The notes under the pieces: model-generated
The model's input: only the letters and a program-made list of their open reading frames with translations
The model's database searches: none
What the model was told of the DNA's origin: nothing
Shown here: piece by piece, positions 1 through 64,000 of the stretch
Layout: the number at the start of each line of letters is the position of its first letter
Numbering within the stretch: the first letter of the stretch is position 1
Made by a program: the position numbers and the translations under genes
Source: Oscillospiraceae bacterium
Lineage (GTDB): Bacteria; Bacillota; Clostridia; Oscillospirales; Oscillospiraceae
Direction: 5' to 3'
Assembly: GCA_015068325.1 (NCBI GenBank)
Contig: SVKQ01000009.1
Span: forward strand, 1 to 64,000
DNA length: 64,000 bases

Positions 1-3
1 TTG

Positions 4-33
4 AGACCGGGACTTTGTCCCGACCGGTCTTTT
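4..33 (+). terminator. Rho-independent terminator of an upstream gene
   Basis: Arms AGACCGG (4-10) and CCGGTCT (24-30), with an inner GAC/GTC pairing, are followed by TTTT. It probably ends a plus-strand gene lying left of the window. Confidence 0.6.
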
Positions 34-55
34 CGAGCCTCTGCCCGCAGATACC

Positions 56-90
56 AAAAAAGATACCACCCGCTGGGTGGTATCTTTTTT
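56..90. terminator. Bidirectional terminator hairpin
   Basis: Eleven-base arms AGATACCACCC (61-71) and GGGTGGTATCT (75-85) have an A-run on the left and a T-run on the right, so the structure can end transcripts in either direction. It directly follows the truncated tRNA-Gly tail at 86-106 on the minus strand. Confidence 0.7.
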
Positions 91-106
91 GGAGCGGGCG
101 ACGAGG
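86..106 (-). repeat. Second copy of the tRNA-Gly 3' end (21-bp direct repeat)
   Basis: Positions 86-106 are identical to 256-276, which hold the T-stem 3' strand, acceptor 3' strand, CCA and trailing U-run of the intact tRNA-Gly at 260-335. No matching 5' half or acceptor strand is present next to 86-106, so this is a tail fragment and not a tRNA gene. Such duplicated 3' ends arise by integration and excision at tRNA genes or by deletion in a tRNA array. Confidence 0.6.
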
Positions 107-151
107 ATTTCACCGAAGCACCGCCTGTGGCGGATACAGCGAGGTGAAATC
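106..151. repeat. Nested inverted repeat between terminators
   Basis: Outer 9-base arms GATTTCACC (106-114) and GGTGAAATC (143-151) enclose an inner hairpin CCGCC (121-125) / GGCGG (129-133). No coding potential is recognised in 107-228. The role is unknown. Confidence 0.45.
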
Positions 152-227
152 AAGACAGCGGCCCGGTTATCGCGACCAGCGGGAGCGAGAAGCGGTTGCC
201 GCAACGGTGAGAGGCTTCGTCCAGCAA

Positions 228-258
228 GAAAAATGCACCACCCAATGGTGGTGCATTT
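228..258 (-). terminator. Terminator of tRNA-Gly
   Basis: Twelve-base arms 231-242 and 247-258 have a CAAT loop. The A-run at 227-233 becomes the U-tract on the minus strand. It lies two bases beyond the tRNA 3' end. Confidence 0.85.
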
Positions 259-259
259 T

Positions 260-335
260 TGGAGCGGGCGACGAGGCTCGAACTCGCTACCTCGACCTTG
301 GCAAGGTCGCGCTCTACCAGATGAGCTACGCCCGC
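260..335 (-). tRNA. tRNA-Gly (anticodon GCC)
   Basis: The minus strand folds as a 76-nt cloverleaf. It has a 7-bp acceptor (GCGGGCG/CGCCCGC), a D-arm with GCTC..GAGC, an anticodon loop CTTGCCAAG giving GCC, a T-arm with TTCGAGC, and an encoded CCA at 262-260. It is preceded by a consensus promoter and followed at once by a terminator, so it is a single-gene unit. Read-through from the lipoprotein gene upstream is also possible. Confidence 0.97.
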
Positions 336-348
336 AAAAGCAAGATTG

Positions 349-377
349 ATTATAGCGCGGCCGCCGCTGTTTGTCAA
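349..377 (-). promoter_or_regulatory. Consensus promoter of tRNA-Gly
   Basis: On the minus strand the -35 TTGACA (377-372), a 17-bp GC-rich spacer and the -10 TATAAT (354-349) match the housekeeping sigma consensus exactly. The -10 ends 13 bases before the tRNA 5' end. Confidence 0.92.
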
Positions 378-396
378 CCCTGCATTTTCCAAAATT

Positions 397-1182
397 CTAG
401 TCCTGCAGCAGGACCTCCACAATGCCCACGTCGCCCTCCGCTGGGTAAAAATTCACCTGCCAGGGAGTCACATCGTCCGGCAGACCGAGCTCCGGCTCTA
501 CCTCGTTCGGCGTCTCTCCGTCCGGAGATTCCCCGTCCGGCACCTCTCCATCCGGTCCGGTTTCTGTCGTGGAGGCCTCCGGCTCGTCGGTGAGATCCTC
601 TTGGGGCGGCTGGCTGGCCCGGAACAGCTCCAGCTGGAGCTGTTCCACCGCGGCACGGACCTCCTCCCGAGTCTGGTCGAAATAGCTGACCTGAATCACG
701 AGCTCCCGCCCGCCGCTCCGGGCCACGGCTGTCAGCAGATCGTAGAGGGCGCTGACGCTGGTGGCGTGTACCATGGCGCTTACCTGCTCGGCGGTGCGAC
801 GGTAGCCAAGTGTCAGGCGGACCTCGCTGTAGTTGTGGGCCGTGTCATCGATGGTGTAGGTCAGATAGCTGACCGCATAGGAGCCCAGCGGGGTCTCCTG
901 CTGCACCTCCCTGCAGGCCCGCTGTGTCGCCTCGGCGGTGTCGGTCACATCCCTGCCCGGATAGAGCCACACGGTGCCCTCGGCGGCACGGCTGTTGATG
1001 AGCATCAACAGGCCGTTGACCAAGTCCTGATAGTTCTCCACCCGCAGGACGGAGCGGTCCTCGCTGCTGAAGTAGGTGGAGCTGTGGGGGGCGGTGACGG
1101 TGTATTCCCGGTCCAGGAAGGAGCCGCAGCCGCTGAGCAGCAGGGCTGCCGCCATCAGTATGGGGCATATGCACTTTTTCAT
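397..1182 (-). CDS. Uncharacterised lipoprotein
   Basis: This is a 261-aa protein with a lipoprotein signal: MKK start, hydrophobic core and lipobox LSGC, with the lipidated Cys near residue 19. It should be membrane-anchored outside the cell. The mature part is an alpha/beta-looking domain of about 180 residues. A Pro/Asp/Glu/Gly-rich segment (about 195-235, repeats of DGE and PDGE) and a short C-terminal region follow. AGGAGG precedes the ATG. It is last in the topoisomerase operon, 30 bp after the A subunit, and its stop lies 20 bp before the tRNA-Gly promoter. I recognise no family. Its link to topology control may be only co-transcription. Confidence 0.8.
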   Translation of the reverse strand: MKKCICPILMAAALLLSGCGSFLDREYTVTAPHSSTYFSSEDRSVLRVENYQDLVNGLLMLINSRAAEGTVWLYPGRDVTDTAEATQRACREVQQETPLGSYAVSYLTYTIDDTAHNYSEVRLTLGYRRTAEQVSAMVHATSVSALYDLLTAVARSGGRELVIQVSYFDQTREEVRAAVEQLQLELFRASQPPQEDLTDEPEASTTETGPDGEVPDGESPDGETPNEVEPELGLPDDVTPWQVNFYPAEGDVGIVEVLLQD

Positions 1183-1212
1183 GGCGTCTCGCCTCCTTCT
1201 GCGTTCCGCGTG

Positions 1213-3456
1213 TTACAGCAGAGCCAGCTGCTTTTCGTCGGTGTCCTCGGGCTTGATCAGCGCGCCGGCGGCGGGAATGGACCGGGCCCGGTAGCGGCTG
1301 TGGTTGACGATGCCGGTGTCGGCCACCCGGGCCGCCCGCTCCAGATGGTATTTGGCCTTGATGGTCATCACCGCCACGCCCTGGGTGGCGCGGCTGGTCT
1401 TGGGCAGCAGCAGCGAGGTGTGGAACAGCAGGGCCCGGGGCTCGTTGGTATACAGCGCCAGCTCTGTGTCCTCCCGCAGGCAGACGATGTCCGTCAGCGG
1501 GAATTTATCGCTGTAGGCGCCGGTGAGCTTGCGCCGGTTGGAGGTGGTCTTATAGGACTCCAGCGGCACCTTGGCGGCCTTGCCGTTGGCAAAGAAGAAG
1601 AGCACATGGCCGCTGTAGTCGCCGGGCAGACACAGGAAAATCACGTTCTCCCCGTCCTCCATGCCCAGTCTGGCGGGCAGATAGTCGCCCAGGGCGGAGG
1701 CCTTGGTGTCGCCGAACTCCGAGGCGCGCACCTTGTACACCTGCTGGCGGTCAGTAAAGAACATCAGCTCGTCGGCGCTGGAGGCCTCGAAGGACTGGCG
1801 CAGGCTGTCGCCCTCCTTGAACTTCTGTTCGCCGGACATGCGCAGGGATTGAGGAGTGATTTTCTTGAAATATCCCTCCCGGCTGAGGAACAGGTGAACC
1901 GGATAGGCGTCTGACTGCTCCGTCTCTACATACTCGTCCACCTCGTCGCCGTAGACGATCTCGGTCCGGCGGGGCACGGCGTACTTCTTGCGCACGGCGC
2001 TCAGCTCGTCGATGAGGATCCGGCGGATGCGGCTGGGCTTGGACAGCGTGTCCTCCAGATCAGCGATCTCATCGGCCAGGGCCTGGGTCTCCGCCACCCG
2101 CTTGAGGATGTACTCCTTATTGATGTTGCGCAGCTTGATCTCCGCCACGAACTCCGCCTGGGCCTGGTCGATGCCGAAGCCGATCATCAGGTTGGGGATG
2201 ACCTCGGCCTCCTCCTCGGTGCCGCGGATGATGGCGATGGCCTTGTCGATGTCCAGCAGGATCCGCTTGAGGCCCTGCAGCAGATGCAGCTTTTCTTTCT
2301 TCCTGCTCATGACGAAGTAGACCCGCCGGCGGACCGACTCCGTGCGCCAGGCGATCCACTCGTCCAGGATCTCGCCCACACCCATGACGCGGGGCATGCC
2401 GGCGATGAGGATATTGAAGTTGCAGCCGAAGCTGTCCTCCAGCGGCGTCAGCTTGAAAAGCTTGCTCATCAGCTTGTCGGGATCGGTGCCGCGCTTCAGG
2501 TCGATGGTCAGCTTGAGACCGTTCAGGTCGGTCTCATCGCGCATGTCGCCCAGCTCTCTCAGCTTGCCGGCCTTGACCAGCTCACCCACCTTGTCCAGGA
2601 TGGCCTCCAGCGAGGTGGAGTAGGGGATCTCGTAGATCTCGATTACGTTTTCCTTCTTGTCATAGCGGTATTTGGCCCGTACCCGGAAGCTGCCGCGGCC
2701 GGTGGCGTAAATCTGCCGCAACTCGCTTTCATTCAGCAGAAATTGCCCGCCGGTGGGAAAGTCCGGCCCCAGCAGCGTGGAGGAGATGTCGTGGTCGGGA
2801 TTTTTCAACAGGGCGATGGTGGTGTCGCATACCTCTCCCAGGTTGAAGCCGCAGATCTGGCTGGCCATACCCACGGCGATGCCCTGGTTGGCACTGACCA
2901 GCACGTTGGGGAAGGTGGTGGGCAGCAGCGTGGGTTCGGTGGTGGAGTTGTCATAGTTCTCCACAAAATCCACGGCGTCGCTGTCCAGGTCCCGGAACAG
3001 CTCGGCGCAGATGGGGGACAGCTTAGCCTCGGTGTAGCGACTGGCGGCATAGGCCATGTCACGGGAGTACACCTTGCCGAAGTTGCCCTTGCTGTCCACA
3101 AACGGGTGCAGAAGAGCCTCGTTTCCCTTGGACAGACGCACCATCGTCTCGTAGATGGCGGCGTCGCCGTGGGGGTTCAGGCGCATGGTCTGACCCACGA
3201 TATTGGCGGACTTGGTGCGCCCGCCCGTCAGCAGTCCCATCTTGTACATGGTGTACAGCAGCTTCCGATGGGAGGGCTTGAAGCCGTCAATCTCCGGGAT
3301 GGCGCGGCTGACAATGACGCTCATGGCGTAGGGCATGTAGTTGCTGTCCAGCGTCTCGGTGATGGGCTGGTCCACCACGGCGCCCCGGAGACCCATGACG
3401 TTGGGGTTGTCGACGTGCCGGACAGGCTGGTCGCTGCTGTTTTTCTTCTTTGCCAT
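1213..3456 (-). CDS. Type IIA DNA topoisomerase, subunit A (ParC/GyrA type)
   Basis: This 747-aa cleavage/rejoining subunit should act with the B subunit encoded just upstream. The N-terminal breakage-reunion domain carries the catalytic tyrosine in AASRYTEAKL (about Tyr141). A coiled-coil region lies near residues 400-480 and a beta-propeller-like C-terminal domain follows. No GyrA box (QRRGGKG type) is seen, which argues for a decatenating topoisomerase IV-like enzyme over a supercoiling gyrase. I start it at MAKKKNSS (3456), preceded by AAAGGA; a longer reading frame upstream lacks a ribosome site. Whether the genome also has classical gyrA/gyrB cannot be seen here. Confidence 0.9.
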   Translation of the reverse strand: MAKKKNSSDQPVRHVDNPNVMGLRGAVVDQPITETLDSNYMPYAMSVIVSRAIPEIDGFKPSHRKLLYTMYKMGLLTGGRTKSANIVGQTMRLNPHGDAAIYETMVRLSKGNEALLHPFVDSKGNFGKVYSRDMAYAASRYTEAKLSPICAELFRDLDSDAVDFVENYDNSTTEPTLLPTTFPNVLVSANQGIAVGMASQICGFNLGEVCDTTIALLKNPDHDISSTLLGPDFPTGGQFLLNESELRQIYATGRGSFRVRAKYRYDKKENVIEIYEIPYSTSLEAILDKVGELVKAGKLRELGDMRDETDLNGLKLTIDLKRGTDPDKLMSKLFKLTPLEDSFGCNFNILIAGMPRVMGVGEILDEWIAWRTESVRRRVYFVMSRKKEKLHLLQGLKRILLDIDKAIAIIRGTEEEAEVIPNLMIGFGIDQAQAEFVAEIKLRNINKEYILKRVAETQALADEIADLEDTLSKPSRIRRILIDELSAVRKKYAVPRRTEIVYGDEVDEYVETEQSDAYPVHLFLSREGYFKKITPQSLRMSGEQKFKEGDSLRQSFEASSADELMFFTDRQQVYKVRASEFGDTKASALGDYLPARLGMEDGENVIFLCLPGDYSGHVLFFFANGKAAKVPLESYKTTSNRRKLTGAYSDKFPLTDIVCLREDTELALYTNEPRALLFHTSLLLPKTSRATQGVAVMTIKAKYHLERAARVADTGIVNHSRYRARSIPAAGALIKPEDTDEKQLALL

Positions 3457-3491
3457 AGGAACGGTGTCCTTTCTTGGGAGTTGGGGGGAGG

Positions 3492-3950
3492 TCACGCCTC
3501 CCGGTGGATGTAGAGCCGGGTCAGATCCGGCTCGCCGTCGCCCTGTGTCATGCACAGGAATTCCCAGCCGTAGCGCTCATAGAAGCCGGTGTGGTCCGTC
3601 ACCAGATAGAGGGTGTCGATGCCCCGGGCCTTCATGTCGGCGCAGACGTGACGCAGTAGAGCGCCGGCAACGCCGCGGCAGCGGCAGTCCGGCTCGGTAT
3701 AGACGGCACAGACGTTGGGGGCCAGGTCCTTTCGGTCGTGGAAGTCGTTTTCGATCACGCCCAAGCCGCCGATGATCCGGCCGCCGGCTACGGCCACGTA
3801 CCACTGGGGCACGGGGCCCGTCCGCGTCAGGCATGCCGCCATGCTCTCCCGATAGGCCGCCAGCGGGATGCCCCACTTTTCATGGAACCAGCGGGCCGCC
3901 CGGTCCATCATGCCTGGGTGATTCTGCAGGGACAGAATGTCGTAGTTCAT
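3492..3950 (-). CDS. GNAT-family N-acetyltransferase
   Basis: This 152-aa single-domain protein has the GNAT fold. Its central strand is followed by the acetyl-CoA loop CRCRGVAGALLRHV (Q/RxxGxG/A motif, residues about 92-105). The ending YERYGWEFLC is typical of the FYxxxGF region. The substrate is unknown. It sits between the two topoisomerase subunits, 7 bp after subunit B and 35 bp before subunit A, so all are co-transcribed. Acetylation of a protein or small molecule is equally possible; the position alone does not prove a topoisomerase target. Confidence 0.85.
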   Translation of the reverse strand: MNYDILSLQNHPGMMDRAARWFHEKWGIPLAAYRESMAACLTRTGPVPQWYVAVAGGRIIGGLGVIENDFHDRKDLAPNVCAVYTEPDCRCRGVAGALLRHVCADMKARGIDTLYLVTDHTGFYERYGWEFLCMTQGDGEPDLTRLYIHREA

Positions 3951-3957
3951 GGCTTCC

Positions 3958-5949
3958 TCAGCTCACGTCGATCATATCCATATACTTGTAGCCATTCTCG
4001 GCGATATAGTCCTTGCGTCCGGACAGATTGTTGCCCAGCAGCAGGTCAAAGACCCGGGCTGTCTCTTCCGCCTTGTCGGGCAGGACCCGGATGAGCCGGC
4101 GGGTGGCGGGATTCATGGTGGTCATCCACATCATCTCCGGGTCGTTTTCGCCCAGGCCCTTGCTGCGCTGCACAGTGACCTTTTTCCCCGCCAGCTCCTG
4201 CAGGATGTCGGCCTTCTCTTTTTCGGAGTAAGCGAACCAGGTCTTGTCCCGGCAGGTGATCTCAAAGAGGGGCGTCTCGGCGATGTACACGTAGCCCTCC
4301 CGAATCAGCGTGGGGCACAGGCGGTAGAGCATGGTGAGGATCAGCGTGCGGATCTGAAAGCCATCCACGTCGCCGTCGGTGCAGATGACCACCTTGTTCC
4401 AGCGGAGGTTGCCCAGGTCGAACTGGTTCAGATCCTTGACGGCCCGGCCCTGCACCTCCACGCCGCAGCCCAGCACCTTCATCAGGTCGGTGATGATGTC
4501 GCTCTTGAAGATATGGGGGTAGTCGGACTTCAGGCAGTTGAGGATCTTACCCCGCACGGGCATCAGGCCCTGGAATTCCGCGTCCCGGCTCTGCTTGCAG
4601 GCGCCCAGAGCGGAGTCGCCCTCCACGATATAGATCTCCCGGCGCTCCACGTCCTTGGTGCGGCAGTCCACGAATTTGGCCACCCGGTTGGCGATGTCGA
4701 TCTTCTCGGTGAGTTTTTTCTTCTGGTTGATGCGGGTGCGCTCGGCCGTCTCGCGGCTGCGCTTGTTAACCAGCACCTGGGCGGCGACCTTCTCCGCCGC
4801 CTCGCGGTTTTCGATGAAGTAGACCTCCAGCCGGCTGCGCAGGAACTCCGACATGGCGTCCTGCACGAACTTGTTGGTGATGGCCTTCTTGGTCTGGTTC
4901 TCGTAGCTGGTCTGGGTGGAGAAGCTGTTGCTCACCAGCACCAGGCAATCCTGCACGTCGGCAAAGGTGATCTTGGCCTCGGACTTGAGATACTTGTTGT
5001 TCTCCCGCAGATACTTGTCGATAGCCGCCACGAAGGCCAGGCGGGTGGCCTTCTCCGGTGAGCCGCCGTGCTCCAGAAAGCTGGAGTTGTGGTAGTGCTC
5101 ACACACGGACACCCGGTTGGAGAAGCAGCAGGCTACGTTCAGCTTGACCTTGTACTCCGGCTTGTCGGCCCGGTCCCGGCCCCGGCGCTCCGCCTCCCAG
5201 CATACCGGCTCGGTAAGGGAATCCTCCCCCGCCAGCTCGGCGATGTAGTCGCGGATGCCGTTTTCATAGAGGAAGTCCTCGGTGTCGAATTTGCCGGCGG
5301 ATACCTCGCTGCGCAGGCGGAAGGTGACGCCGGCGTTGACTACGGCCTGGCGCTTCATCACGTCCCGGTAGTAATCCAGGGGGATATTGATGTCGGTGAA
5401 CACGTCCAGATCCGGCAGCCAGCGGATGGTGGTGCCGGTGCGCTTTTTGCCCGCGGTCAGCTCGCTCTTTTCCAGCTGGCCCACGATCTCGCCCCGCTCG
5501 AAATGGAGGCGGTACTCCATGCCCTCGCGCCACACGGTCACGTCCATGTAGCGGGAGGCGTACTGGGTGGCGCAGGAGCCCAGACCGTTCAGGCCCAAGG
5601 AGAATTCATAGTTCTCGCTGTTCTCGTTGTCGTACTTGCCGCCGGCATACAGCTCGCAGAACACCAGCTCCCAGTTGTAGCGCCCCTCCTTCTCGTTCCA
5701 ATCCACGGGGCAGCCCCGACCCTGATCTTCCACCTGGATGGATCTGTCCAGAAAGCGGGTCACAGTGATCAGCCGCCCGTAGCCGCCCCGGGCCTCGTCA
5801 ATGGCGTTGGAGAGGATCTCAAATACCGCGTGCTCACAGCCCTCCAGCCCGTCGGAGCCGAAGATGACGCCCGGACGCTTGCGCACCCGGTCCGCGCCCT
5901 TCAGGCTGGAGATGCTCTCATTGTCATATGCTTTCGCTTTCTTTGCCAT
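3958..5949 (-). CDS. Type IIA DNA topoisomerase, subunit B (ParE/GyrB type, divergent)
   Basis: This is a 663-aa ATPase/TOPRIM subunit. The GHKL ATP-binding motifs are FEILSNAIDEA, DQGRGCPV and GLNGLGS. The TOPRIM domain has IVEGDSALG, PVRGKILN and the acidic TDGDVDG. These depart from the usual gyrase/topo IV strings (EVVDNSIDEA, EGDSAGG, TDADVDG), which suggests a separate clade. It is first gene of the operon, with a promoter at 6015-6043 and AGAAGG four bases before the ATG. The partner A subunit lies downstream after a GNAT gene. Decatenation or relaxation is the likely activity. Confidence 0.9.
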   Translation of the reverse strand: MAKKAKAYDNESISSLKGADRVRKRPGVIFGSDGLEGCEHAVFEILSNAIDEARGGYGRLITVTRFLDRSIQVEDQGRGCPVDWNEKEGRYNWELVFCELYAGGKYDNENSENYEFSLGLNGLGSCATQYASRYMDVTVWREGMEYRLHFERGEIVGQLEKSELTAGKKRTGTTIRWLPDLDVFTDINIPLDYYRDVMKRQAVVNAGVTFRLRSEVSAGKFDTEDFLYENGIRDYIAELAGEDSLTEPVCWEAERRGRDRADKPEYKVKLNVACCFSNRVSVCEHYHNSSFLEHGGSPEKATRLAFVAAIDKYLRENNKYLKSEAKITFADVQDCLVLVSNSFSTQTSYENQTKKAITNKFVQDAMSEFLRSRLEVYFIENREAAEKVAAQVLVNKRSRETAERTRINQKKKLTEKIDIANRVAKFVDCRTKDVERREIYIVEGDSALGACKQSRDAEFQGLMPVRGKILNCLKSDYPHIFKSDIITDLMKVLGCGVEVQGRAVKDLNQFDLGNLRWNKVVICTDGDVDGFQIRTLILTMLYRLCPTLIREGYVYIAETPLFEITCRDKTWFAYSEKEKADILQELAGKKVTVQRSKGLGENDPEMMWMTTMNPATRRLIRVLPDKAEETARVFDLLLGNNLSGRKDYIAENGYKYMDMIDVS

Positions 5950-6014
5950 GTTGCCTTCTGTATTCCCTTCGTCGATCTGTATGAGTCCCGATGTGCATAC
6001 TATTACAAATACAT

Positions 6015-6043
6015 ATTTTATCGTATTTTTTTCATTCTGGCAA
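6015..6043 (-). promoter_or_regulatory. Promoter of the topoisomerase operon
   Basis: The minus strand reads TTGCCA (6043-6038), a 17-bp A-rich spacer and TAAAAT (6020-6015), 66 bases before the subunit B start. The rest of the 407-bp gap 5950-6356 holds the A/T-rich stretch, the DnaA-like 9-mers and the hpf terminator; no gene was recognised in it. Confidence 0.7.
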
Positions 6044-6161
6044 GGGTCATCTGCCGACGCCCGGCGAGATTGACAAAAAGTGTTTCAACCGGAAAAATAA
6101 TACCCGGTTTACACAATAAATAACAGGGATGCAACCAGTTGTAACGATTGTAACCAACGAG

Positions 6162-6191
6162 TTTTTCACAGTTTCCACAAAGTTTTCCACA
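6162..6191 (+). other. Cluster of DnaA-box-like 9-mers
   Basis: Three near-tandem 9-mers, TTTTTCACA (6162-6170), GTTTCCACA (6171-6179) and TTTTCCACA (6183-6191), differ from the DnaA consensus TTATNCACA at one or two positions. An AT-rich stretch (about 5996-6040) and a TTGTAACGA/TTGTAACCA direct repeat (6139-6156) lie nearby. They could bind DnaA or be chance; no dnaA or dnaN gene is in view. Confidence 0.35.
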
Positions 6192-6314
6192 ACAGTTATG
6201 TCAACGTGCAATTCGACAAAAATCTTCCCGGAATCGGATCGTTTCCATAAAAACAGCGGCGGGACGGGCTGCGTCCCCGGCGGCAGATGACGACGGTGCG
6301 GCGACAGAAAAGAA

Positions 6315-6350
6315 GCGGGGGCCGGATCCAATCCGGCCCCCGCATTTTTT
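6315..6350. terminator. Terminator after hpf
   Basis: GCGGGGGCCGGAT (6315-6327) pairs with ATCCGGCCCCCGC (6331-6343). It is followed by TTCTTTT on the minus strand and TTTTTT on the plus strand, so it ends hpf and could act both ways. Confidence 0.75.
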
Positions 6351-6356
6351 CAGAGC

Positions 6357-6896
6357 TCAGTCCTCTGCCACGATCAGGCCGTAGCCGCCGTTGTTGCGCC
6401 GGTAGACCACGCAGGTCTTCTCCGTGTCCACGTTGCGGAACATGTAGAAGGTGTGATCCAGCAGGTTCATCTGCAGGATGGCCTCGTCGATGGTCATGGG
6501 CTCCACGGTGAAGCGCTTGGTGCGCACCACGTTGAACTCCACATCCTCGGCCACGTCGAATTCGGCGGGAACGGTGGGGGTCAGGGCGTCGGAACGCAGG
6601 TTCTTGGCCAGGCGGGTCTTGTTCTTGCGGATGCGGCGGTCAATGAAGCTGACAGCCGCGTCGATGGCGCCGCGCATATCGCCGTCCGGGTCCTCCTTCT
6701 GGGCGCGGAACAGCGTGCCGTTGGCTGTGCGGATGGTCACCTCGACGGTGCAGCGGTTTCTCTTCTCTACGGCGAAGGTCACAAATGCGTCTGCCTCCTC
6801 CGCGAAGAAGCGATCCAGCTTGCTGATCTTCTTCTCCGCGTATTCCTTGATGGAATCGTTCAGGGGGACTTTCTTGCAGGTAAATGTGAACTTCAT
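6357..6896 (-). CDS. hpf: Ribosome hibernation promoting factor, long form
   Basis: This 179-aa long-type HPF silences ribosomes in stationary phase by dimerising 70S particles. The N-terminal half (1-100) is the S30AE/YfiA fold, MKFTFTCKKVPLNDSIKEYAEKK, which binds the decoding region. A linker follows, and the C-terminal dimerisation domain (about 120-179) contains RTKRFTVEPMTIDEAILQM and a final GLIVAED-type end. Length fits the long form. Start chosen at 6896 because AAAGGAG lies 8 bases upstream. A TATAAT at 6965-6970 should drive it alone. Confidence 0.95.
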   Translation of the reverse strand: MKFTFTCKKVPLNDSIKEYAEKKISKLDRFFAEEADAFVTFAVEKRNRCTVEVTIRTANGTLFRAQKEDPDGDMRGAIDAAVSFIDRRIRKNKTRLAKNLRSDALTPTVPAEFDVAEDVEFNVVRTKRFTVEPMTIDEAILQMNLLDHTFYMFRNVDTEKTCVVYRRNNGGYGLIVAED

Positions 6897-6964
6897 GGTG
6901 TTGGCTCCTTTCGTTGGTGGCTTGGACAAGGGTCGGGGAGGGATATCCCCTTTTCCTTACATGG

Positions 6965-6970
6965 ATTATA
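6965..6970 (-). promoter_or_regulatory. -10 element of hpf
   Basis: The minus strand has an exact TATAAT 69 bases before the hpf start. No good -35 lies at 17 bp; TTCAAC sits at 15 bp, so an activator or alternative sigma input is possible. Confidence 0.5.
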
Positions 6971-7095
6971 GCACAGCGGCGGCCTGTTGAAAAGGGCGGC
7001 AGGGCCCTTTTGCGATAAATTTAACAGATTTGTAAAACCATACCGACGCACCGCAAAAAGGGACAAAAGTCGTCGATGTCCGGCAAAAGGTCCTC

Positions 7096-7124
7096 TTTAC
7101 ACAGAACGGCAAAGGGTGTATTCT
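7096..7124 (+). promoter_or_regulatory. Promoter of a short leader or small RNA
   Basis: TTTACA (7096-7101), a 17-bp spacer and TATTCT (7119-7124) predict a start near 7131. A terminator follows at 7161-7190, ahead of the radical-SAM gene. The 371-bp gap 6897-7267 otherwise holds only the hpf -10 and the second promoter at 7203. Confidence 0.5.
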
Positions 7125-7160
7125 ATGTGTCGGAAGCTTTCCAATATCCCACCCGTTTGG

Positions 7161-7190
7161 GCCGCTCTGTCTGACAGGGCGGCTCCTTTT
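7161..7190 (+). terminator. Intrinsic terminator upstream of the radical-SAM operon
   Basis: Ten-base arms GCCGCTCTGT (7161-7170) and ACAGGGCGGC (7174-7183), loop CTG, are followed by TCCTTTTT. No plus-strand gene precedes it, so it would end a transcript of about 60 nt or act as an attenuator. Confidence 0.6.
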
Positions 7191-7202
7191 TACGGCCAGC
7201 CC

Positions 7203-7230
7203 TTGTCAATCCCGGCAAATGTGGTATACT
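7203..7230 (+). promoter_or_regulatory. Promoter of the radical-SAM / Cys-tail operon
   Basis: TTGTCA (7203-7208), a 16-bp spacer and TATACT (7225-7230) lie 37 bases before the ATG at 7268. AAGGAGGG precedes that start. Confidence 0.75.
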
Positions 7231-7267
7231 GAAAGAAAAAGAGGAACACCAATGCAAGGAGGGTGCC

Positions 7268-8650
7268 ATGAAGAACATGACCCTGCGGGAGCGCCGCTAC
7301 CGGCGTGCCCATCTGAACTGCGTGCGCCACATCACGCTGGACCCCAAGGGGCCGGGTGTGGTGCGCCTGCACATGATCCCACCGGCGTCGGAGGATCCCG
7401 CTGACCCGTTCCTGCTGCTGATCAACGGCGCGCAGCTGGTACCGCTGAACCTGAGCTGGGCCGTGCTGCTGGCCAATTTTATGGACCAGCTGGAGCCCTA
7501 CGCCGGCCGGGAGATCGGCGAGGAGGATTGGACGGCCATGGCGGAGAGGGCGGTATCCGCCACCCGGCGCACCTATCCCGGCACGAAGCGGAAGGTGCTG
7601 ACGGATGATCTGAACCTGATGCTGAACAGTTTGGTGACCATCGCCCGGGGCGGCGAGCCGATCGTGGAGATCAACCCGTTGAGCCTGGGCGAGTACGCCC
7701 CCCATATGACGGCGCCCCACCGCATGGACCTGCTGGTCAGCGCCATGACGAAGGGCGGCGCCTGGCACTGCAACCAGAAGTGCCTGCACTGCTACGCCGC
7801 CGGCCAGCCCATGGGCGAGAGCGCGGAGCTGACCACGGAGCAGTGGAAAGAGGTGCTGGTGCGGCTGCGGCAAGCCAATGTGCCCCAAGTGACCTTCACC
7901 GGCGGCGAGCCCACGCTGCGCGACGACCTGGTGGAGCTGGTGGATGCGGCCCAGTGGTTCGTCACCCGGCTGAACACCAACGGCCTGCTGCTGACGCCGG
8001 AGCTGTGCCGCGGCCTGTATGCCGCCAGCCTGGACAGCGTACAGGTGACGCTCTACTCTGCCGACGCCGCCACCCACAACGCCCTGGTAGGAACTGACGG
8101 CTTCGAGCGCACGGTACAGGGCATCCGCAACGCTGTGGCGGCGGGACTGATGGTGTCTGTCAACACGCCGCTGTGCTCTGTGAACACCGACTACGCCGCC
8201 ACGCTGGCCTTTGCCAGCTCCCTGGGCGTGCGTTACGCCACCTGCTCCGGGCTGATTCCCTCCGGCGCTGCCGAGGGGGAGGCCAGCCGCGCCACGGCGC
8301 TGACGCCGGAGGAGCTGACGGCAGTCCTGCGCAGGGCGGTGTCCACCGCCTTTGAGCTGGAGATGGAGCTGGACTTCACATCCCCCGGCTGGCTGGATGA
8401 GGAGACGCTGCGGGGGCTGGATCTGCACCTGATCCCCAGCTGCGGCGCCTGTCTGAGCAACATGGCCGTGGCGCCGGACGGCGCCGTAGTGCCCTGCCAG
8501 AGCTGGCTGGGCGGCGTCACCCTGGGGAACATCCTCACCGATTCATGGGAGAAGATCTGGAACAGCGAGCGGTGCCGGGCCATCCGGGACGAGAGCGCCA
8601 AGCTGGAGCACATCTGCCAGCTCCGCCGCGGCAACAGGGGAGGATGCTGA
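7268..8650 (+). CDS. Radical SAM/SPASM protein, candidate peptide maturase
   Basis: This 460-aa cytoplasmic Fe-S enzyme has a non-catalytic N-terminal region (1-150) that could recognise a partner. The radical-SAM core follows with CNQKCLHC (Cys168/172/175) and the SAM-binding TGGEP (211-215). A SPASM-type C-terminus has Cys392, 395, 410, 436, 450 and 460, enough to bind auxiliary clusters. Family members modify ribosomal peptides or proteins, for example forming thioether bonds. Its stop is separated by one base from the next gene, whose product ends in a Cys-Ala repeat, so that protein is the obvious candidate substrate. Substrate and chemistry are inferred, not shown. Confidence 0.88.
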   Translation: MKNMTLRERRYRRAHLNCVRHITLDPKGPGVVRLHMIPPASEDPADPFLLLINGAQLVPLNLSWAVLLANFMDQLEPYAGREIGEEDWTAMAERAVSATRRTYPGTKRKVLTDDLNLMLNSLVTIARGGEPIVEINPLSLGEYAPHMTAPHRMDLLVSAMTKGGAWHCNQKCLHCYAAGQPMGESAELTTEQWKEVLVRLRQANVPQVTFTGGEPTLRDDLVELVDAAQWFVTRLNTNGLLLTPELCRGLYAASLDSVQVTLYSADAATHNALVGTDGFERTVQGIRNAVAAGLMVSVNTPLCSVNTDYAATLAFASSLGVRYATCSGLIPSGAAEGEASRATALTPEELTAVLRRAVSTAFELEMELDFTSPGWLDEETLRGLDLHLIPSCGACLSNMAVAPDGAVVPCQSWLGGVTLGNILTDSWEKIWNSERCRAIRDESAKLEHICQLRRGNRGGC

Positions 8651-8651
8651 C

Positions 8652-9770
8652 ATGAAGAAGAGACTGGGAATGATCCTGGCGGGCACACTGCTGAGCCTGC
8701 TGCTCCTGCCCATGACCGCCGTCACCGCCTATGCCAAGGACTATGACGAGGTCGTCAGCTATGACATCACCGTGCAGCCCAATGTGGATGACGGCAGCCT
8801 CAGCTTCCGGGTGGAATTCGACTGGAAGGCGCTGGAGGAGCTGCCCTACGGCCAGGAACTGAAGATCGGTGTGCCCAACGGCTCCATCCGGGACGTGCAG
8901 GCCCTGACCGACAACATCGAAAAGCTGGATTTCGACAACAGCTATATGTATGTCTACTTGACCCGGGCCTACGACACAGGCGAGACCTTCCATTTCGCCT
9001 ACTCCTGGGTGCAGGAGTACATGTACACCTTGGGCGACGATGGTTCTGTCAGTTATGACTATACCCCCGGCTGGTTTGACGAGGCGGTGGTGGACCATAT
9101 GACCGTCACCTGGAACGACCCGGCCGAAGTCGGCGGATCGCTCAGCTATGAGGTACCTGACAGGGACTACTGGAAATCAGATGATAAAACGCTTACCGGT
9201 ACAGCGCTGCCTCACGGCAGCCGCATCCGCGTGATGGTGGAGTACGACCGGTGGCCGGTGGAGCTGTCCTGGGAGAACAGCAGCGAAAACCAGGGTGATT
9301 GGGGCGGCTATGAGCCCGATTATAATTATGACGACGGCTCCGACGGAGAGGCTATCTTCATGCTGGTGGTCATCATCATCGTGGCGGTGGTGCTGATCAT
9401 CGTGTTCTCCGCCCTCCGCGACGGATATTCCGGCGGCTTCGGTACCCACTATGTGTTCTACCACAATCTGTGGTATCCCGCCGGCCCGGACGGAAAACCC
9501 AGACCTGGCAGCGTGGGTACGGCTCACAAGCCAAAACCGCCCGCCTCCTCCCACAGCAGCGGCGGCTTCGGCGGCGGCAAGCGGGGCGGCGGCTTTGGCG
9601 GCGGAGGGTTCGGCGGCAGCAGCCACTGCGCCTGTGCCAGCAGCTGTGCCTGCGCCTGTGCCTGTGCCTGCGCCGGCGGCGGACGGGCCGGCTGCAGCGC
9701 CAAAAATCTCTACGGCGCCATCCACCTGGACGAAGAGATGAGCCGGCGGCTGGAGCGGCCGGAGGAGTAA
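8652..9770 (+). CDS. Signal-anchored membrane protein with Cys-Ala repeat tail
   Basis: This 372-aa protein has a signal peptide (1-28, AYA at the cleavage site). A beta-rich extracellular domain (29-230) somewhat resembles DUF2207-type proteins. One membrane segment (235-254, VVIIIVAVVLIIVF) leads to a cytoplasmic tail. The tail has a Gly/Phe-rich stretch (304-322) and then Cys326, 328, 332, 334, 336, 338, 340 and 348, mostly as Cys-Ala alternation, ending in a charged helix. The predicted topology leaves the Cys-rich part in the cytoplasm, where the coupled radical-SAM enzyme could reach it. Precise function is unknown. Metal binding by the Cys cluster is an alternative. Confidence 0.85.
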   Translation: MKKRLGMILAGTLLSLLLLPMTAVTAYAKDYDEVVSYDITVQPNVDDGSLSFRVEFDWKALEELPYGQELKIGVPNGSIRDVQALTDNIEKLDFDNSYMYVYLTRAYDTGETFHFAYSWVQEYMYTLGDDGSVSYDYTPGWFDEAVVDHMTVTWNDPAEVGGSLSYEVPDRDYWKSDDKTLTGTALPHGSRIRVMVEYDRWPVELSWENSSENQGDWGGYEPDYNYDDGSDGEAIFMLVVIIIVAVVLIIVFSALRDGYSGGFGTHYVFYHNLWYPAGPDGKPRPGSVGTAHKPKPPASSHSSGGFGGGKRGGGFGGGGFGGSSHCACASSCACACACACAGGGRAGCSAKNLYGAIHLDEEMSRRLERPEE

Positions 9771-9783
9771 ACGCAGCAAAAAA

Positions 9784-9815
9784 GGGTTCCTGCCGAGGCA
9801 GGAACCCGCTTTTTT
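9784..9815. terminator. Bidirectional terminator
   Basis: Arms GGGTTCCTGCC (9784-9794) and GGCAGGAACCC (9797-9807, after a short loop) are flanked by A-run and T-run. It serves both the convergent Cys-tail gene and the SDR gene. Confidence 0.88.
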
Positions 9816-9822
9816 CATGTGG

Positions 9823-10557
9823 TCACAGGATGAAGCCACCATCCACCGTCAGGACCTGGCCGGTGATAAAGTCCGCCTGCTCCGAGGCCAGAAAGGCCAC
9901 GGCCCGGGCTACGTCCTCCGGCGTACCCAGCCGGCCCCAGGGCGTCTCCTGCGCCAGCTGGGGCAGGACCTCCGGAGGCAGGGTGTCCAGCATGTCGGTG
10001 CGGATCACGCCGGGGGCCACGCAGTTGACCCGGATATGGGTGGGGGCCAGCTCCGCTGCCAGAGAGCGGGTCAGCCCGATCAGCGCCGCCTTGGTGGCGG
10101 AGTATGTCACCTCGCAGCTGGCGCCCCGCTGGCCCCAAATGGAAGAGATGTTGACGATGCAGCCCTCGTGGGCGTGGAGCATGGGGGGCAGGACCGCCTG
10201 GATGGCGTGAAAGGCGCCGTCCACGTTGACGGAGAAGTAGCGGTGCCATAGTTCGTCGGTGATGTCCTGAAACAGCGCCTGTCCGGCCACGCCGGCGTTA
10301 TTCACCAATAGCGACACCGAGCCAAAGGTCTCCTCCACCCGGCCCACCATGGCGTCCACTTGGACCCGTTGAGACACATCGGCCTGCGCAGTCATGACGC
10401 GGCAGCCTTCGGCGCGCAGTTCCTCCGCCAGTGAACGGGCGCAGTCCTCCCGCACACGGTAGTTGACGCAGACGGCCCAGCCGCTGCGGGCCAGTTGTGC
10501 AGCCACGGCGCGGCCGATGCCCCGGGACGAGCCGGTGACCAGCGCGATCTTCTCCAT
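9823..10557 (-). CDS. SDR-family oxidoreductase (FabG-like)
   Basis: This 244-aa classical short-chain dehydrogenase has the Rossmann motif TGSSRGIG (8-15), NNAG, a catalytic Ser in NISSIWG and the YSATK (YxxxK) pair. The PGVIRTDM stretch follows the active site. It should reduce or oxidise a carbonyl with NAD(P)H. FabG-type 3-oxoacyl-ACP reduction is possible, but no fatty-acid synthesis genes are adjacent. It is monocistronic, with GGGGAGGT before the ATG, and follows a strong hairpin that separates it from the yabR cluster. Confidence 0.9.
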   Translation of the reverse strand: MEKIALVTGSSRGIGRAVAAQLARSGWAVCVNYRVREDCARSLAEELRAEGCRVMTAQADVSQRVQVDAMVGRVEETFGSVSLLVNNAGVAGQALFQDITDELWHRYFSVNVDGAFHAIQAVLPPMLHAHEGCIVNISSIWGQRGASCEVTYSATKAALIGLTRSLAAELAPTHIRVNCVAPGVIRTDMLDTLPPEVLPQLAQETPWGRLGTPEDVARAVAFLASEQADFITGQVLTVDGGFIL

Positions 10558-10578
10558 AGAGGCGACCTCCCCGATAGA

Positions 10579-10611
10579 AATAGCAGGTGATCCGTGGGAT
10601 CACCTGCTATT
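10579..10611 (-). terminator. Hairpin between yabR and the SDR gene
   Basis: Perfect 15-base arms AATAGCAGGTGATCC and its complement have a 3-base loop. Only TCTATC follows on the minus strand, so termination may be partial. Confidence 0.5.
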
Positions 10612-10642
10612 GTAACGGCAAAGGGAAAAATATGCAAGATGC

Positions 10643-11092
10643 TTATTTCCGCCGCCTGCCGCCGCGCTTGCCGGCCATGTGGCGGTTCACCTCGGACTGC
10701 TTGCTGTCTGACACCGACATGAACTGCTTGAGCTTGTCCTCAAAGGACGGCTCCGTCGGCACTGCTGCCGCAGAGGAGGGAGCTGCGGCTGTCGTGGCCG
10801 CGGTTCGCTGGGGCCGGGGCGGACGGCTGTGCTGGGCCGCCGGCGCCGCCTGTACCTGCCGGATGGAAAGGTTGATCTTACCCTCCGGCGAAACGGACAG
10901 GATCTTCACCTGCACATCCTGCCCGTCGGACAGGAAATCATGCACGTCGTTGACAAAGCTGTTGGATATTTCGGAGATGTGGACCAGGCCGGACTTGCCG
11001 CCCGGCAGCGCCACAAACGCCCCGAATTTGGTGATGCCGGTCACCCTGCCGGTGACGATGGATCCAACGGACAGTTCCATGCTCTCAGCCAT
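10643..11092 (-). CDS. yabR: S1 RNA-binding domain protein (YabR type)
   Basis: This 149-aa protein has one S1 domain at residues 5-75 (VGSIVTGRVTGITKFGAFV, then GLVHISEIS) that binds single-stranded RNA or the ribosome. A low-complexity Pro/Ala/Thr linker and a basic end (MAGKRGGRRRK) follow. It corresponds to Bacillus yabR by position, after divIC. Start set at 11092 with AAAGG four bases upstream; MELS at 11080 is an alternative with longer spacing. Confidence 0.88.
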   Translation of the reverse strand: MAESMELSVGSIVTGRVTGITKFGAFVALPGGKSGLVHISEISNSFVNDVHDFLSDGQDVQVKILSVSPEGKINLSIRQVQAAPAAQHSRPPRPQRTAATTAAAPSSAAAVPTEPSFEDKLKQFMSVSDSKQSEVNRHMAGKRGGRRRK

Positions 11093-11123
11093 GCTCCCTT
11101 TCGGTTTTGCGGTGGAGTCTGCG

Positions 11124-11417
11124 TCAATCGTTGACATCGTAGAAGATGCGCTCGCCGGTTTCGGCCAGACCCAGCTGCTCACGGGCCAGATCCTTGATGA
11201 AATCTTCGTCGTCGGCATGGGACAGGTCGGACTTGAGACTCTCGTTCTCCTGCCGGCGCTGCTGCACCTGAGCGGCGATGCTGGACTGCTCATTCCTGGC
11301 GCTGCTGAGCTTGCTGGACATCTGGATCAGCTCCACGGCCATGACCGCGATCAGGACGAAAAGCACCAGCATGGGGACGAAGCCGGGGCCGCGGCGTGTC
11401 TTTTTGTTGTTTTTCAC
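11124..11417 (-). CDS. divIC: Septum formation initiator, DivIC/FtsB family
   Basis: This is a 97-aa bitopic membrane protein. A basic cytoplasmic N-end (MKNNKKTRRG) is followed by a membrane helix (about 14-32) and an outside coiled coil (33-70, QQRRQENESLKSDL). The family's short conserved end, REQLGLAETGERIFYDV, closes it. It bridges FtsL and the divisome at the septum. The start is GTG at 11417 with GGGAGG 11 bases upstream. Its first 128 bases overlap the end of the yabQ frame. Confidence 0.92.
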   Translation of the reverse strand: MKNNKKTRRGPGFVPMLVLFVLIAVMAVELIQMSSKLSSARNEQSSIAAQVQQRRQENESLKSDLSHADDEDFIKDLAREQLGLAETGERIFYDVND

Positions 11418-11910
11418 GGTGTATGCGACCTCCCTTTCTGTCGTCGCGCCTATGCACCAGGAGAAACTCCCACTTGTAGTTTCCTATTTTAACGTACTTG
11501 CGGAGAAAATAAAAGACTTTTTTTGCTTTTTGTCCGATTTTTTTTGCAAGAGACAGGAAAACCGCGGCTGGAAGCCGCAAAAGGCGCGCCCAATCCGCGG
11601 CAGTGCCGGCCCAAAAGGCCCACAGAGGCCGCAGCAGCGATGCCGCCAGCAGAAAGTAGAGGGCCGCGCCCAGCGCCATGTGCAGCAGTGCGTACAGGCG
11701 CAGCTCGCCGCCGCCCGGCCGTCGGCCGAAGGCGGCCAGCGCCAGCGCCGCCAGCGCCACATAGACCGTGTCCAGCAGGTGGGTCAGCAGCCGGTCGTCC
11801 CTCCGCCGCAGACGAATGGCGCGCAGCATGTCGTATATCGCGGCTGCGGCCGCACCGCCCAGCAGGGACAAAACCAGCAACTGCAGTTGGGGCAGCACAT
11901 GGTTTTCCAT
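11290..11910 (-). CDS. yabQ: Spore cortex biosynthesis protein YabQ
   Basis: This is a 206-aa polytopic membrane protein. Hydrophobic segments lie at about 7-27, 48-63 and 75-105, then a basic amphipathic stretch. YabQ sits in mother-cell membranes and is needed for spore cortex formation. Identity rests on membrane topology and on position between yabP and divIC. The reading frame stays open for 128 bases into divIC; its last 40-odd residues are basic and low in complexity, so the functional end may be earlier or a frameshift may exist. It starts three bases after yabP. Confidence 0.85.
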   Translation of the reverse strand: MENHVLPQLQLLVLSLLGGAAAAAIYDMLRAIRLRRRDDRLLTHLLDTVYVALAALALAAFGRRPGGGELRLYALLHMALGAALYFLLAASLLRPLWAFWAGTAADWARLLRLPAAVFLSLAKKIGQKAKKVFYFLRKYVKIGNYKWEFLLVHRRDDRKGGRIHREKQQKDTPRPRLRPHAGAFRPDRGHGRGADPDVQQAQQRQE

Positions 11911-11913
11911 GGC

Positions 11914-12198
11914 TCAGCCGAACAGACGCGACAGCAGAGATCCCCGCTGTGCGGCGCTCTCCTCGTACTGAATGGCGTCGATGTGACCGTCCACATGCAG
12001 CTCGCCGCCGTCCAGCGACAACTTGCCGATGTGCAGATTCGACCCGGTGACAATCATGGTGCCCGCGCAGGTGGTCATGACGATATACCCCTCGTCAAAG
12101 CGCACCACGTCCTCCACACCGGACACCGCCAGGCTCTCACGCCCCTCCAGCTGCACCCGGTGGCTCAGCGGAGCCAGGCTGCTGACCTCATATGCCAT
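11914..12198 (-). CDS. yabP: Sporulation protein YabP
   Basis: This 94-aa YabP/YqfC-family protein is rich in beta strands, with the typical HRVQLEGRESLAVSGVEDVVRFDE start and an SLDGGELHVDGHIDAI end. It belongs to the mother-cell programme in Bacillus. Start chosen at MAYEVSSL (12198) with GGGAGGTG eight bases upstream. A sigma-E-like promoter at 12233-12261 lies just ahead. It is followed by yabQ with a three-base gap. Confidence 0.92.
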   Translation of the reverse strand: MAYEVSSLAPLSHRVQLEGRESLAVSGVEDVVRFDEGYIVMTTCAGTMIVTGSNLHIGKLSLDGGELHVDGHIDAIQYEESAAQRGSLLSRLFG

Positions 12199-12232
12199 AG
12201 AAACGCACCTCCCATACAGGTTGATCAATGCC

Positions 12233-12261
12233 ACTGTATGAGAGGCGCGCCGGTTTTATGA
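12233..12261 (-). promoter_or_regulatory. Sigma-E-like sporulation promoter for yabP-yabQ
   Basis: The minus strand carries TCATAAA (12261-12255), a 14-bp spacer and CATACAGT (12240-12233). The -10 matches the Bacillus sigma-E consensus CATACANT exactly and the -35 matches its central ATA. It overlaps the stop codon of rqcP and lies 35 bases before the yabP start. Confidence 0.6.
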
Positions 12262-12516
12262 CAGGCTGTCCCCTTCGGGGACCTCCCGATACATGGCGGC
12301 GGCGTCGGCCTTGCCCACATTGTCCTGCACGGACAGCACCTCCACCGTCAATGTGCGCTGGCCGAAGCGGATGGAGATCCGGTCGCCGACCTTCACGTCG
12401 CAGGAGGCACGCTGCACCCGCCCGTTGACGGAGACGCGCTCGTTGTCGCAGGCTTCGTTGGCCACTGTGCGGCGCTTGATGAGTCGCGAGACCTTCAGGT
12501 ATTTATCCAATCGCAT
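12256..12516 (-). CDS. rqcP: S4-domain RNA-binding protein RqcP (YabO)
   Basis: This 86-aa protein consists almost wholly of an S4 domain, MRLDKYLKVSRLIKRRTVANE, then VSVNGRV and a VGDRISIRF-type strand. RqcP binds the 50S-peptidyl-tRNA complex and helps RqcH add alanine tails during ribosome rescue. Its CGGAGG ribosome site lies directly after the U-tract of the hup terminator, so translation depends on read-through or a start close by. It is followed by yabP, as in Bacillus. Confidence 0.92.
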   Translation of the reverse strand: MRLDKYLKVSRLIKRRTVANEACDNERVSVNGRVQRASCDVKVGDRISIRFGQRTLTVEVLSVQDNVGKADAAAMYREVPEGDSLS

Positions 12517-12529
12517 GGTTGTTCCTCCG

Positions 12530-12563
12530 AAAAAAGCGCCGGTGCGGCAGATCGCACCGGCGC
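12530..12563 (-). terminator. Terminator after hup
   Basis: GCGCCGGTGCG (12536-12546) and CGCACCGGCGC (12553-12563) form the stem. The A-run 12530-12535 gives six U residues on the minus transcript. Located between hup and rqcP, it would make HU a mostly separate mRNA. Confidence 0.85.
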
Positions 12564-12577
12564 CGGGTCATGCTGTT

Positions 12578-12853
12578 TTACTTGGCAACGGCGTCCTTCA
12601 GCGCCTTGCCGGCCTTAAAGACGGGCACCTTGGTGGCGGCGATCTTCACGGGCTCCTTGGTGCGGGGGTTCAGACCGGTGCGGGCGGCTCTCTTCTTTAC
12701 CTCAAAGGAGCCGAAGCCCACCAGCTGTACCTTCTCCTCGTCGGCCAGGGCAGCGGTGATGGTGTTCAGAGCGGCAGTGATAACAGCCTCGGTGTCTTTC
12801 TTGGACAGGCCGGCCTTCTCGGCGGCGGCGGCGATCAGTTCAGTCTTGTTCAT
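12578..12853 (-). CDS. hup: HU-family DNA-binding protein
   Basis: This 91-aa histone-like protein matches HU throughout. It has [20 protein letters not shown], the [13 protein letters not shown] turn and the DNA-intercalating beta arm [14 protein letters not shown], and ends [11 protein letters not shown]. It bends and compacts DNA as a homodimer. TAGGAGG lies six to seven bases before the ATG. It lies inside the yab-type cluster between mazG and rqcP and has its own terminator. Confidence 0.97.
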
Positions 12854-12931
12854 GACAGTTCCTCCTAAAATTTGTGTTCATTTGTGTCTTGGCCACATCC
12901 GTGTGGCGGTATCCTAAAGCGGTGAACCGCG

Positions 12932-13720
12932 TTAAGAACGCTTGGCGCCGTCCCAAAAAGAGGTCATCTCCTCCAGCGACAGCTCGTCCAGGCTCCGCCC
13001 CTGGCGGGCAGCGCCCTCTTCCACCGCCCGGAAGCGGCGGATGAATTTTTCACAGGTGGCGGCGATGGCCTCCTCCGGATCCACTCCGGCAAAGCGGGCT
13101 GCCTTCACGGCGGCAAACAGCACGTCGCCCACCTCTTCAGCCACGCCCGTGCCGCTGAGCGCAGCCTGGCGCAGCTCCCGGACCTCCTCGTCCAGCTTGT
13201 CCAGCGCACCGCTCATGTCCGGCCAGTCGAAGCCGGCTTTGGCGGCCTTATCCTGGATCTTCTCCGCGCGCCACAGTCCAGGCAGGCTGCGGGCCACGCC
13301 ATCCATAGCCTGGGAGGCGGAACGCTGTCCCTTCTCCCGCCGCTTCAGCTGTTCCCAGTTGACCAGCACCGCTTCCGGCGTGTCGGCGTGCACATTGCCG
13401 AACACGTGGGGGTGGCGATAGAGCATCTTCCGCACGACGCCGTCACATACGTCGTCCATGGTGAAGCGCCCGGCGGCGGCCTCAATGTCTGCGTGGAAGA
13501 CCAGCAACATCAGCACGTCGCCCAGCTCCTCCTGCAGGGCGGCGGTGTCGCCGCGGTCTACGGCGTCCAGCACCTCATAGGTCTCCTCCAGCAGATCCCG
13601 GCGCAGGCTCGCATGGGTCTGGACTTTGTCCCAGGGACAGCCCTCCTCTGAGCGGAGAAGACGGATGATCTCCAGCAGGTCCCCGTAGCCATAGCGGCGT
13701 TTCCTTTCAAAATCTATCAT
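12932..13720 (-). CDS. mazG: Nucleoside triphosphate pyrophosphohydrolase MazG
   Basis: This 262-aa protein has two MazG-type all-alpha domains. The first (about 20-110) includes EEGCPWDKVQTHASL, EETYEVLDA and the metal-binding EELGDVLMLLVFH. The second (about 160-235) has EEVRELRQA and EEVGDVLFAAV. MazG hydrolyses (d)NTPs to NMP and pyrophosphate, cleaning up aberrant nucleotides. It lies between the SpoVB-like flippase and hup, matching yabN in Bacillus. Confidence 0.95.
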   Translation of the reverse strand: MIDFERKRRYGYGDLLEIIRLLRSEEGCPWDKVQTHASLRRDLLEETYEVLDAVDRGDTAALQEELGDVLMLLVFHADIEAAAGRFTMDDVCDGVVRKMLYRHPHVFGNVHADTPEAVLVNWEQLKRREKGQRSASQAMDGVARSLPGLWRAEKIQDKAAKAGFDWPDMSGALDKLDEEVRELRQAALSGTGVAEEVGDVLFAAVKAARFAGVDPEEAIAATCEKFIRRFRAVEEGAARQGRSLDELSLEEMTSFWDGAKRS

Positions 13721-13768
13721 ATTTGTTTCTCCATTGCAAGAGGTTTTCCCGTTTGGAACGGGAAAAGT

Positions 13769-15358
13769 TCATCGTATGTGGAAGAAATCGGCAAACTTAT
13801 CCCCTTTTGGCAGGGAAATCAGGTCTTCCCGCCGGATGACGCCCATCGCGGGCACCAGTACCGCGTAGATAGCGACTGCCGCCAGAGCGGCCAACAGCGC
13901 CGCGGGACGTGCCGACATGACCCTGCCCAGCAGACCGAAAACGGCCCGCGCGCCTGCCGCCATGACCAGCGAGGCCAGGAGGGGACGGGCAAATACGGAG
14001 ACATAGCCGGGCCGCTCCGCTACCACCCGTGCTACGGCGAACAGGTTCAACGCGGCGATGACGGCGTAGCACAGCAGCGTACTGTAGGCCGCACCCCGGA
14101 TGCCGATGGCCGGATCGCCCACCAGCAGATAGTTGGAGAGAATCTTCACCAGCCCGCCGAAGAGCAGCGTCCACAGGGGGATCCGCTCCCGGCCGTGGGA
14201 CTGCAGGATGCCGCCGGTCAGCGTCATCAGGCAGACGAAGATGCTGGCGATGCCCAGTACGGTCAGGTGGCTTGCGGCGGCCGCGGCGGTTTGGGGGATC
14301 TCGGGGTACAGCAGATCGAGGATGGGCCGGGCCAGCGCCGACAGGCCGATGCCCAGCGGCAGCGCCAGCAGCGCGGTAAAGCGAAAGGCCGCAGAGGTGT
14401 GACGCCGGGCGGCGGACAGATCGTTCCGGGCCCGGGCTGCGCTGATGGCGGGGATCAGACTGATGGTCATGGGGGAGATGAGGGAGGCCGGCAGCGTGAA
14501 GAGGTTGACACCGTATGTATACTCGCCATACAGAGCAGCGGCGGCCGCCTGGGAGAAACCCAGGCTCCGCTGCAGCGTGCCCAGGACGAGAGAGGTGTCC
14601 AGCAGTGTGATGATACTCATGCCGCAGGCACCGGCAGTGATGGGAATGCCGATGCGCAGCAGCCGGCGCAGGATGGAACGGCGGCTCTCCGGTATGTCCC
14701 GGGAGGGCCGGCGGCCCTGGTGGGTCAGCAGATACAGCGCCAGAGCCAGAAAGGCCAGCGCCGTGGCGACTGTAACGCCGCCGATGGCGCCGGCGGCGGC
14801 GATATGGCGGGGCAGGCCCCGGCGCAGCAGCCACCAGGCCAGCAGATAGCCGATGACCGCCTTGGACAGGGATTCGACCAGCTCACTGGCGGCGGTGGGC
14901 CGCATGTTGCCCTGCCCCTGCGTATAGCCGCGGATGGGGGCCATCAGACACACGAAGAATACGGCCGGCGCCAGCACCTGTACCGCCGTGTGGGCCGGCG
15001 CATCGTGGAGCAGGTCGCTCAGCGGAGCAGACAGCAGATACATGCCGGCGCTGCAGACCGCGCCCAGGAGCAGGAACAGCCCCAACGACACGCGGAAGAT
15101 TCTCTGTTTTTGATTTTCCCGGCCCAAAGCCTCCGCCTCGGAGACCATACGGCTCATGGCCAGCGGCAGCCCGGCGGTAGACAGCGTCAGCAGCAGACGG
15201 TAGATGTTGTAGGCGGCATAGAAATGGGCCATGCCCTCGCTGTCCAGCAGGTTCCCCAGAGGGATCTTATACAGCGCGCCGATGACCTTGGTGACGGCAA
15301 TGGTGGCCGTCAGGACCATGGCGCCGCTCAAAAAGCTCTGCCGTCGTGGGTTGCCCAT
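13769..15358 (-). CDS. SpoVB-like oligosaccharide flippase (MATE/MOP superfamily)
   Basis: This 529-aa polytopic protein has about 14 membrane helices and the MOP-type N-terminus FLSGAMVLTATIAVTKVIGALYKIPLGN typical of SpoVB/MurJ-like exporters. Members flip lipid-linked saccharides across the membrane. The place in the cluster, before mazG, equals Bacillus yabM, a SpoVB homologue. It starts 19 bp after hemZ and is likely co-transcribed. A true spoVB role in cortex synthesis is plausible but not distinguishable from a vegetative flippase. Confidence 0.88.
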   Translation of the reverse strand: MGNPRRQSFLSGAMVLTATIAVTKVIGALYKIPLGNLLDSEGMAHFYAAYNIYRLLLTLSTAGLPLAMSRMVSEAEALGRENQKQRIFRVSLGLFLLLGAVCSAGMYLLSAPLSDLLHDAPAHTAVQVLAPAVFFVCLMAPIRGYTQGQGNMRPTAASELVESLSKAVIGYLLAWWLLRRGLPRHIAAAGAIGGVTVATALAFLALALYLLTHQGRRPSRDIPESRRSILRRLLRIGIPITAGACGMSIITLLDTSLVLGTLQRSLGFSQAAAAALYGEYTYGVNLFTLPASLISPMTISLIPAISAARARNDLSAARRHTSAAFRFTALLALPLGIGLSALARPILDLLYPEIPQTAAAAASHLTVLGIASIFVCLMTLTGGILQSHGRERIPLWTLLFGGLVKILSNYLLVGDPAIGIRGAAYSTLLCYAVIAALNLFAVARVVAERPGYVSVFARPLLASLVMAAGARAVFGLLGRVMSARPAALLAALAAVAIYAVLVPAMGVIRREDLISLPKGDKFADFFHIR

Positions 15359-15377
15359 GTGCGTCTCCTTTTCTGCG

Positions 15378-16856
15378 CTATCGCAGCAGCTCCTTGTGGA
15401 ACTGCCGGAAGGACTCCAGATTTTCCCGCAGCTTCTCCGGCCGGGTGATGTACTCGTTGGGATATTTGGCGTGGAACACCCGGCTGATCCGGTTGCCGGC
15501 GGGATCTACCATCTTGGTGGAGCCGCCTGCACCCAGCGACAGGATGCTGTGCAGCTCCTCCATGATATAGATATTATATAACCCCTCTGCACCGGGTATG
15601 CACCAGCCCACGTTTTCAAAGCTGCCGGACATGTATTTCTGCCGGTAGAGGTAGTAGGGCGTAAAGCCGCGGCGCCGCAGGGTGGGGTTGGCATAGTCCA
15701 GCATCTCCCCCACCGCCCGGGCCGACGGGATGGCCAGTCCCTCCAGCAGGATGCGGCTGCCCTTTTTCAGGGCCAGCGTGTGGATAGTGATGTTGTCGGC
15801 ACCGAAGGAGAGGCATCGGTCCAGCGTCCGCCGGAAGCCCTCGGGCGTGTCCTCCGGCAGTCCGGCGATGAGATCCATGTTCACGTGGGGAAAGCCCATG
15901 CCGGCAGCCAGCGCCATGGCGGCCTCCACATCCCCGGCGCTGTGGCGGCGGCCGATGGCGGCCAGCACCTTTTCCTCCAGCGACTGGGGGTTGACGCTGA
16001 TGCGGTCCGCCCCGTGGTCCAGAAGCACCTGCAGCTTATCGGCGGTGATGGTATCGGGCCGGCCCGCCTCGATGCAGTACTCCACGCAGCCGGACAGGTC
16101 GAAGGATCGGTTCAGGTGGGTCAGCAGCCGGTCCATCTGCTGCGCTGTCAGCGTGGTGGGGGTGCCGCCGCCCATGTAAAAGGATTTGATTCGCAGCCCC
16201 GTCTCCGCCACCATGCGGGCCGCATCAGTGATCTCCCGGCACAACACATCCAGATAGGGCTCGATCATGCCGAAGGAGCGCTCCACCGACTGGGACACGA
16301 AGGAACAGTAGGCGCAGCGGGTGGGGCAGAAGGGGATGCCCACATACAGGGAGATGTCCTCCGGCCGCAGATCCGCCTTGGCTCGCAGGCCCGCCTGGGC
16401 CGTCTCGATGGCCAGCCGCCGCCGCTCGGGGGAGACATAGTAGGTTTTTTCCAGAATGCGATCCACCTGCCGGGGGGAGTGTCCCTCCAGCAGAAAACGC
16501 TCGGCCAGCTTGCCGGGGCGGATACCTGTCAGCGCGCCCCAGGAGGGTGTGATGCCGGTGACGGCCCGGGCGGCCTTGAAGAAGCTCAGCTTGACGGCCT
16601 TCTGCCGCCGCCGTTCCGCCTCATATTCGTCTGTGCCAGCAGGGATGGTGACCCGGCTCATTCCCCGGGAGGATCGACCGCCCCAGGTGAGACGGGTGAC
16701 GGCGGTGGTATACACTGCGCCGGCGGTCAGCGTAACGACAGCCTCGCTGTCCTCGCCGCCGGCGTTTTCATATACGGGCCGCTCCTCCGGGAAAAAGGCC
16801 AGCAGGCTCTGCTCCACCGCGTAGCGCTGGTCGTGGCCGTGAAAGATCAGTCTCAT
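15378..16856 (-). CDS. hemZ: Coproporphyrinogen III dehydrogenase-like radical SAM enzyme HemZ
   Basis: This 492-aa HemZ-type protein has an N-terminal extension of about 165 residues. The radical-SAM core follows with CPTRCAYCSF (CxxxCxxC) and YMGGGTPTTL, and an HemN-like C-terminus with GLPEDTPEGF and YYLYRQKYMSG. The extension and the lack of adjacent heme genes are usual for clostridial HemZ, whose exact reaction is less certain than that of HemN. It follows a terminator and leads into the flippase gene. Confidence 0.9.
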   Translation of the reverse strand: MRLIFHGHDQRYAVEQSLLAFFPEERPVYENAGGEDSEAVVTLTAGAVYTTAVTRLTWGGRSSRGMSRVTIPAGTDEYEAERRRQKAVKLSFFKAARAVTGITPSWGALTGIRPGKLAERFLLEGHSPRQVDRILEKTYYVSPERRRLAIETAQAGLRAKADLRPEDISLYVGIPFCPTRCAYCSFVSQSVERSFGMIEPYLDVLCREITDAARMVAETGLRIKSFYMGGGTPTTLTAQQMDRLLTHLNRSFDLSGCVEYCIEAGRPDTITADKLQVLLDHGADRISVNPQSLEEKVLAAIGRRHSAGDVEAAMALAAGMGFPHVNMDLIAGLPEDTPEGFRRTLDRCLSFGADNITIHTLALKKGSRILLEGLAIPSARAVGEMLDYANPTLRRRGFTPYYLYRQKYMSGSFENVGWCIPGAEGLYNIYIMEELHSILSLGAGGSTKMVDPAGNRISRVFHAKYPNEYITRPEKLRENLESFRQFHKELLR

Positions 16857-16873
16857 AGCGTGCGTCCTCTGTC

Positions 16874-16901
16874 AAAAAACGGGGCCGATCGGAATCGGCC
16901 C
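16874..16901 (-). terminator. Terminator of the recJ-relA-dtd-MBL operon
   Basis: GGGCCGAT (16882-16889) pairs with ATCGGCCC (16894-16901). The A-run 16874-16879 forms the U-tract on the minus strand, seven bases past the MBL gene. Confidence 0.8.
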
Positions 16902-16908
16902 GGAAGCA

Positions 16909-17529
16909 TTATTGGCGAAGCCCCTGCTGCATGTAAGGGTTGACCCGGCGCTCATAGTCCAGGTCGGTCTGTTCCTCGTGGCCGGGATACACGTGGTAAT
17001 TGCCCTCCAGCCGGCCCAGCCGGGCCAGGGAGCGGAGGATCGCGTCATAGCTGCCGTCGGGGAAATCGGTGCGGCCGCAGGTGGCGCGGAACAACGTGTC
17101 ACCGGAGAAGATCACGTCACCCACCACAAGGCACACCGAGCCGCTGGAGTGACCCGGCGTCTCCAGCACAGAGATGGTCAGGCTGCCCAGCGTCAGCGTG
17201 TCGCCCTCGGCGTAATAGCGCTGGTTGTGCTCATCCAGCCGCGGGAACTTCAGACTGTAGCGCCCGCCGGCCTCCACCGCATCGTTCTTATGGATGTAGA
17301 CCGGCACATCCGGGTGGGTCAGCAGGATGTCCCGCACGGCGTCGCAGTGGTCGTAGTGGCCGTGGGTCAGCAGGATACACTGCAGCTGGCAGCTGGAGTC
17401 CTCGATCATCTTTTCCACCCGGGCGGGGTGTCCGCCGGGGTCGATCAGCGCGCAAACACCGACGTCCTCGTCGCACAGCAGGTAGCAATTGGTCAGAATG
17501 GGACTCACCTGAACGGTGTATATTTTCAT
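16909..17529 (-). CDS. MBL-fold metallohydrolase (glyoxalase II-like)
   Basis: This 206-aa metallo-beta-lactamase-fold hydrolase has the metal motif THGHYDHCDAV (HxHxDH), a second His in TPGHSSGS, Asp in FSGDTLF and the last His in VYPGHEEQT. All zinc ligands are present. The family includes hydroxyacylglutathione-hydrolase-like and persulfide enzymes; the substrate here is open. Start at MKIYTVQ (17529) with GGAAGGAG upstream. It is last in the stringent-response operon, after dtd. Confidence 0.9.
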   Translation of the reverse strand: MKIYTVQVSPILTNCYLLCDEDVGVCALIDPGGHPARVEKMIEDSSCQLQCILLTHGHYDHCDAVRDILLTHPDVPVYIHKNDAVEAGGRYSLKFPRLDEHNQRYYAEGDTLTLGSLTISVLETPGHSSGSVCLVVGDVIFSGDTLFRATCGRTDFPDGSYDAILRSLARLGRLEGNYHVYPGHEEQTDLDYERRVNPYMQQGLRQ

Positions 17530-17568
17530 ATGTGTCTCTCCTTCCGGGCCGCGGTCCAAACGCGCACC

Positions 17569-18015
17569 TTACAATTGGTCGGTGTCCACCACCAGCGTCA
17601 CCGGCCCGCTGTTGAGCGATTCCACCTGCATGTCGGCACCAAAGATGCCCGTCTCCACATGGAAGCCCTTGTCCCGGCACAGCTGCACGAACCGCTCATA
17701 AAGAGGAATGGCCACCTCCGGCCGCGCGGCGGCCAGATATTCCGGCCGCCGGCCCTTCCGGCAGCTGCCGTACAACGTGAACTGGGAGATCACCAGGATC
17801 TCACCGCCCACGTCGGTAAGGCTCAGATTCATCTTGTCGTTCTCATCGTCAAAGATCCGCAGGCTGGTCAGCTTGTCGGCCAGCTTGACGCACTGGGCCT
17901 CAGTATCCTGCTGTCCGACACCCAGCAGGATCAAGAAGCCGGTGCCGATCCGGCCCACCACCTGGCCGTCCACCGTTACGGAGGCGCGGCTGACGCGGGT
18001 CAGTACTGCTCGCAT
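17569..18015 (-). CDS. dtd: D-aminoacyl-tRNA deacylase
   Basis: This 148-aa Dtd removes D-amino acids wrongly loaded on tRNA. It has MRAVLTRVSRASVTVDGQ, the catalytic-loop SQFTLYGSCRKGRRP (usual SQFTLxA) and NSGPVTLVVDTDQL (usual NxGPVT). Note Gly where most Dtd proteins have Ala in the first loop. Start at 18015 with AAAAGGAG upstream. It follows relA, an arrangement common in Firmicutes. Confidence 0.95.
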   Translation of the reverse strand: MRAVLTRVSRASVTVDGQVVGRIGTGFLILLGVGQQDTEAQCVKLADKLTSLRIFDDENDKMNLSLTDVGGEILVISQFTLYGSCRKGRRPEYLAAARPEVAIPLYERFVQLCRDKGFHVETGIFGADMQVESLNSGPVTLVVDTDQL

Positions 18016-18100
18016 AGAGATTCTCCTTTTATAATAATGATAAAACACGCCGCGGATTTCGCGCCGCACATGGCACGAAACAGTTTCGCTGTGAAACCTG

Positions 18101-20299
18101 TTATCCCGCCGGACGGGAGACCTTCATCACGCCGGAGATCTGATCCAGCCGGCGCATGACGGTCCGCAGCTGCCCGGCATCGGTGACGCTCACATTCATG
18201 GTGACCAATACGGAGCCGTCGGGGGTGACGCGGGCGTTAAGCCCCCGGAACTGGGTTTTGGTAGAGGAGATCACCGTAGAGATGTCCACCATCAGATCGG
18301 GGCGGTCCTTGGCGATGACCTCCAGCGTGGTTTGGTAGAAGGGGTTGGTCTTGTCGGCCCAGGACACCTTGATCCAGCGTCCGGCCTCCTCTGGCCTCCT
18401 CCGCTCCGGCGCGGCGTTGGGACAGTCGGTGCGGTGCACGGACACGCCGTAGCCCCGGGTGATGAAGCCCACGATATCGTCGCCGGGCACGGGGGTGCAG
18501 CACTTGGAGAACTTGACCAGACAGTTGCTGAGTCCTTCCACGATGATGCCCTGCTCCCCGTGGGCGCGGCGGGGCTCCGCGGCCGGTTTGGGTTGCTGCT
18601 CTGTCGGCTGCTCCGCCGCGGCGCCCTGGTGCTGGCGGATGATCTGGTTGATCTCCTCACGCAGGCGGCCCACCACCTTCAGCGCAGTGACACCGCCATA
18701 GCCGATGGCGGCGTACAGATCATCCAGTGTGTTGTAGCTGAGCTTTTTCAGCACTTGGGGCAGGGTATCCTCGTTGGTCAGTTCCTTGGGAGAGACGCCG
18801 CAGCGCTTGACCTCGGCCTCAAAGGAGGCCCGGCCGTTGACGATGTTCTCGTCCCGCCGCTCCCGCTTGAACCACTGGCGGATCTTGCTGCGGGCGTTGC
18901 TGGAGCGGGCAATCTTTATCCAGTCGCGGCTGGGGCCGTGGGCGCTCTGGGAGGTCTCCACCTCCACCACGTCGCCGTTCTTCAGCTTGTAGTCGAACTG
19001 CACGATGCGGCCGTTGACCTTGGCGGCCACCATGTGGTTGCCCACGGCCGAGTGGATGGTGTAGGCGAAGTCGATGGGGGTGGCGCCGGCGGGCAGATTG
19101 ATGACGTCGCCCAGCGGCGTGAACACGAACACCTCATCGGCGAACATGTCCACCTTCAGCGAATGGATGAAGTCCTCGGCGTCGGCGCCCTCCTGGTTCT
19201 CCAGCAGGCGCCGCACCCACTCGTAGTTCTTCTCGTCGCCGGCGCCCTGGCCGCCCTGCTTGTACTTCCAGTGGGCGGCGACGCCGTATTCGGCCACCTC
19301 GTGCATCTCCCTGGTGCGGATCTGCACCTCGAAGGGGATGCCGCCCGCTCCCACCACGGTGGTGTGCAGACTCTGGTACATATTGGGCTTGGGAGTGCCG
19401 ATATAGTCCTTGAACCGCCCCAGCACGGGGTGATACAGGTCGTGGATGATGCCCAGCACGTTGTAGCAGTCCGCCAGCGTGTCCACGATGACCCGGAAGG
19501 CGATCAGGTCGAACACGTCGTTGATCCGCTTGTTCTGGGCATACATCTTGCGGTAGATGCTGTAAGGGTGCTTCAGCCGCCCGTAGACGATGCCGTCCAC
19601 ACCGGCCTCCTGCAGCCGGTCGGAGATTTGCTCCTGTACACCGGCCATAAAGCCCTCATACTCGGCGGCCTTCTCTTCCAGCACCTCCGTGATCTCCCGG
19701 TAGCCCACCGGATCCAGGTATTTCAGGCTCAGGTCCTCCAACTCCCACTTCATCTTCTGCATGCCCAGCCGGTGGGCGATGGGCGCGTAGATCTCCATGG
19801 TTTCAAAGGACTTTTGCTTTTGCTTCTCCGGCGTCTGATACTCCATGGTGCGCATATTGTGCAGCCGGTCGGAGATTTTGACCAGGATGACCCGGATGTC
19901 CTTGGCCATGGCCATGAGCATCTTGCGCAGATTTTCCATCTGCTCCTCTTCCTTGGAGGTGTACTGCACACGAGTCAGCTTGCTGACACCTTCCACCAGG
20001 TCGGCGATGGTAGGGGAGAACAGCCGGGCGATGTCGGCGTGGGTGGCGGCGGTGTCTTCGATCGTGTCGTGGAGCAGCGCCGCGATGATGGACTCACTGT
20101 CCAAATGCAGCTCCTCCGCCACAATCTGAGCCACCGCCAGCGGGTGGGTGACGAAGGGAGAGCCGTCCTTGCGGAACTGCCCCTCATGAGCGGACACGGC
20201 AAAGTCAAAGGCAGCGTGGATCTGCTCAAAGTTGGCAGCGGGGTTATAGGCCCGGATGGTGTCCTCCAGATGCTGATATTGCTCCTGCAGCGTCGTCAT
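18101..20299 (-). CDS. relA: Bifunctional (p)ppGpp synthetase/hydrolase RelA/SpoT (Rel)
   Basis: This 732-aa long Rel is the alarmone switch. The HD hydrolase region (about 30-180) has FVTHPLAVA and ALLHDTIEDT. The synthetase region (about 235-350) has YGRLKHPYSIYRKM and TPKPNMYQSLHTTV. TGS (about 385-450: VFVFTPLGDVINLPAGATPIDFAY), a zinc-finger-like CCTPVPGDDI segment and a C-terminal ACT domain follow. Intact HD suggests both activities. Start at MTTLQEQ (20299) overlaps the recJ stop as ATGA, giving translational coupling. Confidence 0.96.
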   Translation of the reverse strand: MTTLQEQYQHLEDTIRAYNPAANFEQIHAAFDFAVSAHEGQFRKDGSPFVTHPLAVAQIVAEELHLDSESIIAALLHDTIEDTAATHADIARLFSPTIADLVEGVSKLTRVQYTSKEEEQMENLRKMLMAMAKDIRVILVKISDRLHNMRTMEYQTPEKQKQKSFETMEIYAPIAHRLGMQKMKWELEDLSLKYLDPVGYREITEVLEEKAAEYEGFMAGVQEQISDRLQEAGVDGIVYGRLKHPYSIYRKMYAQNKRINDVFDLIAFRVIVDTLADCYNVLGIIHDLYHPVLGRFKDYIGTPKPNMYQSLHTTVVGAGGIPFEVQIRTREMHEVAEYGVAAHWKYKQGGQGAGDEKNYEWVRRLLENQEGADAEDFIHSLKVDMFADEVFVFTPLGDVINLPAGATPIDFAYTIHSAVGNHMVAAKVNGRIVQFDYKLKNGDVVEVETSQSAHGPSRDWIKIARSSNARSKIRQWFKRERRDENIVNGRASFEAEVKRCGVSPKELTNEDTLPQVLKKLSYNTLDDLYAAIGYGGVTALKVVGRLREEINQIIRQHQGAAAEQPTEQQPKPAAEPRRAHGEQGIIVEGLSNCLVKFSKCCTPVPGDDIVGFITRGYGVSVHRTDCPNAAPERRRPEEAGRWIKVSWADKTNPFYQTTLEVIAKDRPDLMVDISTVISSTKTQFRGLNARVTPDGSVLVTMNVSVTDAGQLRTVMRRLDQISGVMKVSRPAG

Positions 20300-22404
20300 G
20301 CCAGACCACCTCCCCGTTGTGGTTTTTCCAGAATATCGCGGAGCCGCAGCAGATAAGATGAGCTTTCCAGATCCACCTTCCGGCCGCCGTCTGTCAGCAG
20401 CAGATGTACCTGATCGCCTGCGCGGCGGCACGACAGAAGGCCCCGCTCAGCGAAGATCTCCAGGCAGAAAGCGGCCCGCAGGAATGGATCGACACCGCCC
20501 AGCGCCGCGGACAGCGTCCGCAGCAGGGGCAGGTAATCCGCTGTCAGACCCTCGATTGGCACGATGTGCTGCAGCAGTCGCCAACTGCGCACGAACTGCT
20601 CACGGCTGGGCATCAGACGCTGCGCCTCCTTTGGCTGTACCGGCTCGCCCGTCAGGCAGTGATGCAGCAACTGCAGCGCTTCGTCCTCCCGACCGCTGGC
20701 GGCCAGTGAGGGGCGCAGATCCACCAGCTGCAGCTGGATGGAGCGGATGCCCCGGAACTCGTTGACCTGCAGGTAGAAGGCGGCGTCCACCCGGCTGCCT
20801 ACTGCGCAGCCACAGCTGTCGGCAGTGGCGGAGAAAAAGATGCCGTCAAACTGGGCGCTGCCTTTGGTGAGCCGCAGTTTCAGGTGGCGGTTCTGTCCCA
20901 CATTTTGCGCCCGCTCCAGCGTGGCGCCGGTCAGGCAGAAGACGGGCCGCACATTGCCGGAGCCATAGGGCTCCAGCGCGTCCAGGGCATCTACCTCTTC
21001 CAGCGTGACACGGCTAGGCTGGGTGAGGACCACGTCCACATCCAGACTGGACACAGGCGCCTGCCCGCCCCGGAATTCCCGGGCGACCTGATTGATGCGT
21101 CGGCGGAAGGCGGGGATCTTGTCCGCCTCGATGGTGAAGCCGGCGGCCAGCTCGTGCCCGCCGAAGCCCAGCAGCAGGTCGGAGCAGGCCTCCAGCGCAG
21201 CAAACAGATTGAAGCCGCCCCAACTGCGGCAGGAGCCTTTGCCCACCTCGCCGTTGAGGTGGATCATGAAGCTGGGGCAGGAAAATTTTTCGCTCAAGCG
21301 CGAGGCCACGATGCCCACCACGCCCTGGTGCCAGGTGCCGTCGGCCAGCACCAGTGCGCTGCGCTCGTTCGCCGGCAGGGTGTCGATCATCTCCAGCGCC
21401 TGGGAGTAGATCTCCTGCTCCACGCTCTGGCGCTCCCGGTTCAGAGCACACAGCTCCCGGGACAGGATCTCGGCCCGGGCGGGCTCGTCGCACAGCAGCA
21501 GCGCGGCGGCCATATCCGCAGCACCCATGCGCCCTGCGGCGTTGATCCGCGGCGCCAGCACGAAGCCGATCTGCACCGAGGTGACGGCCTTATCGGCCAG
21601 ACCGGCCTCCCGCAACAGGGCGTGGAGGCCGATGAAGTCGGAGTGGTCGATGGTGGCCAGCCCCCGGGACACGATGGCCCGGTTTTCGTCGGACATCTGC
21701 ATCACGTCGGCAATGGTGCCAATAGCAGCCAGCGTGCAGTAGCGGGAGAAGAGAGCCTCCTCCCGGTCCGGTCCGCCCAGCGCCAGCACCAGCTTCAGCG
21801 CCACGCCGCAGCCGGCCAGATGCTTGAAGGGATAGGCGCAGTCGATCCGGTGGGGGTCCACCACGGCGGCGGCGTCCGGCAGCGTTTCCTTGCACTCATG
21901 GTGATCGGTGACAACGGTATCTATGCCCAGCGAAGCGGCATAGGCCACCTCCTCCACACCAGTGATGCCGCAGTCCACTGTGACCATCAGGCTCACGCCT
22001 TGCTCCCGCAGGGAGCGGATGGCATCGGCGTTGAGACCGTAGCCGTCCTCAACACGGCGGGGGATATAGTACACCACGTCGGCACCGTGTCGCTTGAGAT
22101 AGTCCACCAGGATCACCGTGGCGGTGATACCGTCCACATCGTAGTCGCCGTATACGGCGATGCGCTCCCCATCGGCTATGGCCCGGCTGATCCGAGCCAC
22201 GGCCCGATCCATATCGGCCATCAACAGAGGGGAGTGGCTGAGCTGATGCTCGCACAGCAAAAAATCGGCGGCCCTCTCCACGGTGTCGATGCCGCGGGAG
22301 GCCAGTACGCAGGACACCAGGTAGGGATAACCTGCTTCGGTCAGGCACTGTATCGTGCTCTCCGGCACGGGGTGTGTAGTCCACTGTCGGAATTTCACGT
22401 ACAT
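20296..22404 (-). CDS. recJ: Single-stranded-DNA-specific exonuclease RecJ
   Basis: This is a 702-aa 5'-3' ssDNA exonuclease of the DHH phosphoesterase family. Metal-binding motifs are VYGDYDVDGITAT, VTVDCGITG and VVTDHHE. The DHHA1 part has GFGGHELAAGF, and an OB-like C-terminal domain follows. It works in recombination and mismatch repair. Start at MYVKFRQW (22404), with GGGGAGG five bases upstream. It is first in the recJ-relA-dtd-MBL operon, driven by the promoter at 22453-22481. Confidence 0.95.
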   Translation of the reverse strand: MYVKFRQWTTHPVPESTIQCLTEAGYPYLVSCVLASRGIDTVERAADFLLCEHQLSHSPLLMADMDRAVARISRAIADGERIAVYGDYDVDGITATVILVDYLKRHGADVVYYIPRRVEDGYGLNADAIRSLREQGVSLMVTVDCGITGVEEVAYAASLGIDTVVTDHHECKETLPDAAAVVDPHRIDCAYPFKHLAGCGVALKLVLALGGPDREEALFSRYCTLAAIGTIADVMQMSDENRAIVSRGLATIDHSDFIGLHALLREAGLADKAVTSVQIGFVLAPRINAAGRMGAADMAAALLLCDEPARAEILSRELCALNRERQSVEQEIYSQALEMIDTLPANERSALVLADGTWHQGVVGIVASRLSEKFSCPSFMIHLNGEVGKGSCRSWGGFNLFAALEACSDLLLGFGGHELAAGFTIEADKIPAFRRRINQVAREFRGGQAPVSSLDVDVVLTQPSRVTLEEVDALDALEPYGSGNVRPVFCLTGATLERAQNVGQNRHLKLRLTKGSAQFDGIFFSATADSCGCAVGSRVDAAFYLQVNEFRGIRSIQLQLVDLRPSLAASGREDEALQLLHHCLTGEPVQPKEAQRLMPSREQFVRSWRLLQHIVPIEGLTADYLPLLRTLSAALGGVDPFLRAAFCLEIFAERGLLSCRRAGDQVHLLLTDGGRKVDLESSSYLLRLRDILEKPQRGGGLA

Positions 22405-22452
22405 TCGCCTCCCCTCTGCAGACACTGTCCCAAAATATACTGATAATATTTT

Positions 22453-22481
22453 ATTATATCACAGAGGATCCCATGCGTAAA
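22453..22481 (-). promoter_or_regulatory. Promoter of recJ-relA operon
   Basis: The minus strand has TTTACG (22481-22476), a 17-bp spacer and TATAAT (22458-22453), 49 bases before the recJ start. The rest of the 305-bp gap 22405-22709 holds only weak inverted repeats and the atoE hairpin. Confidence 0.7.
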
Positions 22482-22661
22482 GCGGGAACGATCAAAAATT
22501 GTGATGCCGGTACTGCACAGCCACTGGAAGCGGCGCCGGAAATTACCATTGCGCCGCCGGGACGCGGCAGATATGATAGAGGTGACCGCCGCGCAGCAGA
22601 AAGAGCGATGCGCGCCCCGTTCCAGTCAAGAGCGGGGCTCATCTGCACCGGCGAACAAGAG

Positions 22662-22689
22662 CGGGGAGCGGCACGTGCCGCTCCCCGCA
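22662..22689 (-). terminator. Loop-less palindrome after atoE
   Basis: GCGGGGAGCGGCAC (22662-22675) is followed immediately by its perfect complement to 22689. Only CTCTTGTT follows on the minus strand, so termination strength is uncertain. Confidence 0.5.
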
Positions 22690-22709
22690 GGAAGGTTTGC
22701 GTATGGAAA

Positions 22710-24101
22710 TCAGAAGAACAGGCCCCAGGCCAGGAAGCCCAGGATGGCCACCACGCCGGTGAACAGCAGAACCACCACCAGGTAGCCCATGACGTCGCGG
22801 GCAGACAGCTTGGCGATACCCAGCGCAGGCAGAGCCCAGAACGGCTGGATCATGTTGGTCCACTGATCGCCCCAGGCCACCGCCATGGCGGTACGGCCGG
22901 CGTCGATACCCAGAGCGGCACCGGCGGGCATCATGATGGGACCCTGGACGGCCCACTGGCCGCCGCCGGAGGGAACGAAGAAGTTGACGATACCGGCAGC
23001 CAGGAAGCTGAGCATGGGGAAGGTGACGGTGTTGGAGATGTTGACGAATAACTGGGAGATGACGCCGGCCAGAGACACGCCGTCAGCGTTCTTGGCAACC
23101 ATCAGACCCATGATACCGGCATAGAAGGGGAACTGCAGCAGCACGCCTGCGGCGCCTGCGGCAGCCTCGCCGATGGCGTCCACATAGCGGCGCAGGTCGC
23201 CGTGGAGCAGGATGCCCAGGAACAGGAAGATGAAGTTAACGATGTTCAGGCCCAGGGAACCCTTCTCAATGAAGAAGTAGTGAACAATGTATGCCAGGCC
23301 CATAACGACCAGGATGACCCACAGGATCTTGGAGTGCTCGATCTTGTCAGCGGGGGTGTCGATCTTGTACTCGCGCTCTTCCTCATCCTTCAGCAGGGCG
23401 GGGTCGATGGTGACAACGTGCTCCTTGTCAGGATGCATGGCATAGTTGACGAAGGGCATGGCAACCAGGATGATACCGCACATGATCAGGTTCATGGGGT
23501 GCATGATGGTGGCGCTGATGGGAGCCTGATACAGGACCTCGCCGAAGGTCTTGCCGGCCACCAGGTCCAGGGGGATGGAGCCGGACAGACCGGCGTGCCA
23601 GATCACGAAGCCGGAGTAGGCGGAGGCGATCAGCAGGGGATAGTCAACGGTGGGCACGCGGCGGACCACTTCCTTGGCCAGCAGAGCGCCGATAACCAGA
23701 CCGAAGCCCCAGTTCAGCCAGCAGCAGATGGTGGACACGAAGGTGGTCATCAGGATGGCGTGCATGGGGGTGCGGCACATGCCGGCCAGGGTGCGCAGCA
23801 GAGCCTTGAAGGGCTTGGCGGAGGCGCAGGCGGAACCCAGCACCAGCACCAGAGCCATCTGCATGGAGAAGGACAGCAGGCTCCAGAAGGTGGAGTTGCC
23901 GCCCCAGGCGGTGATCAGGTCGAGAACGGGCTTGCCGTCTGCGTCCTTAGCGGCGGAAAAGACGGGCAGACCGGTGGCGGCCAGCGCGCCGATGAAGACC
24001 ACGAAGGTCAGGATGACTGCGAACAGGAAGGCATCCGGCAGCCAGCGGTTGACTACGCGAACGCAGCCGTTGGTGAATTTCTTGAACATGTTTTTGCTCA
24101 C
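22710..24101 (-). CDS. atoE: Short-chain fatty acid transporter, AtoE family
   Basis: This 463-aa membrane protein has about 12 helices. It shows the AtoE-type WLPDAFLFAVILTFVVFIGA start, CCWLNWGFGLVIGALLAKE, and VPSGGGQWAVQGPI followed by GDQWTNMIQPFWALP, which form the family's core. It should carry short-chain carboxylates such as butyrate or acetoacetate across the membrane. It stands alone between recJ and a DUF975 gene, close to the divergent rnf operon, which fits an acid-fermenting metabolism. Confidence 0.92.
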   Translation of the reverse strand: MSKNMFKKFTNGCVRVVNRWLPDAFLFAVILTFVVFIGALAATGLPVFSAAKDADGKPVLDLITAWGGNSTFWSLLSFSMQMALVLVLGSACASAKPFKALLRTLAGMCRTPMHAILMTTFVSTICCWLNWGFGLVIGALLAKEVVRRVPTVDYPLLIASAYSGFVIWHAGLSGSIPLDLVAGKTFGEVLYQAPISATIMHPMNLIMCGIILVAMPFVNYAMHPDKEHVVTIDPALLKDEEEREYKIDTPADKIEHSKILWVILVVMGLAYIVHYFFIEKGSLGLNIVNFIFLFLGILLHGDLRRYVDAIGEAAAGAAGVLLQFPFYAGIMGLMVAKNADGVSLAGVISQLFVNISNTVTFPMLSFLAAGIVNFFVPSGGGQWAVQGPIMMPAGAALGIDAGRTAMAVAWGDQWTNMIQPFWALPALGIAKLSARDVMGYLVVVLLFTGVVAILGFLAWGLFF

Positions 24102-24194
24102 TCTCCTCGTTTTTTCTCTCAGAACAAATTTGCGGTCTTTTCGCCGCAGAGGGTACGATTGACAAACTCTGTTAAAGAAAAGACAGACATGTTT

Positions 24195-24222
24195 ATTTTA
24201 TAACAAAGTTTGGGAATTGCAA
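24195..24222 (-). promoter_or_regulatory. Promoter of atoE
   Basis: The minus strand reads TTGCAA (24222-24217), 16-bp spacer, TAAAAT (24200-24195). Upstream, TGTAC-GATTT-GTACA (24266-24280) is a perfect 5-bp inverted repeat that could be an operator. Confidence 0.6.
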
Positions 24223-24330
24223 GATAAGGTTGATAAAAATATTGACGAATTGTGAACGGATAAACTGTACGATTTGTACAAATTTGCCCGTTTCTCAGAA
24301 AAAAAGACAACACCAAATGCAAAAAGGAAC

Positions 24331-24362
24331 AAAAAAAAACGGCCGGAGCGTGGCTCCGGCCG
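24331..24362 (-). terminator. Terminator after the DUF975 gene
   Basis: CGGCCGGAGC (24340-24349), loop GTG and the complement to 24362 are followed by nine U residues on the minus strand. Confidence 0.9.
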
Positions 24363-24378
24363 CAGAAGAGCAGGGGGG

Positions 24379-25149
24379 TCAAAGAGAGGGCCCGAAGGGG
24401 TCCGAGCCGCTGTCGGGCCCGTCGCGCAGCATGTCTTCCGGCAGCCAGCCGATGCCCTTGACGCGCTTGATCGCCAGGAAGTACCCCACATTGGTCTGCT
24501 CATAGTAGGGCCCGACCCAGATGTCGGCCAATCCCATGGTAAGCGCACCGAGCAGAAACCAGCCCAGAAAACTCAGATCCAGCACGAACAGATCCAGCTT
24601 GAAGCCGCTGGTCTGGGCCTTACTCATGCGGATGGCCTCCAGCGGACTCAGGTCCGGCACCTCCAGCAGGTCGTAGAGGGCGAAGCGGTAGCGATAGGCG
24701 GCGATGATGCCCGGGATGAAGAACAGAAAAGACCACAAGTAGATAAATATGTACTGCAGCAGGGACAGCAGGATCACGCGCCCGGCGAAAGAGAACCCCT
24801 CGAACAGCGTGGAAAAGGACATCTCCCTGCCCTGCCGGATTCCCAGGTGGTACAGCGCCAGACCGGCAGCGAGCACAAGAGAGATCAGGGCCGACAGGAT
24901 GCGGATGAAGAAGGAGATGCCAGGGGAGAACGGGGCGTGCATCAGAAAGGCAGGCACGACCAGCGTGCCCTCCAGCTCCGGATATGCGGACAGGATCCGC
25001 TCGATGGTGGCGGGAGCGGTGATATAGAAGTCCACGGCGCTCAGCACAAAGGTGATGACCATGTAGAGCAGCGTGAAGCCGTAGGGCGAGACCTGAGCGC
25101 CGCGGAGGATATCCCGGGCCTCCTGCTTCAGGCGGGTGCGTTCGATCAT
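24379..25149 (-). CDS. DUF975 family membrane protein
   Basis: This is a 256-aa integral membrane protein with about six helices. It has the family start MIERTRLKQEARDIL and the FFIPGIIAAYRYRFALY and GLADIWVGPYYEQTNVGYF motifs of DUF975. Function is unknown; members are common in Firmicutes. Start at 25149 with AAAGGA eleven bases upstream. A long frame continues upstream without a ribosome site and is ignored. It is monocistronic and divergent from rnfC. Confidence 0.88.
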   Translation of the reverse strand: MIERTRLKQEARDILRGAQVSPYGFTLLYMVITFVLSAVDFYITAPATIERILSAYPELEGTLVVPAFLMHAPFSPGISFFIRILSALISLVLAAGLALYHLGIRQGREMSFSTLFEGFSFAGRVILLSLLQYIFIYLWSFLFFIPGIIAAYRYRFALYDLLEVPDLSPLEAIRMSKAQTSGFKLDLFVLDLSFLGWFLLGALTMGLADIWVGPYYEQTNVGYFLAIKRVKGIGWLPEDMLRDGPDSGSDPFGPSL

Positions 25150-25341
25150 GATGGAAGATTCCTTTCTCCGGAGGGTATGTATCGGGCCGGAACATGGCTG
25201 TGAAATGGCAGGATGTGGTGATAAGTATACCACAACGCGGAATAAAATACAAGCGGGAGGGCATGTCCGGCCTGCGGCAGGCCGGACATGCCGGGAAAGG
25301 CAGAAAAACGGCGAAAAACCGCGGCAGGCGGGCAAAAGTAC

Positions 25342-25401
25342 TGGACAAGTCAAAATATTTGTTGTAAACTGTTGTGCAGTATGTGGTGGCGCAGGCGCCA
25401 C
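25342..25401 (+). promoter_or_regulatory. Promoter and leader hairpin of the rnf operon
   Basis: TGGACA (25342-25347), a 17-bp spacer and TAAACT (25365-25370) precede rnfC by about 60 bases. In the leader, GTGGCGC (25386-25392) and GCGCCAC (25395-25401) form a perfect hairpin, followed by GAGGTG and the rnfC ATG. Confidence 0.65.
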
Positions 25402-25429
25402 TGGTAAGTAGTAAGATGAGGTGAAGACA

Positions 25430-26800
25430 ATGGCACAAGCTTTCTTTGGCGGCGTTCATCCCAACGACATGAAGGCCGCAACCAACGGGAAGGCCATCGA
25501 ACAGCTGGAGGCACCGGCTGAGGTGGTCATTCCCATGTCGATGCATATCGGCGCGCCTTGCAAGCCCATCGTTGCAGTTGGCGACAAGGTCAAGATCGGA
25601 CAGAGGATCGGCGAGCCGGGCGGATTCGTTTCCGCACCCATCCACGCCTCTGTGTCCGGCACGGTGAAGGCTGTGGAGCCCCGCCCCTCCTCCATGGGCG
25701 GCACGGTGATGTCCGTGGTGATCGAAAACGATTTTGAGAACACCGTTTCCGATGACATCAAGCCCGTAGAGGATCCCGACGCGCTGACCCCGGAGCAGCT
25801 GACGGAGATCGTCAAGAACGCCGGTATCGTGGGCCAGGGCGGCGCGACCTTCCCCACCCATGTGAAGATCAGCTCCGGCCTGGGCAAGGTGGACTACGTC
25901 ATCATCAACGCGGCCGAGTGCGAGCCCTATATCACCGGCGACCACCGCACCATGTTGGAGCGGCCCGACCAGGTGGTCAAGGGCGCCACGCTGCTGGCCA
26001 AGTGCTTCGGTGTGGACAAGGTCTACATCGGCGTGGAGGCCAACAAGCAGGATGCGGCCGATGTGCTCAACGCCAAGATCGCCGAGCTGCAGGCTCCCGT
26101 AGTGGTGGAGGTGCTCCACACCCGCTATCCTCAGGGCGCTGAAAAGCAGCTGTGCCAGGCCGTGTCCGGCCGGCAGGTGCCCTCCGGCAAGCTGCCTGCC
26201 GACGCCGGCTGCTGCATCTTCAACCTGAACACCACCTGCGCCATCTACCGGGCGGTGTACACCGGCATGCCCGTGGTGAACAAGGTCGTCACCGTGTCCG
26301 GCTCCGGCGTCATCGAGCCGAAGAATATCGAGTGCCCCATCGGTACCCCCATTTCCAAGCTGTTTGATGCCTGCGGCGGCCTGAAGGAGGATACCTACAA
26401 GCTGATCATGGGCGGCCCGATGATGGGCTTGGCTCAGTACAGCACCGACGTTCCCGTGGGCAAGGGCACCGGCGCCATGCTGGCCTTTGCCGGCGACGAG
26501 GAGAAGTATACAGCCGATCCCCAGTGCATCCGCTGCGGCAAGTGTGTGGGCGTATGCCCCATCCGCTTGGAACCGGTGTTCATGTACAAATATCTTATGA
26601 AGGGCGACTGGGAGGCGTTCCGCGATCAACTCCACGGCATGGATTGCATTGAGTGCGGTGCCTGTACCTATACTTGTCCGGCGCGGCTGCCGCTGACCCA
26701 CGCCTTCCGCATGGGCAAGCAGCAGGTCAACAACGCGAGAATGGCCGAGAAGGCCCGGGCCGAGGCCGAGAAGGCCCAGACCGCCAAGAAGGAGGCGTAA
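25430..26800 (+). CDS. rnfC: Rnf complex subunit RnfC
   Basis: This 456-aa peripheral subunit accepts or donates electrons at NAD+. The glycine-rich FMN/NADH site is GQGGATFPTHVK (about 144-155). Two ferredoxin-type clusters lie near the C-terminus, CIRCGKCVGVCP and CIECGACTYTCP, and an Ala/Lys/Glu-rich end follows. Start at MAQAFFGG (25430) with GAGGTG upstream. Rnf couples ferredoxin oxidation to NAD+ reduction and ion export. It is first of six genes in the order C-D-G-E-A-B. Confidence 0.96.
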   Translation: MAQAFFGGVHPNDMKAATNGKAIEQLEAPAEVVIPMSMHIGAPCKPIVAVGDKVKIGQRIGEPGGFVSAPIHASVSGTVKAVEPRPSSMGGTVMSVVIENDFENTVSDDIKPVEDPDALTPEQLTEIVKNAGIVGQGGATFPTHVKISSGLGKVDYVIINAAECEPYITGDHRTMLERPDQVVKGATLLAKCFGVDKVYIGVEANKQDAADVLNAKIAELQAPVVVEVLHTRYPQGAEKQLCQAVSGRQVPSGKLPADAGCCIFNLNTTCAIYRAVYTGMPVVNKVVTVSGSGVIEPKNIECPIGTPISKLFDACGGLKEDTYKLIMGGPMMGLAQYSTDVPVGKGTGAMLAFAGDEEKYTADPQCIRCGKCVGVCPIRLEPVFMYKYLMKGDWEAFRDQLHGMDCIECGACTYTCPARLPLTHAFRMGKQQVNNARMAEKARAEAEKAQTAKKEA

Positions 26801-26803
26801 ACG

Positions 26804-27841
26804 ATGACAGATTACAAGAATTTGAAGTTGATCGCGTCCTCCTCTCCCCATATCCGCTCCGACGAGAATACGCGCTCCATCATGCTGGACGTGATCATCG
26901 CCATGCTGCCTGCCCTGGCCATGAGCGTGTACAACTTCGGCAACTGGAATTTCCGCGCGCTGACGCTGACGCTGGTGTCCGTGGTCAGCTGTGTGTTCTG
27001 GGAGTGGCTGTACCGCAAGCTGATGAAGAAGCCCCAGATGGTGGGCGACCTGAGCGCTGTGGTCACCGGCATGCTGCTGGCCTTTGTGTGCCCCGTGACG
27101 CTGCCCTACTGGATGATCGTGATGGGCGCGTTCTTCTCCATCGTGCTGGTCAAGCAGCTCTACGGCGGCATCGGCTGCAACTTCCTCAACCCTGCGCTGG
27201 CGGGCCGCGCGCTGCTGTTGGCCAGCTTTGCCGGCCCCATGACCAGATGGGCTGCACCTGACGCGACCGTGCCGGTATTCGGCTCCGTGGCCGATGTGGT
27301 TACCGCTGCCACCCCGCTGGCCATCATGAAAGAGGGCGGCGCCGAGGCGTTCAGCCAGCTGACCGACACCTATTCCGTGGCCGATATGTTCCTGGGCAAG
27401 ATCGGCGGTTCCGTGGGCGAGGCCTCCGCGCTGATGCTGTTGTTGGGCGGCATCTACCTGCTGATCCGCAAGGTCATCTCCTGGCACACCCCCGTGGCCT
27501 ACATCGCCACCGTGGCCGTGATCTGCCTGATCTCCGCCCCTGCTGGCGCCAACAGCGTGGACTACATGTTGTATAACCTGTTCGCCGGCGGTCTGATGCT
27601 GGGCGCCATCTTCATGGCCACCGACTACGCCACCTCCCCTGTCACCAAGCCCGGCCAGCTGGTTTTCGGCATCGGCTGCGGTCTGATCACCTGCTTCATC
27701 CGCCGCTTCGGCTCGTACCCCGAGGGCGTGTGCTACTCCATCCTGATCATGAACTGCACCACCTGGCTGCTGGACAAGTACATCCGTCCCACCATCTACG
27801 GTGCTCCCAAAAAGGAGAAGAAGGAGGCGGCTGCGAAATGA
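26804..27841 (+). CDS. rnfD: Rnf complex subunit RnfD
   Basis: This 345-aa membrane subunit of the RnfD/NqrB family has about nine helices. The flavin-attachment region VVTAATPLA lies near 165-173, where a Thr carries covalent FMN in known members. GCNFLNPALAGR and FMATDYATSPVTKPGQL are conserved family stretches. GGAGG lies before the ATG, in the end of rnfC. Its stop overlaps the start of rnfG as ATGA. Confidence 0.95.
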   Translation: MTDYKNLKLIASSSPHIRSDENTRSIMLDVIIAMLPALAMSVYNFGNWNFRALTLTLVSVVSCVFWEWLYRKLMKKPQMVGDLSAVVTGMLLAFVCPVTLPYWMIVMGAFFSIVLVKQLYGGIGCNFLNPALAGRALLLASFAGPMTRWAAPDATVPVFGSVADVVTAATPLAIMKEGGAEAFSQLTDTYSVADMFLGKIGGSVGEASALMLLLGGIYLLIRKVISWHTPVAYIATVAVICLISAPAGANSVDYMLYNLFAGGLMLGAIFMATDYATSPVTKPGQLVFGIGCGLITCFIRRFGSYPEGVCYSILIMNCTTWLLDKYIRPTIYGAPKKEKKEAAAK

Positions 27842-28419
27842 AGAATCTGAACGCGAAATTCGTGTTGAAGGTGGCCGGCACCCTGACGGCTATCGCGCTG
27901 GTGGTGGCCGCCCTGCTGGGCGTGGTCAACCAGATCACCTATCAGCGCATCGATGAGCTCACGCTGGCTGCCACCCGCGAGGCGCTGGCTGCCGTGACGC
28001 CCGAGGGCTCCGACTATGAGCCGCTGGAGCTGGCCGACGCCGTTGTGGCAGCCGCCAAGGAACAGGGCGGCAAACTCACGGAGATGTACGCCGTGTCCGC
28101 CGGAGGGTATGCCTGTAAGGTGGAAGCCTCCGGTTCCCAGGGCACGATCGTGATGATCGTGGGCGTGGATGATGCCGGCGCCATCACCGGCATCTCCATC
28201 GTGGAGAACGCCGAGACGGCCGGTATCGGCTCCAAGGTCATGACCAACCTGCCCAATGACGCCGGCGTGCCCGTGCTGGATCAGTTCATCGGACTGTCCG
28301 GCGCCGGATCGCTGGCGGTCAAGAAAAATGTGACACCCATCACCGGCGCCACCGTGTCCACCAAGGGCGTCACCGCCGGTGCCAACGCCGCGTTGGCCGC
28401 CGTGGCTGCGCTGGGTTGA
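27838..28419 (+). CDS. rnfG: Rnf complex subunit RnfG
   Basis: This 193-aa protein has one N-terminal membrane helix (about 8-28) and an outside FMN-binding domain. ITGATVSTKGV near the C-terminus is the covalent FMN site, with the second Thr of TGAT as the expected attachment residue. It passes electrons within the Rnf chain. Start at 27838, sharing ATGA with the rnfD stop. Confidence 0.95.
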   Translation: MKNLNAKFVLKVAGTLTAIALVVAALLGVVNQITYQRIDELTLAATREALAAVTPEGSDYEPLELADAVVAAAKEQGGKLTEMYAVSAGGYACKVEASGSQGTIVMIVGVDDAGAITGISIVENAETAGIGSKVMTNLPNDAGVPVLDQFIGLSGAGSLAVKKNVTPITGATVSTKGVTAGANAALAAVAALG

Positions 28420-28437
28420 GAAAGGGGGAGCTGAAAC

Positions 28438-29073
28438 ATGAATGTGAAAAAGCAATTCAAGGAGGGCCTCATCACCCAGAACCCGGTGCTGGTGCAGCTA
28501 TTGGGCATGTGCTCCACACTGGCCATCACCACCTCCATCATGAACGGTCTGGGCATGGGCGTCAGCGTCATTATCATCCTGACGCTCAGCAACATCTTCA
28601 TCGCCCTGCTCCGTAAGATTATCCCCAACGAGGTGCGTATCGCCTGCTTCATCATCGTTATCGCCGGCTTCGTGACCTGCGTACAGCTGCTGCTGAAGGC
28701 GTTCCTGCCGGCCATTGACAAGAGCTTGGGCGTGTTCATCCCGCTGATCGTGGTGAACTGCATCATCCTGGGCCGCGCTGAGGCGTTCGCCTCCAAGAAT
28801 ACCGTGGGAGCCTCCACGCTGGACGGCATTTTCCAGGGCATCGGCTATACGCTGGTGCTGCTGGTCATGTGCTTCTTCCGCGAGTTGTTCGGCGCCGGCA
28901 AGCTGCTGGACATCCAGATCATGCCTGACAGCTACGTTCCCATCGGCGTGCTGACGCTGCCTGTGGGCGGCTTCCTGTGTCTGGGCGTGCTGATCGCCGT
29001 CATGCAGTGGGCGCTGGCCCGTTCGGAGAAGAAGAGTGCCGAAAAGGCCCTCAAGGAAAAGGAGGCGAAGTAA
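28438..29073 (+). CDS. rnfE: Rnf complex subunit RnfE
   Basis: This 211-aa protein with six helices belongs to the RnfE/NqrD family. Conserved stretches are LITQNPVLVQLLGMCSTLA, VVNCIILGRAEAFASKN and DGIFQGIGYTLVLL. With RnfA it forms the ion-translocating core around a membrane Fe-S centre. It abuts rnfA directly, with no bases between stop and ATG. Confidence 0.96.
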   Translation: MNVKKQFKEGLITQNPVLVQLLGMCSTLAITTSIMNGLGMGVSVIIILTLSNIFIALLRKIIPNEVRIACFIIVIAGFVTCVQLLLKAFLPAIDKSLGVFIPLIVVNCIILGRAEAFASKNTVGASTLDGIFQGIGYTLVLLVMCFFRELFGAGKLLDIQIMPDSYVPIGVLTLPVGGFLCLGVLIAVMQWALARSEKKSAEKALKEKEAK

Positions 29074-29658
29074 ATGTCCATCACCACATTGCTTGCCATC
29101 TCCCTTGGTGCCATACTCACCAACAACTTCATCTTCGCCCAGTTCCTGGGCATCTGCCCCTTCCTGGGCGTGTCCAAGAAGATCGACACCGCCGTGGGCA
29201 TGGGCGCCGCCGTGACCTTCGTCATGGGACTGGCCTCCGCTGTCTGTTACGGCGTCAACAGCCTGCTCAAGGCGGCTGACCTGGAGTTCATGCAGACGGT
29301 GGCCTTCATCCTGGTCATCGCCGCGCTGGTCCAGTTCGTGGAGATGTTCCTGAAACGCTATGTCCCCACCCTGTACACCGCCCTGGGCGTGTATCTGCCC
29401 CTGATCACCACCAACTGCGCCGTGCTGGGCGTGGCGCTGCTGAACGTGCAGAACGACTATAACTTCATCGAGTCCGTGGTCTACGGCATCACCGGCGGCC
29501 TGGGCTTCCTGCTGGCCATCTTCCTGTTCGCGGCTGTCCGTGAGCAGCTGGAGTTTGCCGACAACCCCAAGTGCTTCGACGGATTCCCCATCGCACTGGT
29601 GACAGCCGGCCTGATCGCCCTGGCCTTTATGGGCTTCAGCGGTCTGCAGGTCTGGTAA
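29074..29658 (+). CDS. rnfA: Rnf complex subunit RnfA
   Basis: This 194-aa six-helix partner of RnfE has NNFIFAQFLGICPFLGVSKK and TTNCAVLGVALLN. The conserved Cys residues in these two motifs ligate the intramembrane [2Fe-2S] cluster in known structures. Its ribosome site AAAAGGAGG lies in the end of rnfE. Confidence 0.96.
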   Translation: MSITTLLAISLGAILTNNFIFAQFLGICPFLGVSKKIDTAVGMGAAVTFVMGLASAVCYGVNSLLKAADLEFMQTVAFILVIAALVQFVEMFLKRYVPTLYTALGVYLPLITTNCAVLGVALLNVQNDYNFIESVVYGITGGLGFLLAIFLFAAVREQLEFADNPKCFDGFPIALVTAGLIALAFMGFSGLQVW

Positions 29659-29674
29659 GGAGGTAAGAGGAAAG

Positions 29675-30598
29675 ATGACTATTGTCTATGCTGTGATCGT
29701 GCTGGGCGCCTTGGCCGTGGTCTTTGGCCTGGTGCTGGCTGTGGCTGCTAAGGTGTTCGAGGTGCAGGTGGACCCCCGCCTGCCGGAGATCCAGGCCGCG
29801 CTGGCCGGCGCCAACTGCGGCGGCTGCGGCTATCCCGGCTGTGCCGGCTGCGCCGAGGCCATCTTGGCTGGCAAGGCCCCTGTGACCGCCTGTGCCCCTG
29901 CCGGCGCTGACGGTGCCGCCAAGATCGCCGCCATCATGGGCATGGAGGCCCCCACCGGCGAGAAGAAGGTGGCCCACGTGCTGTGTAACGGCGGTACCAA
30001 TGCTGCGAAGAACTTTGAGTATCGCGGCGTGACCGACTGCCTGGCTGCCACCAAGGTCTGCGGCGGCGACGCCTCTGCCTGCCGCTACGGCTGTCTGGGC
30101 TTTGGCTCCTGCGTGGCCGCCTGTAAGTTCGACGCCATCCACATCGGTGAAAACGGCGTGGCTGTCGTGGACAAGGAGAAGTGCACCAACTGCGGCGCCT
30201 GCCGCGAGGCCTGCCCCCGCAAGCTGATCGTGGAGGTCCCCTACAAGCAGAAGGTGTTCGTCAACTGCTCCAACAAGGATCGCGGCCCGGCCGTCACCAA
30301 GGTCTGCGCCAACTCCTGCATCGCCTGCGGTATGTGCGAGCGCACCTGCAAGTTCGATGCCATCCATGTGGTGAACAACGTGGCCGTCATCGATTACGAT
30401 AAGTGCCGCAACTGCACCATGTGCGCAAAGGCCTGCCCAAAAAACGCCATCGAGCCCATCCCCACCACGGAGGAGAAGGAGAAGTTCAAGGCCGCCCAGA
30501 AGGCCGCCGCTGAGCGCAAGGCTGCCGCCGCCAAGGCCGCTGCCGAGAAGGCTGCCGCTGAAAAGGCCGCCGCTGCGGAGGCCCCCAAGGCGGAGTAA
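29675..30598 (+). CDS. rnfB: Rnf complex subunit RnfB (multi-ferredoxin)
   Basis: This 307-aa entry subunit takes electrons from ferredoxin. An N-terminal helix (3-25) anchors it. An Fe-S domain follows with NCGGCGYPGCAGC (about 49-61). Ferredoxin-like motifs come next at about 135-150, CTNCGACREACP (about 170), CIACGMCERTCK (about 213) and CRNCTMCAKACP (about 243), and then an Ala/Lys/Glu-rich tail. The number of clusters is high, as in clostridial RnfB. It is last in the operon and is followed by a terminator. Confidence 0.95.
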   Translation: MTIVYAVIVLGALAVVFGLVLAVAAKVFEVQVDPRLPEIQAALAGANCGGCGYPGCAGCAEAILAGKAPVTACAPAGADGAAKIAAIMGMEAPTGEKKVAHVLCNGGTNAAKNFEYRGVTDCLAATKVCGGDASACRYGCLGFGSCVAACKFDAIHIGENGVAVVDKEKCTNCGACREACPRKLIVEVPYKQKVFVNCSNKDRGPAVTKVCANSCIACGMCERTCKFDAIHVVNNVAVIDYDKCRNCTMCAKACPKNAIEPIPTTEEKEKFKAAQKAAAERKAAAAKAAAEKAAAEKAAAAEAPKAE

Positions 30599-30620
30599 GG
30601 CGCAAGAGGAAAACCGATAC

Positions 30621-30654
30621 TGGGAGGGACGCCGCGGCGCCCCTCCCATTTTTT
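30621..30654 (+). terminator. Terminator of rnfCDGEAB
   Basis: TGGGAGG and CCTCCCA arms, with an inner CGCC/GGCG stem, span 30621-30648 and lead into TTTTTT. It lies 22 bases after the rnfB stop. Confidence 0.85.
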
Positions 30655-30677
30655 GTCATATCACGGTGTTTTGGGGG

Positions 30678-30705
30678 TTGCATTTTTCCCGCGACGCGCT
30701 ATAAT
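30678..30705 (+). promoter_or_regulatory. Promoter of folT-folC
   Basis: TTGCAT (30678-30683), 16-bp spacer and exact TATAAT (30700-30705). The transcript would begin just ahead of the riboswitch. With the riboswitch, this accounts for the 307-bp gap 30599-30905. Confidence 0.8.
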
Positions 30706-30716
30706 GGACAGGACCA

Positions 30717-30816
30717 AGCAGAGTATGGATCGGCGTGTTTAAGTGCCGGCGGGACGGGGAGTTGTCCGCCGGACGAAAAGGGGGATCCCCTTGCAGTGTC
30801 GGTCCCGCATCCCGCT
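30717..30816 (+). promoter_or_regulatory. Tetrahydrofolate (THF) riboswitch
   Basis: The leader keeps the landmarks of the class-I THF aptamer in order. These are GAGTA (30721), GCGTGTTTAAGTG (30733-30745), a CCGGCGG/CCGCCGG stem (30746-30772), ACGAA, a GGGGATCCCC stem (30781-30790), a GTG element and CGCATCCCGCT (30806-30816). It sits before folT, the classical target. P1 pairing is short (AGC/GCT), so the boundaries are approximate. Folate binding should lower expression of the uptake gene. Confidence 0.75.
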
Positions 30817-30905
30817 GTCATGTTATGGAGCAAGGCCTCTCATAAATGTTCGGGCGGACTGTGTTTTGCGGCAGTGTTCGCTGCACATTTATGGGAGGTG
30901 TTTGT

Positions 30906-31433
30906 ATGCAAAAAAGCTTTGGACTGCGGCTCACGGTGATCTGCGCCATGATGACCGCCCTGACGGTGGTGCTCAACCGGTTCGGGTCCATCCATACGGA
31001 CGGCTGGACCATAGGATTCTCCTTCGTACCCGTGGCCATGACGGCGATCCTGTACGGCCCGGCTGCGGCGGCGGCCGTGGGCGGCGTGGCGGACCTGGTA
31101 GGGGCGCTGCTGTTCCCCTTCGGTCCCTATTTCCCCGGCTTCACGGCGACGGCTGCCCTCATGGGAGCGGTATACGGGTGGTTCCTCTATAAAAAGAACC
31201 CCGTGCGGCTCGTGCCCCACATCCTGCCGGCCACGCTGATCAACTCGATCCTGCTGGGCCTGCTGGTGAACACCTTGTGGGTCAGCATCCTGTACGGTTC
31301 CCGCACTTACTGGGGATGGTTCGTCTATCGGCTGCCGGAGTATGCGGTGCTGATCCCCCTGAATCTGATCCTCATCCCCGTGCTGGTGCAGCTGGCCAGA
31401 CGGGTCAAACCTTACCGGAAAGAGGAAGCGTGA
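30906..31433 (+). CDS. folT: Folate ECF transporter S component FolT
   Basis: This 175-aa six-helix substrate-binding subunit of an energy-coupling-factor transporter has the family's LRLTVICAMMTALTVVLNRF start and VADLVGALLFPFGPYFPGFT. The shared A/A'/T module is not in this window. The substrate assignment to folate rests on the upstream THF riboswitch and the following folC. Start at 30906 with GGGAGGTG upstream. Confidence 0.9.
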   Translation: MQKSFGLRLTVICAMMTALTVVLNRFGSIHTDGWTIGFSFVPVAMTAILYGPAAAAAVGGVADLVGALLFPFGPYFPGFTATAALMGAVYGWFLYKKNPVRLVPHILPATLINSILLGLLVNTLWVSILYGSRTYWGWFVYRLPEYAVLIPLNLILIPVLVQLARRVKPYRKEEA

Positions 31434-31434
31434 T

Positions 31435-32724
31435 ATGACATATCAAGAGGCGATGGCCTATATCAACTCCGTGGAGTGGAAGGGGAGCCGGCCGGGACTG
31501 GAACGCATCTCGGAACTGTGCGCCCGACTGGGCCACCCGGAGCGGGCGCTGCGGTTTATCCATATCGCCGGCACCAACGGCAAGGGCTCCGTGTCCGCCA
31601 TGCTGGATTCGATCCTGCGTTCAGCCGGCTATCGGGTGGGGCTCTATACCTCCCCCTATATCGAGCGATTCAACGACCGCATCCGTTTCGGCGGCGCAGA
31701 GATCGCAGATGAGGATTTGGCCCGGGATACGGAGACGGTCAAAGCCTGTGCCGAGGCAATGGCCGACGGCCCCACCGCCTTTGAACTGATCACCGCCATC
31801 GCGCTGGTCTACTTCAGGCGCATGGGCTGCGACTATGTGGTGCTGGAGTGCGGCCTGGGAGGCCGGCTGGACGCCACCAATGTGATCCCCACCGCCCTCC
31901 TGTCGGTCATCACGGGCATCGCCCTGGACCACTGTGACATCCTGGGGGATACAGAGGAGCAGATCGCCGGAGAGAAGGCGGGCATTCTCAAGCCTGGCAC
32001 CCCCGTCCTCTTCGGAGAGGGCGGCGACGGGGCAGCGGCGGTGATCCGGGATACGGCCGACCGCCGCGGCTGCCGGTATGTCCGCACGGACTTCGGCGCC
32101 ATCTCCGGTGTGCGGGCACAGTTGGACGGTACCGCATTTCGATTCCAAGGGCGGGAGGTGCGCATCCCGCTGCTGGGCCTGTACCAGACCCGCAACACCG
32201 CCACCGTGCTGACGGCGGTGGACCTGCTGCGGCAGGCGGGCGTTATCATTCCCGACGGCGCCATAGCGGAGGGCCTGGCCTCGGCCCGGTGGAAGGCCCG
32301 GTTTGAGATCCTGCGCCGGGATCCGCTGGTGATCTACGACGGAGCGCACAATCCCCAGGGCATCGCCGGCGCCGTAGAGAATATCCGCGCGGTACTCTCG
32401 CCGCTGTCGGCGGACGGGCGAGTCGCGCTGCTGATGGGCGTCATGGCTGACAAGGACCACGGCGCCATGGTATCCGCGCTGGCGCCACTAGCGGCCGCCG
32501 TGGTGACGGTGCGCCCCAACAGCGACCGGTCCCTCGGCGCGGCGGCGCTGGCGGAGGAGTTCCGCCGCAATGGTGTCTCTGCCGAGTCGCAGGAGGACCT
32601 GGCGGAAGGTGTCAAGACGGCCGTCGCTCTGGCCTGCCGGACGGGGCGGCCGCTGGTCTGCCTGGGCTCACTCTATATGTACGGTGACGTGAAGCGCGCC
32701 GTGCTGGCAACTGCGGACAAATAG
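31435..32724 (+). CDS. folC: Folylpolyglutamate/dihydrofolate synthase
   Basis: This 429-aa Mur-ligase-type ATP enzyme adds glutamates to folates, and may also make dihydrofolate. The P-loop is HIAGTNGKGSVSAML (about 43-57). GLYTSPYIERFNDRI, ECGLGGRLDATN and YDGAHNPQGI are the family signatures. It starts one base after the folT stop, so uptake and cellular retention of folate are co-regulated by the riboswitch. Confidence 0.96.
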   Translation: MTYQEAMAYINSVEWKGSRPGLERISELCARLGHPERALRFIHIAGTNGKGSVSAMLDSILRSAGYRVGLYTSPYIERFNDRIRFGGAEIADEDLARDTETVKACAEAMADGPTAFELITAIALVYFRRMGCDYVVLECGLGGRLDATNVIPTALLSVITGIALDHCDILGDTEEQIAGEKAGILKPGTPVLFGEGGDGAAAVIRDTADRRGCRYVRTDFGAISGVRAQLDGTAFRFQGREVRIPLLGLYQTRNTATVLTAVDLLRQAGVIIPDGAIAEGLASARWKARFEILRRDPLVIYDGAHNPQGIAGAVENIRAVLSPLSADGRVALLMGVMADKDHGAMVSALAPLAAAVVTVRPNSDRSLGAAALAEEFRRNGVSAESQEDLAEGVKTAVALACRTGRPLVCLGSLYMYGDVKRAVLATADK

Positions 32725-32730
32725 AAAAAA

Positions 32731-32766
32731 GAGGGCCGGACGGTACTGCCGTCCGGCCCTCTTTTT
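32731..32766 (+). terminator. Terminator of folT-folC
   Basis: Thirteen-base arms GAGGGCCGGACGG and its complement (32731-32761) are flanked by an A-run and a T-run. Confidence 0.93.
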
Positions 32767-32794
32767 GTTTACAAATAATTCAAAGGCCGCCCTA

Positions 32795-32823
32795 TTGACT
32801 TTGCTGGAAGGGAGTGGTAAACT
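32795..32823 (+). promoter_or_regulatory. Heat-shock operon promoter
   Basis: TTGACT (32795-32800), 17-bp spacer and TAAACT (32818-32823). The CIRCE operator overlaps the expected start site. Confidence 0.85.
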
Positions 32824-32826
32824 GGT

Positions 32827-32853
32827 TTAGCACTCAGGGAAAAGGAGTGCTAA
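32827..32853 (+). promoter_or_regulatory. CIRCE operator (HrcA binding site)
   Basis: A perfect TTAGCACTC-N9-GAGTGCTAA, extended outward by GGT/ACC, lies directly after the -10 and 21 bases before hrcA. HrcA bound here represses the operon until heat stress titrates GroE. Confidence 0.98.
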
Positions 32854-32874
32854 ACCGAGCGAGGTTCAAAGAAA

Positions 32875-33927
32875 ATGACGGAATTGACCGAGCGAAAAAG
32901 GCAAATATTAAAGATCGTGGTAGAGAGCTACATCGACACGGCAGAGCCCATTGGCTCCAAGGCCATCGTGGAGCGGATGCCGGGCAAGATCAGCTCGGCC
33001 ACCGTACGCAACGAGCTGGCCGATCTGGTGGAGATGGGCTATCTGGAGCAGCCTCATACCTCGGCCGGACGCATCCCCTCGCCCAAGGGCTACCGACTGT
33101 ATGTCAACGAGCTGATGGAGCGGCGGGCCCTGAGTGCTGAGGAGACGGAGAAGATCAACCAGACGCTCTCCGGCCGGATGGCCGGCATGGACGAGGTGAT
33201 CTCCCAGGCCGGACAGATGGTGTCCCGTCTGGTGGGCTATCCCGCCTACACGGTGGCCGACCGCAAAAGCGCCGTCACCGCAGGCCGCTTCGAGCTGATA
33301 CCGGTGGATGAGAACAGCTTCATCGCGGTGGTGATGCTGTCGGACAGCCAGGTCAAGAGCCGTCTGATGGGGCTGGAGCTACCGGTGGAGCAATCGCAGC
33401 TGCCGGAGTTGAGCCACCTGCTCAACACCCACTTTACCCGCATCGGAGCGGCCGAGATGAACGCCCATTTGATGAGCCTCAGCGACCAGGTGGACGGCAA
33501 CTGGTTCCTGCTGCTGAACCGGGTGGTGGAATACGCTGGCGCGCTGGTGCGCGAGAGCGAGCAGCAGCAGGTGTTCACCAACGGCGCCAGTCAGATCCTG
33601 AAGTTCCCGGAGTACCGGGACGTGGACAAGGCCCACGACCTCATGAGCTTTATGGTGGACAACAAAGAGAACCTGCCCGTGCCCGCCGGCGATGCACCCA
33701 TGCAGATCCTCATCGGACCGGAGAACGTCAACGACGCGTTGAAGGAGAGCAGTGTGATCGTCGCCAGCTATGACATCGGCGACAATATGCGCGGCTTGGT
33801 GGGCGTGGTAGGCCCTACCCGCATGGATTACGCCACCGTGGCAGCCCGGCTCAGCTACTTTGCCGAGAGCCTGAGCGCCATGTTCGGCAAGAAAAATCAA
33901 TTGCCGCCCAAGGAGGAACAGGAATGA
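32875..33927 (+). CDS. hrcA: Heat-inducible transcription repressor HrcA
   Basis: This 350-aa repressor has an N-terminal winged helix, LTERKRQILKIVVESYIDTAEPIGSKAI, with the recognition region SSATVRNELADLVEMGYLEQPHTSAGRIPS. A GAF-like middle domain and dimerisation parts follow. It controls its own operon through CIRCE. GAGG lies upstream of the ATG. It overlaps grpE by four bases (ATGA). Confidence 0.97.
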   Translation: MTELTERKRQILKIVVESYIDTAEPIGSKAIVERMPGKISSATVRNELADLVEMGYLEQPHTSAGRIPSPKGYRLYVNELMERRALSAEETEKINQTLSGRMAGMDEVISQAGQMVSRLVGYPAYTVADRKSAVTAGRFELIPVDENSFIAVVMLSDSQVKSRLMGLELPVEQSQLPELSHLLNTHFTRIGAAEMNAHLMSLSDQVDGNWFLLLNRVVEYAGALVRESEQQQVFTNGASQILKFPEYRDVDKAHDLMSFMVDNKENLPVPAGDAPMQILIGPENVNDALKESSVIVASYDIGDNMRGLVGVVGPTRMDYATVAARLSYFAESLSAMFGKKNQLPPKEEQE

Positions 33928-34502
33928 GCGAGAAGGAGAAGAAGGACCTGCCCGAGAACGAAACGGGCAGCGAGGCGGAGGCTGAAGAGGTTGCCGCGCC
34001 GGCGACGGAGCCGTCCGCCGGGGAGAGCGCAGAGGAGAGCTATACGGTTACCCGCGAGCAGATGGAGCAGATGGAAGCCCTGGCCAAAATGGTCAGCGAC
34101 GGCAATGACAAGTATCTGCGCCTGGCCGCTGAATACGACAACTACCGCAAGCGCACCGCCAAGGAGAAGGAGAATCTGTACGCCGCTGCCAAGGCGGACA
34201 CCATCAAGCCCTTTCTGGATGTGTACGACAATCTGGAGCGGGCTGTGGCCCAATTCGACGCCGACGATCCCCACCGCCAGGGCGTGGAGCTGATCACCAA
34301 GCAGCTGCTGGACGTGTTGGCCAAGCTGGGCGTCGAGGAGATCGCGGCCCAGGGGCAGCCCTTCGATCCGGAAAAGCACAACGCCGTCATGCACGTGGAG
34401 GACGAGGGCGCCGGTGAGAACACCGTGGTAGAGGTCTTTCAGAAGGGCTTCACACTGGGTGACAAGGTACTGCGCTTCGCCGTGGTGAAGGTGGCCAACT
34501 GA
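33924..34502 (+). CDS. grpE: Nucleotide exchange factor GrpE
   Basis: This 192-aa DnaK cochaperone has an acidic disordered N-terminus (1-45), a long coiled coil with DKYLRLAAEYDNYRKRTAKE, and a beta wing with EEIAAQGQPFDPEKHNAVMHVED ending in VFQKGFTLGDKVLRFA. It releases ADP from DnaK. It is coupled to hrcA by ATGA. Confidence 0.97.
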   Translation: MSEKEKKDLPENETGSEAEAEEVAAPATEPSAGESAEESYTVTREQMEQMEALAKMVSDGNDKYLRLAAEYDNYRKRTAKEKENLYAAAKADTIKPFLDVYDNLERAVAQFDADDPHRQGVELITKQLLDVLAKLGVEEIAAQGQPFDPEKHNAVMHVEDEGAGENTVVEVFQKGFTLGDKVLRFAVVKVAN

Positions 34503-34600
34503 TTTTGAAGGCAAAACAGCCGATGACGGCCGTTCAAAAATACAGGCACATCCCTCATTTGCAGACAATAAAATTTATATATCATTAGGAGGCAATCACT

Positions 34601-36445
<1,845 letters not shown>

Positions 36446-36460
36446 GTAAAAGCAATTCCA

Positions 36461-36500
36461 CCGCGGATAGGGGACAGGGATGACCTGCCCCTATTTGCGG
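36461..36500 (+). other. Intercistronic hairpin between dnaK and dnaJ
   Basis: An imperfect stem, CCGCGGATAGGGG with CCCCTATTTGCGG, lacks a U-tract. It probably tunes mRNA stability and the DnaK:DnaJ ratio. Confidence 0.5.
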
Positions 36501-36506
36501 CGTTAG

Positions 36507-37652
<1,146 letters not shown>

Positions 37653-37660
37653 GGGACAGC

Positions 37661-38485
37661 GTGTATCTTGTGGATTATCACCTGCACTCCAGTTGCTCTG
37701 TGGACGGAGAATTCTCTATAGAGCGGATGGCCGCCGCAGCTGTGGAACGCGGCCTGCGGGAGATCTGTGTGACGGACCATTTGGATACGGTCTACTGGGA
37801 TACACTGGCGCCGCGGACATATTTCGACTGGCCGGAAGCGCTGCGGCAGCTGGAGGAGGCGCGAAACCGCTGGGGAGACAGACTCTCCATCCGCCTGGGC
37901 GCGGAAATCGGAGAGGCCGTCATGTCCTTTGAACGAGCGGATCAGATGCTGGAAAAAGCACCGCCGCTGGACTTTTCCGTCGGCTCGGTGCACTTCACCG
38001 GCGCACGCTTCGATCATTTGGATCTGTATTACATGCCTGCGGCCGATGAGACGTATTACAACGAGCTGCTCTCTGACTATCTGGACAACGTATTGGCCAT
38101 CAGCCGGTGGGGGCGGTTTCAGGTGCTGGGTCACCTGACGCTGCCGCTGCGCTACATCCGCAAGAATGCGGGATTGGACATGGATTTTTCCGGGCATATG
38201 GATCGGGTGGAGGAAATTTTCCGGTGCATCATCTCCAAGGGGATTGGGATCGAGTGCAACACCAACCGGGGTTATACAGACACGCTGCCGGGCAGGGATA
38301 TCCTGGAGCTGTATCACCGGATGGGCGGAGAGATCGTCACCATCGGCTCTGACGCCCACGCGCCGGCCCACGTGGGATATCGCATCCGGGAGGGGCAGCA
38401 GCTGCTCCAAAGCTGCGGCTTCCGTTACTTTACCACATTTGTACAGGGGAAACCGGTGTTCCGGCCCCTTTTGGAAGAAGCATAG
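37661..38485 (+). CDS. PHP-domain phosphatase (histidinol-phosphatase HisJ-like)
   Basis: This is a 274-aa PHP hydrolase. Metal motifs are DYHLHSSCSVDG (HxH), CVTDHLD, GAEIGEA, SVGSVHF, VLGHLTLP and GSDAHAPAHVG. Length and motifs fit HisJ-type L-histidinol phosphatase, but no his genes are near, so the substrate is uncertain. Start taken as GTG at 37661 with GAGG six bases upstream; GTG at 37649, overlapping the dnaJ stop, would add four residues. It is probably in the dnaK transcript. Confidence 0.85.
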   Translation: MYLVDYHLHSSCSVDGEFSIERMAAAAVERGLREICVTDHLDTVYWDTLAPRTYFDWPEALRQLEEARNRWGDRLSIRLGAEIGEAVMSFERADQMLEKAPPLDFSVGSVHFTGARFDHLDLYYMPAADETYYNELLSDYLDNVLAISRWGRFQVLGHLTLPLRYIRKNAGLDMDFSGHMDRVEEIFRCIISKGIGIECNTNRGYTDTLPGRDILELYHRMGGEIVTIGSDAHAPAHVGYRIREGQQLLQSCGFRYFTTFVQGKPVFRPLLEEA

Positions 38486-38519
38486 AGCTTGTAAAGGACT
38501 TGAAAAGGAGAAGATCACC

Positions 38520-38957
38520 ATGAAGATTGCCATCGGCTGTGACCACGGCGGGTACCTGTTGAAGCAGGATATCCTGATTTGGCTGGAGGAGCACGACATC
38601 GACTACGAGGACTTTGGCTGCTTCAGCACCGAGAGCGTGGATTATCCCATCTACGGCGAAAAGGTGGCCCGGGCCGTGGCCTCCGGTGCGTGTGACAGGG
38701 GCATCGTCATCTGCACCACCGGCATCGGCATCTCCATTGCCGCCAACAAGGTCAGAGGCATCCGCTGTGCCCACTGCGCCGATCCGCTGTCCGCTGAAAT
38801 GACCCGCCGTCACAACGACGCCAATGTGTTGGCTCTGGGCGCCGGCATCGTGGGCCCCAATCTGGCCAGACGGATGGTGGAGGTGTTTTTGAACACCGAT
38901 TTCGAGGGCGGCCGCCACGCCCGCCGCGTGGGTCAGTTGGACGCCATCGAGCCGTAA
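38520..38957 (+). CDS. rpiB: Ribose 5-phosphate isomerase B (RpiB/LacAB family)
   Basis: This is a 145-aa sugar isomerase. IGCDHGGYLLK at the start, CTTGIGISIAANKVRGIRCAHC with the catalytic Cys, and MTRRHNDANVLALGAGIVG are the family signatures. It interconverts ribose 5-phosphate and ribulose 5-phosphate; allose-phosphate activity is possible. AAAAGGAG lies before the ATG. It follows the PHP gene by 34 bp and precedes a GH-like gene by six. Confidence 0.93.
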   Translation: MKIAIGCDHGGYLLKQDILIWLEEHDIDYEDFGCFSTESVDYPIYGEKVARAVASGACDRGIVICTTGIGISIAANKVRGIRCAHCADPLSAEMTRRHNDANVLALGAGIVGPNLARRMVEVFLNTDFEGGRHARRVGQLDAIEP

Positions 38958-38963
38958 GAAGCC

Positions 38964-39998
38964 ATGTCGACGCAGGGATATGACCGGTACCGGGGCCGCG
39001 GCGGACCGCGGTTGGTGTGGATCATCGTTTTGCTGCTGATCCTGCTGGGAGCAGTGGCCTTTCTGGTGTGCCAGCGCTATCTGGTGTATGACGAGGATGG
39101 CCGCCCCCACTGGGAGCTGCCTTTTGGCCGCAGCAGCCAGGAGGACGAAAATCCCATCTCCCCGGAGGACGTGAATATTGAGCGGGAGGACCCGAAACCC
39201 GATCCTGAGCCGGAGCCGGCGGCAGAGCCCCGGCGATTGCTGGAGGAGATCCATGCCCGGGAGCTGGAGAACGGCAGCCTGTGGTGGAACACGAACTACG
39301 TGCTCTCGCTGCTGGAGGAGGCCATGTCAGTAGAGGTAAAACGGCCCGGTGGCAGTATTGCTTACTTCACCGATGTGGAGATGCCCAAGGGCGTCATTGT
39401 AGAGCAGGGTGTCACCCGGAACAACCTGGTCACGCTGCTTGGCAGCGACCACTACGCCGTGGCCCGCATCAGCTGCTTCCGTGACGACGCCTATGCCGCC
39501 GCCATGCCTGACATGGCACTGTGCACGGCAGAGGGTCGCCCTTGGCCTGACGGGGACGGCCGCCTGTGGCTGGATCCCGGCAACGCCGGTACGCTGGCCT
39601 ATCTGACGGCGCTGTGCCGGGAGTGCGCGGAGTTGGGCTTTGACGAGATCCTGCTGGACGCCTTTTGCTACCCTGTTTCCGGCGAGACGGAGACCATCGA
39701 TTTGCCGGAGGAGCTGGACAGGACGGCTGTGCTGATCGACTTTGCCGCGGCGTTGCGCAAGGCGTTGCCGGAGGAGACGGTGCTCAGCGTGGCGCTGCGG
39801 GGCGAGATGGGTGCAACAGGCGGCAGCAGCGGCCTGACGGCGGAGTTGCTGACGTCCTTTGACCGCATCTATGTGGACGAGTCGGCGGATCTGGCAGCAT
39901 TGGAGTCGGTGCTGCCGGCGGATTTCGACCGTGCCGGCGGCCTGGCGCTGTTGACGAAAACCAGACCGGAGAGCGGCGGCTATCTGCTGCTGCCGTAA
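38964..39998 (+). CDS. Membrane-anchored putative glycoside-hydrolase-like protein (DUF4015-like)
   Basis: This is a 344-aa protein with an N-terminal membrane anchor (about 17-37, VWIIVLLLILLGAVAFLV). An acidic Pro-rich linker (about 55-85) leads to an outside TIM-barrel-like domain. The stretch WLDPGNAGTLAYLTALCRE followed by LGFDEILLDAFCYP resembles the LGFDEIQFDYVRFP signature of DUF4015 putative glycoside hydrolases. It is shorter than many such proteins. Substrate unknown; a cell-wall or capsule role is a guess. Confidence 0.7.
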   Translation: MSTQGYDRYRGRGGPRLVWIIVLLLILLGAVAFLVCQRYLVYDEDGRPHWELPFGRSSQEDENPISPEDVNIEREDPKPDPEPEPAAEPRRLLEEIHARELENGSLWWNTNYVLSLLEEAMSVEVKRPGGSIAYFTDVEMPKGVIVEQGVTRNNLVTLLGSDHYAVARISCFRDDAYAAAMPDMALCTAEGRPWPDGDGRLWLDPGNAGTLAYLTALCRECAELGFDEILLDAFCYPVSGETETIDLPEELDRTAVLIDFAAALRKALPEETVLSVALRGEMGATGGSSGLTAELLTSFDRIYVDESADLAALESVLPADFDRAGGLALLTKTRPESGGYLLLP

Positions 39999-40010
39999 AA
40001 GAGAAAGCGA

Positions 40011-40045
40011 AAGGACGCGCCTCCCGCAGGAGGTGCGTCCTTTTT
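40011..40045 (+). terminator. Terminator of the dnaJ-rpiB region
   Basis: AAGGACGCGCCTCC and GGAGGTGCGTCCTT (40011-40042, one G-T pair) are followed by TTTTT. Confidence 0.9.
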
Positions 40046-40047
40046 GC

Positions 40048-40076
40048 TTTTCAAACAGGCACGAATGTGGTAAAAT
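40048..40076 (+). promoter_or_regulatory. Promoter of the radical SAM-mutY operon
   Basis: TTTTCA (40048-40053), 17-bp spacer and TAAAAT (40071-40076) lie 33 bases before the GTG start at 40110. Confidence 0.6.
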
Positions 40077-40109
40077 AAAAAGCGTTACATTGCTGGAAGG
40101 AGTGACACT

Positions 40110-40955
40110 GTGTTCAAGCGGATCTACGTGGAGATCACCAACGTCTGCAATTTAGCCTGCTCCTTCTGCCCCGGTACCACCCGGGAGAAGCGGTTCATGG
40201 CGGCGGCTGAGTTTCGCACCGTCATGGAGAAACTGCGTCCGTATACCGATTATATCTACCTCCACGTCATGGGGGAGCCGCTGCTGCATCCGGCACTGGG
40301 GGAAATCCTGGCTGATGCAGAGGAGAGGGGCTTCCGGGTGTGTCTGACCACCAACGGCACGCTGCTGCCGGAGCGGGCAGAGACGCTGCTGGCAGCGCCC
40401 GCGCTCCACAAGGTCAGCGTGTCGCTCCACAGCTTCGAGGGAAACGGTCGAGCCGACGGACTGGCCGATTATCTGGGCGGCGTGTTGGACTTCTGCGGAC
40501 AGGCTGCGGCGCGGGGTGTCCTCTGCGCGCTGCGGCTGTGGAACGAGGGCGGAGAAAACGGCCGCAACAGCGAGATCGAGTCCTATCTCAGCCGCCGCTG
40601 CGGCGTGGATGTGTCCGCGCTGCCCCGGGATGGGCGGGGCAACCGCACCCTGGGGAAAAACCTGTTTTTGGAGTCGGGGAAGCGTTTCGACTGGCCCGAA
40701 CCGGCGGCACCGGAGCGGCTGACCCGTTTTTGCCACGCCCTGACCGGTCAGGTGGCCGTGCTGTGCGATGGCACAGTGGTGCCCTGCTGTCTAGATGCCG
40801 AGGGCCGACTGGCGCTGGGAAATATATTTGAACAGGAACTGGACGAGATACTGGCCCTGCCCCGGACACGTGCCATGCGTGCGGGCTTTGCCGTCCGTCG
40901 TCCCACCGAAGAACTGTGCCGCCGCTGCGGCTATGCGGAGCGATTCAACAGATAG
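40110..40955 (+). CDS. Radical SAM/SPASM domain protein
   Basis: This compact 281-aa radical-SAM enzyme has its cluster motif at the very start, CNLACSFCPG (Cys13/17/20), and VMGEPLLHP as the SAM-binding region. A short Cys-containing C-terminus (CHALTGQVAVLCDGTVVPCC, CRRCGY) matches a SPASM/twitch domain. No peptide substrate gene is apparent nearby. GTG start, with AAGGAG upstream. It is first of a set with mutY and a PflX-like gene; reaction unknown. Confidence 0.85.
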   Translation: MFKRIYVEITNVCNLACSFCPGTTREKRFMAAAEFRTVMEKLRPYTDYIYLHVMGEPLLHPALGEILADAEERGFRVCLTTNGTLLPERAETLLAAPALHKVSVSLHSFEGNGRADGLADYLGGVLDFCGQAAARGVLCALRLWNEGGENGRNSEIESYLSRRCGVDVSALPRDGRGNRTLGKNLFLESGKRFDWPEPAAPERLTRFCHALTGQVAVLCDGTVVPCCLDAEGRLALGNIFEQELDEILALPRTRAMRAGFAVRRPTEELCRRCGYAERFNR

Positions 40956-40965
40956 AGGAGAGACC

Positions 40966-42039
40966 ATGGATCAGCAGGCGGAACAACTGAAGAAGCTGGC
41001 TGCGCCGCTGCTGGCGTGGTACGATGATAACCGCCGCATCCTCCCCTGGCGGGAGGAGGTGTCAGCTTACCGCACATGGGTGTCGGAGATCATGCTGCAG
41101 CAGACCCGTGTGGCGGCGGTGCTGCCCTATTTTGACCGCTTCATGGCCGCTTTCCCCACGGTGGAGTCGCTGGCAGCGGCGGATACGGAGCGGCTCATGA
41201 AGCTGTGGGAGGGGCTGGGCTATTACAGCCGTGCCCGCAATCTGCAGAAGGCGGCTCAGATCGTAACGGAGCAATACGGCGGCACATTCCCCGACATCTA
41301 TGAGAAACTCACCGCCCTGCCCGGTATCGGCGACTATACGGCGGGGGCCATTTTGTCCATCGCTTTTGGGCAGAGGATTCCGGCGGTGGACGGCAATGTG
41401 CTGCGTCTGGCGGCCCGCATCACCGGCTGTGACGCCGATGTGTTGGACGCCGGGAATCGAAAGATGTTTCGCGGCTGGATGGCGGAGGCCATGCCGGCCG
41501 ACCGGCCGGGGGCCTACAACCAGGCTCTGATGGATCTGGGCGCCATGGTGTGCCAGCCCGGCGGCGAGCCGTTATGCGACCGATGCCCGGCGGCAACGTT
41601 CTGCCGTGCCCGACAGGGGGGACGTCAGCGGGAGCTGCCCGTGCGCATCCGGAAGAAGGAAAAACGGGTGGAGCAACTGACGGTATTCCTGCTGCGGCGC
41701 GGCGGCCAAACGGCGCTGCGGCAGCGGCCGGATACGGGGCTGCTGGCCGGTCTGTGGGAGTATCCCAACGTGCCCGGCGCACTGGACGAGACGGCAGCGG
41801 CGCGGCAACTGGCCGACTGGGGATTCACGCCCCACAGGTGGGTGAAAAAGCTGGAGGCGAAGCACGAGTTCACCCACATCCGCTGGGAGATGACGGACTA
41901 TGTGCTGGAGGTGGATGGCGACGGTCCGGCCGGCTGGGTCTGGGCCGATGAAGCGGAGCGGAAAAGGAAGGCGGTGCCGTCCGCTTTTGAACGCCTGACG
42001 CGGGAGAGCAGCGGAATCGCGGAGGAGGGGCGGCCATGA
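40966..42039 (+). CDS. mutY: Adenine DNA glycosylase MutY
   Basis: This 357-aa repair enzyme removes adenine opposite 8-oxoguanine. It has the LPWRxxxxxYRTWVSEIMLQQTRV start, the helix-hairpin-helix LPGIGDYTAGAI with catalytic Asp in VDGNVLR, and an Fe-S site. That site reads C-x7-C-x2-C-x5-C, one residue longer in the first gap than the usual six. A NUDIX-like C-terminal domain (about 225-345) follows. GAGGAG lies before the ATG. It overlaps the next gene by ATGA. Confidence 0.95.
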   Translation: MDQQAEQLKKLAAPLLAWYDDNRRILPWREEVSAYRTWVSEIMLQQTRVAAVLPYFDRFMAAFPTVESLAAADTERLMKLWEGLGYYSRARNLQKAAQIVTEQYGGTFPDIYEKLTALPGIGDYTAGAILSIAFGQRIPAVDGNVLRLAARITGCDADVLDAGNRKMFRGWMAEAMPADRPGAYNQALMDLGAMVCQPGGEPLCDRCPAATFCRARQGGRQRELPVRIRKKEKRVEQLTVFLLRRGGQTALRQRPDTGLLAGLWEYPNVPGALDETAAARQLADWGFTPHRWVKKLEAKHEFTHIRWEMTDYVLEVDGDGPAGWVWADEAERKRKAVPSAFERLTRESSGIAEEGRP

Positions 42040-42905
42040 TCTGTGAGCTGTGTCCCCGGCGCTGCGGCGCTCTGCGGACGGCCGACCGGGGCGAGGGCTT
42101 TTGCCACATGCCGGCGGGGCCGGTGGTAGCCAGGGCGGCGCTGCACTACTGGGAAGAACCGGTGATTTCCGGCAGCCGCGGCAGCGGCGCGGTGTTTTTC
42201 TCGGGCTGCGCGTTGCGGTGTTCCTTCTGCCAGAATGGCGACATCTCCGCCGGCGGCTTCGGAAAACCGGTCACAGTCGGGCATCTGCGGGATATCTTCG
42301 GGGAACTGGCGGCCCAGGGTGCCCACAACATCAACCTGGTGACGCCCACCCACTTCACACCCTGGATTCTGGAGGCACTGGGAGACGGCGTGGGCGTGCC
42401 GGTGGTGTGGAACTGCGGTGGCTACGAGCGCGTGGAGACGCTGCGGGCGCTGGAGGGCCGTGTGGACGTCTATCTGCCGGATCTCAAGTACGCCGACAGC
42501 GCCCTGAGCGCCGGACTCTCTGGCGCGCCGGACTACTTTGAGACCGCCACGACAGCCATTGAAGAGATGTTCCGCCAGACGGGACCCTATGTGATCAAGA
42601 ACGGTCTGCTGCACCGGGGTGTGTTGATCCGCCACCTGGTGCTGCCGGGGCATATGGAGAACACCCGCCGCTGTATCGACTGGATAGCCCGGACCTTTCG
42701 ACCCGGAGAGGTGCTGTTCTCCCTCATGAGCCAATATACGCCCCAACCGGGAGTGGAAGGGTTGCTGGGGCGCCGCGTAACCCGCGGAGAGTACCGGACT
42801 GCCGTGGAATACATGCGCAACTGCGGCATCACTGAGGGCTTCTGCCAGGAGCGCACCTCTGCCAAAGAAGAGTACACGCCGCCCTTCGACCTGACGGGCG
42901 TATGA
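42036..42905 (+). CDS. PflX-like radical SAM protein
   Basis: This 289-aa protein of the pyruvate-formate-lyase-activase relatives (COG1313/PflX type) has an N-terminal CELCPRRCGA motif, then the radical-SAM cluster CALRCSFCQN, LVTPTHFTPWI and a MSQYTPQPG stretch. The glycyl-radical or other target is unknown; no glycyl-radical enzyme is in this window. It is coupled to mutY by ATGA and ends the operon. Confidence 0.88.
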   Translation: MICELCPRRCGALRTADRGEGFCHMPAGPVVARAALHYWEEPVISGSRGSGAVFFSGCALRCSFCQNGDISAGGFGKPVTVGHLRDIFGELAAQGAHNINLVTPTHFTPWILEALGDGVGVPVVWNCGGYERVETLRALEGRVDVYLPDLKYADSALSAGLSGAPDYFETATTAIEEMFRQTGPYVIKNGLLHRGVLIRHLVLPGHMENTRRCIDWIARTFRPGEVLFSLMSQYTPQPGVEGLLGRRVTRGEYRTAVEYMRNCGITEGFCQERTSAKEEYTPPFDLTGV

Positions 42906-42910
42906 AAAAC

Positions 42911-42941
42911 CGCACGGGACGACAGCTCCGTGCGTTTTTTT
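42911..42941 (+). terminator. Terminator after the PflX-like gene
   Basis: CGCACGG (42911-42917) and CCGTGCG (42928-42934) are followed by TTTTTTT. Confidence 0.85.
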
Positions 42942-43110
42942 AGATCGACCGGGGATGGCATAACCCATGCTGGCGAGATGATGTTGGCGGGATTGACAGG
43001 CTCGCCCTTTCTGCTGCTGAATCATATCATCAGCCCGTGCTATCACGGAAAAGATGAAAAGGACAGCTTCTCGCATGGAAAACTGATCTGATGGGAATGC
43101 AGCCAAATCC

Positions 43111-43144
43111 TTAACGGGCTCTTAACAGAACATGGTGATATACT
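43111..43144 (+). promoter_or_regulatory. PhoB/OmpR-type direct repeat and -10 before the kinase gene
   Basis: TTAAC occurs at 43111-43115 and 43122-43126, exactly 11 bp apart, and TATACT follows at 43139-43144. The second repeat starts 17 bp before the -10, so the pair flanks the -35 position, as for class-II activation by OmpR/PhoB-family regulators. Confidence 0.6.
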
Positions 43145-43169
43145 ATAAAACAATACCGTAAGACAGAGA

Positions 43170-44282
43170 ATGAGAAACGATATGACCATGAAACGTGTGA
43201 TAAAAAAACTAAAGGTAAATGCGCCCATGTCGCTGCAGGGATGGCTGATTTTCTTCTCTGTGATGGCAGTTGCCTCCGTGATCTGCGCTCTGCTGCGGGG
43301 TGTCAGCACGTCCGATGTTCATGTTCCGCTGATCTTCGTGCTGGCCGTTCTCATCATTTCCCTGCTGACAGACGGCTATTTTTATGGCACGCTCGCGGCG
43401 CTTTCAAGCGTGATCACCGTGAATTACGCGTTCACCTATCCGTATGCAAAGCTCGACTTTTCCATCTACGGATATCCGCTGACTTTTATCACAATGTTGG
43501 CCGTTGATTGTGTCGTATCTACCCTGACCTTCCGCGTCAAGACGCAGGAACGGCTGCAGATGGAATCGGAAAAGGAAAAAGTGCGGGCCAACCTCCTTCG
43601 GGCGGTATCCCACGATCTTCGCACCCCTCTCACGTCTATCAGCGGGTCGTTATCAACAGTATTGGAAAATGGAGAAAGTATGTCGCCGGAGGCGAAAAAG
43701 GATCTCCTGCGAGACGCCTTGAAAGATGCTGAATGGCTGCATCGGATGGTGGAGAACCTCCTTTCCGTCACGCGCATTGGTGATGACGGCACGGATCGCC
43801 TCAATACGCGGGAGGAACTTCTGGAGGAGGTCATCAGCGAGGCGGTCATGAACTTCCGAAAGCACGTTCCAGACATGGACATCACGGTATGTGTGCCGGA
43901 GGAGCCGATGTTCGTACCGATGGACGCGATTCTGATCGAACAAGTGCTGCTGAATTTACTGGATAACGCCGTGACACACGGCGGCACCACGTCAAAGATA
44001 TCGATCCGCGTAGCGCAGACGGCGTCAAACGCGGTGATCTCCATAGAGGACAATGGGGGCGGCATCGATGCTGAGCAGTTGGAGCATTTGTTTGACGGAG
44101 TGCTGCCATCCGTAAAAAACCGCAGGGACGACGATCGCCGCGGCATGGGGATCGGCCTCACAGTCTGCCGTACTATTATTCAGGTCCACGGCGGAACGAT
44201 TTATGCGGAGAATACCCGGGGAGGCGGCGCAAGATTTGTGTTTACACTTCCGCTAGGAGCAGACAATGAACGTAAAGGATAA
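43170..44282 (+). CDS. Sensor histidine kinase with DUF4118 membrane domain (KdpD C-terminal type)
   Basis: This 370-aa kinase lacks the large cytoplasmic N-terminal part of full KdpD. Three to four membrane segments lie at about 24-42, 52-90 and 103-120 (DUF4118 type). A HisKA domain follows with VSHDLRTPLTSISGS (His148), then HATPase motifs NLLDNAVTHGG, IEDNGGGID and MGIGLTVCR. It should phosphorylate the response regulator encoded with a 17-bp overlap downstream. No kdpABC or Trk genes are visible. Base composition is less GC-rich than the surroundings. Confidence 0.9.
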   Translation: MRNDMTMKRVIKKLKVNAPMSLQGWLIFFSVMAVASVICALLRGVSTSDVHVPLIFVLAVLIISLLTDGYFYGTLAALSSVITVNYAFTYPYAKLDFSIYGYPLTFITMLAVDCVVSTLTFRVKTQERLQMESEKEKVRANLLRAVSHDLRTPLTSISGSLSTVLENGESMSPEAKKDLLRDALKDAEWLHRMVENLLSVTRIGDDGTDRLNTREELLEEVISEAVMNFRKHVPDMDITVCVPEEPMFVPMDAILIEQVLLNLLDNAVTHGGTTSKISIRVAQTASNAVISIEDNGGGIDAEQLEHLFDGVLPSVKNRRDDDRRGMGIGLTVCRTIIQVHGGTIYAENTRGGGARFVFTLPLGADNERKG

Positions 44283-44967
44283 AATTTTGGTGGTGGAAGA
44301 CGAGAGCAGCATCACTCGGTTCATCCGGGCAATCCTGATGTCAAACGGATATGATGTCATCACCGCGGCCTCGGGGTCGGAGGCGTGTTCCATGATCAGC
44401 TCTCACTGCCCCGACCTGGTGCTGTTGGACCTGGGACTTCCGGATGTGGACGGGGTGCAGATCATCGAAACCGTCCGCCAATGGACACAGATTCCCATTA
44501 TTGTTGTCTCTGCCCGCAGCTTTGACCGCGACAAAGTCGAGGCATTGGATAAGGGCTCCGATGACTATATCACCAAGCCCTTTAGCGCCGCAGAGTTGCT
44601 GGCCCGTATTCGGGTGGCGCTTCGTCACAGCCGGAGCAGCACAGCGGATGACAGCGTTGCCATGTCCGGGAAATTCACCACGGGAGAGTTGACCATTGAT
44701 TACGACAAGCATCAGGTGCTGATCGGAGGACAAAACGCAAAGCTCACACAGAACGAATTCAGAATCGTTGCCCTGTTGGGGAAATACGCCGGCAAGGTCT
44801 TGACCTATGACTTTATCATGAAGGAGCTTTGGGGGCCGCAAAGCAAGGGAAACAATCAGATCCTGCGGGTCAACATGGCAAATATCCGGCGTAAGCTCGA
44901 AAAGAATCCCGCCGAGCCTGCCTACATTTTTACGGAGGTAGGCGTAGGATATCGCATGTCGGAATAG
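44266..44967 (+). CDS. OmpR-family response regulator (KdpE-like)
   Basis: This 233-aa regulator has a receiver domain with acidic pocket EDE (11-13), Asp55 in LLDLGLPD, Ser in VVSARS and Lys in DYITKPF. A winged-helix DNA-binding domain (about 135-230) follows, with LTQNEFRIVALLGKYAGKVLTYDFIM and VNMANIRRKLEKNP. The family binds 11-bp-spaced direct repeats; such repeats flank this gene on both sides. AGGAG lies before the ATG inside the kinase gene. Confidence 0.93.
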   Translation: MNVKDKILVVEDESSITRFIRAILMSNGYDVITAASGSEACSMISSHCPDLVLLDLGLPDVDGVQIIETVRQWTQIPIIVVSARSFDRDKVEALDKGSDDYITKPFSAAELLARIRVALRHSRSSTADDSVAMSGKFTTGELTIDYDKHQVLIGGQNAKLTQNEFRIVALLGKYAGKVLTYDFIMKELWGPQSKGNNQILRVNMANIRRKLEKNPAEPAYIFTEVGVGYRMSE

Positions 44968-44968
44968 C

Positions 44969-45034
44969 TTAACGCGTTTTTAACGCCCCATAGAAATTCC
45001 TTAACGGACCGTTTGCGTTTGTCGCCCTTACAAT
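44969..45034 (+). promoter_or_regulatory. Array of TTAAC direct repeats and -10 before the PH-like gene
   Basis: TTAAC at 44969 and 44980 (11 bp apart) and again at 45001, with a degenerate TTTGC at 45012, are followed by TACAAT at 45029-45034. The last repeat pair has the same 11-bp period and the same 17-bp distance to the -10 as the site at 43111. Confidence 0.6.
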
Positions 45035-45091
45035 GGGGATGGCACATGGCAGACAACAACGTGGCCGTATACAGGCCAGAAAGAGGAAACT

Positions 45092-45697
45092 ATGGAAGAA
45101 GCGTTGAAAAGGATCTTGGATGAGGGGGAGACCGTTCAGTGGGCGGGCCGCGCGGAGCCGTTCCAGACGATGGATAAGACCACCCGGCCGATATTTGTGT
45201 GCGGTGTCGTGACGGCGCTGGCAATCTTTATTGCCGTTACTGCCGTGTACCGGTTCATCATCGCCCGGACAGGCGCGCCGTTTCAATGGGTACTGGCATT
45301 GGCGCTTTTGCTGGTGCTGTTGGTTAAACCGATGTATATACTGCTGGATGCCGGCAAGGTGCGAAAAATGCACTATGTGGCCACGGATCGGCGCTTGATG
45401 GTGGTTAGCGGTGGTGAAGGTCGCTGGGTCGACTACAAACGGATCGACCGGGCCGCGTTCAAGGGCGATGATGACGGACACATATCGCTGCTGTGCGGCG
45501 ACAGAGCACTGCGGGCCAAAGCTGGTAAACGCCGCGAGATTGCGGCCATCGGCATGGTCGGCGGCGACAGAAGTGGCGAGGATCATCCCATCGAGAGCTT
45601 CGGGTTTTACGGATTGGATCAGGAGAGCGCCGCGGCTCTGCGCAGTGTTCTGGAAAGCCGCTGTCCGGCGGCGCTGACCGCCGGAGAAAACGAATGA
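45092..45697 (+). CDS. Two-helix membrane protein with bPH-like domain, unknown function
   Basis: This 201-aa protein starts with a short cytoplasmic helix (EEALKRILDEGETVQWAGRAEP). Two membrane segments follow at about 32-55 and 66-85, then a C-terminal domain of strands (HYVATDRRLMVV, GRWVDYKRIDRAAF) that resembles bacterial PH-domain proteins. It is the apparent target of the neighbouring two-component system, because a TTAAC array and -10 lie directly upstream. No specific function is recognised. Confidence 0.75.
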   Translation: MEEALKRILDEGETVQWAGRAEPFQTMDKTTRPIFVCGVVTALAIFIAVTAVYRFIIARTGAPFQWVLALALLLVLLVKPMYILLDAGKVRKMHYVATDRRLMVVSGGEGRWVDYKRIDRAAFKGDDDGHISLLCGDRALRAKAGKRREIAAIGMVGGDRSGEDHPIESFGFYGLDQESAAALRSVLESRCPAALTAGENE

Positions 45698-45822
45698 GGA
45701 CCATGGCGTAGAAACGGGAATTACATAAAAATGGTTGCTTTTCCCCTTGTGTTGTGCTACCGTAAGAGTGTAGAAAAACAGTTCGCCCGGCGTGTCAGCC
45801 GGAGAATGAAGGAGGAACTGCC

Positions 45823-46293
45823 ATGAGCTATCCCAAGACCGGAAATGAGGTCTATGTGAGTCTGAACCTGTCCAACACCATGCTGACCGGTATCGGCAAG
45901 GGTACCGTTACCCGCGAGGATGTGTCGGTGGACTATCTGAAGCGCCTCTTCGCCGAATACGGCGTGATCGTATCTGCCAAGCCCAGCCAGCGGGCGCTGC
46001 TGGAGAGGGTCAACAACACCTATGATCTGGGGCTGGAGCTTCCCGAAAAGCTGAGCCTGTTCCAGCTGAGCGAGCAGCACCGCCGTCTGGTGGTGGTCAA
46101 CGTATCCGGCCTGCGCCGCAAGGACGGCTCTCTCCTGCCGGACTATACGGAGGAGGAACTGGACGAGGCCACCTTTACCTTCGTCAAGTATTACGTGCAG
46201 AGCAAGCACTATGATGAGCTGGTGGAGGAGAACAAGAAGCTCCGCTTTGACCTGGAGCAGGAGATCGCCTGGCGCAACCGCACCGACAGCTGA
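45823..46293 (+). CDS. Conserved-looking hypothetical protein
   Basis: This 156-aa soluble protein has no recognised domain. It starts MSYPKTGNEVYVSLNLSN, has a mixed alpha/beta centre with LVVVNVSGLRRKDG, and ends in an acidic helix that may form a short coiled coil (YDELVEENKKLRFDLEQE). GAAGGAGG lies upstream of the ATG. TTGCTT/TACCGT with a 17-bp spacer (45735-45763) may be its promoter. It is monocistronic and shares its terminator with convergent hemW. Confidence 0.75.
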   Translation: MSYPKTGNEVYVSLNLSNTMLTGIGKGTVTREDVSVDYLKRLFAEYGVIVSAKPSQRALLERVNNTYDLGLELPEKLSLFQLSEQHRRLVVVNVSGLRRKDGSLLPDYTEEELDEATFTFVKYYVQSKHYDELVEENKKLRFDLEQEIAWRNRTDS

Positions 46294-46307
46294 TCCAATA
46301 TGACAAA

Positions 46308-46343
46308 AGAGGGCGCGCTCCCACGTGAGCGCGCCCTCTTTTT
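46308..46343. terminator. Shared convergent terminator
   Basis: Thirteen-base arms AGAGGGCGCGCTC (46308-46320) and complement (46327-46339) have A-run left and T-run right. Confidence 0.9.
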
Positions 46344-46358
46344 CTGTATAGCGGGCTC

Positions 46359-47561
46359 TTATACAATGCGAAAATCGCCCCGGGCGGTTTTCTCCAGCCG
46401 GCAGGCCTCGTCCTGCCCCATGGCCTCCAGAATCGCGCCGATGATTTGGTTGGACACGAGAAAGCCCTGAGGCGTCAGACGCCAGCCGTCCACTGTGGCC
46501 TCTGCCAGACCGTGGGACGCATATGTCTGCAGCAGCGATTCCAACGGGGCGAAGGGACGGCGGTAGCCATGTTCGATCCGGCGGCGGCTGATACCCTCCA
46601 CCGTGCGGAGGGACAGCATCACGTACTCCTGTGAACGCTCCGTGGGAAGAATCTCTGACGACTCAGACAGCTGCAGCTCACCGGCGATGTAGCCATCCAG
46701 ATCCCGGGCATAGGCGTAGCGCACCCCGCCGAAATCCGAGTGGGCGCCGGGGCCGAAGCCAGCATACTCTTCCATGTGCCAGTATTTCAAGTTGTGGCGG
46801 GAGGCGTGGCCAGGGCGGGCAAAGTTGGAGATCTCATACTGGCGGTAACCGTTCCGGGTCAGAAAATCCACAGCCCACAAATACATATCTGCCTGGACGT
46901 CGTCGTCCGGCAGGGAAAGTGTGCTCTGCTGCCGGAAGAAGGGCGTGCCCGGCTCCAGCTTGAGCCCGTAGGCGCTGATGTGGTCAGGCTCCAAAGACAC
47001 AGCATCCCGCAGCGTCTGCTGCCACAGGGACATGGTCTGCTCCGGCAGTCCATAGATCAGGTCCAGGCTGAGGTCATCAAAACCCGCACCGCGTATCGCC
47101 TCTGCTGCGGCACAGACCTGCGGCCAGATATGGATGCGGCCGATGCGGCGCAGCATGTCATCGTCAGAGGACTGGACGCCCAGGGACACACGGCTGAAGC
47201 CGGCCCGGCGCAGAGCGCGGAGCGACTTCCGGTCGCCGATGCTGTCGGGGTTGGCCTCCAGCGTGACCTCGGCGTCGGACGCTACGTGATAGAGCGTTTT
47301 TACCGTCTGCAGCAGCCGGACAAGCCGATTGCTCCCCAGATAGCTGGGGGTGCCGCCGCCGAAGTACACGGTGTCCACCCGGTGGCGGGCGGCTTGAGGC
47401 GACACCTCCGCCAGATGGCGGCACAGCGCGGATATGTAAGCGGCCATCTGATCCTCGCTGTGGGGCAGGGAGTAGAAGTCACAGTAGGCACACTTGGCGG
47501 CGCAGAAGGGGATGTGGAGATAGAGCCCCAGCGGCGGGGCTGTCTGCGGTGTGGTACGCAT
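46359..47561 (-). CDS. hemW: Heme chaperone HemW (radical SAM, HemN-like)
   Basis: This 400-aa protein begins with LGLYLHIPFCAAKCAYCDFYS (CxxxCxxC) and GGGTPSYLG and has YGLPEQT. It lacks the extra N-terminal Cys of true HemN before the cluster. HemW inserts heme into target proteins and is not an oxidase. A winged-helix-like end carries the LTPQGFLVSNQII motif. It starts one base after the ferredoxin gene, so the ferredoxin may serve it as electron donor. Confidence 0.92.
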   Translation of the reverse strand: MRTTPQTAPPLGLYLHIPFCAAKCAYCDFYSLPHSEDQMAAYISALCRHLAEVSPQAARHRVDTVYFGGGTPSYLGSNRLVRLLQTVKTLYHVASDAEVTLEANPDSIGDRKSLRALRRAGFSRVSLGVQSSDDDMLRRIGRIHIWPQVCAAAEAIRGAGFDDLSLDLIYGLPEQTMSLWQQTLRDAVSLEPDHISAYGLKLEPGTPFFRQQSTLSLPDDDVQADMYLWAVDFLTRNGYRQYEISNFARPGHASRHNLKYWHMEEYAGFGPGAHSDFGGVRYAYARDLDGYIAGELQLSESSEILPTERSQEYVMLSLRTVEGISRRRIEHGYRRPFAPLESLLQTYASHGLAEATVDGWRLTPQGFLVSNQIIGAILEAMGQDEACRLEKTARGDFRIV

Positions 47562-47562
47562 A

Positions 47563-47796
47563 TCAAGCCTCCCGCTGCGAAGGCAGCATGGTCACTGCAC
47601 CGAAGGGACAGTTGACCAGGCAGGAGCGGCAGCCGATGCAAAGGTCTGCATCCACCTGATAGAGTCCGTCCGGCTGCTGGGGGATGCATTTCATGATACA
47701 CAGCATGGAGCAGTAGCCGCAGCCGGTGCAGCGCACCGGATCAATCACGGCCAGAGCGCGGGCCTTACGGCCAAAGGGATGGGCAGAGTCGGCCAT
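47563..47796 (-). CDS. Small 2[4Fe-4S] ferredoxin
   Basis: This 77-aa protein has two cluster motifs, CTGCGYCSMLCIMKC (about 23-37) and CIGCRSCLVNCP (about 53-64). The first lacks the usual Pro after the third Cys and has an extra spaced Cys. It should carry electrons in the cytoplasm. AAAGGGG lies before the start. It is transcribed with hemW from the promoter at 47830-47858. Confidence 0.88.
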   Translation of the reverse strand: MADSAHPFGRKARALAVIDPVRCTGCGYCSMLCIMKCIPQQPDGLYQVDADLCIGCRSCLVNCPFGAVTMLPSQREA

Positions 47797-47829
47797 GCGA
47801 AATACCCCTTTCTCATGGTGTTCCTACAT

Positions 47830-47858
47830 AGTATAGCCGTTTTGCCGCGGTTTGACAA
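47830..47858 (-). promoter_or_regulatory. Promoter of ferredoxin-hemW
   Basis: The minus strand reads TTGTCA (47858-47853), 17-bp spacer, TATACT (47835-47830), 34 bases before the ferredoxin start. Confidence 0.8.
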
Positions 47859-47864
47859 GGCGGC

Positions 47865-47893
47865 GCATGTTTTTTCGCCGGTGGGACAAACTA
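47865..47893 (+). promoter_or_regulatory. Possible forespore sigma-G promoter of spoVAC
   Basis: GCATG (47865-47869), 17-bp spacer and CAAACTA (47887-47893) fit the Bacillus sigma-G pattern (GHATR / CATNHTA) at all but one position. It lies 21 bases before the spoVAC start. Confidence 0.4.
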
Positions 47894-47914
47894 CGGCGGA
47901 GAGGATGTGATCCC

Positions 47915-48358
47915 ATGGACATGACGCCACAGGAATATCAGGCGTATATCAAGGCCAGGCAGCGCCCGTCGCCGCTGCTGAAGAACATGGCATTGGCCTT
48001 TGCGGTGGGCGGCGCTATCTGTATGCTGGGACAGCTTATCACCAATGGCTGTCTGGTACTGGGCCTGGCGGAGCAGGATGCGGCCACGGCCGCGTCGGTG
48101 TCGCTGGTATTTCTCTCTGCTGTGCTGACAGCGCTGGGGCTGTACCACCGCCTGGCCCGGTTCGCCGGCGCGGGCACGCTGGTGCCCATCACAGGCTTTG
48201 CCAACGCGGTGGTGTCCCCGGCCATCGACTTTCGGGCAGAGGGCCTCATCACCGGCACGGCAGTGAAGATGTTTTCCATTGCGGGGCCGGTGATCGTATA
48301 CGGTACCGCCGCCAGCGTGGTCTATGGTGTGATGCTGGTGCTGCTGGGATCACGATAG
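47915..48358 (+). CDS. spoVAC: Stage V sporulation protein AC
   Basis: This 147-aa membrane protein has the SpoVAC pattern. PSPLLKNMALAFAVGGAICMLGQLI is followed by FAGAGTLVPITGFANAVVSPAIDF and MFSIAGPVIVYGTAASVVYG. It forms a mechanosensitive channel in the spore inner membrane for dipicolinic acid movement. AGAGG lies upstream of the ATG. Unlike the usual spoVA operon, no spoVAD or spoVAE follows; the next genes are on the other strand. Confidence 0.93.
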   Translation: MDMTPQEYQAYIKARQRPSPLLKNMALAFAVGGAICMLGQLITNGCLVLGLAEQDAATAASVSLVFLSAVLTALGLYHRLARFAGAGTLVPITGFANAVVSPAIDFRAEGLITGTAVKMFSIAGPVIVYGTAASVVYGVMLVLLGSR

Positions 48359-48361
48359 AAA

Positions 48362-48397
48362 GAGCGATACGGCATCCGGGCGGATGCCGTATCGCTC
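48362..48397 (-). terminator. Strong hairpin ending the TRAP operon
   Basis: Perfect 17-base arms (48362-48378 and 48381-48397) have a minimal loop. The minus strand continues CTTTCT and the plus strand lacks T's, so it mainly serves dctM. Confidence 0.65.
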
Positions 48398-48478
48398 CTG
48401 GGGGTATGAAACGGCTCATGTGAGGATGTGGCGCAGAGCCACGGAGGCCCACATGAAGGAGTACGCGCAATGTTGTCG

Positions 48479-49759
48479 CTATGCAAACAGCGTGGGCAGG
48501 AAGGTGGAGATCGCCGGGATATAGGTGATGCCCAGCAGGCAGAGGATCAGTGCCAGGATCAGCTGCCACGACTCGCGGACAAACTCCTCCACGCTGCAGC
48601 CCACGATGGAGCAGGTGGAGAACAGCAGCGTGCCGAAAGGCGGCGTCACACCGCCGATGGTCACGTTGATGCACATCATGATGCCAAACTGCAGCGGGCT
48701 CACGCCCAGTGCGATGACCGCAGGCAGCAGGATGGGCGTCATGATGATGAGGGACGCGGTGCCCTCCAGAAACATGCCCACCACCAGCAGCATCACATTG
48801 ATAAGCAGCAGGAGCAGGAACTTGTTGTCGGTCAGAGTGATCAGCGCGTTGGAGACGGCGCGGGGGATGTTCTCCCAGCTGAGATAGTTGCCAAAAGCGG
48901 CGGCACCGCAAATCAGTGCCATGATACCGGCGGTGCCCTCAAAGGTCTCCTTGATGATCTGGGGGACCATGGACCACTTCAGCTCCTTATAAACCACAGT
49001 ACCCACAAAGATGCAGTAAAACACGCACACGGCACCGGCTTCGGTGGGTGTAAAAATGCCCAGCCGCAGGCCCATGATCAGACCCAGTGGGATGAACAGC
49101 GCCCAGAAACCGTCAAGGATGATCTTCGCCGCGGCCCTCAGGCCCATTTTGTGGTCGCGAGTAGGGGTATAGCCCTTCTGCTTGCTGACGAAGTGAGTCA
49201 TCACCATCAGGCAGACCATCATAAAGATACCGGGGCCATAGCCGGCCAGAAACATGTCGCCCACCGACTGGTTGGCGATGCTGGCGTAGAGGATCAGGCC
49301 GATTCCGGGGGGAATGGTGGGGGTGATGATCGAGGAGCAGGCGGTCACACCGGCGGAGAATCCCTTGCTGTAGCCGTGATCCACCATGACGGGGACCAGC
49401 ACCTTGGCCTCCATGGCCGCGTCGGCGTTGGCGGAGCCGGATACACCGCCCATCAGCGTGCTCAGCACGATGTTGGACTGGGCCAGTCCGCCGATCATCC
49501 GGCCTGTGAAGAGATCAGCCACCGCCATCAGCCGTTTGCTGATGCCACCGTAGTTCATAATGACGCCCACCGCCACGAAGAACGGAATGGCCAAAAGGGT
49601 GAAGCTTTCACACTGGGTGATGGCCTTCTGGAAGATCATATAGGCCTCAAATCCATCTGTGAAGAAGAAATAGCTGGCGGCTGCCGCAAACAGACACATG
49701 GTGATGGGGACATTGAAAAGAAACAGGACCAGCAGTACGATCAGAGGGGTAAAATTCAT
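48479..49759 (-). CDS. dctM: TRAP transporter large permease DctM
   Basis: This 426-aa permease of about 12 helices has the DctM repeats. AIPFFVAVGVIMNYGGI, TLMGGVSGSANADAAM and TPTIPPGIGLILYASIAN are in the first half and NVTIGGVTPPFGTLLF is in the second. It uses an ion gradient to import a carboxylate or similar solute. Start at MNFTPLIV (49759), seven bases after GGGAGG; a TTG two codons earlier is less likely. It is the last gene of the operon. Confidence 0.94.
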   Translation of the reverse strand: MNFTPLIVLLVLFLFNVPITMCLFAAAASYFFFTDGFEAYMIFQKAITQCESFTLLAIPFFVAVGVIMNYGGISKRLMAVADLFTGRMIGGLAQSNIVLSTLMGGVSGSANADAAMEAKVLVPVMVDHGYSKGFSAGVTACSSIITPTIPPGIGLILYASIANQSVGDMFLAGYGPGIFMMVCLMVMTHFVSKQKGYTPTRDHKMGLRAAAKIILDGFWALFIPLGLIMGLRLGIFTPTEAGAVCVFYCIFVGTVVYKELKWSMVPQIIKETFEGTAGIMALICGAAAFGNYLSWENIPRAVSNALITLTDNKFLLLLLINVMLLVVGMFLEGTASLIIMTPILLPAVIALGVSPLQFGIMMCINVTIGGVTPPFGTLLFSTCSIVGCSVEEFVRESWQLILALILCLLGITYIPAISTFLPTLFA

Positions 49760-49761
49760 TT

Positions 49762-50277
49762 TCAAGCCTCCCTTTCTGTAGAGCCTGCCGCGTCCGCGCC
49801 GCCGCGCAGCGCCTTTACATCCTGCACGCAGTTGCGAACGGCGATGCCCAGCATGATGAGAAACGCGATGGGGATCGCGATGTCATAGTAGGTATAGGGA
49901 AGCCGGAGGATCAAAGAGTGCTTTCCGGACGAGGTGACCGCAAACTGGTAGCCCAGATAGGTGAACAGGCCGCAGAGGATCACCTGAGCCAGATCAATCA
50001 GCAGTGTCAGAAGCTTGCCGGCGATCCCCGGGATGATGTTTACAAAAGAATCAATGCTCACCAGTCCGCCCCGGCGCTTGTAGCAGACCGCGGCGCCCAG
50101 GAAAATAGACCAGGTGAAGCACAGGGCAGAGAACTCCTCCACCCACACCAGGGACTTGTTGAAGATCGCACGGTCCACCACGTTGACAAAGACCAGTGTG
50201 ATGATCAGCGTACATGCGGTACCGGCGATGATCTCCGGGATATGGGTCACGACCCATTTGAGTTTTTTCATATGCAT
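49762..50277 (-). CDS. dctQ: TRAP transporter small permease DctQ
   Basis: This 171-aa four-helix protein of the DctQ family has NVVDRAIFNKSLVWVEEFSALCFTWSIFLGAA (usual RxxxxxxxxWxEE pattern). It scaffolds DctM and contacts the binding protein. Start at 50277 with AGGA four bases upstream; ATG at 50271 is a close alternative. Its stop is two bases before the dctM start. Confidence 0.9.
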   Translation of the reverse strand: MHMKKLKWVVTHIPEIIAGTACTLIITLVFVNVVDRAIFNKSLVWVEEFSALCFTWSIFLGAAVCYKRRGGLVSIDSFVNIIPGIAGKLLTLLIDLAQVILCGLFTYLGYQFAVTSSGKHSLILRLPYTYYDIAIPIAFLIMLGIAVRNCVQDVKALRGGADAAGSTEREA

Positions 50278-50291
50278 CACATCCTAAACCG

Positions 50292-50323
50292 TCAAGGCCG
50301 GCCACAAATGCGGCCGGCCTTGA
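50292..50323 (-). other. Intercistronic palindrome between dctP and dctQ
   Basis: TCAAGGCCGGCC (50292-50303) and GGCCGGCCTTGA (50312-50323) form a 12-bp stem without a U-tract. It likely protects the dctP mRNA end or partly attenuates, which would give more binding protein than permease. Confidence 0.6.
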
Positions 50324-50381
50324 TCATTCGTCCAAATCGGCAGCGCTCTGTATGTGATCAGAGACCTCGAGACGGGCCTTT

Positions 50382-51479
50382 TTACTTGTTGATGATGGCC
50401 TGGATCTCGTTGTAGACAGCCTCGCCCCAGCCGGGGATGGAGTCGTCAAAGATGGCGCAGGCCTCGCGGAAGGCATCCACGTCCACGTTGTCGTAGATCT
50501 TCACGCCGGCGTCCTCAAACAGCTTGATGGCGTCCTGCTCGCCCTGGCTGACCAGCTCGGCGGCCATGGGGGCAAGCGCGCGGGTCTCGTCGATCAGCAG
50601 CTGCTGCAGATCCTCGGGCAGGCTCTGGAAGAACTTCTCAGAGGTGCAGACGCCCCAGGAGGCGATGGTGTGACCGTCCAGAGAGATGTTCTTGCAGACC
50701 TCCTGGGTCTTGGAGTTATACAGAGTGGACAGAGGGGCCTCGCAGCCGTCGGCCACGCCCTGCTGCAGCGCGCTGTAGATCTCGCTCCAGGGAGTGGTGG
50801 TGACCTTGGCACCCATGGCCTCCATCATCTTCACGCTGGTGGCGGTGGGAGCCGCACGCATCAACTTGTTGGAGAGATCGGCAGGGGTCAGCACGGGGGT
50901 GTCGCCGGTATAGGTCAGGTGACGGGTGCCGAAATACCAGCTCAGGCTCAGGTTGCGGATGCCCTGCTCGGACAGCTTCGCACGAATGCCCTCCATCCAG
51001 TCGGAGGTGTCAACGGTGATCAGATCGTCCTTGGAGTTGAAGATGAAGGGGCGCTCCACAACGCCCACATCCGCTACATAGGGAGTCAGGTAGCTGGGAA
51101 GGGCAAAAGCGATGACGTTGGAGCCCTGGGCGCACAGCTCAAAGCCGCCGGCGTCGGTGGCCAGCTCAGCGCTGGGATAATACTCGCACTTGATGCGGCC
51201 GCCGGACTTGGCCTCCAGGTTCTCGCCCAGCTTGTGGACGCACTCGGTGATGGGCTCGCCGTCGGCGATGGTATAGGTAAACTTGATGGTATACACCGTA
51301 TCGGGGGTGGTGTTCTCGGTGTTGCTGTCAGTATTCTCCGTATTGGTATCGGTATTGGTGTTGGTATTGGTGTTGGTGTTGGTGTTGGTGTCAGGGGTGG
51401 TGTTGCTGCTGTTGCCTCCGCAGGCTGCCAGGCTCAGGACCATCACAAGAGCCAGGAGCAGAGCAAAAAACTTCTTCAT
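50382..51479 (-). CDS. dctP: TRAP transporter substrate-binding lipoprotein DctP
   Basis: This 365-aa DctP-family lipoprotein has signal peptide and lipobox LSLAAC (Cys20). An Asn/Thr linker follows (about 25-60, repeated NT pairs), then the two-lobed binding domain. LSWYFGTRHLTY and the MRAAPTATSVKMMEAMGAKVTTTPWSEIYSALQQGVADGCE region contains the carboxylate-binding Arg typical of DctP. It captures solute outside and hands it to DctQM. GAAAGGAG precedes the ATG. The Thr/Asn linker is encoded by a hexamer repeat. Confidence 0.94.
   Translation of the reverse strand: MKKFFALLLALVMVLSLAACGGNSSNTTPDTNTNTNTNTNTNTDTNTENTDSNTENTTPDTVYTIKFTYTIADGEPITECVHKLGENLEAKSGGRIKCEYYPSAELATDAGGFELCAQGSNVIAFALPSYLTPYVADVGVVERPFIFNSKDDLITVDTSDWMEGIRAKLSEQGIRNLSLSWYFGTRHLTYTGDTPVLTPADLSNKLMRAAPTATSVKMMEAMGAKVTTTPWSEIYSALQQGVADGCEAPLSTLYNSKTQEVCKNISLDGHTIASWGVCTSEKFFQSLPEDLQQLLIDETRALAPMAAELVSQGEQDAIKLFEDAGVKIYDNVDVDAFREACAIFDDSIPGWGEAVYNEIQAIINK
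51342..51391 (-). repeat. Hexanucleotide repeat coding the Asn-Thr linker of DctP
   Basis: About eight units of TTGGTR (plus strand; ACCAAY in coding sense) run in frame inside dctP. In-frame hexamers can change copy number without breaking the gene. Confidence 0.8.
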
Positions 51480-51564
51480 AAACTTCTCCTTTCATCAAAT
51501 GAATGCTTACATTTTACAGTTCACTGCCGCAAACCGTCCATAACTGTTTTACAGAAAAGGGGGA

Positions 51565-52716
51565 TCACTTACTGCGGGGATGTGCCTTGGAATCGCGGTA
51601 CAGGGCGTTGAGCTCGTCAAGGGTCTTGTCCAGACCCTGCCCGGTGGTCAGATAGTTGTACAGCACGGCACCGGCATTGTCCTGCAGCCGGTAATAGCCG
51701 TTGTACCTGGGCCGGATGGTGGAGTTCCCAATGGTCTTCATGGTACCGCTGTAGAAATTGTTGGCAGCCCGATTGACTTCGGGATCGACCCATGCCGCCT
51801 TGATGCCGGGCTGGCCGCCGGCGTCAGGATAGATGGTGGTCTGTACCGTTTCAGACAGCGCGTATTGAGAAAACGCCACAGCGGCGTCCAGCGATTTACA
51901 CTTGCGGGAGACAGCCAGACCGGTGCCGCCCAGGATCGTGCTCAGCATCTTGCCCCGATAGGTGACCACCTCTGCCGGTGTGAGGACGTGGCTGCTGTAG
52001 CCGCGGCGGAAATAGTTGACATAGCCGTAGGCAAAGGGACAGTAGACAGCGTTCGTGCCATCCCGGCTCATTTCCTCGTAGACGGCGATGGGATCCATGG
52101 AATAGGTGCGGGAGGGGCATAAAGCGATCAGTTCACGGTAGCTCGCCAGCGCCTCGCGCTGCACGTCCATGGGCGCCAGCAGTTCCGGCTGATAGAGGTC
52201 AGATTTCTTCTCCACGATGGTGGCGCACATCATCAGGAAGTCCAGGAAGGTGTACAGCCGGGAACCGGCAAAGAGAACCTTGCCCTTTTTAGCCAGATCG
52301 AGAACATCCTCCCAGGTGGCAGGGACCTTGTCCAGCAGATCCGCCCGATAGGAGGCGATCGGCGTTGCGCCGTCAACGGGGAGCGCAATGTGGCGGCCAT
52401 CCATCTCATAGCTCTCGTAGGAAGCGCCGATGCTCCCCTTGCTGAGATAGTCGAGCATCTCGGGTGGATACAGCTCCTCCGTGAAGTGGATCACACCGGA
52501 GTCGGTCACAAATCCGGTCCAAGGGTGGTCCAGGATGATCAGATCGTATTTCGCAGCCAGCTCTTCCACAGGGTAGTTCTCAAAATCCGCCAGAGAGCGC
52601 TTCACCCAGTTGACCTTCACGCCGGGGTGCAACTCCTCGAACCGCTGGGAGACGGCGACCAGAGGCGGATAGGCCCGGCTGTGATCCCAGGTCATTCCGT
52701 TCAATACAACATCCAA
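51565..52716 (-). CDS. Solute-binding-protein-like protein without signal peptide
   Basis: This 383-aa protein has the fold pattern of family-1 extracellular solute-binding proteins. RFEELHPGVKVNWVKRSLADFE starts the first lobe, ALPVDGATPIASYRADLLDKVPATWEDVLDLAKKG crosses the hinge, and LGGTGLAVSRKCKSLDAAVAFSQYAL follows. No signal peptide or lipobox exists; the TTG start (52716, AGGAGG seven bases upstream) lies right at the first strand. It is first in the TRAP operon, with no ABC permease nearby. It may sense a ligand in the cytoplasm or bind a CoA-type or sugar-acid intermediate. Confidence 0.8.
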   Translation of the reverse strand: MDVVLNGMTWDHSRAYPPLVAVSQRFEELHPGVKVNWVKRSLADFENYPVEELAAKYDLIILDHPWTGFVTDSGVIHFTEELYPPEMLDYLSKGSIGASYESYEMDGRHIALPVDGATPIASYRADLLDKVPATWEDVLDLAKKGKVLFAGSRLYTFLDFLMMCATIVEKKSDLYQPELLAPMDVQREALASYRELIALCPSRTYSMDPIAVYEEMSRDGTNAVYCPFAYGYVNYFRRGYSSHVLTPAEVVTYRGKMLSTILGGTGLAVSRKCKSLDAAVAFSQYALSETVQTTIYPDAGGQPGIKAAWVDPEVNRAANNFYSGTMKTIGNSTIRPRYNGYYRLQDNAGAVLYNYLTTGQGLDKTLDELNALYRDSKAHPRSK

Positions 52717-52779
52717 AACAGTTCCTCCTCTTTAACGATTCACTTGCCTTATTCATAGATCTGCAAGCAAACTGGTCTT

Positions 52780-52857
52780 TGGTAGTACCAAATTATATGG
52801 ACATTATACGGTTTTTCGTATATACTGTCAATGAAAATGTGGTCTGTGGTAGCACCA
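52780..52857 (-). promoter_or_regulatory. TRAP operon promoter between two GntR operators
   Basis: On the minus strand TTGACA (52831-52826), 17-bp spacer and TATAAT (52808-52803) form a perfect promoter. TGGTAGTACCA (52780-52790) covers about +10 to +20, and TGGTAGCACCA (52847-52857) lies upstream. Both fit the FadR-type operator TGGTNNNACCA, and each is preceded by TGGTCT, giving a 20-of-22 direct repeat. They are the expected sites of the divergent regulator. The 357-bp gap 52717-53073 also holds the regulator's -10 (TATAAT, 52995-53000). Confidence 0.85.
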
Positions 52858-53073
52858 AAATTTTTGTTGTTTTTTTGTGCGTTTTCACGGAGTGGGCAAA
52901 CTGACAGAAAAACCTTTGACAAGCTGAAGAAGATGATATATCCTACTATTTGACTTTTTATCAAAGCAGAGTATGATAAAAACGCAGCGTATGATATAAT
53001 GATGAGCGACAGCATATCACGGGTGCGCCGGGAATCGCGTTGCTCACAGCATGAATCATTAAGGGTGATAGTC

Positions 53074-53769
53074 ATGGAACTGGAATTTGAAGCGCTGAAT
53101 AAGACGACGCTTGCCGAACAGGTCATGCAGCAGCTGGCGGCCAAGATCATTGCCGGCGAGCTGCCTACCGGTCACCGGCTGCCGGCGGAGCGTGACCTGG
53201 CGGAGTCGATGGGCGTTTCCCGCGGCAGAGTGCGGGAGGCGCTGCGCGCGCTGGCTCTGGTGGGCCTGGTGGACATCCGGCCGGGCGGTGGCGCCTACGT
53301 GTGCGATGGGCTGGACCAGATGCCGAAAGACACTGTCCTGTGGCTGTTTCGCCAGGAGGCCACCAAGTACAGCGACCTGTACGCGGCCCGTGAACTCATC
53401 GAGCCGGCGGTCTATACCGCCTGCTTCAATAACAAGACCGACGAGGTCATCGCGGGCATCTTTGAGCATGTGGATCGTATTGCCAAGGCCAATGAGAACA
53501 AGGACATTTCCGGCGAGGCGTTCCTTCAGCTGCTGGACGAAGAGGATCTGTATGTGGGCGTCAACTGCGGAAACAGCGTGTTTTACAAGCTGATGCAGAC
53601 CATCATCCTGCTGCGTCGGGAGTTGTGTATCCATATCTGCGAGTCCCCTGCCAATCGTGATTCGTCGGTGGAGAAGAGAACACTGATCGCCAATGCGTTC
53701 CGGAACAACGATCAACCGGCCCTGAAGAAAGCCTGGGAGTATTTCTTCTCCGTCCGCCTGGAGATCTGA
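53074..53769 (+). CDS. GntR-family regulator, FadR/FCD subfamily
   Basis: This 231-aa repressor has an N-terminal winged helix with LAEQVMQQLAAKIIAGELPTGHRLPAERDLAESMGVSRGRVREALRALALVGLVDIRPGGGAYV. A C-terminal all-helical FCD effector domain follows, with metal-type residues RELIEPAVY and later His/Asp positions. Such proteins respond to organic or sugar acids. It diverges from the TRAP operon, whose promoter carries two matching operators. Start at 53074 with AAGGGTGA upstream. Confidence 0.93.
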   Translation: MELEFEALNKTTLAEQVMQQLAAKIIAGELPTGHRLPAERDLAESMGVSRGRVREALRALALVGLVDIRPGGGAYVCDGLDQMPKDTVLWLFRQEATKYSDLYAARELIEPAVYTACFNNKTDEVIAGIFEHVDRIAKANENKDISGEAFLQLLDEEDLYVGVNCGNSVFYKLMQTIILLRRELCIHICESPANRDSSVEKRTLIANAFRNNDQPALKKAWEYFFSVRLEI

Positions 53770-53781
53770 AAAGAAAAAACA

Positions 53782-53815
53782 GCGAGGCCCCGATCCAAAC
53801 GGATCGGGGCCTCGC
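53782..53815. terminator. Terminator between gntR and the RND gene
   Basis: GCGAGGCCCCGATCC and its complement (53782-53815), loop AAAC, are followed by TTTTTTCTTTT on the minus strand. It primarily ends the RND gene and may also slow gntR transcripts. Confidence 0.8.
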
Positions 53816-53835
53816 GTCATATTGCGATGGCGGGA

Positions 53836-56800
53836 TCAGATATCCAGCGTCTCCAGCTCTTTTTCGTCCACCCTGCGCAGATCCCGGCGGTTCATGAGCT
53901 CGTAGATACAGGGCACCACAAACAGCGTCATCAGCGTGGCATACAGCAATCCGCCGATGCACACCAACGCCACCGGCTGCATCAGCATGGTTCCGGCGTT
54001 GCGCGCCAGCGCCATGACGATCAAGCCCAGGATGGTGGTCAGGGAGGTCATCAGGATGGGCCGCATACGGGTGACGCCGGCGTCGAGGATGGCCTCGCGC
54101 CGCTCCATACCGGCCATACGCTGCTGGTTGATATAGTCCACCAGCACGATGCCGTTGTTGACGATGATGCCCACCAGCATCACAAAGCCGATCAGCGAAA
54201 TGACGCTGACCTCGATGCCTCCGATCAGCAGCGCCAGGAAGCCGCCGGTGAAGGCCAGCGGGATGGTGAACATGATGATGAAAGGGGACTTGAGGGATTG
54301 GAACTGGGCCACCATGATGAAATAGACCAGCACGACACCCAGCAGCAGCATCAGCATCAACTGCTGCATAGCATCCAGAATGGCCTCGTTCTCGCCGTCG
54401 AAGGAGACGGTGACTGTCCCGGGCAGGGGCAGCTCCGCGGCGGCCCGCTGCACTTCAGCCGTTACCTTGGTCACGTTGTAACCCTGGGCAATATCGGCGG
54501 TAACGGTCAGATAGCGCCGCTGCTGGTCCCGCTGAATGGTGCTGAGGCTGACGGTCTCCTCCACCGTGGCCACCTCGCCCAGCAGGAAGCTGCCGTCGCC
54601 GCCGTCCTCCTGGCTGTCGCTGCTCTCGGTGGAGGTACTGCCGGCCAGAGCGGCAAAGGCGCTCAAATCGCCGGAGTTGCTGCCGGTCGTCATTGAGCCG
54701 CTGCCCATCATGGCGGAGCCGCTCATGGAGGTGCTGTCGGGCGTGATGCGCAGATCCAGCAGCGTCTCTCGGGTCAGTCGGCCCTCCTCGGCGCTCTCGA
54801 TGATCACGTCCATGCTGGTGCCGTCCAGCGTCATGCCGGCGTTGGTGGTGGAGTCTGTAAGGGCGGCAGTGATCTGCAGATAGATCTGGGCCACGGTCAT
54901 GCCCTTCTTCATGGCCTCCGTCCGGTCAACGGACACGTGGAGCGCCGGCACGGCATCCTCCAACCCGTCCGATACATGGGCGGTGCCGGGCACAGATTCC
55001 ATAGTTTCAGCCAAGGCAGCGGCTGCTGCCTGGAGATCCTCCATATCGTCCCCGAAGAGCTTGATAGAGATGCCTGTGCCGGTGAGCATTTCCATGCTCA
55101 TGACAGGCGAAGCGATGACCTGGCAGGGCAGATCCGCGCAGAGCGATTCGATCTTTCGCCCGGCCTCCATGCCGAACTCGCCCTCCGGCAGAGTGATGTA
55201 GAGGGTGACATCATTGGAGCCGGCATCCTGCCGCATCATGGTCAGGCTGCCGCCGGCGCCGGTCATCATAGTGCCCACGTTCTCCACGTTTTCCACGGTC
55301 ATGGCCCGGCGGGTCACCTCGTCGGCCAGTTCCACGGCCTCTTCCCGGCTGCAGCCCTCCGGCATGGTGACGGAGATGTTCAGATTGTTCATGTCCATTT
55401 CCGGCATAAAGGTGTAGCCACGGCTCAGAGCGCCCCAAGCGGAGCCCACAAGCAGGACCAGGGCCAGCAGCAGCACCACGGCCTTGTGGTCCAGTGACCA
55501 GGAAAGAGCCCTGCGATAGGCGGGGTAGACGCGATCCAGCAGGCCGGACCTGGCGGCACGTTCCCGCCGCAGCATGCCGGAGGCCATGGCCGGCACCAAT
55601 GTCAGCGCCACCAGCAGACTGGCCATCAGCGAATAGCCCATGGTCAGCGCCAGGTCGGTGAACAGCTGCTTGGTGATCCCCTCCACGAACACGATGGGCA
55701 GAAAGACGCATACGGTGGTCAGCGTGGAGGCCACGATGGCCCCCAGCACCTGCTGTGCGCCGGACACAGCGGCCTGGATCACGGTGGCACCCTTGGCCCG
55801 GAGGCGGTAAATGTTTTCAATGACCACGACGGAGTTGTCCACCAGCATGCCTACTGACACGGCCAGACCGCTGAGGGAGATCATGTTGATGGTGACACCC
55901 GTGAAGTACATCAGCACCACGGCGAAGATGACGCTGGTGGGAATGGACAGCAGGGTGATCAGCGTAGGCCGCCAGTCGCGCAGGAAGATAAACAGCACCA
56001 GCACGGAGAACAGGGCGCCCCACAGCAGGGAGGACAGGATGGTGCGCACGATCAGATAGATATAGTCGCCCTGGTCCATCAACGGCTCGAAGTCCAGCCC
56101 CTCATACTCGCCTTCCAGCTGGGTGAAGCGTCTGGCAATGTTGTCGGAGACCTCGGCAGTGGCGTAGTTGGACTGCTTGGTGAAGGTGACGATGATGCCG
56201 TTTTCACCGTTGAGTTTGGCATAGATCTCGTCGGAGTTGTCGGTGACAAACACATCCGCCACGCTGTGCAGATAGATGGGGTCCACGCCCTCAATGCCCA
56301 GGTCGAACAGCAACAGGTCCTCCAACTGCTCCCGGCTGTCGAATTCATCGCCCACGGAGACCATGTAGCTGACGCCGTCGTCATCCTGGATATAGCCGGC
56401 GGGCATAGAGAAATTCTGCGCTGTCAGAATAGCGGAGATGGTGTTGACGCTCAGCATGCTGCTCAGATCCGTCTGCTCCGCCACCTGCTCGCGATAGGTG
56501 TCGATGGTGGCCAGACCCTGCTCGATCTGTGCCAGGGCCTGGGAGATCTGGACGGTGCCGCTGCTGAGCTGGGTGATGGCGTCCAGACCGGAGATGACGC
56601 CGCTGGTGACCCGCCTGGAGAGGTCGGCGATGGTGGAGTCCTGGGTGAGGCTCTGGATGGTGTTATCCAGCTGCTGCAGGGAGTCCTGCAGCTCGGCGAT
56701 CTGTTGCTGTACCTCCTCGCCGTTGGTGCCCAGGGCGTTCAGCTGCGCCTCCAGGGTCTGTCGGCGGGCGGTCAATTCCTCCTCCTGCTGCCGCAGAGAG

Positions 56801-57717
56801 ATCAGCTCCTCCTGTTGCTCCTCGGTGGGTTCCGGCAGCAGCTCCAAAGCGGAGATTTGCACCTGGGCCGCCGCCAACTGGGCATCCACCCGGGTCAGCT
56901 CGGCAGAGAGATCCTGCAGCTGTCGGATACGGTTCTGCATCTGGGTGCGCTGCTCCTGCAGCGTGATGAGGCTGCTCTGCATGGTGCCCAGGGCGCTCTC
57001 CACCGCGCCGCCGATGGCGGATTGCTGGGCATTGGCCATGGCCCGCTGAGCAGCCTCCACCTGACTGCGGGCGTCATAGAGCTCCTGCGCCGCATCATCC
57101 AGTTGTTTGTTGATGGCCTCTGTCAGCGTGGCGCTGAGCACATCCAGCTTTTCCTGGCTCAGTATCACATGGGCCTGGCTGGTCACGGTGCCGCTGACGG
57201 ATACCTGCGCCACGCCGGAAATGCCCTCCAGCTTGGCGGTCAGTGTATCGGTGACGAAATCACTGAGAGCGTACACGTCCTTGCCGCGGTAGGATACGGC
57301 GGCCACCTCCACCGGCAGCATAGAGGGGTTGATCTTCAGCACATAGGGGGCGGCCACCCTCTCGTCCCATTGGCCCCGCAGCAACTCAATCTTCTGCTGG
57401 ATGTCCACGCTGATGGTGTCCATGTTGACACCCTCTTCAAACTCCAGTACCACCAGCGACATGCTGTTGCGGCTGGTAGAGGTGACGGATTTGATCCGGT
57501 CCAGCGTGGCCATGGACTGTTCCATGGGCCGCGTGATCTCCGCCTCCACCGCCTCGGGGCTGGCGCCGGGATCCGCTGTGACGATGATGACATAGGGAAA
57601 GTCCATGTTGGGCAGCAGATCAGGGGTCATTTTGATATAAGCCACTATGCCCAGCACCACGATGGCCAGCACCGTCACGAATATGGTCAAGGGCTTTTTG
57701 ACACTGAATCTCGGCAT
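53836..57717 (-). CDS. RND-family exporter (HAE1 type) with long coiled-coil insertion
   Basis: This is a 1293-aa membrane transporter. The N-terminal helix (about 8-28) is followed by the porter loop with LLPNMDFPYVIIVTADPGASPEAVE. Helices 2-6 contain GLAVSVGMLVDNSVVVIEN, with the proton-relay Asp. A second porter loop, a Ser/Gly/Thr-rich stretch and helices 7-12 (GFVMLVGIIVNNGIVLVDYIN) complete it. About 220 residues (205-425) of Glu/Gln/Leu-rich heptads interrupt the first porter loop; typical proteins are about 1040 aa. Start at MPRFSVKKP with AAGGAG upstream. No membrane-fusion protein or outer-membrane factor gene is near. Confidence 0.92.
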   Translation of the reverse strand: MPRFSVKKPLTIFVTVLAIVVLGIVAYIKMTPDLLPNMDFPYVIIVTADPGASPEAVEAEITRPMEQSMATLDRIKSVTSTSRNSMSLVVLEFEEGVNMDTISVDIQQKIELLRGQWDERVAAPYVLKINPSMLPVEVAAVSYRGKDVYALSDFVTDTLTAKLEGISGVAQVSVSGTVTSQAHVILSQEKLDVLSATLTEAINKQLDDAAQELYDARSQVEAAQRAMANAQQSAIGGAVESALGTMQSSLITLQEQRTQMQNRIRQLQDLSAELTRVDAQLAAAQVQISALELLPEPTEEQQEELISLRQQEEELTARRQTLEAQLNALGTNGEEVQQQIAELQDSLQQLDNTIQSLTQDSTIADLSRRVTSGVISGLDAITQLSSGTVQISQALAQIEQGLATIDTYREQVAEQTDLSSMLSVNTISAILTAQNFSMPAGYIQDDDGVSYMVSVGDEFDSREQLEDLLLFDLGIEGVDPIYLHSVADVFVTDNSDEIYAKLNGENGIIVTFTKQSNYATAEVSDNIARRFTQLEGEYEGLDFEPLMDQGDYIYLIVRTILSSLLWGALFSVLVLFIFLRDWRPTLITLLSIPTSVIFAVVLMYFTGVTINMISLSGLAVSVGMLVDNSVVVIENIYRLRAKGATVIQAAVSGAQQVLGAIVASTLTTVCVFLPIVFVEGITKQLFTDLALTMGYSLMASLLVALTLVPAMASGMLRRERAARSGLLDRVYPAYRRALSWSLDHKAVVLLLALVLLVGSAWGALSRGYTFMPEMDMNNLNISVTMPEGCSREEAVELADEVTRRAMTVENVENVGTMMTGAGGSLTMMRQDAGSNDVTLYITLPEGEFGMEAGRKIESLCADLPCQVIASPVMSMEMLTGTGISIKLFGDDMEDLQAAAAALAETMESVPGTAHVSDGLEDAVPALHVSVDRTEAMKKGMTVAQIYLQITAALTDSTTNAGMTLDGTSMDVIIESAEEGRLTRETLLDLRITPDSTSMSGSAMMGSGSMTTGSNSGDLSAFAALAGSTSTESSDSQEDGGDGSFLLGEVATVEETVSLSTIQRDQQRRYLTVTADIAQGYNVTKVTAEVQRAAAELPLPGTVTVSFDGENEAILDAMQQLMLMLLLGVVLVYFIMVAQFQSLKSPFIIMFTIPLAFTGGFLALLIGGIEVSVISLIGFVMLVGIIVNNGIVLVDYINQQRMAGMERREAILDAGVTRMRPILMTSLTTILGLIVMALARNAGTMLMQPVALVCIGGLLYATLMTLFVVPCIYELMNRRDLRRVDEKELETLDI

Positions 57718-57892
57718 ACAAAGTCGCTCCTTCAGAACAGAAAAACGCGCCGCCGCCGCGCAGAAACTCAAAGATCGAAAGCAGTTTACCACGCGGCCGC
57801 AAGGAAAGCAAGATTCAGAGTCAATTATTCACGAAACCGTCACAAAAAAATACGGCCGCCCCAGCGGGGCGGCCGAAATAGAAAGGAAAAGA

Positions 57893-58924
57893 TCACTTTT
57901 TGGCGGAGGACTGATCAACGGCGTAGACGTGCTCCAGCATGCGGACGACCATGCTGCTGTAGCCCCACTCATTGTCGTACCAGGCGATGAGCTTGACGAA
58001 GTCCTGATCCAGCATAATGCCGGCGGTCTCATCGAAGATGCAGGGGCAGGGGTTGCCGATCAGATCGGTGGATACCACCTGGTCGGCGGTGTAGCCGATG
58101 ATGTCCTTCATGTACGTCTCCGACGCGTGGCGGATGGCGTAGCAGATATCGGCATAGGTGGAGGTACGGCTGAGGCGGGCGGTCAAGTCCACCACGGACA
58201 CGTCCGCCGTGGGGACGCGGAAGGACATGCCGGTCATCTTGCCCTTCAGGTCAGGGATGACCCGGCCCACAGCCTTGGCGGCACCGGTGGTGGAAGGGAT
58301 GATGTTGTTGAGGATAGAGCGGCCGGTGCGCCAGTCGCTGCCGCCGCGGGAGTCCACGGCCTTCTGCTTGGCGGTGGAGGCGTGGATGGTGGACATCAGC
58401 GACTGCTCGATGCCGAACTCCTGGTGGATTACCTTGGCCAGCGGGGCCAGGCAGTTGGTGGTGCAGCTGGCGTTGGAGATCACGTTCATGTCGGAGCGGT
58501 AGCTCTCGTGGTTGACGCCGAAGACGAAAGTGGGCGTCACCTCGTCCTTGGCCGGGGCGGTAATAATGACCTTTTTGGCGCCGCCCTTGAAGTGGCGGCG
58601 TGCCTTTTCCGTGGTGTTGAAGGCACCGGTGGACTCGATGATGTACTCGGCCCCGCAGCTGGCCCACGGGATCATGGCGGCATCCGACTCGCTGAACACC
58701 TTGATTTTGCGGCCGTTGATGACCAGATGGCCGTCCTGATGCTCCACAGTGCCGTTGAAGTTGCGGAACACGGAGTCATACTTCACCAGGTAGACCATGT
58801 AGTCCACGTCTGCCTTGCGCAGGTTGATGCCGCAGATCTCAAATTTGTCGGGCTGTTGGGCCAGCAACCGGAGTATGACCCGGCCGATACGGCCGAAGCC
58901 ATTGATGCCGATCTTGATGGACAT
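57893..58924 (-). CDS. gap: Glyceraldehyde-3-phosphate dehydrogenase, paralog 1 (possibly NADP-linked)
   Basis: This 343-aa GAPDH has NGFGRIGR, the catalytic [12 protein letters not shown] (Cys154) and the WYDNEWGYS end. The nucleotide-site position usually occupied by Asp (IND in paralog 2) reads INLR (33-36). An Arg there can favour the phosphate of NADP, as for GapB-type or plant NADP enzymes. It may therefore run in gluconeogenesis or supply NADPH. Start at 58924 with GGGGAGG upstream. Own promoter; followed by the RND gene after about 175 bp. Confidence 0.92.
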
Positions 58925-58979
58925 GTATATCCTCCCCTTTTCCTCTGCCGCTGCACGCGGTCTTTTTTGTTCCATGCTG

Positions 58980-59007
58980 ATTATATCATAAAAGGAGCGC
59001 CGCGTAA
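58980..59007 (-). promoter_or_regulatory. Promoter of GAPDH paralog 1
   Basis: The minus strand reads TTACGC (59007-59002), 16-bp spacer, TATAAT (58985-58980), 55 bases before the start codon. Confidence 0.65.
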
Positions 59008-59138
59008 GGGATTTTACAAAAAAATAGTATATGAAAAGTGTAGAATTTTCTGCTGATAAATGAATGTTTTAACCAAAAAAGTTGCTGGAATTCACCAAAT
59101 GTTCCATACATTTGAAACTTTTTTAAACAACTTTACAG

Positions 59139-59189
59139 CACGAAAAAGCAGACGCATCCGCATGGCTGCGGAGGCGTCTGCTTTTCGTG
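59139..59189 (-). terminator. Terminator after the HutC-type gntR
   Basis: A long stem pairs the CACGAAAA..GCAGACGC side (59139-59155) with GCGTCTGCTTTTCGTG (59174-59189). The minus strand runs into poor T-rich sequence, so termination is probable, not certain. Confidence 0.55.
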
Positions 59190-59195
59190 TTCAGA

Positions 59196-59972
59196 TCAGT
59201 CGATGGAGCGGGCAAAGGTGATGCCGCTCTTCTGCATATGTACGTCCAACCGGACCCGGTCGGCCCGGATGTAGCTGCGGGTATACTCGTAGATGCGGCC
59301 GTCATCAGTCCGGGTGCGCCGCTGGTGATAGAATGCACAGCTGCCCTCGGCTACATGCAGTAGCCGAGCCTGGTAGTCATTCAGTGTCACAGCTTCGTAG
59401 CTGTCCTCGGCGGCGGCGGGAGTGATGCCCACGTGGTAAAGCAGACTGTAGAAGCTGTGCGTCTGCACCATATCCCGGGTCAGATGGGGGTAGATGTACT
59501 GGGGGTAATAGCTGGTCTCCAGGATCAGCGGCTCACCGTCTACGTTGCGCACGCGGGTAAAGCAGTAGACGCTGGTGCCCTCCGGCAGATCCATCGTTTC
59601 GCAGACCACGGCGCTGGGTTGCACGATATCAAAATCCACCAGCGTGGATGAGGGCTCCTTGCCCATGGAGGAGACCTCCGTGGTAAAGGAGTAGCGCACG
59701 CCACGGCGGGTGACATTGGGGTCGGCCACGAAGGTGCCCTTGCCCCGCTTGCGGACCACCAGTCCCTCCTCCTCCAGTTCGCCGATGGCCTGACGCACGG
59801 TGTTGCGGCTGATATCCAACGCGCGGCACAGCTCCGACTCCGAGGGCAGCAGCTGGCCGATGGCCAGAGCACCGGAGGAGATATGATGCTTGATGATACC
59901 AACGAGCTGCGTGTACAGCGGGATGTCGCTGTCCAGGCTGAGCTTGCTGGAGAGGATCTGATCTTGAGGCAT
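59196..59972 (-). CDS. GntR-family regulator, HutC/UTRA subfamily
   Basis: This is a 258-aa regulator. The winged helix is PLYTQLVGIIKHHISSGALAIGQLLPSESELCRALDISRNTVRQAIGELEEEGLV with RKRGKGTFV. A UTRA effector domain (about 95-250) follows, with VYCFTRVRNVDGEPLILETSYY. UTRA ligands are often sugar phosphates or amino-sugar phosphates. It lies between two gap genes on the same strand, so it may control one or both. Start at MPQDQIL with AAAGGA ten bases upstream. TATAAT lies at 60036-60041. Confidence 0.92.
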   Translation of the reverse strand: MPQDQILSSKLSLDSDIPLYTQLVGIIKHHISSGALAIGQLLPSESELCRALDISRNTVRQAIGELEEEGLVVRKRGKGTFVADPNVTRRGVRYSFTTEVSSMGKEPSSTLVDFDIVQPSAVVCETMDLPEGTSVYCFTRVRNVDGEPLILETSYYPQYIYPHLTRDMVQTHSFYSLLYHVGITPAAAEDSYEAVTLNDYQARLLHVAEGSCAFYHQRRTRTDDGRIYEYTRSYIRADRVRLDVHMQKSGITFARSID

Positions 59973-60199
59973 GGCGACGAAGTCCTTTCCCGCGCGGTCT
60001 GCCGGCAGACCGCAGTTTGTCACAACGTGTAGGTTATTATATCACAGCCGGACCGGAAGTGGTACCCTTTATTTTTAAAAAGCGGCTCCAATCAGGCAAA
60101 AGAGCGCGGTTTCGCAGAACGGCGGCAGATGGAAATAGCGCCGCCCCTCACAGGACGGCGTTATTTCCGGAACAAAAAAGAAGGAAAACGAAAGCTGAT

Positions 60200-61237
<1,038 letters not shown>

Positions 61238-61259
61238 TCAAATGTATGGTACGTTCAGT

Positions 61260-61287
61260 ATTATATCCGATTTTGTCCAAAAAGCAA
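61260..61287 (-). promoter_or_regulatory. Promoter of GAPDH paralog 2
   Basis: The minus strand has TTGCTT (61287-61282), 16-bp spacer and exact TATAAT (61265-61260), 49 bases before the start. Confidence 0.65.
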
Positions 61288-61333
61288 CCCCTTTTTGAAA
61301 AAAAGCGGAGGTGGGAGGAAAAAGACAAAAAAC

Positions 61334-61362
61334 TTGTCATTTCTCCAAAACTCTGCTATAGT
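61334..61362 (+). promoter_or_regulatory. Promoter of the kinase-like gene and mnmA
   Basis: TTGTCA (61334-61339), 17-bp spacer and TATAGT (61357-61362). It precedes the start at 61450 by about 87 bases. Confidence 0.75.
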
Positions 61363-61449
61363 GGGGACACGCAAAAGGACGGGTACTGGCGGGATCTTCC
61401 GGGGATATTTGTTCCGCCGTTCGCCATGCTATGGGAGAGGAGGGTCGCT

Positions 61450-62262
61450 ATGGACAAGGAGCAGGAGATGCTGTGTCGCGTACTGGGCAGCGTGGCCGTG
61501 CAGATGCGGGGCTCCATGGGGAATATCCAGGCCGCTCTGGAGCGGCTGGTACCGGATGAACTGCCGGCAGGCAGCGCGGCCGAGAAGAATGCGGCTATCC
61601 TGACCCAAAGCTATTACCGCCTGCTGCGCATCATCGACAACCTCTCCACCGCACCCATCCTGACTGAGGAGACCACCATCGAGAGCGGCGACGCGGACAT
61701 CGTGGAGTGGCTGGAGCACCTGATCAGCCAGGCGCGGCCGTTGGTGGAAGGACAGGGCCTGACACTGACGTTCCGCTGTGCCGAGGACTACCACAGGGTA
61801 GCCATGCACCGGGAGATGATGGAACGGCTGTTGTGGAACCTGCTGTCCAACGCCATCAAGTTCACCGATCCCGGCGGCCGCATCGATGTGTCGCTGGCGT
61901 TTCGGGCCGGGCTGGTGCTGCTGACAGTGGCGGACACCGGCTGCGGGATCCCGCAGGACATGATGGACACGGTCTACGACCGATATATGCACCCGGAGCG
62001 GATGGACCCGCTGCCCCACGGACTGGGCCTGGGTCTGGCGCTGTGCCGCCGGATCGCCGAGGGCCACGGCGGGCGCTTTTTGCTGACGTCCCGTGAGAAC
62101 GAGGGCACCACGGTGACGGTGGCCCTGCCGGACGACCGGCTGGGCGCAGGTCTGGTGGTGGAGGAGCCGATGATCCCCTCCGGCGGTTTTCACGAGGCGT
62201 TGGTGGGCTTGAGCGATGCGCTGAGTTACCGGGCGTTTCTGCGCGGCAGGCAGGATCTATGA
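61450..62262 (+). CDS. Soluble histidine-kinase-like ATPase without the acceptor His
   Basis: This 270-aa protein has an N-terminal helical dimerisation-like part and a HATPase_c domain (about 110-230) with NLLSNAIKFTDPGG (N box), ADTGCGIP (G1) and GLGLGLALCRRI (G2). The helix that should hold SHELRTPL reads AVQMRGSMGNI, with Val and Gln in place of His and Glu (about 17-18). No membrane segment or sensor domain is present. It may bind ATP and act by protein contact. Start at MDKEQEM with GGAGG upstream. It precedes mnmA by 62 bp. Confidence 0.85.
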   Translation: MDKEQEMLCRVLGSVAVQMRGSMGNIQAALERLVPDELPAGSAAEKNAAILTQSYYRLLRIIDNLSTAPILTEETTIESGDADIVEWLEHLISQARPLVEGQGLTLTFRCAEDYHRVAMHREMMERLLWNLLSNAIKFTDPGGRIDVSLAFRAGLVLLTVADTGCGIPQDMMDTVYDRYMHPERMDPLPHGLGLGLALCRRIAEGHGGRFLLTSRENEGTTVTVALPDDRLGAGLVVEEPMIPSGGFHEALVGLSDALSYRAFLRGRQDL

Positions 62263-62324
62263 TCAGCGGCCCCGGCTCCGGCCGGGGCTGTGGCATGACC
62301 GGCGAGGTACATGAGGGTAAAGAG

Positions 62325-63380
62325 ATGAACAGGAAAAAGGTATTGGTGGCCATGTCCGGCGGGGTGGACAGCTCTGCCGCCGCTGTGCTGCTGCAGGAGC
62401 AGGGCTGCATCTGCGACGGGGCCATGCTGAAGCTGCTGCCCGGTGAGGGCGGCCGCTGCTGCAGTGCAGACGACGCGGCAGACGCCCGCAGCGTTGCCTA
62501 CCGATTGGGCATGCGGTTTTACGTGTTCAACGGGGTGGAACAGTTCCGCCGGGAGGTGATGGATCGCTTTATCAGCGAGTACTGCGCCGGACGGACGCCC
62601 AATCCCTGTATCGACTGCAACCGCTGCCTGAAGTTCGGCACGCTGCTGGAGCGGGCACTAGTGTTGGGCTACGACTATCTAGCCACGGGCCATTACGCCC
62701 GGGTGGGATACGACGAGACCACAGGCCGTTACCTGCTGCTGCGGGGTCGAGATCACCGCAAGGATCAGAGCTATGCGCTCTATCAGCTGACCCAGCATCA
62801 GCTGGCCCATCTGCTATTGCCGGTGGGCGAATACGACAAGGCCACCATACGTGAGCGGGCCCGGTGCGCCGGGCTGCTGAACGCCGATAAGGCCGACAGT
62901 CAGGACATCTGCTTCGTGCCGGACGGCGATTACGCCTCCTTTCTAGAACGCAGCGGCGTGGAGATGGTGCCCGGCGACTTTGTGGACCGGCAGGGCCATG
63001 TGCTGGGCCGCCACAGGGGCTTGCCCCGGTATACCACCGGTCAGGGCAAGGGGTTGGGCATCAGCTTGGGGCGCCACGTCTATGTGGTGGGCAAGGACCC
63101 GGCGGCCAACACGGTCACACTGGGGGATGATGAGGAACTGTACAGCACCGCGCTGACCGCCGTCTGCGTCAACTGGATTGCCGGGGAGGCACCAAAAGGT
63201 CTCATCCGCTGCACCGCAAAGACCCGCTACAGTCAGACGGAGACGCCCGCCATGGCGGAGATGCTGCCGGACGGCCGTCTGCAGGTGCGTTTCGATGAAC
63301 CCCAGCGGGCCGTCACTGCCGGGCAGGCGGTGGTGCTCTACGACGGCGAACGGGTATTGGGCGGCGGTACCATCGAATAG
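62325..63380 (+). CDS. mnmA: tRNA-specific 2-thiouridylase MnmA
   Basis: This 351-aa enzyme makes 2-thiouridine at the wobble base of Lys, Glu and Gln tRNAs. The PP-loop is AMSGGVDSSAA (9-19). Catalytic cysteines lie in NPCIDCNR (about 95-98) and DSQDICFV (Cys196). A GKDPAANTVTLG beta domain closes the protein. An extra RCCSADDAADARSVA stretch replaces the usual segment after the first strand. Start at MNRKKVLV with GAGGG seven bases upstream. A terminator follows. Confidence 0.95.
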   Translation: MNRKKVLVAMSGGVDSSAAAVLLQEQGCICDGAMLKLLPGEGGRCCSADDAADARSVAYRLGMRFYVFNGVEQFRREVMDRFISEYCAGRTPNPCIDCNRCLKFGTLLERALVLGYDYLATGHYARVGYDETTGRYLLLRGRDHRKDQSYALYQLTQHQLAHLLLPVGEYDKATIRERARCAGLLNADKADSQDICFVPDGDYASFLERSGVEMVPGDFVDRQGHVLGRHRGLPRYTTGQGKGLGISLGRHVYVVGKDPAANTVTLGDDEELYSTALTAVCVNWIAGEAPKGLIRCTAKTRYSQTETPAMAEMLPDGRLQVRFDEPQRAVTAGQAVVLYDGERVLGGGTIE

Positions 63381-63386
63381 AGACAG

Positions 63387-63422
63387 AGCGCCCGCACCGG
63401 AGAAACGGCGCGGGCGCTTTTT
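63387..63422 (+). terminator. Terminator after mnmA
   Basis: AGCGCCCGC (63387-63395) and GCGGGCGCT (63410-63418) lead into TTTTT. The T-run touches the stop codon of the small minus-strand ORF. Confidence 0.88.
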
Positions 63423-63492
63423 ACCGCTGGCTGATCTGCCACTCATCCCGGAAGATCAAATCGTCGATGTCGCCGCTGTGCTCCTCGCCCAT
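63421..63492 (-). CDS. Possible 23-aa small protein
   Basis: The minus strand encodes MGEEHSGDIDDLIFRDEWQI and then SQR and a stop. An ideal ribosome site, AAGGAGGT, lies five bases before the ATG, stronger than for most genes here. The peptide is acidic with an amphipathic middle. It lies between two terminators, so it would need its own promoter; none is clear in 63493-63560. It could be a real small protein or a chance frame after a leader. Confidence 0.45.
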   Translation of the reverse strand: MGEEHSGDIDDLIFRDEWQISQR

Positions 63493-63560
63493 GGGGATAC
63501 CTCCTTGTATCTATACCCGGTATCCTATGCGGCGGCGCGAAAAAACATACCTCTGCGGCA

Positions 63561-63590
63561 AAAAAGGACAGGCGTGGGCCTGTCTTTTTT
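63561..63590. terminator. Terminator after the inositol-monophosphatase gene
   Basis: GACAGGC (63567-63573) and GCCTGTC (63578-63584), loop GTGG, have an A-run on the left and T-run on the right; it acts in either direction. Confidence 0.8.
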
Positions 63591-63594
63591 CGGT

Positions 63595-64000
63595 TTACGG
63601 CATGTCCCGCAGCAGCTCGTGGCACAGACCGTTGGTGGCGAACACAGAGCCGGGGCGCAGCACGTCCAGCGGCTGCCCCTCCAGCGTGGTGACGCGGCCG
63701 CCGGCCTCGGTGACGACCAGACTGCCGGCGGCGAAATCCCAGGGGCTCAGGCGACACTCGAAAAAGAGCTCGGCCCGCCCGTCGGCCACGTAGCACAGGT
63801 CCAGCGCCGCCGAGCCGAAGCGGCGCAGATCCATCGTTCGGTCGAAAAAGTACCGCATGAGGCGGAAAGTGCGATCGGCCAGACCGCGGTTGTAGAGAGA
63901 GGTGCCGAACAGGGAGACGGCATGGGAACCATCCCGTTCGCTGACATGGATGGGCTGTCCGTTCCGGGTGGCACCGCGGCCCCGCTCTGCGGCGTACAGG
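63595..64000 (-). CDS. Inositol monophosphatase family protein (5' end outside window)
   Basis: The visible 134 residues are the C-terminal half of a lithium-sensitive IMPase/SuhB-type phosphatase. RRFGSAALDLCYVADGRAE and SPWDFAAGSLVVTEAGG (the WDxAAG metal site) are diagnostic, with a final GSVFATNGLCHELL. The upstream part up to the window edge (RGRGATRNGQPI) belongs to the same frame. Substrates may be inositol 1-phosphate or similar sugar phosphates. The N-terminal metal motif lies beyond the window. Confidence 0.9.
   Translation of the reverse strand, partial: LYAAERGRGATRNGQPIHVSERDGSHAVSLFGTSLYNRGLADRTFRLMRYFFDRTMDLRRFGSAALDLCYVADGRAELFFECRLSPWDFAAGSLVVTEAGGRVTTLEGQPLDVLRPGSVFATNGLCHELLRDMP

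Follow-up and report, generated by a model that had tools for sequence, protein, structure and literature searches.

A radical-SAM enzyme and a membrane protein with a Cys-Ala repeat tail: a candidate maturase and substrate pair found in several bacterial phyla

Introduction

Radical-SAM peptide enzymes are known mostly from small exported peptides. What, then, would such an enzyme do when it is encoded one base upstream of a full-size membrane protein that ends in a Cys-Ala repeat? The question is raised by a locus in an Oscillospiraceae bacterium (GenBank assembly GCA_015068325.1, contig SVKQ01000009.1). The stretch analyzed, called the window below, comprises the first 64,000 nucleotides of this contig. 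A preliminary description of the locus, made from the sequence, proposed that the tail is cytoplasmic and is the substrate of the enzyme. We examined the two gene products, their relatives in other genomes and the known systems that they resemble.

Results

The two-gene unit

The radical-SAM ORF (460 aa) and the membrane-protein ORF (372 aa) lie on the forward strand with a spacing of one base, and their coordinates agree with the preliminary description. The unit and its borders are as follows.

Positions 7159 to 7185, forward strand: terminator-like hairpin upstream, setting the unit apart from the preceding DNA (pattern match)
Positions 7203 to 7230, forward strand: promoter-like site TTGTCA-16-TATACT with extended -10, before the pair (consensus match only)
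Positions 7268 to 8650, forward strand: putative radical-SAM maturase, 460 aa, with CX3CX2C and a SPASM/Twitch-like C-terminus (PF04055, PF13186; AlphaFold pLDDT 93.7)
Positions 8652 to 9770, forward strand: partner membrane protein, 372 aa, presumed substrate (ORF, partner alignment, structure model)
Positions 9784 to 9807, forward strand: terminator-like hairpin at the end of the unit (pattern match)

As pattern matches, the promoter-like site and both hairpins mark out what appears to be a self-contained two-gene unit. The region holds five promoter-like sites (0.5 in shuffles) and six terminator-like sites (1.7 in shuffles).

The radical-SAM enzyme

Two regions flank the catalytic core of the enzyme model.

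Positions 7325 to 7645, forward strand: RRE-like (PqqD-like) N-terminal domain, residues about 20 to 126 (strands, then three helices in the model)
Positions 8441 to 8617, forward strand: auxiliary-cluster region with Cys 392, 395, 410, 436 and 450 (alignment of enzymes)

The enzyme carries C168, C172 and C175, a GGEP motif and six C-terminal Cys (392, 395, 410, 436, 450 and 460), all of which had been noticed before. Ninety-four enzyme sequences were thinned to 75 for alignment; C168, C172 and C175 are present in 75 of 75, and C392, C410 and C450 are likewise invariant. Pfam cut-offs are passed for PF04055 (Radical_SAM, 71.6 bits, cut-off 29.5), PF13186 (SPASM, 46.3 bits, cut-off 21.5) and PF13353 (Fer4_12, a small 4Fe-4S model). 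The CX2CX5CX3C half of the full seven-Cys SPASM pattern is absent from the window enzyme and present only in distant relatives (e.g., L031). Because this half is missing, the C-terminal domain appears closer to a Twitch/SkfB-like half-SPASM than to a full SPASM domain. On this point the preliminary description needs a correction.

Among the best 25 of 66 NCBIfam matches, no cut-off was passed by the window enzyme. The models nearest by score are NirJ2/AhbD, tetrapyrrole enzymes, and even the best score (NirJ2, 107 bits against a cut-off of 500) is far under the cut-off. Two relatives, L004 and L184, reach 45.5 and 62.5 bits with TIGR04340 (ACGX system rSAM, cut-off 400). The best match in a PDB sequence search was SkfB (7e-26); the non-peptide enzymes GDGT-MAS (7e-17), BlsE (7e-15) and MoaA (9e-13) outrank the peptide enzymes CteB and SuiB, and anSME was found at 7e-8. 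The sequence match to SkfB is confined to the core and does not cover the N-domain. Structural alignments of the enzyme model with SkfB and SuiB start at residues 32 and 22, so that by their ranges the N-domain is included; the alignment with CteB covers the core only, and a fold missing from these lists is uninformative. Pfam PqqD does not match the window enzyme and matches a sister-clade enzyme weakly (16.5 bits, cut-off 23.4). The enzyme is predicted to have a RiPP-maturase fold with an RRE-like N-terminus. A role in defence was considered and rejected: the only matches were viperin-like ones to the common core (best 52 bits).

The partner protein

The partner is divided as follows.

Positions 8652 to 8738, forward strand: signal peptide, residues about 1 to 29 (hydrophobic N-terminus; helix 2-22 in the model)
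Positions 8742 to 9266, forward strand: predicted extracellular beta-sandwich, DUF2207-like, residues about 31 to 205 (strands 32-198 in the model)
Positions 9342 to 9419, forward strand: transmembrane (TM) helix, residues 231 to 256 (model and charge bias)
Positions 9627 to 9695, forward strand: Cys-Ala tail, residues 326 to 348, eight Cys (sequence and partner alignment)
Positions 9696 to 9767, forward strand: post-tail segment SAKNLYGA... (partner alignment)

Sequence and model agree on the signal peptide, the beta-rich domain and the single TM helix that had been proposed. The net charge is -7 over the 25 residues before the TM helix and +4 over the 74 residues after it. From the signal peptide and this charge bias we infer a cytoplasmic tail and an outside beta-sandwich, which bears out the side of the membrane given for the tail in the preliminary description.

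The window partner matches no NCBIfam model and exceeds no Pfam cut-off. PF09972 (DUF2207, cut-off 24.4) does not match it, and scores 26.5 bits (over the cut-off) with the relative L018 and 19.1 and 17.9 bits (under it) with the partners in genomes G368 and G104. In Pfam, DUF2207 is listed only as a predicted membrane protein. DUF2207 proteins appear to share with the partner the ectodomain, the TM helix and a Gly-rich cytoplasmic C-terminus, but the two ordinary ones with whole C-termini (L222 and L223, from the pair-bearing genomes G431 and G471) have a Gly-rich tail without the Cys repeat. As far as seen, it is thus the Cys repeat rather than the membrane protein as such that appears to accompany the enzyme.

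The Cys-Ala tail

The eight tail Cys are found at residues 326, 328, 332, 334, 336, 338, 340 and 348 after a Gly-rich stretch, and the translation confirms the Cys-Ala spacing described earlier. The window and four relatives (L002, L093, L128 and L167), whose partners are 55 to 62% identical to the window partner overall, share one and the same 24-residue tail, HCACASSCACACACACAGGGRAGC. The codons behind it differ synonymously, which rules out DNA slippage or chance as the source of the repeat.

For the partner alignment, 110 full-length sequences were reduced to 98 at 80% identity and to 94 after four were removed by hand (L075, one L145 copy and both L119). Mean column identity is 25%; C334-A341, G342, G343, A346-C348 and K351 are invariant, with the conservation of C336, C338, C340, GG and AGC built in, as every aligned partner had to match CxCxCxGGxxAGC. 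The Ala between Cys, the upstream Cys and K351 are free of this entry requirement. The residue between Cys is Ala in 458 of 462 CxC units, at a position left free in the scan, and K351 is found in 94 of 94 partners. The post-tail segment is a possible follower bound by the enzyme; beyond the Lys it is unconserved in one subclade (L019 ends SRKEPNKQ and L099 ends SRKEPKKP).

Distribution of the pair

A partner search in 150 genomes of the same family matched 10: this genome, five with the pair (G125, G101, G104, G127 and G129), one contig-end copy (G142) and three unrelated Gly-rich proteins. The last three (TM proteins in G005, G051 and G070) were not accepted as homologues, since their match is limited to residues 212-325 and they lack a Cys tail. 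In the order, the enzyme occurs in 4 of 295 genomes, this one included. The tail model matched 11 order genomes: those four, G418 (whose contig breaks off immediately before the enzyme) and six judged not to be real tails (G396, G296, G301, G204, G215 and G263; E 2e-4 to 0.008). L025 (from G396) was inspected and lacks a tail of this kind; the remaining five were assessed by their listed hits, all of which lie in frames of 27 to 57 aa, four with an internal stop. In the phylum search (398 genomes, up to four candidates per genome fully scored), the enzyme reached at least 470 bits with the 75-sequence model in 11 genomes, and the partner ectodomain was found in the same 11. Of the ten other than this genome, eight have an intact tail; in L040 a contig end cuts it, and L036 has a masked stretch.

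A scan with the tail pattern CxCxCxGGxxAGC alone over 84,980 species genomes gave at least 119 stretches and at least 105 real tail loci in which a partner with its tail is present, both totals being lower bounds; the 105 include two loci on one contig (L060 and L066) and one species reached twice (L097 = L004). Among the matches listed, this radical-SAM clade is found in the same genome for 101 of the 105 loci. The enzyme lies within the fetched stretch in 85 and, among the matches listed, elsewhere in the genome for 16 of the remaining 20; for L088, L107 and L142 it sits on another contig. Of the four loci without the enzyme, three are cut at contig ends (L082, L121 and L124) and one (L075) is decayed, the partner having lost its N-terminus. 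The homologous pairs looked for at the suggestion of the preliminary description are thus widespread, and among the matches listed we did not see tail homologues to be common without the enzyme, the exceptions being the three contig ends and the one broken gene.

Across the loci examined, the partner model matches 138 tail-pattern ORFs; another 12, which it does not match, are short, out-of-frame-looking or GC-rich frames and were taken as chance. In two loci, L067 and L077, no 40-aa tail ORF among those listed gave a match; the edge of locus L077 truncates a real tail, and the enzyme is present in that genome. Six partner matches lack the tail pattern: three through contig or locus cuts, one through a masked stretch, one through a frameshift (L041) and one through an in-frame stop (L080). 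By record titles, Bacillota with the pair include Lachnospiraceae, Oscillospiraceae, Gemmiger formicilis, Hungatella hathewayi and others; elsewhere it is found in Actinomycetota (Eggerthellaceae, Coriobacteriaceae), Acholeplasmatales/Anaeroplasma, Krumholzibacteriia, Aminicenantes (L065) and Chitinivibrionia (L056).

Gene coupling and neighbours

Among 106 distinct full-length partners, including some from loci reached by way of the enzyme, 99 follow the enzyme gene on its own strand; three have the enzyme downstream, one has it on the opposite strand and three have none in the stretch. The gap from enzyme stop to predicted partner start has a median of -4 bases, with 87 of 99 within 30 and two outliers above 1,500. 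Over 84 pairs, near-duplicates included, identity averages 53% between enzymes. Between partners it averages 34% over the first 230 residues and 95% over the 17-residue tail core, a value that owes something to selection by motif. Enzyme and partner distances correlate at 0.839 over these pairs; gene pairing and correlated distances could also stem from vertical inheritance.

Mixed signalling proteins (histidine kinase, GGDEF) are the commonest neighbour group (20 of 105 loci). In 8 of 105 loci, the stretch fetched holds ABC-transporter-type proteins, 362 to 3576 bases from the pair. Two further groups, seen in 18 and 12 loci, consist of antisense frames that overlap the pair, judging by their position. 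The nearest-neighbour scan covered 141 of 145 proteins (four left out for size, long proteins trimmed at 700 aa); polyprenyl synthetase was the commonest Pfam family, in six, and no peptidase family was among the commonest 25 of 129. Inspection by eye found no peptidase or exporter gene among the window ORFs flanking the pair. A larger gene cluster was rejected, as nothing besides the pair recurs in most loci. With no protease or transporter commonly beside the pair, the earlier view that this is not a secreted peptide gains support.

Sister systems and enzyme tree

Two further tail types were found next to related enzymes. In four genomes (G429, G434, G514 and G548; 267-286 bits), the enzyme directly follows a longer membrane protein that ends SCACACACACASSGGCT (GGGGCT in G434), the pattern being (CA)n-SSGGCT. 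In three others (G431, G517 and G703; 180-190 bits), it follows a protein ending in ACHS units and ACVSGGAR. Profile comparison linked the ectodomain of the first sister type to the window family (99.4%); between the two sister types, it linked a cytoplasmic region (96.1%).

Radical-SAM matches at E 1e-35 or better were found in 127 phylum genomes, 18 tail-linked and 109 other. The neighbourhoods of two of the 109 (L204 and L205) were inspected and look like heme-type operons. A tree of 56 enzymes separated 38 tail-linked ones from 18 others with support of 100/100; it took 56 of 100 sequences, 31 of 75 from the main clade and 18 of the 109 other genomes (L204, L205 and 16 more), and the program gave a long-branch warning. 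Each tail type forms one group: CA (90/86), CASSGG (100/98) and CHSA (100/99).

Comparison with known systems

The preliminary description could not match the architecture to a named system. This is nearly right: no family cut-off is passed, but NCBIfam TIGR04117 (Syntroph_Cxxx, 'Cys-Xaa-Xaa-Xaa repeat radical SAM target protein') is a related concept, a Cys-repeat protein curated as a radical-SAM target. Its repeat has four residues, whereas that of the pair has two and sits on a full-size membrane protein. Its cut-off of 50 bits was reached by no protein scanned in seven genomes (0 of 7), and at E 1 neither the window protein nor its genome matched. Of the (ACHS)n sisters, L201 aligns weakly with the TIGR04117 repeat end (13.3 bits) and L203 does not; in the genome scan these tails reach 14.1 to 15.8 bits, at a loose threshold that 7 of 14 control genomes pass as well.

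SkfB is described as an RRE, a radical-SAM core and a half-SPASM (Twitch) domain (PMC6231123). The window enzyme appears to share these domains, and this sactisynthase, which forms S-to-C-alpha thioethers, is its best PDB match in sequence and fold. With TIGR04403 (cut-off 300) the window enzyme scores 62.2 bits; its presumed substrate is not a small leader-bearing peptide, and export genes are rare near the pair. Where sactipeptides and ranthipeptides have a short precursor with a leader, the candidate is a 372-aa membrane protein; where they have peptidase and exporter genes in the cluster, ABC-type genes occur in 8 of 105 loci among the matches listed. QhpD is described as putting Cys thioethers into a full-size protein, with Cys-Asp and Cys-Glu links in QHNDH (PMC8326336). 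From this description alone, the quinohemoprotein amine dehydrogenase maturase is alike in its full-size protein target. We know of no Cys-Ala repeat or membrane tail in its substrate. To judge by its name, the model TIGR04133 (rSAM_w_lipo) describes a similar case, in which a radical-SAM/SPASM enzyme goes with a surface protein (presumably a lipoprotein); the window enzyme scores 80.6 bits against its cut-off of 425. In literature listings that were partly covered, no paper was found on the pair, on DUF2207 with radical SAM or on CXXX/ACGX repeats with radical SAM; GGGRAGC-type protein motifs were not found among the matches listed, which were apparently DNA strings. Cys-repeat radical-SAM targets and the modification of full-size proteins are known; the comparison suggests that RiPP-like radical-SAM maturation moved to the tail of a membrane protein is new.

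Discussion

Proposed modification of the tail

The near-constant repeat, together with genes that travel together across several phyla, suggests that the enzyme chemically rebuilds the tail and that the pair consists of a dedicated maturase and its substrate. That the cytoplasmic tail is the substrate is very likely. Thioether cross-links are the product we would favour, with some reserve, and the account as a whole, a maturase cross-linking a cytoplasmic Cys-Ala tail, is reasonably probable. The partner would sit in the membrane with the beta-sandwich facing outward and the Gly-rich Cys-Ala tail facing the cytoplasm, and the enzyme would probably be made from the same transcript. The enzyme might dock through its RRE-like N-domain on the tail or on the follower S/T-x-K-D/N-F/L-Y, cleave SAM reductively and proceed along the repeat. 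A hydrogen would be taken from each Ala (at C-alpha as by SkfB, or at C-beta) and the carbon joined to a Cys sulphur, helped by the auxiliary cluster. Each bond would cost 2 Da, and the product would be a stiff knob laced with thioethers, retained on the full-size protein and neither cut nor exported; the few export genes nearby point to a tail that stays permanently on the protein. It may perhaps cap a surface protein of the DUF2207 type, in a structural or a signalling role.

The chemistry of this thioether reading has difficulties of its own: Ala is an unusual acceptor at one-residue spacing, and adjacent Cys-Ala rings would be very small. SPASM/Twitch enzymes also catalyse epimerisation, Cys oxidation, C-C bond formation and small-molecule reactions. 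Further points against our reading are the tetrapyrrole enzymes as nearest NCBIfam models, the non-peptide enzymes that outrank CteB and SuiB in the PDB search, the restriction of the SkfB sequence match to the core and the subclade in which the post-tail segment is unconserved beyond the Lys. The enzyme could epimerise every second residue (Ala or Cys) into an L,D-alternating segment as in proteusins, with no bond formed, which we consider unlikely. It is quite unlikely that the tail is an unmodified metal-thiolate site (zinc, copper or iron-sulphur) and that the enzyme acts elsewhere or matures the bound cofactor. The CxC runs do look like metallothionein motifs, and a zinc-ribbon-like motif is present in 47 of 94 partners (between the TM helix and the tail in those inspected), but metal binding needs neither the near-absolute Ala between Cys nor a tail grammar matched to the enzyme clade, and by predicted fold the enzyme resembles an RRE-type peptide maturase.

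Alteration of the Cys side chains themselves, e.g., oxidation to formylglycine or another aldehyde as by anaerobic sulphatase-maturating enzymes (anSME), is very unlikely. The anSME target motif is of the CxAxR type; such a motif is absent here, and the Arg position varies (of 94 tails, 5 have GGGG and 3 have GGRG). The sequence match to anSME is weak next to that to SkfB (7e-8 versus 7e-26). Moreover, anSME is described as binding two auxiliary clusters (PMC6231123), and the window enzyme is without the second auxiliary-cluster motif. Finally, it is highly improbable that the membrane protein is a mere carrier from which the modified tail is cleaved, to be released or exported like a conventional RiPP: the enzyme does resemble RiPP maturases and ABC-transporter-type proteins lie near the pair in 8 of 105 loci, but among the matches listed the other 97 loci have no such group, no peptidase is among the commonest 25 of 129 neighbour families, and the tail, which should face the cytoplasm, has another C-terminal segment after it, so that two cuts would be needed to release it.

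Meaning of the pair

Read as maturase and substrate, the pair may define a new class of post-translational modification, a proposal that we hold at slightly less than even chance: a repetitive thioether or poly-lanthionine-like ladder, which an RRE-bearing radical-SAM enzyme would build on a DUF2207-type membrane protein of full size, along its cytoplasmic tail. The ladder would occur in several phyla and in three or more tail grammars, one enzyme subclade to each, and would serve the cell itself with no exported peptide. The repeat would offer a simple substrate on which periodic radical chemistry is countable bond by bond, and the pair a handle on the DUF2207 family. It points to a wide use of radical-SAM peptide machinery on a permanent cytoplasmic tail of a surface-facing membrane protein, a use that would span many gut, rumen and environmental bacteria.

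Apparent decay, multiple copies and apparent interruption of the tail genes

Among the 105 loci carrying the Cys-Ala tail, L075 (3631-4446) is the only one that lies within a long contig and whose MAG gave no radical-SAM enzyme. The partner membrane protein of L075 has also lost its signal peptide, so the enzyme and the partner seem to have decayed together.

In a Butyrivibrio MAG (L119, 1629-5851) one radical-SAM gene is surrounded by three Cys-Ala tail genes. Two such genes each are found in L047 and L145, and one of the two tail genes in L047 is on the opposite strand.

Two partner genes appear interrupted. In L041 (5019-5997) the Cys-Ala tail is out of frame with the partner body, a frameshift that is either real or an assembly error; further downstream (116-1969) is a protein, DUF2207-like as judged by eye, with a Gly-rich stretch. 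In an Eggerthellaceae MAG, an in-frame TAG (L080, 6622-6624) separates the partner's TM region from its zinc-ribbon/tail half.

Sister types with other tails

Three related membrane proteins carry ACHS tails:

L201, 2-1144, ACHS-tail membrane protein
L202, 2745-3884, ACHS-tail membrane protein
L203, 2754-3893, ACHS-tail membrane protein

Their C-terminal ends consist of tandem ACHS units followed by ACVSGGAR, and in all three loci the gene directly 3' encodes a radical-SAM enzyme whose N-terminus is PqqD-like. The ACHS repeat shows a weak match to TIGR04117 (Cys-Xaa-Xaa-Xaa repeat radical SAM target protein), at the end of the model.

In L197 (2598-4032) and L198 (2452-3922), two conserved, exported-looking proteins are encoded downstream (3') of the sister-type pair. 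Both may be members of the sister-type unit.

Host lineage

The neighbor genes at 11124-12516 of the window resemble a YabP/YabQ-type sporulation cluster, and therefore the host probably belongs to a spore-forming lineage.
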